From: a bacterium
GTDB taxonomy: Bacteria > UBP6 > JAFGXH01
DNA: 22,818 nt
Direction of reading: 5' to 3'
Assembly: GCA_027064085.1 (NCBI GenBank)
Contig: JAMOQH010000007.1
Location: forward strand, 1-22,818
Part shown: one piece after another, positions 1-22,818 of the stretch
Layout of the letters: every line of letters starts with the position of its first letter
How positions within the stretch are numbered: the stretch's first letter is position 1
Notes under the pieces: generated by a model
What the model was told of the DNA's origin: nothing
Database searches by the model: none
The model's input: the letters and a program-made list of their open reading frames with translations, nothing else
Position numbers and translations under genes: made by a program

Positions 1-115
1 ATACGGGACAGTTGAAGAAGTATTTAGAGGCTGATTGGTAGTGATGGCCGTTTCAACCTGCTATATGCAGTTTTACACGGTAAATTTAACCTTGGTTTTA
101 AATTTAGAGGGGAAT
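1..115. other. GC-richer leader before the cassette, possible tail of an upstream gene
   Basis: The first 100 bases contain 39 G or C, against 24 in the next 100, so this stretch has a different composition from the genes after it. Two short plus-strand frames could be tails of an upstream gene. One ends at 39-41 (residues TGQLKKYLEADW then stop). The other is open from 28 to 126 and includes DGRFNLLYAVLHGKF. I do not recognise either. A neighbouring gene cut by the window edge, possibly frameshifted, or a recombination scar are both possible. No promoter is evident. Confidence 0.3.
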
Positions 116-583
116 ATGGAAAGTAGTTTTTATGAATTTTCACTTGAAATGAAAAAAGATTCAAAGATTTTATTTGATAATAAAGCCTTTCATAATTCTG
201 TATATTTAGCAGGATATGTATTGGAAGGATATATTAAGTTGATTTTACTAAAATTTGGTTATGAATATAAAAATATTAAAAAACATTTAAATGATAGAGA
301 ATTAATGAATTTGCTAGGTAATCTGATTTCAATATATCCAAATGTATTTGAATATTCTATTTTGTTAAAAACAAATAAAAAAAATCCTAAATTACTACTT
401 AATGGTGGTAGAGATGACCAGTTTGAAGCAAAATGGAATGTAAGTGATAGATATAATATCAAGCAATGGTCAAAAACTGATAAATCTAAAAAAGATAATC
501 GTTTTTATTCAGAAAAAATACAAATGGAAATAAATAATATAGAAAAAGAAATGTTAAAATTAAAATTAGATGGAGTTTTATAA
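116..583 (+). CDS. HEPN-domain-like protein, 155 aa
   Basis: This small, probably cytoplasmic, alpha-helical protein resembles the HEPN superfamily. Near the N-terminus it has YLAGYVLEGYIKLIL, matching the usual HEPN pattern of a long helix with LAGYALE(C)xLK, and later KWNVSDRYN, matching the W-x-x-x-x-RY pattern of these domains. The RxxxxH ribonuclease motif of toxic HEPN proteins is not visible, so a binding or scaffold role is as likely as RNA cleavage. The frame is open from base 35, but I start at ATG 116 because AGAGGGG lies just upstream and HEPN similarity begins there. Its stop overlaps the next start by one base (TAATG), implying translational coupling and partnership with the two-P-loop ATPase. 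The precise function is unknown. Confidence 0.6.
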   Translation: MESSFYEFSLEMKKDSKILFDNKAFHNSVYLAGYVLEGYIKLILLKFGYEYKNIKKHLNDRELMNLLGNLISIYPNVFEYSILLKTNKKNPKLLLNGGRDDQFEAKWNVSDRYNIKQWSKTDKSKKDNRFYSEKIQMEINNIEKEMLKLKLDGVL

Positions 584-3102
584 TGAATTTTTTAGATATT
601 TTAGAGAACTTAGAAAGTATATTAAAAAAAGAAAATGAATTAGATTATTACATCATAAATAATATTTATGGAAAAAATTTAATTTTATTGGAATCTGATA
701 GATATTCAAGAGATAAATTGCTAGAAATTAAAGTAAAATTAGAAAACAAATTTAAAAATGCTATTCAAGATGTGATTTTTGAAGATAACCGTTTGGCTTC
801 TGAAATAAAAAATATTTGTCAAAAAAACTCTGTAACTCATCGTAATATAAGTTATTCTGCATGGAATAAAGATAAAATAAATCCTAATAAAAACAAAATT
901 GTTAAAAAGGTAATTGCAGGTTATTCCTTTAAAGGAGGAATGGGGCGAAGTATAACTATTGCTTATTTATCTCATTATTTTTATTCTTTGGGTAAAAAAA
1001 TTGTTATTTTAGATTGTGATTTTGAAGCTCCTGGTATTTCAACTTTATTTTTTAATAAAGGAAAACGAAAACATAAGGCTGGAATTTTAGATTATTTAAT
1101 TGATTGTAATATAAATGATAACCTTCCATTAGATGATTACTTTTTGGAGTTAGAAGCAAGTAAAAAAGGTGGTAATATTTATTTGTTTCCATCAGGAATA
1201 GATTATAAAACAAGCTCTTATTTAAATAAGATATCAAAAATTGATTTTAACTCATTAAGCTATATTAAAAAGATGTATGATTTAATAGAAAATATAAAAA
1301 ATCATCCAATTTTAAAACCTGATATTATTTTTATTGATTTAAGAGCTGGAATAAGTGAGTCTAATGGAAATTTTTTAAGTAAAATTTCTGATTTGAATTT
1401 ATTATTTTTTAATAGTGAAGAACAAAATGAAGAAGGATTAGAAATTATTTTAAATAATATTAATATAGAGTCTAGCATATTGTTAAATTCAGGAATTAGA
1501 TTTAATGATAAGGAATTAAGAGATAAGAAACAAAGCAAATTAAAGCACTTTATTAATTCTTTAAAAATAAAAGGTGAAAATAACTTAAAAGTTATAGAAA
1601 TTCCCTTTAACCAAAAAATGCTTGAATCAAATATTTCAGATGTAGAAGATGGTTTTATAAATGATTTAAAAATGATAATTAAAAATAAATATTTTGAAAT
1701 TAATTCAAAACCTATTAACAGTGAAGTAAATTTAAAAGAAATATTTAAAAAATTAGAAAAAGAATTTAGAAAAATTATAGGAAAAGAAAAGTTTTTAACT
1801 GAAAATGATTTAAAATACTTTTATTTTAAGGATGATATACAGCTTTTAATAAATGAACAAAAATTTTTAATTTTAGGTCCTAAAGGAAGTGGTAAATCAA
1901 CTCTTTTTGAAATATTTAAGCAAAACTTCAAACCTATTTTAAATAAATTAAATGTTCATAAAAATTCTTATCTAGTTGGCTTTTCTAATGATAATATTAA
2001 TGATATATCTTCAGAACAGATAATTAACATTAATGGTAAAGCAGGTAAAAAAAATAAAAACATTAACATTAAGAGATTTTGGAAATATTTGACATTATTT
2101 CAACTAGAAAATAAATTAAATATCCAAACTCCAGTTTTCAAGAATATTAATGATATTGCTAGCAAAATTACAAACAATGAGATATCTATTTTAGTAGATG
2201 AAAGCTTAAGAGATTTAAATATAGATTTACTTAAAAAAGAAAATGTTTATACATTTCTCTATGATGAATTAGATGTCAATATTCCTGAAGACTTAAGAAT
2301 TCATTTTATTTCAAATTTGATATCTTTTTGGCAAGAAAATATATATAAATATACTCAAATTAGAGCAAAAATATTTTTGAGGAATGATATATTTGAATTA
2401 TTAAAAATAGAAAATAAAACACATTTAGATATCAATAAATTTGAATTAATATGGAGTAAAAAAGAAATTTTATCTTTAATATTAAAAATAATTATTGCAA
2501 CTTTAAGTGAAAAAGAAATTAAAAATTTAGGTTTAGATTTAATTGTAAAATCGTATGTTAATTACGAAATTATTTCGGATGATGAAAAAGTAAATTTAGC
2601 AATTAGAAAATTATTTGCTAAAAGAATTAGTTCCAAGGGATTATTTATGGATGATTGGATAATAAAATATTTATCTGATTCAAATAATGTTATTACTCCG
2701 AGGACTATTTATAAATTCTTATCTGAAATAATTTCTAATGAAATGGAAAAATTATCAGAGAAGGATAGTTCCCGAGATATAATATTTTTTAATTTTATAA
2801 AAAATTATAAAATAATACATAAAAAGGTATCTTTATATAGGTTAGAAGAGTATATAAATGAATATCCCAAGAATAATAAGTATATAAATAAAATAAAAAG
2901 TTTAGGTTATGCAAATTTTATTTTTGAAGATTTTAAAAAAGAGTATACTGAAAAAAATAAAGCAGATAAAACTATACAAAAGTATTTACAGGACTTGCAA
3001 AAAACTGGTTTTTTAAAGTATGAAAAACAAACGAAAAAATATAGATTAGCTGAGATATATACTCCTGCATTAAATTTAAAGAAGAATAAAAGAGGAAAGT
3101 AA
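583..3102 (+). CDS. Two-P-loop ATPase: KGGMGR ParA/MinD-like domain fused to a second P-loop domain, 839 aa
   Basis: The protein has two nucleotide-binding regions. After an N-terminal helical stretch (about 1-110), a deviant Walker A motif KGGMGRS lies at 117-123, followed by ILDCDFEAPG and a Walker B-like IDLRAGIS around D252. This is the layout of the KGGVGR-variant branch of ParA/MinD ATPases. A second, classical P-loop GPKGSGKST lies at 432-440, with an acidic YDELD stretch around 565. This half resembles large P-loop ATPases found in defence loci, such as the Sll1717-like group. The C-terminus (about 760-825) looks like a winged helix. The gene is coupled to the HEPN gene by a one-base overlap. 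An energy-using sensor or effector-control role is inferred from these domains and the PglZ/BrxL neighbours; no activity can be assigned. The second half might play the BrxC-like ATPase part in this locus. Confidence 0.6.
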   Translation: MNFLDILENLESILKKENELDYYIINNIYGKNLILLESDRYSRDKLLEIKVKLENKFKNAIQDVIFEDNRLASEIKNICQKNSVTHRNISYSAWNKDKINPNKNKIVKKVIAGYSFKGGMGRSITIAYLSHYFYSLGKKIVILDCDFEAPGISTLFFNKGKRKHKAGILDYLIDCNINDNLPLDDYFLELEASKKGGNIYLFPSGIDYKTSSYLNKISKIDFNSLSYIKKMYDLIENIKNHPILKPDIIFIDLRAGISESNGNFLSKISDLNLLFFNSEEQNEEGLEIILNNINIESSILLNSGIRFNDKELRDKKQSKLKHFINSLKIKGENNLKVIEIPFNQKMLESNISDVEDGFINDLKMIIKNKYFEINSKPINSEVNLKEIFKKLEKEFRKIIGKEKFLTENDLKYFYFKDDIQLLINEQKFLILGPKGSGKSTLFEIFKQNFKPILNKLNVHKNSYLVGFSNDNINDISSEQIININGKAGKKNKNINIKRFWKYLTLFQLENKLNIQTPVFKNINDIASKITNNEISILVDESLRDLNIDLLKKENVYTFLYDELDVNIPEDLRIHFISNLISFWQENIYKYTQIRAKIFLRNDIFELLKIENKTHLDINKFELIWSKKEILSLILKIIIATLSEKEIKNLGLDLIVKSYVNYEIISDDEKVNLAIRKLFAKRISSKGLFMDDWIIKYLSDSNNVITPRTIYKFLSEIISNEMEKLSEKDSSRDIIFFNFIKNYKIIHKKVSLYRLEEYINEYPKNNKYINKIKSLGYANFIFEDFKKEYTEKNKADKTIQKYLQDLQKTGFLKYEKQTKKYRLAEIYTPALNLKKNKRGK

Positions 3103-3160
3103 GTAGTATTATGAATATGAGACTATCTTGGTTTAGGTACTTATTAAAAAAAGGAAAAAC

Positions 3161-3316
3161 ATGACAAATAAACCAACAAATAACTACCGCACCCTGATAA
3201 ATCAAATTTCAGAAGCCTATAATCCTAATGCACTGTTTGCTATTCTTACTATAAACTCTAAACTATACTTTACTGTTTCTATGAAAAATGCTAAACTTAA
3301 CTTTAGTGTTTTGTAA
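3161..3316 (+). pseudogene. 51-codon remnant resembling the N-terminus of DUF1016/YhcG-type nucleases
   Basis: ATG 3161 follows AAGGA by five bases and opens a 51-codon frame ending TAA at 3314-3316. Its first 20 residues (MTNKPTNNYRTLINQISEAY) closely resemble the start of DUF1016/YhcG PDDEXK nuclease-domain proteins, which are about 350 residues long and common in defence islands. After EAYN the similarity stops, and the rest (from PNALFAIL to FSVL) is not recognised. I read this as the 5' end of a gene whose body was lost in a rearrangement. The segment is GC-richer (32 of 100 from 3161) than its neighbours. It could still be translated, since start and ribosome site are intact. The family match is from memory. 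Confidence 0.45.
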
Positions 3317-3326
3317 TAGAGGGCTT

Positions 3327-4523
3327 ATGTTACTTGATAAATTAAAAGAAAAACAAAGACGGCTTGTCAATAAAGTAAAATCTATTAATTATGAAAGACA
3401 TGAATTAGAGTTTATTAAATCAAATGAAAAATTAATTGCCTTAATTGGAAGTAGAGGAGTAGGTAAAACTACTGTTTTGCTACAATATGCTTTATTATTT
3501 GATATTGATGAGCTTTTATACTTTAGTGCAGATGACATTGGTATTGCCAAAACTGGTCTTTATGAAATTGCTGAAGAATTTTCAAGTTTAGGTGGAAAAG
3601 TTATTGTTATTGATGAGATACATCAGTTTAAAGACTGGGCAAAACATATAAAAAATATTTATGATGATTTTGATTTAAAAATTAGGATTGGTGGCTCATC
3701 TATGCTTAAAATTTTAATGCAAGGTTATGATCTAAGTAGAAGGATTTTAATAAAAGAGTTAAGAAACTTAAGCTTTAAAGAGTTTTTTGAAATAAATGAA
3801 AATATTAGCCTAAAATTATATAGTTTAGATGAAATTATAGAAAATCATAATGATATATCATTTGATTTAATAAATCGTTATCCTAATTTATATAGAGAGT
3901 GGAAAAGATATTTAGAAATGGGCTGTTATCCATATTTTTTGAGCTCTGCAACAAAAGAAAATTTTTATAGTAAGTTGTTTAATTCTATAGAAAAAATTAT
4001 TTATGAGGATATTCCAGCAACAAATAAAGTAAAATATGATTCTTTAGTTGTTTTTAAAAAGCTTATATATATCCTTATCTCCTCTAGAGTTCCTTTTCAA
4101 GTAAATGTAAGTAATCTCGCCAAAGAGCTAAGTATTAGTGAGCCAAGTTTATACATTTACATGGATATATTAAATAAAACAGGTCTTTTTAAATCTATTA
4201 AAAAATATTCTAAAAAACTCTCAAGAAAACCAGCTAAGTTATACTTTGATAATACTAACTTGCTACATGCAATTGCTTTTGATATGTCTACAGTAGTAGA
4301 AATAGGTACGGTTAGAGAAACTTATTTTGTTAATATCTTTAAAGATATTTATTATAGTGATATTGGTGATTTTAGAATCAAGGATTATATTTTTGAAGTA
4401 GGTGGAAAAAATAAAGATTTTCAGCAAATAAAAAATATAAAAAACAGTTTTTTAGCTATTGATACAGATACAACAATTAATAAAAGAAAAATCCCATTAT
4501 GGTTATTTGGCTTTAAATATTAA
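3327..4523 (+). CDS. AAA_14/DUF4143-family ATPase, 398 aa
   Basis: This is a stand-alone ATPase of the AAA_14 plus DUF4143 type. Walker A GSRGVGKT lies at 41-48, Walker B VIVIDEIH has its acidic pair at D96/E97, and a sensor-like RIGGSS follows. The second half has the DUF4143 character: a winged-helix-like segment (NLAKELSISEPSLYIYMDIL) and then KLYFDNTNLLHAI and a late region resembling the degenerate nuclease fold of this family. Length is normal (about 380-430). A frame is open from ATG 3288, but ATG 3327 is preferred because AGAGGG lies just before it, 3288 has no ribosome site, and the family starts near MLLDKL. Such ATPases are common in mobile and defence regions, with poorly known function. 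It precedes pglZ on the same strand and may be cargo or part of the system. Confidence 0.75.
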   Translation: MLLDKLKEKQRRLVNKVKSINYERHELEFIKSNEKLIALIGSRGVGKTTVLLQYALLFDIDELLYFSADDIGIAKTGLYEIAEEFSSLGGKVIVIDEIHQFKDWAKHIKNIYDDFDLKIRIGGSSMLKILMQGYDLSRRILIKELRNLSFKEFFEINENISLKLYSLDEIIENHNDISFDLINRYPNLYREWKRYLEMGCYPYFLSSATKENFYSKLFNSIEKIIYEDIPATNKVKYDSLVVFKKLIYILISSRVPFQVNVSNLAKELSISEPSLYIYMDILNKTGLFKSIKKYSKKLSRKPAKLYFDNTNLLHAIAFDMSTVVEIGTVRETYFVNIFKDIYYSDIGDFRIKDYIFEVGGKNKDFQQIKNIKNSFLAIDTDTTINKRKIPLWLFGFKY

Positions 4524-4543
4524 AATAAATAGGAGAAATAACT

Positions 4544-4618
4544 TTGATAATAAAAAAGAAAAAAATGAATATTGATTTAGAGGAGATATTGATAAATTAT
4601 TCACTATTGGAGAAATAA
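4544..4618 (+). other. Possible 24-codon leader ORF before pglZ
   Basis: A TTG at 4544 lies eight bases after AGGAG (4531-4535) and opens a 24-codon frame ending in TAA at 4616-4618, directly abutting the pglZ ATG at 4619. An internal ATG at 4565 gives 17 codons. The ribosome site and the stop/start abutment suggest a translated leader or the tail of a lost gene. In DNA this AT-rich, a short frame like this can occur by chance. There is no recognisable homology. Confidence 0.2.
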
Positions 4619-6856
4619 ATGATTGATAAATGGTTTAAAAAAGACCTTGAAACGGCTTATGAATATAAAAAAGTCAGTGTCTTTATTGATGAAAGCAGAG
4701 AATCTGAATTTTTACTTAATTTTTTATCTTCTGATATTAAATTATTCAAGGGTATTAATAATGAAATAGATGAACTTGATGTAAAGTATCAAATAGAAAA
4801 AGAAAATAGTGATAAAAAGTATTTAATATATACGAATACAGCAAAAGATAAGCTTAAATTTATAAGAGAATATTGTGAAACAGAAAGTTTTATTGAAATA
4901 AATAATTTAGCTGTTTACATTAGAGAGCATTTGAATAAACTTAATATAAATTTAAATCTTTCAGATAAAGATATTATTTTTGCTAGTAAAATAAGTGTAG
5001 GAAAAGATGGAGCTTATTGGAAAGATATTCAAACTTATGGGAAAGATAAAATTTTTAATATTAAAGAAGAAATTTTAGTATTACTGGAAAGTTCAAATGA
5101 TTTTAAAAATAGATATGATGATGAGATGTTAAAGGATTTTTATCGTAAAATAAGTGATTTTATTGATTATCCACATAATGATAGTTTTGATTTTAAGGTT
5201 TTGGCTCGTGAAACTGCTAAATATATGTTTAATCTTATTATAAAAAATGAATTAAATAACGAATGGAGTGAAATATATAAAAAACTTTTAAATTCAAAAA
5301 GTCATGAGGAAAGTTTAAAAGAATATTTAGAAGTATATGAAAAAACTATTTTAAATGGAAGTGAAATTAATATTTGGAGTATTATCCCTAATCATCCTTT
5401 TTCTGAGATAGATAAAAGATGGCTTGATAAAATAATAAATGAAATGAAGAATAGAAAAAATTTAGATAATTATATTGAAAAAATAAAAAATAGATTAAAA
5501 AATAAAAATATTCTAAAATTAATAAATATAGATTTTTGGGATTCCCTAATAATATTATTAACTTTTGATGATGGAAAAATAGCAAAATTAGACAGTTTAG
5601 ATAAATGTATTGAGTATTATAAAAATGAATTTTATAAATTAGATAATGCAATGGATTTTTTATATAAAGAATTTTTAAATAATAGTGAAATTATTATTCC
5701 TATACAAGAAAAATATCGTAATTTTTTAGATATATTTTTAGATAAATGGTTTAAATATTTTAATCAGTATAAACAAAATCAAACAGGTGTTTTACAAAGA
5801 ATTATTAATGAAAATTCGGATAAAAAGATTGCAATTATTGTTGCTGATGCTTTAAGTTATGTTATTTCAAAAAACATTATAAATAATGGTAAATTAAAGA
5901 TTTATAAATGTATTGAAGATGTAATTTTATGTGATATCCCATCTGAAACAGAAAATAATATGAGTCAGATATATATTGATACCGGAATAGTTGAATCTAT
6001 TCATAAAAAAAGAGAAAAGTACTTATTATCAAAAAATAGTAATGTTGAATTTATGAAAATAGAAGATGTTAATCAAAATATTAATCAAGCTATGTATTTA
6101 ATATGTACTCATAAAGATATTGATAGCATTGGAGAAGAGTTAGACCATAATTTAATTAATTATTTTTCAAAAATAGAAAGGGAATTATCTCAAAAAATAA
6201 AACTTTTATTAGAAAGTGGGTATAATAAAGTTTATTTAATTAGTGACCATGGTTTCGTTTTTACTGGAAATTTAAGTGATTCAGATAAAATCAATGTTAA
6301 TTTTAATGGCGAGTTAAACAAAAGAGAAAGGTATATAAGGTCTGTTGAAAAACAAAATATAGCGAGTAATTTAATTGAAGTAAAAAAAGATTATAATGAA
6401 TATAAATATTTATATTTTGCTAAGTCTATAAGTCCATTTAGTTCGAGAGGAAAATATGGTTTTAGTCATGGAGGACTTTCACCACAAGAGCTTATAACCC
6501 CTTTTGTTTCTTGGGAATCTAATCACGATAATAATGATTTAAAATTAAATATTATAAACAAAGAAGTTTTAAAAAATGTAACAGGTAATTTATTTAAAGT
6601 TATTATTAAAGCAAATTCTGTTGATAATTTATTTTCTATGAGTAGGAAAATTAAAATTATCAACTATTTTGGAAATAAAGAAGTGAGTAAATCAGATATT
6701 ATAACAATTAAAAAAGGTGAAAAAATAGAAAAAGAGTTTGAATTTGATAAGTTTAATGAACTTAAACTTATCATTTTTGATGCTGAAAGTAACGAGCAAT
6801 TAGATTTTGTTATTGTTAGGAAAAATAATGATAGAGATTTAAGTGGGCTTTTATAG
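4619..6856 (+). CDS. pglZ: PglZ-domain alkaline-phosphatase-fold protein (BREX component), 745 aa
   Basis: PglZ proteins are core components of BREX and Pgl phage-exclusion systems and share the alkaline phosphatase fold. The diagnostic blocks are present in order: AIIVADALSYVIS with the metal-binding Asp at 410; CTHKDIDSIGEELDH; LISDHGFVF with D543/H544; and GFSHGGLSPQELITPFVSW with H617. A C-terminal beta-rich tail follows. The N-terminal 350 residues are helical and not recognised beyond being PglZ-like. At 745 residues it is shorter than the roughly 830-850 typical of type 1 BREX PglZ. The start is supported by GGAG six bases before the ATG. BrxL follows after ten bases, so the two are almost certainly co-transcribed. 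No BrxB, BrxC or PglX is seen in the window, so the BREX subtype is undetermined. The biochemical activity of PglZ in defence is unsettled. Confidence 0.88.
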   Translation: MIDKWFKKDLETAYEYKKVSVFIDESRESEFLLNFLSSDIKLFKGINNEIDELDVKYQIEKENSDKKYLIYTNTAKDKLKFIREYCETESFIEINNLAVYIREHLNKLNINLNLSDKDIIFASKISVGKDGAYWKDIQTYGKDKIFNIKEEILVLLESSNDFKNRYDDEMLKDFYRKISDFIDYPHNDSFDFKVLARETAKYMFNLIIKNELNNEWSEIYKKLLNSKSHEESLKEYLEVYEKTILNGSEINIWSIIPNHPFSEIDKRWLDKIINEMKNRKNLDNYIEKIKNRLKNKNILKLINIDFWDSLIILLTFDDGKIAKLDSLDKCIEYYKNEFYKLDNAMDFLYKEFLNNSEIIIPIQEKYRNFLDIFLDKWFKYFNQYKQNQTGVLQRIINENSDKKIAIIVADALSYVISKNIINNGKLKIYKCIEDVILCDIPSETENNMSQIYIDTGIVESIHKKREKYLLSKNSNVEFMKIEDVNQNINQAMYLICTHKDIDSIGEELDHNLINYFSKIERELSQKIKLLLESGYNKVYLISDHGFVFTGNLSDSDKINVNFNGELNKRERYIRSVEKQNIASNLIEVKKDYNEYKYLYFAKSISPFSSRGKYGFSHGGLSPQELITPFVSWESNHDNNDLKLNIINKEVLKNVTGNLFKVIIKANSVDNLFSMSRKIKIINYFGNKEVSKSDIITIKKGEKIEKEFEFDKFNELKLIIFDAESNEQLDFVIVRKNNDRDLSGLL

Positions 6857-6866
6857 GATATAAAAT

Positions 6867-8918
6867 ATGATAATGTTAAATGAATTGGATAAAAAATTAT
6901 TGGAATATTTTAAAGGTTTTGTTGTAAAAAAAGATTTAGTTAGAGAGATAAAAGTGGGGGCAAATGTTCCTGTTTTTGTTTTAGAATATCTAATAGCAAA
7001 TTCATGTTCTACAGAAGATGAAGAAAAAATTAAACTTGGTATGCAAAATGTAAAAAATATTTTATCAAAACATTATGTTAATCCGGAAGAAAGTGAATTA
7101 ATTCACTCGAAAATAAGGGAAATAGGTTCTTATAAAATAATTGATAAAATTTCTGTTTCCCTCGATACAAAAAAAGATAAATATTGGGCAAATATTCAAA
7201 ATAGTAATATAAAAAATGCTAATATTGATGACGAACTTGTGAGAACCCACGAAAAGATGATGATGGGAGGAATTTGGGCTATTATTGATATAGAATATGA
7301 TCCAGACATTAAAATTGGTAGTACTATTTATCCCTTTATTATTAGAGAAATAAAACCAATTCAATTATCTTCATTTAGTAACTATAAGTTAAAAGAAAAT
7401 AGAGCTAAGTTTACAAAAAATGAATGGATAGATGTTCTTTTAAGAAGTAGTGGTTATGAACCCGATTCGGAAGATATTAATAAAAGAATTAAAATGTTAT
7501 TACTTTCAAGATTGCTACCTATGGTTGAATCAAATTTCAATTTTGTTGAACTTGGACCTCGCTCAACAGGAAAATCATTTGTTTTTAAAGAGTTAACTCC
7601 CTATGCGGTTCTAATTTCGGGGGGGCAGGGAACTGTTGCGAAATTATTTGTACATGGAAGTACAGGTAAAGTAGGAGCTGTAGGGCAGTGGGACGCTATT
7701 TGTTTTGATGAGGCGACAGATAAAATATTTAAAAATAGAGACTCTGTTCCATTAATGAAAGATTATATGGAGTCAGGTTCATTTTCTAGGGCTGGTTCTG
7801 GTGGTGAAATTACTGGGGTTGCTTCTATAATCTTAAATGGAAATATAAATCAACCTGTGGATGTTGTACTACAAACTTCTAACTTATTTAGCCCTTTATC
7901 CGATGAAATTAACTGTGATACTGCTTTTTTGGATAGATTACACTTTTATTTGCCTGGTTGGGAAATGATTAAGTTTTCTCCAAATCATTTTACTTCTAAT
8001 TTTGGTTTTAGTACTGACTATTTTTCAGAAGTATTAAAATCACTTAGAAAAGAAAATTATACCAATGCAATAGAAGAATATTTTTTACTAGGAAATCACT
8101 TAAAGCAAAGAGATGTTAAGCCGGTAAAGAAAACGGTATCCGGGTTTATAAAATTGTTACATCCTGATGGAAATTATACTAAAAACGATATTAAAGAATA
8201 CTTAGAAATTGCTCTTGAAATGAGAAGAAGAGTTAAAGAGCAGTTAAAAAGAATAGGTGGAATGGAATTTTGGGATACAAATTTTTCCTATATTGATAAA
8301 GATACACAAGAAGAATTTTTTGTTAGTTTACCGGAAGAAAAAGGAAACAATTTGATAGAGAATTCTCCTTTAAAACCTGGAGTTTGTTATACTAGTACTA
8401 GTGATAATGAAAATATCTCATTAATTAGAGTTGAGGCTGTAACCATAAGTGGTACCGGGAAATTAAATATAACAGGAGTAAATAATACAATAATAAAGGA
8501 AAATATAAAAAATACTTATCAATACATAAGAGGAAATGAGAAAAGTATTTTAAGTAGTGAACATTCATTAAAGAATTTTGATATTACAATACAAATAAGA
8601 ACTATACTTGGTGGAACTATTGCCTCTGGAATTGGTTCGGCTGTATATATTGCAATTATTTCTTCTATTTATAAAAAAAGACTTAAGCATGGATTATCAG
8701 TTATTGGAAATATCTCAATTGGTGGAGTACCTGAAAGAGCAAGTGATTTTAGTAATCAAGTTTCAATGTTATCAGAAAATGGATCAAAATTTATACTCTC
8801 GCCAATGGATAACTTACAAGAATTATCTAGTATTCCTCCTATGATTTTAGGAGATAGTGATATTTCTTTTTATCCAAATTCTCAGATTTTATTGCAAAAA
8901 AGTATTTTTATGGATTAA
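6867..8918 (+). CDS. brxL: BrxL, BREX Lon-like AAA+ protein, 683 aa
   Basis: BrxL is the Lon-like AAA+ component found with PglZ in BREX types 1 and 4. The N-terminal region is highly characteristic (KKDLVREIKVGANVPVFVLE; KIREIGSYKIIDKISV; MMMGGIWAIIDIEYD). The AAA+ core has Walker A GPRSTGKSF at 230-238, Walker B CFDEATD (D281/E282), a sensor-like ILNGNIN and a downstream arginine segment FLDRLHFYLPGWE. The C-terminal Lon-like domain (about 520-680) retains a Ser at 591 (GIGSAV), but an ungapped match to E. coli Lon places Gln631 where the catalytic Lys belongs, so proteolysis is doubtful. The likely role is nucleic-acid binding or translocation, as proposed for this family. AGGA lies eight bases before ATG 6867; ATG 6873 is an alternative start. 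It is the last gene of the cassette. Confidence 0.92.
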   Translation: MIMLNELDKKLLEYFKGFVVKKDLVREIKVGANVPVFVLEYLIANSCSTEDEEKIKLGMQNVKNILSKHYVNPEESELIHSKIREIGSYKIIDKISVSLDTKKDKYWANIQNSNIKNANIDDELVRTHEKMMMGGIWAIIDIEYDPDIKIGSTIYPFIIREIKPIQLSSFSNYKLKENRAKFTKNEWIDVLLRSSGYEPDSEDINKRIKMLLLSRLLPMVESNFNFVELGPRSTGKSFVFKELTPYAVLISGGQGTVAKLFVHGSTGKVGAVGQWDAICFDEATDKIFKNRDSVPLMKDYMESGSFSRAGSGGEITGVASIILNGNINQPVDVVLQTSNLFSPLSDEINCDTAFLDRLHFYLPGWEMIKFSPNHFTSNFGFSTDYFSEVLKSLRKENYTNAIEEYFLLGNHLKQRDVKPVKKTVSGFIKLLHPDGNYTKNDIKEYLEIALEMRRRVKEQLKRIGGMEFWDTNFSYIDKDTQEEFFVSLPEEKGNNLIENSPLKPGVCYTSTSDNENISLIRVEAVTISGTGKLNITGVNNTIIKENIKNTYQYIRGNEKSILSSEHSLKNFDITIQIRTILGGTIASGIGSAVYIAIISSIYKKRLKHGLSVIGNISIGGVPERASDFSNQVSMLSENGSKFILSPMDNLQELSSIPPMILGDSDISFYPNSQILLQKSIFMD

Positions 8919-9049
8919 ATAATATAAGCAAAATAAGAGTTTTGAGCATGAAACAGGGCTCTTGGATTGTAAATTACATTATAAATATCAATCATTAAAT
9001 CCGAAAACATAAAAAACTACTTAAATTCCCCTAATAATCCATAAATTTA

Positions 9050-11568
<2,519 letters not shown>

Positions 11569-11569
<1 letters not shown>

Positions 11570-12054
11570 TGAAAGTTGCTATTTATGCAGGAAGTTTTGA
11601 CCCTTTAACTTTAGGGCATTTAGACATAATAAAAAGGTCTTTAAATATTGTAGATAAATTAATTATTGGTGTTGGTGAAAATGTCAGAAAAAAATACTTA
11701 TTTACAGTTCAAGAAAGAATTAATATGATTAATTTGTCTTTAAAAGATCATAGTAATCAGAATTTTGAGATAAAGGCCTTTAATGGTTTACTTGTTGATT
11801 TTGCTAATACTGAAAATGCTAGTTTTATAGTTAGAGGTATAAGGGGGGTTACTGATTTTGATTATGAATTTCAAATGGGAATGGCAAATCAAGATTTAAA
11901 TAGTAATATAGAAACATTATTTCTTTTGCCTAAAAGAGACTATATCTTTATTAGTTCTTCAACAGTTAAAGAAATATCATATTTTAAAAAAGATATATCC
12001 AAATATGTTCCTGTTCCAGTGTTAGAAGCCTTTAATAAAAAATTTAATGAGTAA
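11569..12054 (+). CDS. coaD: Phosphopantetheine adenylyltransferase, 161 aa
   Basis: CoaD transfers AMP from ATP to 4'-phosphopantetheine, making dephospho-CoA, the penultimate step of coenzyme A synthesis in the cytoplasm. The nucleotidyltransferase signature is intact: AGSFDPLTLGHLDII with TLGH at 14-17, then FIVRGIRGVTDFDYE and the ISSSTVKEI motif near the C-terminus. Length is normal for the family (about 160). Its ATG shares one base with the gyrB stop, so translation is probably coupled to gyrB. The next gene begins two bases after its stop. Confidence 0.96.
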
Positions 12055-12056
12055 AA

Positions 12057-13550
12057 ATGAGTGTACTATCTTCTCAAAATGTAAAAAGAAAAAATAATAA
12101 GAATAAATTTATAATTTTGGGAGTTATTATTATTATTGTTGTTGGGCTTTTTTTGATTTTTTCAAAAAAAGATAAAAATATAAAACATCAAATTAATAAA
12201 TCTCCTGATGTAACATCTAATGTTGCTGTGCAACATAATTCTGTAAAAAAAGAGATAAATAAATCTTCTGTTAAAAATGGGACTAAAGAGATGCATAATT
12301 ATGCGTCTCTTTCAAATGGAGATAAAAATAAAATAGAAAAATCACAGTTTCTTTATTATAAAATGTTAGAAGATAGTATTAAAGCCATAGAGCAAAGACC
12401 TGATTTAATTACAATTGAAAACCATGTAAAAAGAGAACCTTTAGCTAAAACTCTTCAAGAATTGTCATTAGATTCTCATGAAGTATATAAATTGACAAAG
12501 TCAATGAAAACTAGTGGTTATGATTTTACAAAAACAAAACCTAATGAAAAATTTATTGTTAAAACTGATGATAAAGGTAGAATTTGGGAGTTTTATATCT
12601 TTCCAAGTAAATTAACTTATTATTATACATATCGTGAAGGTGATAATTTTAAAACTAGTAAAATTGAAAAGCTCCTTAAAGAGGAAGAGAGACTCGTAAA
12701 AGGTGAAATTAAAGATAGTTTATATAATTCGATAATAGAGCTTAATGAACATCCTAATTTAGTTATACAACTAGCTGATTTTGTTTTTAAAGGTGGTGAG
12801 ATAGATTTTTTTAGTGATTGTCAAAAAGGTGATAAATATGCCATTATTGTTCCCCGTAAATACTATATTGATATGAAAGGGAAAAAAGTTTTTACAAATT
12901 TTTATGGTGATATTGAGGCTGTTTACTATGAAGGTAAAAGTGTAGGGAATGTTTATGCTTTTAAATATCTGGAAAATAAAGATCAACTTCCTGATTACTA
13001 TAATGAAGAGGCAAAAGCTGTTAAAAGGCCTTTTTTAAGAGTTCCATTTACTTTTAGAGTTGGAATTTCATCGGGTTTTGGCCGAAGAAGGGATCCTGTA
13101 TCAAGAGCATTTACAAGAAATCATAATGGCGTAGATTTTCCTGTTAAAACAGGTACAACATTTATTTCTGTTGCAAAAGGGAGAGTTATAAAGATAGCAT
13201 ATCAAAGAAATGGAGCAGGGCATTATATTAGGTTAAGGCATGCAAATGGATATTTTACAGAATATTTTCATTTGTCGCATATAAAAAAGAGTTTACATGT
13301 TGGTTCTGTTGTAAAACAGGGAGAAGTTCTAGGGCGAACAGGAAATACAGGGCGTTCTACTGGACCTCACTTGCATTATGGAATGATGAAGGCATGTCGT
13401 AAATGTAGAAAAGGTTTTAGCTATATTAATCCAATGAAACAAAAATTTACAATTTCAACTAAAGAGATGTCAAAAGCTAAAAAACCTGCTTATTTTAAAA
13501 TGATTAAGCCTTTAAAAAAGAAGCTTGATGATGCTATTAACAGTTTATAA
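12057..13550 (+). CDS. Membrane-anchored M23 murein endopeptidase, MepM/Csd3-like, 497 aa
   Basis: This is probably a zinc metallopeptidase that cuts peptidoglycan cross-bridges in the periplasm. A basic N-terminus (RKNNKNK) and one hydrophobic segment (about 21-37, FIILGVIIIIVVGLFLIF) indicate an inner-membrane anchor with periplasmic bulk. The middle (about 155-310) matches the MepM/Csd3 N-terminal regulatory domains, including EIDFFSDCQKGDKYAIIVP. The M23 domain (about 325-465) has HNGVDF (H356, D360), YFTEYFHLSHI and GRSTGPHLHYG (H438, H440), so the Zn ligands and catalytic His are all present. MepM-like proteins act on D,D cross-links; the exact specificity here is inferred. It follows coaD by two bases, so it is probably the last gene of the gyrB operon. 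It converges on dnaE 81 bases away. Confidence 0.88.
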   Translation: MSVLSSQNVKRKNNKNKFIILGVIIIIVVGLFLIFSKKDKNIKHQINKSPDVTSNVAVQHNSVKKEINKSSVKNGTKEMHNYASLSNGDKNKIEKSQFLYYKMLEDSIKAIEQRPDLITIENHVKREPLAKTLQELSLDSHEVYKLTKSMKTSGYDFTKTKPNEKFIVKTDDKGRIWEFYIFPSKLTYYYTYREGDNFKTSKIEKLLKEEERLVKGEIKDSLYNSIIELNEHPNLVIQLADFVFKGGEIDFFSDCQKGDKYAIIVPRKYYIDMKGKKVFTNFYGDIEAVYYEGKSVGNVYAFKYLENKDQLPDYYNEEAKAVKRPFLRVPFTFRVGISSGFGRRRDPVSRAFTRNHNGVDFPVKTGTTFISVAKGRVIKIAYQRNGAGHYIRLRHANGYFTEYFHLSHIKKSLHVGSVVKQGEVLGRTGNTGRSTGPHLHYGMMKACRKCRKGFSYINPMKQKFTISTKEMSKAKKPAYFKMIKPLKKKLDDAINSL

Positions 13551-13631
13551 TATATAAAATTAAACAAGATATTGGTTAATTTTTCCTTGTAATAGATGCT
13601 TGAATTAACTGAAAGTAGCTATGTAAAGGCC

Positions 13632-16600
13632 TTATTTAATAACTTTATAATCTAATTTTCCACCAGTTTTATCAATAAGTTGAGAAAGAGTATCTATAAA
13701 TAGCTTATTAGTTTTTACTTTTGGAGTATTTTCTTCTTCGAATTCAATTTTAGCATTGTATTTTTGGCTAAAAATAGAAAAATGTATGCTTGTATTACCT
13801 CCTTGGTATGTTGATATTAAATTACTAAGCTCTAAGATAGAGTGTTCATCTATACTATCTTCAATAAGCTCAATATTTATTTTATCAATTTTATCTTCTC
13901 TATAATTTTCAGGTTTCATAATTGAACGAATATGAAATTTATACTTTTTCTCTTCATCATCTTTAGGAGCATCTCCAAAACCAGTATCTTCTTTTACAAA
14001 ACCTGTTACTATAAAAGTTTGATTTGCCGAATCTTCAAATAAGTCTTTGTATTTTTCATAAGGTTTACTAAACATAATAAAGTTTATTGCATCAAAGCTA
14101 TCTTGTAAAACGCCACTCATCATATTTTTCTTTTGTTTAGTTGTAATCCTTCTAATGCTATCAAAAATTGCTAATACTGATATTGGTTCTTTAGCATTTG
14201 TTATAGTTGTGGCTATTTCTGAAATATTTTTAAAACCATATTCTTTAAATTCTGTTCTGTATTTATCTGTAGGGTGTCCTGATATATAAAACCCTAAAAC
14301 TTCTTTTTCATAAGCTAAAATCTTTTCTAAAGGCCATTTTTCATATTTCTTAAGCATAAAATTATCAACAGCTTCCTCCATTGCTCCAAAAAGCGATTTT
14401 AGACCTGCTTTCCTATTACTTGCATCTCCTTGAGCTGAACGAATAGCATCTTCTATATTATTAAATAATGTTGCTCTATTTTCTCCAAAGATATCAAAAA
14501 CACCACCTTTTACTAGTGATTCAAGAGCTTTTTTATTTACTTTTCTTAACTCAACTCTTGTTAGTACATCATAAAAATCTTTAAATTCACCGTTTTTAGT
14601 TCTTTCTTCAATAATTGAATCAATTGCAGCATCTCCTATACCTTTTACTGCTCCTAAGCCAAATATTACCTTATTATCTTCAACAGTGAAATCTTTAAAA
14701 GATCTATTAACATTTGGGGCAACTATTTCTAAGCCCATATCTTTTGCAGAAACAATATGTTTTACAATTTTATCGGTATCATTTACTTCAAAAGATAATA
14801 TTGCAGCCATAAATTCGGCAGGATGATAATACTTTAAATATGCTGTTTGAAGAGAAACATAAGCATAACAAGCAGAGTGAGATTTATTAAAAGCATATTT
14901 AGCAAATGCTACCCAATCAGCCCATATCTTGTCAGCTACTTTTTGTTCTATATTGTGAATTTTTTTACAGCCCTCTACAAATTTAGGGTATAATTGGTCA
15001 AGAAGTTTTTGCTTTTTCTTACCCATTGCTTTACGAAGAGTATCTGCTTCGCCCCTTGTAAAACCTGCGAGTTTACGAGATAATAACATAACTTGCTCTT
15101 GGTAAACGGTAATACCATTTGTTTCTTGTAAATATTCTTCCATTGCTTCGTGGTCGTAGGTTAATTTCTTTTTTCCTTGTTTAACAGCAATATAATCGGG
15201 TATATATTCCATAGGACCTGGCCTATATAATGCATTCATTGCAATGATATCTCCAAATTTATCAGGTTTAAGTTCTTTTAAGTATTTTTTCATTCCATCT
15301 GATTCAAACTGAAAAACTCCATCAGTATTTCCATCTCTATAAATTTGATAAATATTATCATCTTCTATATCAATTTTAGATATATCTAAGTCTTTTTCAC
15401 CTTCTTTTTTTTGTGCATTTACATATCTAACCGCTTTATCAATAACTGTTAATGTTTTTAAGCCAAGAAAGTCAAATTTAACTAGTCCAACTTCTTCAAC
15501 ATTATTCTTTTCAAATTGAGTTGTTAAATATTTATCTTCTTGTTTTCCTTTAAAAACGGGAGTATAATTCCATAAATCTTCATTTGAAATAACAATTCCT
15601 GCTGCATGGACACCTGTTTGTCTATATAATCCTTCTAAAGATTTTCCTATCTCTATCATTTGTTTGAAATTATTGTTATTTTCCATTGCGAGTTCAATTT
15701 CAGGATTTTCTTCCATTGCAATTTTTAAGTTTTTAATACTAGGGCCATCAGGAATCATTTTAGCAAGTTTATTTACTTCATCTAGTGGTATTTCTAGTAC
15801 TCTTCCAACATCTCTAACTACTGATTTGGCTTTTAATTGACTAAAACTTGCAATTTGAGCAACTCTATATTCTCCATATTTATTTTTAACATATTCTATT
15901 ACTTCATCTCTTCTATCTTGGCAGAAATCAATATCAAAATCGGGCATACTAACACGATCTGGATTTAGAAATCTTTCAAAAAGTAAATTTAAAGGCATGG
16001 GGTTTAAATCTGTAATTTTCATTGAGTAGGCAACAATACTACCTGCACCAGAACCTCTTCCTGGGCCAACAGGGATTTTATTATCTTTTGCAAATTTTAT
16101 AAAATCCCAAACAATTAAAAAATAACCTGGAAAATCCATTTGGTTAATAACTCCAATTTCAAATTCTAATCTTTCTTCATATTCTTTAATTTGTTCGGGA
16201 GTTAGGTTTCCTATTTCTGCGATTCTTTCTTTAAGTCCTTCTTTGGCAACATGTTCAAAATATGTTGAAGGAGTAAAACCTTCAGGAACGGGGAAATCAG
16301 GTAAGTAATATGTTCCTAAACCTATTTCAACATTACATTGCTCTGCTATTTTAACTGTATTTTCTATTGCTTCAGGAGTATCTTTAAAAAGTTCTTTCAT
16401 TTCTTTTGGGCTTCTAATGTAGTAAGCAGTACTATTATGTCTTCGTCCATCACTTATAGTTTGACGCATTTGTATTTTCATTAAAATATCATGTGCTTCA
16501 GCATGTTCTTCAAGCATATAATGAGAATCATTTGTTGCAACAAGAGGGATATCTAACTCTTTAGACATTTTTATTAATGCAGGGTTAACAAGATTTTCTT

Positions 16601-17162
16601 GTTCTGGTATGCCATTATGTTGTATTTCAAGATAAAAACAATTTTCTTCAAAAATATCCTTAAATTCAAGGGCTAATTCAGTTGCTTCTTTTATATTTCC
16701 ATCCATAATTGCTCTAGAAAGCATGCCTCCTAAGCAAGCGGACAAACCAATAATTCCTTTTGAGTATTTTCTTAAAATTTCTCTGTCTATTCTTGGCTTG
16801 TAATAAAATCCATCCATATAGCCAAAGCTAACTAAATGCATTAAATTTTTGTATCCTTCATTATTTTTAGCAAGTAAAACAATATGATAATTGTCTCTTT
16901 GTGCCTTTTTAGTTCGACCAGCCTTAGATATATATGCTTCACAGCCAATAATAGGTTTTACTCCTGATGATTTGGCTTGTTTATAAAAGTCAACAACTCC
17001 ATGCATGTGGCCATGGTCTGTAATTGCGACTGTATTCATTCCTAGTTCTTGAACTCTTGGTAGTAGCTCATTTATTTTAATTGCTCCATCTAAAAAGGAG
17101 TATTGTGTATGTAAATGAAGATGTACAAACTCTTCTTTTTTTATAGTATTATTTTCTGCCAT
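13632..17162 (-). CDS. dnaE: DNA polymerase III alpha subunit, 1176 aa
   Basis: This is the replicative C-family polymerase subunit. The PHP domain opens with FVHLHLHTQYSFLDGAIKI and includes AITDHGHMHGVVDFY and GCEAYISK. The palm carries GPGRGSGAGSIVAY and MPDFDIDF with metal ligands D408 and D410 (E. coli D401/D403), plus VKFDFLGLKTLT with D564 (E. coli D555). ALYRPGPMEYIPDYIA and ITVYQEQVMLLSRKLAGF are in the polymerase core. The C-terminal third holds the helix-hairpin-helix region and an OB fold. Length is close to the 1160 residues of E. coli DnaE. It is of the DnaE type without an exonuclease insertion, so proofreading would come from a separate subunit. The start is supported by GAGG five bases before the ATG and by a promoter 25-53 bases upstream. 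Confidence 0.97.
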   Translation of the reverse strand: MAENNTIKKEEFVHLHLHTQYSFLDGAIKINELLPRVQELGMNTVAITDHGHMHGVVDFYKQAKSSGVKPIIGCEAYISKAGRTKKAQRDNYHIVLLAKNNEGYKNLMHLVSFGYMDGFYYKPRIDREILRKYSKGIIGLSACLGGMLSRAIMDGNIKEATELALEFKDIFEENCFYLEIQHNGIPEQENLVNPALIKMSKELDIPLVATNDSHYMLEEHAEAHDILMKIQMRQTISDGRRHNSTAYYIRSPKEMKELFKDTPEAIENTVKIAEQCNVEIGLGTYYLPDFPVPEGFTPSTYFEHVAKEGLKERIAEIGNLTPEQIKEYEERLEFEIGVINQMDFPGYFLIVWDFIKFAKDNKIPVGPGRGSGAGSIVAYSMKITDLNPMPLNLLFERFLNPDRVSMPDFDIDFCQDRRDEVIEYVKNKYGEYRVAQIASFSQLKAKSVVRDVGRVLEIPLDEVNKLAKMIPDGPSIKNLKIAMEENPEIELAMENNNNFKQMIEIGKSLEGLYRQTGVHAAGIVISNEDLWNYTPVFKGKQEDKYLTTQFEKNNVEEVGLVKFDFLGLKTLTVIDKAVRYVNAQKKEGEKDLDISKIDIEDDNIYQIYRDGNTDGVFQFESDGMKKYLKELKPDKFGDIIAMNALYRPGPMEYIPDYIAVKQGKKKLTYDHEAMEEYLQETNGITVYQEQVMLLSRKLAGFTRGEADTLRKAMGKKKQKLLDQLYPKFVEGCKKIHNIEQKVADKIWADWVAFAKYAFNKSHSACYAYVSLQTAYLKYYHPAEFMAAILSFEVNDTDKIVKHIVSAKDMGLEIVAPNVNRSFKDFTVEDNKVIFGLGAVKGIGDAAIDSIIEERTKNGEFKDFYDVLTRVELRKVNKKALESLVKGGVFDIFGENRATLFNNIEDAIRSAQGDASNRKAGLKSLFGAMEEAVDNFMLKKYEKWPLEKILAYEKEVLGFYISGHPTDKYRTEFKEYGFKNISEIATTITNAKEPISVLAIFDSIRRITTKQKKNMMSGVLQDSFDAINFIMFSKPYEKYKDLFEDSANQTFIVTGFVKEDTGFGDAPKDDEEKKYKFHIRSIMKPENYREDKIDKINIELIEDSIDEHSILELSNLISTYQGGNTSIHFSIFSQKYNAKIEFEEENTPKVKTNKLFIDTLSQLIDKTGGKLDYKVIK

Positions 17163-17187
17163 TGTATCCTCAAAGAGTGATATTAAT

Positions 17188-17215
17188 ATTATATATTAGT
17201 GAGCTAAAATTACAA
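17188..17215 (-). promoter_or_regulatory. Sigma70-like promoter for dnaE
   Basis: On the minus strand, TTGTAA (plus-strand 17210-17215) and a perfect TATAAT (17188-17193) are 16 bases apart. The -10 box lies 25 bases upstream of the dnaE ATG, leaving room for a short leader and the GAGG ribosome site. Confidence 0.6.
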
Positions 17216-17380
17216 GGTTTTTCTTATTATTTTTTTAATACAACCGATATAACAAATAGGCTATTAATTTTTTTGTGAAATCAGTAGCAAAGTATGAAGT
17301 ATATTAATTTATAATGCTTCTTTTATGGGTAAAAGTGGTTTTGAGTATGTAAGGTTTTATTTATGGTATTAGGAGGAGAT

Positions 17381-18094
17381 ATGAGAATTTTATTGTATTT
17401 TATTCTTGGAATGTTTTCGGTTAATGTTTTTTCAATTGATTATAAAATAATTGATACAGATGATATAAAAAAATTAATTGACACAAAGGCAGATTATGTC
17501 TTGGTTGATTCCCTTACAAAGATACATTATGGAGTAGAACATGTTCCAACGGCTATTAATATTCAAAACAATCAAGTAAAAAAGAATGTAAATTTACTAC
17601 CAAAAGATAAAAATAAAATGTTAATTTTTTATTGTATGGGACCCAAATGTTTTTTTAGTAAAAATAATGCAAAACAGGCTCTTGAATTAGGTTATAAAAA
17701 TGTTTATGTTTGGGAAAGTGGTATTCCTGATTGGAAAAATAAAGGATATGATACTGAAAAAGGAGGAGGATTCTTGCCAATGGCTGATTTTAATAAAATT
17801 TCTCCCCAAAAATTAAAGAAAAATTTAAATAAAGTAATTCTTGTGAGTTTATTTTCAAAGAAGGAGTTAAGTGGAATAATAAATAATAGTAAAATTATAA
17901 ATATTGTAGATTTTACTCAAGAATATTCAAAATTGCCAAAAGATAAATTAATTGTTTTTTATTCCTTAAATGGAAAAATAGATAAAATTGCAATGAAATA
18001 TTTGCTTTCTAAAGGATATAGGTTAAGTAACTTATATTTTCTAGATGGTGGTATTAATGCATGGAAAAAACTTGGCCTAAAAATAGAAAAATAA
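17381..18094 (+). CDS. Exported tandem-rhodanese protein, 237 aa
   Basis: The N-terminus (MRILLYFILGMFSVNVFS, then IDYK) is a probable Sec signal peptide, placing the protein in the periplasm. Two rhodanese folds follow. The first (about 22-120) has VLVDSLTKIHYGVEHVPTAINI and an active loop around Cys85 (YCMGPKC, with a second Cys at 90), then LELGYKNVYVWESGIPDWKNKGY. The second (about 140-235) keeps LDGGINAWKKLG, but its loop reads FYSLNGKID with no Cys, so it is probably inactive. Rhodaneses carry sulfur as a Cys persulfide; the substrate here is unknown. ATG 17381 is preferred over an in-frame ATG at 17363 because a full AGGAGG (17371-17376) lies just before it and the signal peptide starts there. 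It stands alone between dnaE (divergent) and the Rpn-like gene. Confidence 0.82.
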   Translation: MRILLYFILGMFSVNVFSIDYKIIDTDDIKKLIDTKADYVLVDSLTKIHYGVEHVPTAINIQNNQVKKNVNLLPKDKNKMLIFYCMGPKCFFSKNNAKQALELGYKNVYVWESGIPDWKNKGYDTEKGGGFLPMADFNKISPQKLKKNLNKVILVSLFSKKELSGIINNSKIINIVDFTQEYSKLPKDKLIVFYSLNGKIDKIAMKYLLSKGYRLSNLYFLDGGINAWKKLGLKIEK

Positions 18095-18195
18095 TCTTCA
18101 AGAATTAAATTAATTATTTAGCTATATATGGTAAAAATTAGTATTTTAGGGTTTTCAAGTTTCAATGATATAGTTGTAAATATTGAAGAATATCA

Positions 18196-18238
18196 AGTGG
18201 AGTTTTGAAAAGAATTTCTAATAGTTTAAAAAATCTTG
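18196..18238 (+). repeat. 43-bp direct repeat, copy 1
   Basis: This copy matches 19278-19320 at 42 of 43 positions; the difference is G at 18212 versus T at 19294. It starts AGTGGAGTTTTG and ends AAAAAATCTTG. Its last bases form the start of the -35 hexamer of the promoter for the Rpn-like gene, and the A-rich run just before resembles an UP element. Confidence 0.9.
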
Positions 18239-18263
18239 CATAATCATAAATATGGGTTATAAT
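18236..18263 (+). promoter_or_regulatory. Sigma70-like promoter for the Rpn-like gene
   Basis: TTGCAT (18236-18241) and a perfect TATAAT (18258-18263) are 16 bases apart, 22 bases upstream of the ATG at 18286. The TTG of the -35 box is the last triplet of the direct repeat. Confidence 0.6.
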
Positions 18264-18285
18264 GTATTGTAAGCATGGAGGCAAT

Positions 18286-19260
18286 ATGAAGGTAATTCGT
18301 TTTGATTGGGCAATAAAATATATACTAAGAGATAAAAAGAATTTTGATATTTTAGAAGGTTTTTTATCAACTCTTTTAGATAAAGATATAAAAATCCTTG
18401 AAATCCTTGAAAGTGAAAGCAATCAGGAAGAAGAAACTATTAAATTTAACAGAGTAGATTTAATGGTAAAAAGTGAAAATGAACAATTTATTATTGAAAT
18501 ACAAAACTCAAGAGAAGTTGATTATCTTGAAAGAATACTTTTTGGAGCTAGTAAAGTTATAGTAGAAAACTTAAAATTAGGTGAAAAGTATGGAAACATT
18601 ACTAAGGTAATATCAGTTAATATATTATATTTTAATCTTGGTAAAGGCGAAGATTATATATATCACGGTAAAACAGAATTTACGGGCTTAAATAAAAAGG
18701 ATAAACTTGTTTTTAAAAGGAGGATTTTTATTGATGATAAAAAATATAAATTTGAGGAAAAAAATATATTTCCTGAATATTATTTAATAAGAACGGAAAA
18801 ATTTGAAGAAGTAATAGGAAGTCCAATAGATGAATGGGTTTATATGTTTAAAAACGGAGAAATTAAATCAGAATTTAAATCAAAAGGAATGAAATCTGTT
18901 AAAAAGAAACTTGATTATTTAAAAATGAGTGAAAAGGAAAGAAAAATTTATAACCGTTACTTAATGAATTTAGCAAGAGAAAACAATATTATAGAAACAG
19001 CAGACCAAGATGGATACATTAGAGGGCTAAAAGAGGGGGAAAAGAAAATAAAGGAAGCGGAAAAGAGAGAAAAAGAAGCAGAAAAGAGAGAAAAAGAAGC
19101 AGAAAAGAGAGAAAAAGAAGCAGAAAAGAGAGAAAAAGAAGCTAGGAAAAAGGTAATAGATTTAGTAAAATTCTTAATAAATTCTAAAACAGATATTAAC
19201 AAGATTATGGAATTAACGGGTTTATCAAAAGAAGAAATAAATAATATTAGAAAAAAATAA
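18286..19260 (+). CDS. PD-(D/E)XK nuclease/transposase-family (Rpn-like) protein, 324 aa
   Basis: The N-terminal 250 residues match the Rpn/PD-(D/E)XK transposase-family group: FDWAIKYILRDKKNFDILEGF at the start, the catalytic-type Asp58 in NRVDLMV and the E-x-Q of FIIEIQNS (E71, Q73), then YLERILFGASKVI. Proteins of this group (related to E. coli RpnA) are DNA endonucleases linked to recombination and often occur in many copies per genome. The C-terminal part (about 245-290) is a charged helix built of AEKREKE heptads. It ends in a small region, TDINKIMELTGLSKEEIN, resembling a helix-turn-helix. The frame is open from 18262, but ATG 18286 has GGAGG four bases upstream and begins the family similarity. 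The gene is bracketed by 43-bp direct repeats. Confidence 0.8.
   Translation: MKVIRFDWAIKYILRDKKNFDILEGFLSTLLDKDIKILEILESESNQEEETIKFNRVDLMVKSENEQFIIEIQNSREVDYLERILFGASKVIVENLKLGEKYGNITKVISVNILYFNLGKGEDYIYHGKTEFTGLNKKDKLVFKRRIFIDDKKYKFEEKNIFPEYYLIRTEKFEEVIGSPIDEWVYMFKNGEIKSEFKSKGMKSVKKKLDYLKMSEKERKIYNRYLMNLARENNIIETADQDGYIRGLKEGEKKIKEAEKREKEAEKREKEAEKREKEAEKREKEARKKVIDLVKFLINSKTDINKIMELTGLSKEEINNIRKK
19057..19140 (+). repeat. Four 21-bp tandem repeats encoding AEKREKE heptads
   Basis: Four head-to-tail copies of a 21-base unit (begin GCAGAAAAGAGAG; the first has GCG for GCA) each encode AEKREKE. Being seven codons long, the unit can expand or contract without shifting frame and would lengthen or shorten a charged helix or coiled coil by whole heptads. 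Near-identity at DNA level suggests recent slippage or duplication. Confidence 0.95.
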
Positions 19261-19277
19261 ATTTATGCTGTATAGCT

Positions 19278-19320
19278 AGTGGAGTTTTGAAAATAATTTC
19301 TAATAGTTTAAAAAATCTTG
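19278..19320 (+). repeat. 43-bp direct repeat, copy 2
   Basis: This is the second copy of the repeat at 18196-18238 (42 of 43 identical), 1082 bases downstream and 17 bases after the stop of the Rpn-like gene. Its final TTG begins the -35 hexamer of the promoter of the outer-membrane protein gene. Confidence 0.9.
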
Positions 19321-19346
19321 ATTATATAAATTAAAGTCTTTATAAT
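19318..19346 (+). promoter_or_regulatory. Sigma70-like promoter for the TPR/beta-barrel gene
   Basis: TTGATT (19318-19323) and a perfect TATAAT (19341-19346) are 17 bases apart. The -10 box ends 24 bases before the ATG at 19371. As at copy 1, the repeat supplies the A-rich upstream tract and the first three bases of the -35 box. Confidence 0.65.
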
Positions 19347-19370
19347 TAAATTTACTATTTTAGGAGTGTT

Positions 19371-21284
19371 ATGTTTATTATATTTTTATTTATCTCCATT
19401 TTTAATACTAGTACTTATAGTAATATAAATTATGAAGCTAATTTTATACAAGGTAATTCTCAATTCATAAATAATCCTCAAAAAGCCATAGAATTTTATA
19501 AAAAATCATTGAAAGTTAAAGCAACTCCTTTAACTTATGCCAAAATAGCTGATTGTTACAAAAGACTAGGTGATTTAGAAAGTGCAAAAACTTATTATGA
19601 TAAAGCAATAGAAGTAGAAGAATTTAAAGGATTTGGAAATGCAGATATGTATTATAGATATAGCTTATTTTTAAATGAAATGAAAAATTATACCAAAGCT
19701 TTAGAATATATTAATTTGGCAATTTCTAAACAAAATAATACAAGTTATGTAATTTTAAGAGATAATATTCAAAAAAATATTAATAATTTAGAAGCTGAAA
19801 AAACAGAAAATGCAGATGAAGAAATTATTCAAGATGATGATGAAGATTGGACTACAGAAAGTGATTTAGAAGATAATTCATTTAAAACTTCTACAATTCT
19901 TAGAGCTAATATTACTACTGATTTTTATCAAGATAGAGTATTAGAAAATGGACTTGAAGATGCAAGTGAATTGAGTAATTCAATGTTTTTAGAACTAGAT
20001 CATCAGTATTCAGAAAATATGAAAATTATGCTTTCTAGTAGGTTATATTGGCGTTTATTAGTTGAAAGAAATGAAGATAATACAGCTTATTATTTTTTTA
20101 ATGGAGAAAAGCCTAAAACAATATTTGATTATGAACTTGAAGAATCATACATTGATTATAAATATAATAGTTTTTCTTATAGAGTAGGGCAACAGTATTT
20201 TAAATGGGGTGAAAATATTGCATTTTCAAGAAGTGATATTATTAATCCAAATGACTTTAGGGATTCTGTTATTCCCGAACTAGATAAAAGAAAAGTTGCT
20301 GTATTTTCTTTAACGGGGGGATATAGCTTTGCTGATATAGCGAAATTAACTCTCGCATGGATACCTTTTAGATACAATCCTAAAATTTCATATTGGGGAA
20401 GAGATTTTGCGTTATTACAACCTTCAAAAGAAATTGATACTTCTCTTATTAATAATTTTATTTCTCAAAATATAGAAGATGATTTACAATCTTTGGGTAT
20501 GACAACTGATAATCAAAAAAAAGATTTTACAGATAGTTCTATAGCATTAAATTTATCATTTTCTATAAAGAGTTTAAATGCTTCTTTTGTTTACTATTAT
20601 GGATTTCAAGAACTTCCAGAAATAACTATGGATAGAGATTTAAAAAAGTTGCTTTTTTATTTACTTAGTGGAGGAACAGAAGAGGCTGTATTGGCTCCAT
20701 TATCAAGTAGTTTAGCAAATAAATACATAATGGGGCAAAATATTGCAAGCTCTAAATTTACTAGATACAATCATTTAGCATTTTCTGCTTCTTTGCCTGT
20801 TAGTAGCTTCATATTAAAGCTTGATGCTTCATATTCTCCTAAAAAGTTATTTTATTCTGATATTGATACAACAAACGAAGAAACAACTCAAAATAGCTTT
20901 AATCCCATTTATAAAAAAGTAGCTAATTATACTTTAGGACTAGAATATCAATATGCTGGAGATAAATTATTAATAGATTTAGAATATTTTGGTTCTTATA
21001 TTTTAGATGATAATAAAGAAGAATATTTTTATGATAGAAAAAACAAAATGGGTATATTTTCATTAATTAAATGGAATATTATAAAAGATAATTACAGTTT
21101 AATACTTCTTGCTAATTATAATTTCTTTTTCAAAGACTATCTTGCCACTATTAGGTTTACAAAACATATAGGTAAATTAGATGTAAGTGCAGGTTATAAT
21201 CATTTTGGTGGAGATAATGATACTCCTATAGGAAGATATGATAAAAATGATGAATTTTTCTTGGGTATAAAGTATTATTTTTAG
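19371..21284 (+). CDS. Outer-membrane beta-barrel protein with N-terminal TPR domain, 637 aa
   Basis: A signal peptide (MFIIFLFISIFNTSTYS) leads into two or three TPR repeats (about 30-145; e.g. LTYAKIADCYKRLGDLESAKTYYDKAIEVE) and an acidic linker (about 145-172, EEIIQDDDEDWTTESDLED). The rest (about 175-637) looks like a beta-barrel. It has many alternating aromatic/polar strands, a YRVGQQYFKWGENIAFSRSD segment followed by NPNDFRD resembling DUF1302-like barrels, and a terminal LGIKYYF whose final Phe is a BAM recognition feature. The TPR would sit in the periplasm as a docking surface. No transported substrate can be read from the sequence. AGGAG lies four bases before the ATG. It is probably monocistronic from the repeat-associated promoter. 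Confidence 0.75.
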   Translation: MFIIFLFISIFNTSTYSNINYEANFIQGNSQFINNPQKAIEFYKKSLKVKATPLTYAKIADCYKRLGDLESAKTYYDKAIEVEEFKGFGNADMYYRYSLFLNEMKNYTKALEYINLAISKQNNTSYVILRDNIQKNINNLEAEKTENADEEIIQDDDEDWTTESDLEDNSFKTSTILRANITTDFYQDRVLENGLEDASELSNSMFLELDHQYSENMKIMLSSRLYWRLLVERNEDNTAYYFFNGEKPKTIFDYELEESYIDYKYNSFSYRVGQQYFKWGENIAFSRSDIINPNDFRDSVIPELDKRKVAVFSLTGGYSFADIAKLTLAWIPFRYNPKISYWGRDFALLQPSKEIDTSLINNFISQNIEDDLQSLGMTTDNQKKDFTDSSIALNLSFSIKSLNASFVYYYGFQELPEITMDRDLKKLLFYLLSGGTEEAVLAPLSSSLANKYIMGQNIASSKFTRYNHLAFSASLPVSSFILKLDASYSPKKLFYSDIDTTNEETTQNSFNPIYKKVANYTLGLEYQYAGDKLLIDLEYFGSYILDDNKEEYFYDRKNKMGIFSLIKWNIIKDNYSLILLANYNFFFKDYLATIRFTKHIGKLDVSAGYNHFGGDNDTPIGRYDKNDEFFLGIKYYF

Positions 21285-21298
21285 AGCCATTTCAACCA

Positions 21299-21333
21299 CT
21301 TTAAGAGTATAAGTTTTTAACTTAATCTTAAAG
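21299..21333 (+). terminator. AT-rich hairpin after the beta-barrel gene
   Basis: CTTTAAGA (21299-21306) pairs perfectly with TCTTAAAG (21326-21333), and inside it AAGTT (21311-21315) pairs with AACTT (21319-21323) over a three-base loop. Together they form one long, slightly bulged, AT-rich hairpin 15 bases after the stop. The following bases are TATTTTA, not a clean U-tract, so termination is possible but not assured. Confidence 0.35.
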
Positions 21334-21345
21334 TATTTTACATGG

Positions 21346-21370
21346 ATTTTTGAGCTGAAATCTCAAAAAT
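21346..21370. repeat. 9-bp perfect inverted repeat upstream of ispA
   Basis: ATTTTTGAG (21346-21354) and CTCAAAAAT (21362-21370) are perfect inverted repeats around a seven-base loop, 12 bases before the GGAG of ispA. On the plus strand the stem is followed by A-rich rather than U-rich RNA, which argues against a simple intrinsic terminator. An operator dyad or a 5'-leader hairpin fits better. Confidence 0.6.
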
Positions 21371-21392
21371 GATTTTATTATTGGAGTTTAAA

Positions 21393-22256
21393 TTGGAATT
21401 TTTAAAAGAAAATGCAAGATTAATAGAAGATGAAATTAATAATATATTACTTGACAGTAGAATTGAGCCTATAATAAAAGAAGCAATGGTATACATACTT
21501 AAGGGTGGAAAAAAGATAAGGGCGTCTTTATTAATAGAAACTGTAAAATCCATAGATAAAAATTTAGTAACTAGTGATTTAATAAAAGTTGCAACTGCAA
21601 TAGAGATGATACATGCTTATTCTTTGGTTCACGATGATTTACCTGCTCTTGATAATGATGATTACCGCAGAGGAAAATTAACTCTTCATAAAAAGTATAA
21701 TGAGGCCGTTGCTATTCTAACAGGAGATGCCTTACTCACTCATGCCTTTACTTATGTGAGTGAAACAAATTACAAAAAAGATATAAAATTTGACATTTTG
21801 CAAAATTTAGCATCTGCAAGTGGACCTATGGGTATGATTTATGGTCAGATGATGGATATGGAGTATAAAATTGATGATTTGAAGTCTTTAAAAAAGCTAC
21901 ATAGCCTAAAAACTGGTAAAATGTTAATTCTTCCTATTAAATTAGCGTGTATTATTGTAAAATGTAATAATAATGACAAATTACAAAATAATTTACTAAA
22001 TTATGCTAATAAAATAGGAGTAGCGTTTCAGGCTGTTGATGACTTACTTGATGTTGTTGGAAATGATGACAAAATGGGTAAGACACTTCATAAAGATGAA
22101 TTACATGATAAAGTTACATATATCAATATATTAGGTGTAGAAAATACAAAATTGGAGATAAACAATCTAATAAATGAAGCTCTTCATTCAATAAAAGAAT
22201 ATAATTTCAAAAATTTAGACAAAATTGCACAATTTATAGGAAATAGAGAACATTAA
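21393..22256 (+). CDS. ispA: Short-chain polyprenyl diphosphate synthase (farnesyl diphosphate synthase type), 287 aa
   Basis: The enzyme condenses isopentenyl diphosphate with allylic diphosphates to make farnesyl (or geranylgeranyl) diphosphate for quinone and undecaprenyl pathways. The first Asp-rich motif DDLPALDND (D81, D82, D87) is the bacterial DDxxxxD form, preceded by YSLVH and followed by YRRGKLTLHKKYNEA. The second is VDDLLDVVG (D216, D217, D220), followed by MGKTLHKDELHDK. Length is normal (about 290). I choose a TTG start at 21393 (MEFLKENARLIE): GGAG lies six bases upstream, while the in-frame ATG at 21369 falls inside the inverted repeat with no ribosome site. TTG initiation would keep expression modest. 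Product chain length cannot be fixed from sequence. Confidence 0.9.
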   Translation: MEFLKENARLIEDEINNILLDSRIEPIIKEAMVYILKGGKKIRASLLIETVKSIDKNLVTSDLIKVATAIEMIHAYSLVHDDLPALDNDDYRRGKLTLHKKYNEAVAILTGDALLTHAFTYVSETNYKKDIKFDILQNLASASGPMGMIYGQMMDMEYKIDDLKSLKKLHSLKTGKMLILPIKLACIIVKCNNNDKLQNNLLNYANKIGVAFQAVDDLLDVVGNDDKMGKTLHKDELHDKVTYINILGVENTKLEINNLINEALHSIKEYNFKNLDKIAQFIGNREH

Positions 22257-22277
22257 ATTAAAAAGTAAATATTATCC

Positions 22278-22306
22278 TTGAATTAATACTATATATATAT
22301 TAAATT
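22278..22306 (+). promoter_or_regulatory. Possible promoter for the S1-domain gene
   Basis: TTGAAT (22278-22283) and TAAATT (22301-22306) are 17 bases apart, in the 76-base gap after ispA. The -10 is imperfect and the area is a run of TA dinucleotides, so this is tentative. Co-transcription with ispA is also possible. Confidence 0.35.
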
Positions 22307-22332
22307 ACTAAATACATTATTGGAGTTAATAA

Positions 22333-22818
22333 ATGTTAGAAGTAGGAAAGTTTTATGAATTAGAAATTGTAAAAGAGAGTGAATTTGGATTATACTTAGA
22401 TGGTGAAAATCTCGGGGAAATATTATTACCTCATAAAGAAACTCCTCCAAATTATACTATTGGAGAAAAGTTAAAAGTATTTATTTATAGAGATACAAAA
22501 GATAGGCTAGTTGCAACTCTAAAAACTCCTTTGGCTCAACTTGATGAAATTGCATATTTAAAAGTTGTTGATATTACTAAAATTGGTGCTTTTTTAGAAT
22601 GGGGGCTTGATAAGCATTTGTTTTTACCATTTCCGGAACAAAAAAAAGAAGTTGAGCTTAACGAGTATTATATTGTAAAAATTTTACTTGATAACAAAGA
22701 TAGATTAATTGCATCTACAATTATAGATGATTTTATAGATAATAGTGAGCATGACTTAAATGAAAATGATAAAGTTGATGTTATAGTTTACAGAATTACT
22801 GAAATGGGGTATCTTTGT
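22333..22818 (+). CDS. CvfB/YitL-like S1-domain RNA-binding protein, N-terminal 162 codons
   Basis: The frame opens at ATG 22333, with GGAG seven bases upstream, and runs uninterrupted off the window end. The start MLEVGKFYELEIVKESEFGLYL and the blocks GEILLPHKETPP, GEKLKVFIYRDTKDRLVATLK and YLKVVDITKIGAFLEWGLDKHLFLPF are those of CvfB-family proteins. This family has tandem S1-like OB folds and a C-terminal winged helix, is about 280 residues long, and is an RNA-binding regulator in Staphylococcus. What is visible covers the first S1-like domain, the second, and the start of the third (KVDVIVYRITEMGYL). Function in this organism is inferred from the family only. Confidence 0.82.
   Translation, partial: MLEVGKFYELEIVKESEFGLYLDGENLGEILLPHKETPPNYTIGEKLKVFIYRDTKDRLVATLKTPLAQLDEIAYLKVVDITKIGAFLEWGLDKHLFLPFPEQKKEVELNEYYIVKILLDNKDRLIASTIIDDFIDNSEHDLNENDKVDVIVYRITEMGYLC

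Follow-up and report, generated by a model that had tools for sequence, protein, structure and literature searches.

Genes lying between BREX components are common: where pglZ and pglX are linked, about 7000 of about 9000 genomes carry them, and the slot between pglX and pglZ is a hotspot (PMC11341690). HEPN, PD-(D/E)XK, TOPRIM and other effectors occur within BREX loci, and HEPN proteins and other nucleases have been recruited by BREX (PMC12839542). A second point of comparison is PDC-M28, a PADLOC candidate system made up of a HEPN protein, a KGGVGR ATPase and an Sll1717 ATPase; in the literature searched, we found no paper naming it and no experiment on it. Here we analyzed a stretch of 22,818 nucleotides (the window) that forms the start of contig C7, with base 1 at the contig edge. 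A sequence-only reading had described a same-strand run of a HEPN-like protein, a two-P-loop ATPase, a nuclease remnant, an AAA_14 ATPase, PglZ and BrxL, and had noted that brxC, a methyltransferase gene and brxP do not occur in the 4.6 kb upstream of pglZ.

Profiles and folds bore out this run except for the nuclease remnant, which is a 51-codon ORF matching no nuclease family. The window opens in the final codons of pglX, a gene truncated here by the contig edge (1-41, plus strand, encoding TGQLKKYLEADW and a stop). A dispersed intergenic repeat, GGCCGTTTCAACCTGCTAT...GCAGTTTTACACGG, occupies the gap between pglX and the cassette (46-119, plus strand) and has partial copies at seven further places in the genome. 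The genes that follow, all on the plus strand, encode a HEPN-fold protein corresponding to PDC-M28A (116-583; PADLOC PDLC04558, E 2e-7, and a fold match), a two-P-loop ATPase corresponding to PDC-M28B and C (583-3102; NF047398, 134 bits, and NF047389, 77 bits, both above cut-off), the 51-codon ORF (3161-3316), a PDC-S01-like AAA_14/DUF4143 ATPase (3327-4523, with the longest ORF running from 3288; PF13173, E 4e-22; PADLOC PDC-S01, E 9e-26) and, adjacent to each other, PglZ (4619-6856) and BrxL (6867-8918). BrxL was identified by TIGR02653 (786 bits, above cut-off) and by PDB 8emc, a BrxL structure (E 1e-170). When PglZ was compared with BREX-subtype profiles, as the earlier reading had proposed, it matched PDLC02545 over its full length at 596 bits and BREX_PglZ_1_B at E 3.5e-17, while its 62 bits against the NCBI equivalog model were below the cut-off of 400.

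The next gene after brxL is gyrB (9086), immediately preceded by a promoter-like site. A terminator scan found none and a promoter scan yielded fewer sites than in shuffled sequence. Further along, the window encodes a PDDEXK_2 (Rpn-like) family protein with tandem KEAEKRE repeats (18262-19260), and the start of another contig, C130, upstream of brxA, encodes a C-terminal end similar to this protein.

The other BREX core genes were located elsewhere in the same assembly. On C130, we identified brxA (2233-3030; PDLC02458, E 6e-61), brxB (3039-3590; PDLC02460, E 2e-33) and brxC (3602-7342, 1246 aa; PDLC02493, 1164 bits; NF033441, 489 bits against a cut-off of 400), and PF08849 scored above its cut-off in the BrxA/BrxB test. 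After these, 321 codons from the start of pglX lead into a perfect 75-bp tandem repeat, at which C130 terminates. The remainder of pglX lies on C25: the two pieces align to different parts of a single PADLOC model, PDLC02519 (C130, positions 1-258; C25, positions 272-1241), and the best NCBIfam model for the C25 piece was BREX_1, at 434 bits and thus below the equivalog cut-off of 500. Bases 1-41 of the window are identical to the end of pglX on C25 save for one synonymous base and a TAG/TAA difference in the stop codon. BrxC and PglZ each had one match across the genome. All six type I BREX core genes are therefore in the assembly, spread over C130, C25 and C7. Type 4 BREX was also considered and rejected as improbable, from searches covering pglX, brxA and brxB, all of which are present.

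An intact homologous locus was found in one of the 290 genomes searched, G310, which belongs to another phylum and was the only one with a full-length relative of the window PglZ. Its unbroken contig reads brxA-brxB-brxC-PDDEXK_3-pglX-YhcG nuclease-pglZ-brxL, and BrxC, PglX, PglZ and BrxL fall into the same PADLOC subfamilies in both assemblies. Identity to G310 is 67% for BrxL and about 48-50% for PglX, and the G310 PglX ends in LDKYLKADW. The G310 locus has no HEPN, two-P-loop ATPase or AAA_14 genes. Its PDDEXK_3 protein, between brxC and pglX (L162, 12546-12935), marks a further accessory position within this BREX subfamily. The window ATPase and PglZ are both absent from the genomes of two family members (G001 and G002), so these close relatives yield no synteny, and matches to PglZ on plasmids were weak. 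Given the pglX end at the window edge, the C130 and C25 pieces and the G310 locus, the data point to a canonical type I BREX that assembly breaks have divided. The simplest reading is that C130, C25 and C7 would join into one operon, interrupted by repeats and by a mixed accessory slot; no single read or contig spans these joins, which are inferred.

The pglX gene contains a GC-rich palindromic repeat, in frame, at four sites with six copies: C130 (L012) 7429-7472 and 8106-8307, and C25 (L013) 1784-1856 and 3131-3173. Three of the six copies make up the 75-bp tandem at the C130 end. Relative to G310 PglX, two of the sites are clear insertions, one near residue 256 and one near residue 241 of the C25 piece. 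Outside pglX, the genome holds this repeat only at C185:5078-5120, again in frame, within a CXXCH-rich protein. The repeat is reminiscent of Rickettsia palindromic elements.

The assembly also holds a second version of the slot. On C25, the pglX end and the remnant sequence that flank the window cassette enclose a different gene, a 213-aa ORF (L013, 173-814, minus strand); the remnant sequence is 99% identical over 79 bp (window 3148-3226 versus C25:1-79). The slot thus has two alleles in a single assembly, probably through strain mixture, and since the alternative cassette lies at the end of C25, the pglX on that contig may come from a strain other than that of C7. The 213-aa ORF had no family match in a profile search; by eye, a D..VEIK stretch is suggestive of the kind found in PD-(D/E)XK nucleases. 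The 51-codon ORF shares its first 66 bases with the C25 allele and likewise had no family match in a profile search. Its first 39 residues show a weak likeness to the YhcG nuclease N-terminus (shuffle frequency 0.026); derivation from a DUF1016/YhcG nuclease is at most a tentative proposal for this ORF of uncertain origin.

For the first cassette gene, the HEPN match by sequence alone was weak (Pfam, E 0.068). The predicted model (pLDDT 74.5) matched solved HEPN structures best, led by 2hsb with a Z of 11.8 and an rmsd of 2.7 over 118 residues, and AbiV gave Z 7. Helical bundles can reach such scores by chance, but nearly all of the top matches carry a HEPN description. The family has a conserved G-E-K helix and a W..RY motif, and G33, E37, R112 and Y113 are invariant among 35 sequences. 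In the window protein there is no His 4-6 residues after the invariant R112-Y113, so the Rx4-6H RNase motif is not formed, and only 14 of 82 homologues have any motif of this type in the C-terminal part. Since the classic motif is missing, a role for the HEPN protein as an RNase effector is uncertain.

The adjacent ATPase is a fusion of a ParA/MinD-like KGGVGR domain (residues about 107-375) with an Sll1717-family ATPase (about 404-830). The first of its P-loop motifs, KGGMGR, spans residues 117-122, and the second, GPKGSGKS, lies near 432-438; both are invariant in 32 homologues, and both sites are probably in use, judging from this conservation. Modelled residues 107-370 matched ParA/MinD structures at Z 17-22. 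The two domains matched PDC-M28B (PDLC04559, E 2e-31) and PDC-M28C (PDLC04561, E 3e-13), so that, with the HEPN protein, all PDC-M28 models were matched.

Recurrence of the HEPN-ATPase pair was examined in 93 module loci, comprising the window plus 12 loci on plasmids and 80 in genomes. The genome loci were found by an alignment-based search of genome contigs with the ATPase; a single-protein search of the same contigs gave no match, nor did searches of phage records and of E. coli genomes. In 80 of the 93 loci, the ATPase gene is immediately preceded, within 800 bp, by a HEPN ORF; of 83 HEPN-profile matches, 82 are adjacent to the ATPase. The pair therefore recurs, mostly without BREX: close BREX homologues were absent within 10 kb at all 80 genome loci, save weak partial type 2 matches in two, as judged by tblastn with the BREX proteins of this genome and one type 2 PglW and PglX, a test that very divergent BREX could escape. 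BrxL was absent from 20 of 24 checked carrier genomes. Together, these results indicate that PDC-M28 is a separate, widely spread unit. Plasmids of Enterobacter, Paraburkholderia, Burkholderia and Calothrix encode HEPN, KGGVGR and Sll1717 proteins as three separate genes; the fused ATPase also occurs, with HEPN, on Pantoea and Nostoc plasmids, and in Lachnospiraceae and other cyanobacteria. On a Streptomyces plasmid, PDC-M28 genes (120, 439 and 525 bits against PDC-M28A, B and C) lie inside a type 2 BREX, between pglW and pglX (L050, 6072-9498), suggesting that type I and type 2 BREX recruited the module independently. These are the only two BREX-linked cases seen.

In its anatomy, the locus is very likely canonical type I BREX carrying passenger genes. 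The order we propose is brxA-brxB-brxC-pglX-[accessory slot]-pglZ-brxL, of which the window would hold the 3' part. PglX would methylate host sites, leaving unmodified phage DNA marked, and restriction would be carried out by BrxC, BrxB, PglZ and BrxL, both as established in other type I systems. The slot passengers would be the self-contained, two-gene PDC-M28 and the AAA_14/DUF4143 ATPase. PDC-M28 would most likely provide a back-up layer of the abortive-infection type, with the ParA-like and Sll1717-like ATPase domains as possible sensor or switch and the HEPN protein as possible effector or regulator; expression together with BREX, the trigger and the HEPN activity are presumed here. Taken alone, a back-up role of the HEPN-ATPase pair is a plausible but evenly balanced proposal.

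The earlier reading had also raised a BREX variant with the two-P-loop ATPase in place of BrxC; the ATPase would then be a core component alongside PglZ and BrxL. The ATPase gene does sit directly in the operon on the same strand, but a full-length BrxC is encoded beside brxA, brxB and pglX, the ATPase pairs a ParA/MinD-like N-domain with an Sll1717 C-domain and gave no match to the BrxC profile, and most carriers have it without BREX. Replacement of BrxC is contradicted by these findings and extremely unlikely, which removes a false lead. Decay of the locus, with remnants and contig breaks left by a degenerating island, would fit the 51-codon remnant between two cassettes and the repeat insertions in pglX; the core genes are nevertheless all long and open, and BrxL and PglX share 67% and about 48-50% identity with the intact G310 locus. 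Support for decay is confined to the small remnant, and decay is improbable for the locus as a whole. The canonical set in the genome and a G310 homologue lacking the HEPN, two-P-loop ATPase and AAA_14 genes correspond to the findings the earlier reading had named as marking these genes as incidental insertions, and of its three options the one supported is a HEPN-ATPase module nested in a BREX locus, PDC-M28 lying in the pglX-pglZ slot.

Location in BREX loci could instead have been selected, in a composite of co-adapted BREX and PDC-M28 in which phage inhibitors that block BREX would trigger the module, as Ocr does PARIS. The Streptomyces type 2 BREX and the precedent of PARIS-BREX and auxiliary effectors (PMC12839542) speak for co-adaptation, but most copies of the module have no BREX nearby, only two linked cases were seen, and the slot takes many unrelated genes (PMC11341690); we regard it as a tentative possibility. 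A fuller version, in which type I and type II BREX each acquired PDC-M28 separately because it serves as a back-up triggered by BREX inhibition, through a HEPN protein without the classic RNase histidine and under control of a ParA-like ATPase, is speculative and unlikely. With a named candidate module placed in BREX loci of two types, PDC-M28 is a reasonable choice for tests of BREX partners, and the assembly adds a case of a single BREX slot occupied by either of two cassettes.

Compared with known systems, the parts are known and the combination is new, and the locus is not a new BREX type; an arrangement with genes between BREX components is in principle a published one (PMC11341690). As in type I BREX, all six core genes are in the genome, in an order that is contiguous in the G310 homologue, whereas here they extend over three contigs and the pglX-pglZ slot holds the HEPN-ATPase and AAA_14 genes. 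PDC-M28 here keeps the gene order of the candidate system, with HEPN upstream followed by the KGGVGR and Sll1717 domains, but the two ATPases of the PADLOC description are one fused protein located within a type I BREX. As in BREX loci with embedded PARIS or BrxU, a second defence module lies within the BREX locus; the passenger differs, being the candidate module PDC-M28.

Follow-up and report, generated by a model that had tools for sequence, protein, structure and literature searches.

The stretch of DNA analyzed here (22,818 nucleotides, hereafter the window) raises the question of how a single nuclease gene came to stand between two almost identical pieces of intergenic DNA. The bracketing of an Rpn-like gene by near-perfect 43-bp direct repeats, put forward in the original prediction, could be confirmed. 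The two copies, located on the forward strand at 18196-18238 and 19278-19320 and set 1082 bp apart, are identical at 42 of 43 positions, with a G/T mismatch at position 17 as the sole difference (94% identity in a 49-bp register), and the enclosed gene is a member of the Rpn family. The flank score of this rpn locus was 40, compared to a maximum of 13 in the controls. The left copy runs on leftward into host intergenic DNA, and the right copy begins 18 bp past the rpn stop codon and adjoins the promoter of the next gene on its right. We consider it probable (roughly 70%) that a single-gene rpn cassette with its own promoter was inserted between a rhodanese gene (17363-18094) upstream and a gene with TPR and outer-membrane-barrel-like features (19371-21284; the barrel gene) downstream, both on the forward strand, and that 43 bp of target DNA were duplicated, the left copy being read as the target duplication.

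The assignment of the enclosed gene to the Rpn family is based on matches to the curated models PF12784 (E = 5e-21; 75.9 bits, cut-off 27.4) and TIGR01784 (E = 2e-18; 66.9 bits, cut-off 52.1). The gene (18286-19260, forward strand) likely starts with the ATG at 18286 and not at 18262, where the longest open reading frame (ORF) begins, as a good Shine-Dalgarno sequence (GGAGG) stands at 18277-18281 of the same strand. With residues numbered from the start of the 332-aa ORF (18262), the segments VDLMV and IEIQ at residues 65 and 78 fit the D..E-x-Q columns which are invariant in other members, so that D66 and E79-I-Q81 can be assigned by position as candidate PD-(D/E)XK catalytic residues. An in-frame 21-bp tandem repeat (19050-19140, forward strand; KREKEAE) marks the C-terminal region, which is typically variable in Rpn, and no internal Shine-Dalgarno-led start for an RpnS was found in the gene. 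In its family, its candidate catalytic residues and its variable, repeat-bearing C-terminus the gene resembles the known Rpn/YhgA-like proteins (PF12784, PF04754; Kingston, 2017; Zhong, 2023), whose genes are gained and lost singly, as also appears to be the case here.

The borders of the inserted unit can be approached from both sides. As originally claimed, each repeat copy ends in the TTG of a −35 box, belonging to TTGCAT-16-TATAAT (18236/18258) on the left and to TTGATT-17-TATAAT (19318/19341) on the right, and the 98% identity of the two copies ends abruptly at this TTG. The rpn-type promoter/operator with its conserved spacer (18236-18264, forward strand) starts at the same point. At the other end, a tail behind the rpn gene (19261-19277, forward strand) is similar to an rpn 3′-end remnant on contig C73; this similarity extends past the rpn stop codon and fades where the right copy begins, save for a later match to TTTAAAAAATCT. 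As the rpn-type promoter starts at the one border and the C73 similarity fades at the other, the inserted unit would reach from about 18236/18239 to 19277 and consist of the −35 box, the promoter, rpn and a tail of approximately 17 bp after the stop codon. The sequence on C73 (L028 6766-6935) is itself an isolated rpn 3′ end with a matching 3′ flank, either a remnant or an orphan C-terminal piece.

The fading of the C73 similarity on entry into the right copy supports an insertion, and so does the left part of the repeat. This part falls within an element (GTTTCAATGATA..TGGAGTTTTGAAAA; 18157-18211, forward strand) that is dispersed in intergenic DNA and recurs at contigs C53 and C92 without rpn. 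This element is complete only around the left copy and takes in approximately the first 15 bases of the repeat. On the other hand, a 9-base stretch ahead of the rpn −35 box is also present at the rpn promoter of contig C157, so that a portion of the left copy may be linked to rpn. Orthologs of the barrel gene in the two genomes of the same family that were compared (the relatives found being uncultivated genomes) lie in different neighborhoods without rpn, and these genomes revealed no empty site, which counts against the insertion reading.

The position of each copy directly upstream of a promoter could also mean that the repeat is plain shared regulatory DNA, i.e., a pair of similar upstream elements which co-regulate rpn and the barrel gene. 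We regard this as very improbable, as a pattern search allowing up to three mismatches found only these two copies in the 3.65-Mb genome (none in the reversed control), the identity stops at the TTG, and the rpn promoter core, which begins at exactly this last TTG of the repeat, is absent from the barrel-gene promoter (19318-19346, forward strand). The proposed co-regulation of both genes is thus not supported. With two copies in the genome a genome-wide regulatory element was rejected, and further copies beside other Rpn-like genes did not turn up in this search either.

The rpn-type promoter, on the other hand, does recur. TTGCATAATnnnAAATATnnGTTATAAT, which comprises the promoter with its conserved spacer, has 12 matches in the genome at up to three mismatches versus one in the control. 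Ten of them score 28-39 bits on a position weight matrix built from these same ten sites, and a scan of 185,026 positions on both strands of the contigs covered gave nothing else above 11 bits; the barrel-gene promoter scores −15 bits. Several rpn-type genes thus share this promoter sequence, and the barrel gene does not have it. The promoter directly precedes no fewer than seven PD-(D/E)XK genes, which belong to three families: PF12784 rpn genes on five contigs (C7, which holds the window, C157, C30, C110 and C144), a PF04754 rpn gene on C20 and an AAA-ATPase_like/PDDEXK_9 gene on C141. An eighth is probably represented by the site at the end of contig C8, as the leader behind it resembles the one preceding the rpn gene of C57. 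Two more sites precede an orphan C-terminal fragment of Rpn-like type (C69) and a methyltransferase gene just past an rpn (C130), while the remaining two matches (C154, C159; three mismatches) look like chance. The presence of several families under one promoter with a conserved spacer differs from the known Rpn/YhgA-like systems and makes these genes candidates for a common regulon. The conserved promoter of these ten sites contains an imperfect dyad, ATAAYCC-N7-GGRTTAT. Upstream of rpn-type genes a short leader ORF (M-I-[IT]-V-T-I..LSSSSLG..) was noticed at L161 (contig C57) and L038 (end of contig C8), in which base pairing of CCTCCTTG with two CAAGGAGG copies might allow translational attenuation; the minimum-free-energy fold of the leader includes this pairing, yet is no better than that of shuffled sequences.

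Contig C20 of the same genome contains a second rpn gene with the same layout. It belongs to the other family (PF04754), carries the same rpn-type promoter and lies between two copies of an 86-bp repeat. This repeat is 100% identical between its copies, unrelated in sequence to the window repeat, and stops 3 bp before TTGCATAAT of this gene; at both loci the −35 box marks the beginning of the cassette. The left copy (C20:9684-9769) includes the stop codon of an upstream DnaJ-like gene, and the right copy (C20:8608-8693) includes the last rpn codons as well as the last 25 bp, with the stop codon, of a convergent downstream gene (434 aa). The copies thus contain 3′ ends from two separate host genes, and for both of these genes to be intact the 86 bp must have been their original junction. 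Judging from this arrangement, the repeat must be host DNA that formed a single junction and was duplicated at the insertion. We infer that the window repeat arose in the same way. In 784 kb of this genome, about a fifth of it and enriched for rpn loci, seven non-coding direct repeats with a spacing of 0.4-6 kb were found. Only two of the seven are 98% identical or better across a length of 43 bp or more, and these two flank the rpn genes of the window and of C20 (for the window pair the identity is 98% in the 43-bp core and 90% in the 62-bp gapped alignment as printed). The C20 gene (L180 530-1450) also has a strong internal AGGAGG-5-ATG at codon 241, likely an RpnS-type antitoxin start. On contig C14, a 51-bp direct repeat with 88% identity (L204 14504-14553 and 15759-15808) surrounds the gene of a 317-aa putative lipoprotein, which is not a nuclease.

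Two direct copies could alternatively stem from a tandem duplication of a repeat-rpn unit, after which the second rpn was lost and only its first 43 bp were left before the barrel gene. Tandem duplication is the account given by Zhong et al. (PMC10327210) for rpn arrays. Such arrays were seen on plasmids of Persicobacter and Wolbachia, the latter with a 33-bp remnant of the unit start past the first rpn, and the occurrence of TAAAAAATCTTG both in the window and at the C157 rpn promoter would fit as well. Nevertheless, this scenario appears unlikely to us, as it requires two events and a clean end at the −35 box, no rpn coding remnant is present past the right copy, and the C20 locus, whose repeat includes the termini of two separate host genes, would stay unexplained.

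If the rpn cassette was indeed inserted, it would have entered the intergenic DNA of the rhodanese/barrel pair, and 43 bp of the target would have been doubled, with one copy on each side. The barrel gene would have kept its promoter because the right copy makes the target complete again as far as this promoter. The likeliest route would be the repair of a target break with a stagger of tens of bases (43 or 86), or a template switch, in the course of which rpn DNA would have been taken in as filler; Rpn itself may conceivably have had a role in the break. The short homology TAAAAAATCTTG, shared with the C157 rpn promoter over 12 bp, may have guided the left junction. Known break-repair and template-switch insertions are similar in having filler between duplicated target ends, a variable length and optional short homology, but differ in that the filler here is twice the same class of nuclease, each time from its promoter on. 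Of the original idea that rpn arrived together with promoter-proximal DNA of the barrel gene, the arrival as a unit fits the sequence, whereas the repeat is better understood as host DNA duplicated at the insertion. When the flanks are joined from repeat to repeat, TTGATT-17-TATAAT is kept before the barrel gene. Loss of rpn by slippage between the copies, leaving the barrel promoter intact, is hence geometrically possible; it would be rare and would restore the site.

Long flanking repeats are not a general property of rpn loci. A flank score of at least 16 was reached by seven of 73 PF12784 loci compared to eight of 334 neighboring ORFs (Fisher p = 0.009), and several of these seven loci are tandem arrays or lie on repeat-rich plasmids. 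None of the eight PF04754 loci (E. coli K-12 and seven plasmids; enterobacterial, Arsenophonus and Vibrio replicons) had flanking repeats, and altogether long ones are absent from most of approximately 80 rpn loci elsewhere. Within this genome no long flanking repeats occur at the rpn loci of C157, C30, C57, C144 and C15, nor is such a repeat present at the motif-bearing loci with enough downstream sequence (C157, C30, C144, C141, C69). A repeat of the 43-bp type as general rpn flank was consequently rejected. Zhong et al. (2023) likewise found no target-site duplications at rpn genes (PMC10327210). Long target duplications are thus no rule for rpn genes, yet there are two clear cases here. 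A self-spreading unit, as initially proposed, receives no support from these data, as the window repeat is absent at other rpn loci, only C20 has a long (and different) one, and most loci elsewhere have none. Few Rpn relatives were found in viral contigs. On a Parabacteroides plasmid (L096 1829-1904 and 3023-3223) rpn stands between two copies of an intergenic stretch that resembles a terminator; the right copy is interrupted by approximately 120 bp, and an older target duplication is possible.

The lengths of the duplications also bear on a special form of the insertion explanation, which overlaps with the reading preferred here, namely that Rpn mobilizes itself by nicking the strands tens of bases apart, so that its own gene fills the break and a variable length of target is duplicated. 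Two Rpn families in one genome, both with cassettes that start at the −35 box and with long target duplications, are in agreement with this, and the non-specific endonuclease RpnA increases recombination independent of RecA (PMC5350276). The repeats are, however, absent at most rpn loci, a comparison of the rpn copies revealed no common or conserved element ends beyond promoter and ORF, and a transposase function of Rpn was considered highly unlikely by Zhong et al. (PMC10327210); we therefore judge self-mobilization to be doubtful. The broader idea that PD-(D/E)XK genes of unrelated families move as promoter-first cassettes at staggered breaks of their own making, with long variable duplications and under one repressor, is likewise improbable.

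Insertion sequences are comparable to the present case as one-gene units between direct repeats of target DNA. Their constant duplication length is not seen here (43 versus 86 bp, absent at most rpn loci), and neither a transposase nor defined inverted-repeat ends were recognized; such long and unequal duplications are unlike those of a transposase and speak against an insertion of this kind as well as, to some degree, against the insertion explanation itself. Integron gene cassettes share the single gene between repeats, but the window repeat has no attC-like features, and a search for a strong hairpin in it gave a folding no better than that of shuffled sequences. By eye, two GC-rich repeats resembling integron attC sites surround a HicB/HicA-like gene pair on contig C17 (L207 2245-2800), and a similar repeat pair surrounds TIR and TPR genes on contig C18 (L208).

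The genome is an apparently metagenome-derived draft (3.65 Mb in 195 contigs, 94.7% complete), and several of its rpn copies lie at contig ends, which is a sign of trouble with repeats. That the whole arrangement is an assembly artefact is still hardly credible, as rpn runs without a break into the sequence on either side. As the repeat copies differ at one base, read paths can separate them. At its other end the window contains a defense-like cluster (35-8918) with a PDC-M28A-like protein, PglZ, BrxL, a fusion of KGGVGR-type and Sll1717-type ATPases (PDC-M28) and an AAA/DUF4143 ATPase (PDC-S01); no BREX methyltransferase was recognized among the scanned proteins.

The spread of rpn genes is of interest because these genes come and go singly, although insertion scars had not been described for them before. 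The reported genes lack target duplications, and this makes the scars of 43 and 86 bp described here unexpected. Two clear scars in one genome would define exactly where the cassette begins (at the −35 box) and where it stops (0-17 bp behind the coding end), and would supply a testable model of insertion. In addition, the near-identical promoter in front of three nuclease families suggests that many acquired toxic nucleases may be kept under one control.
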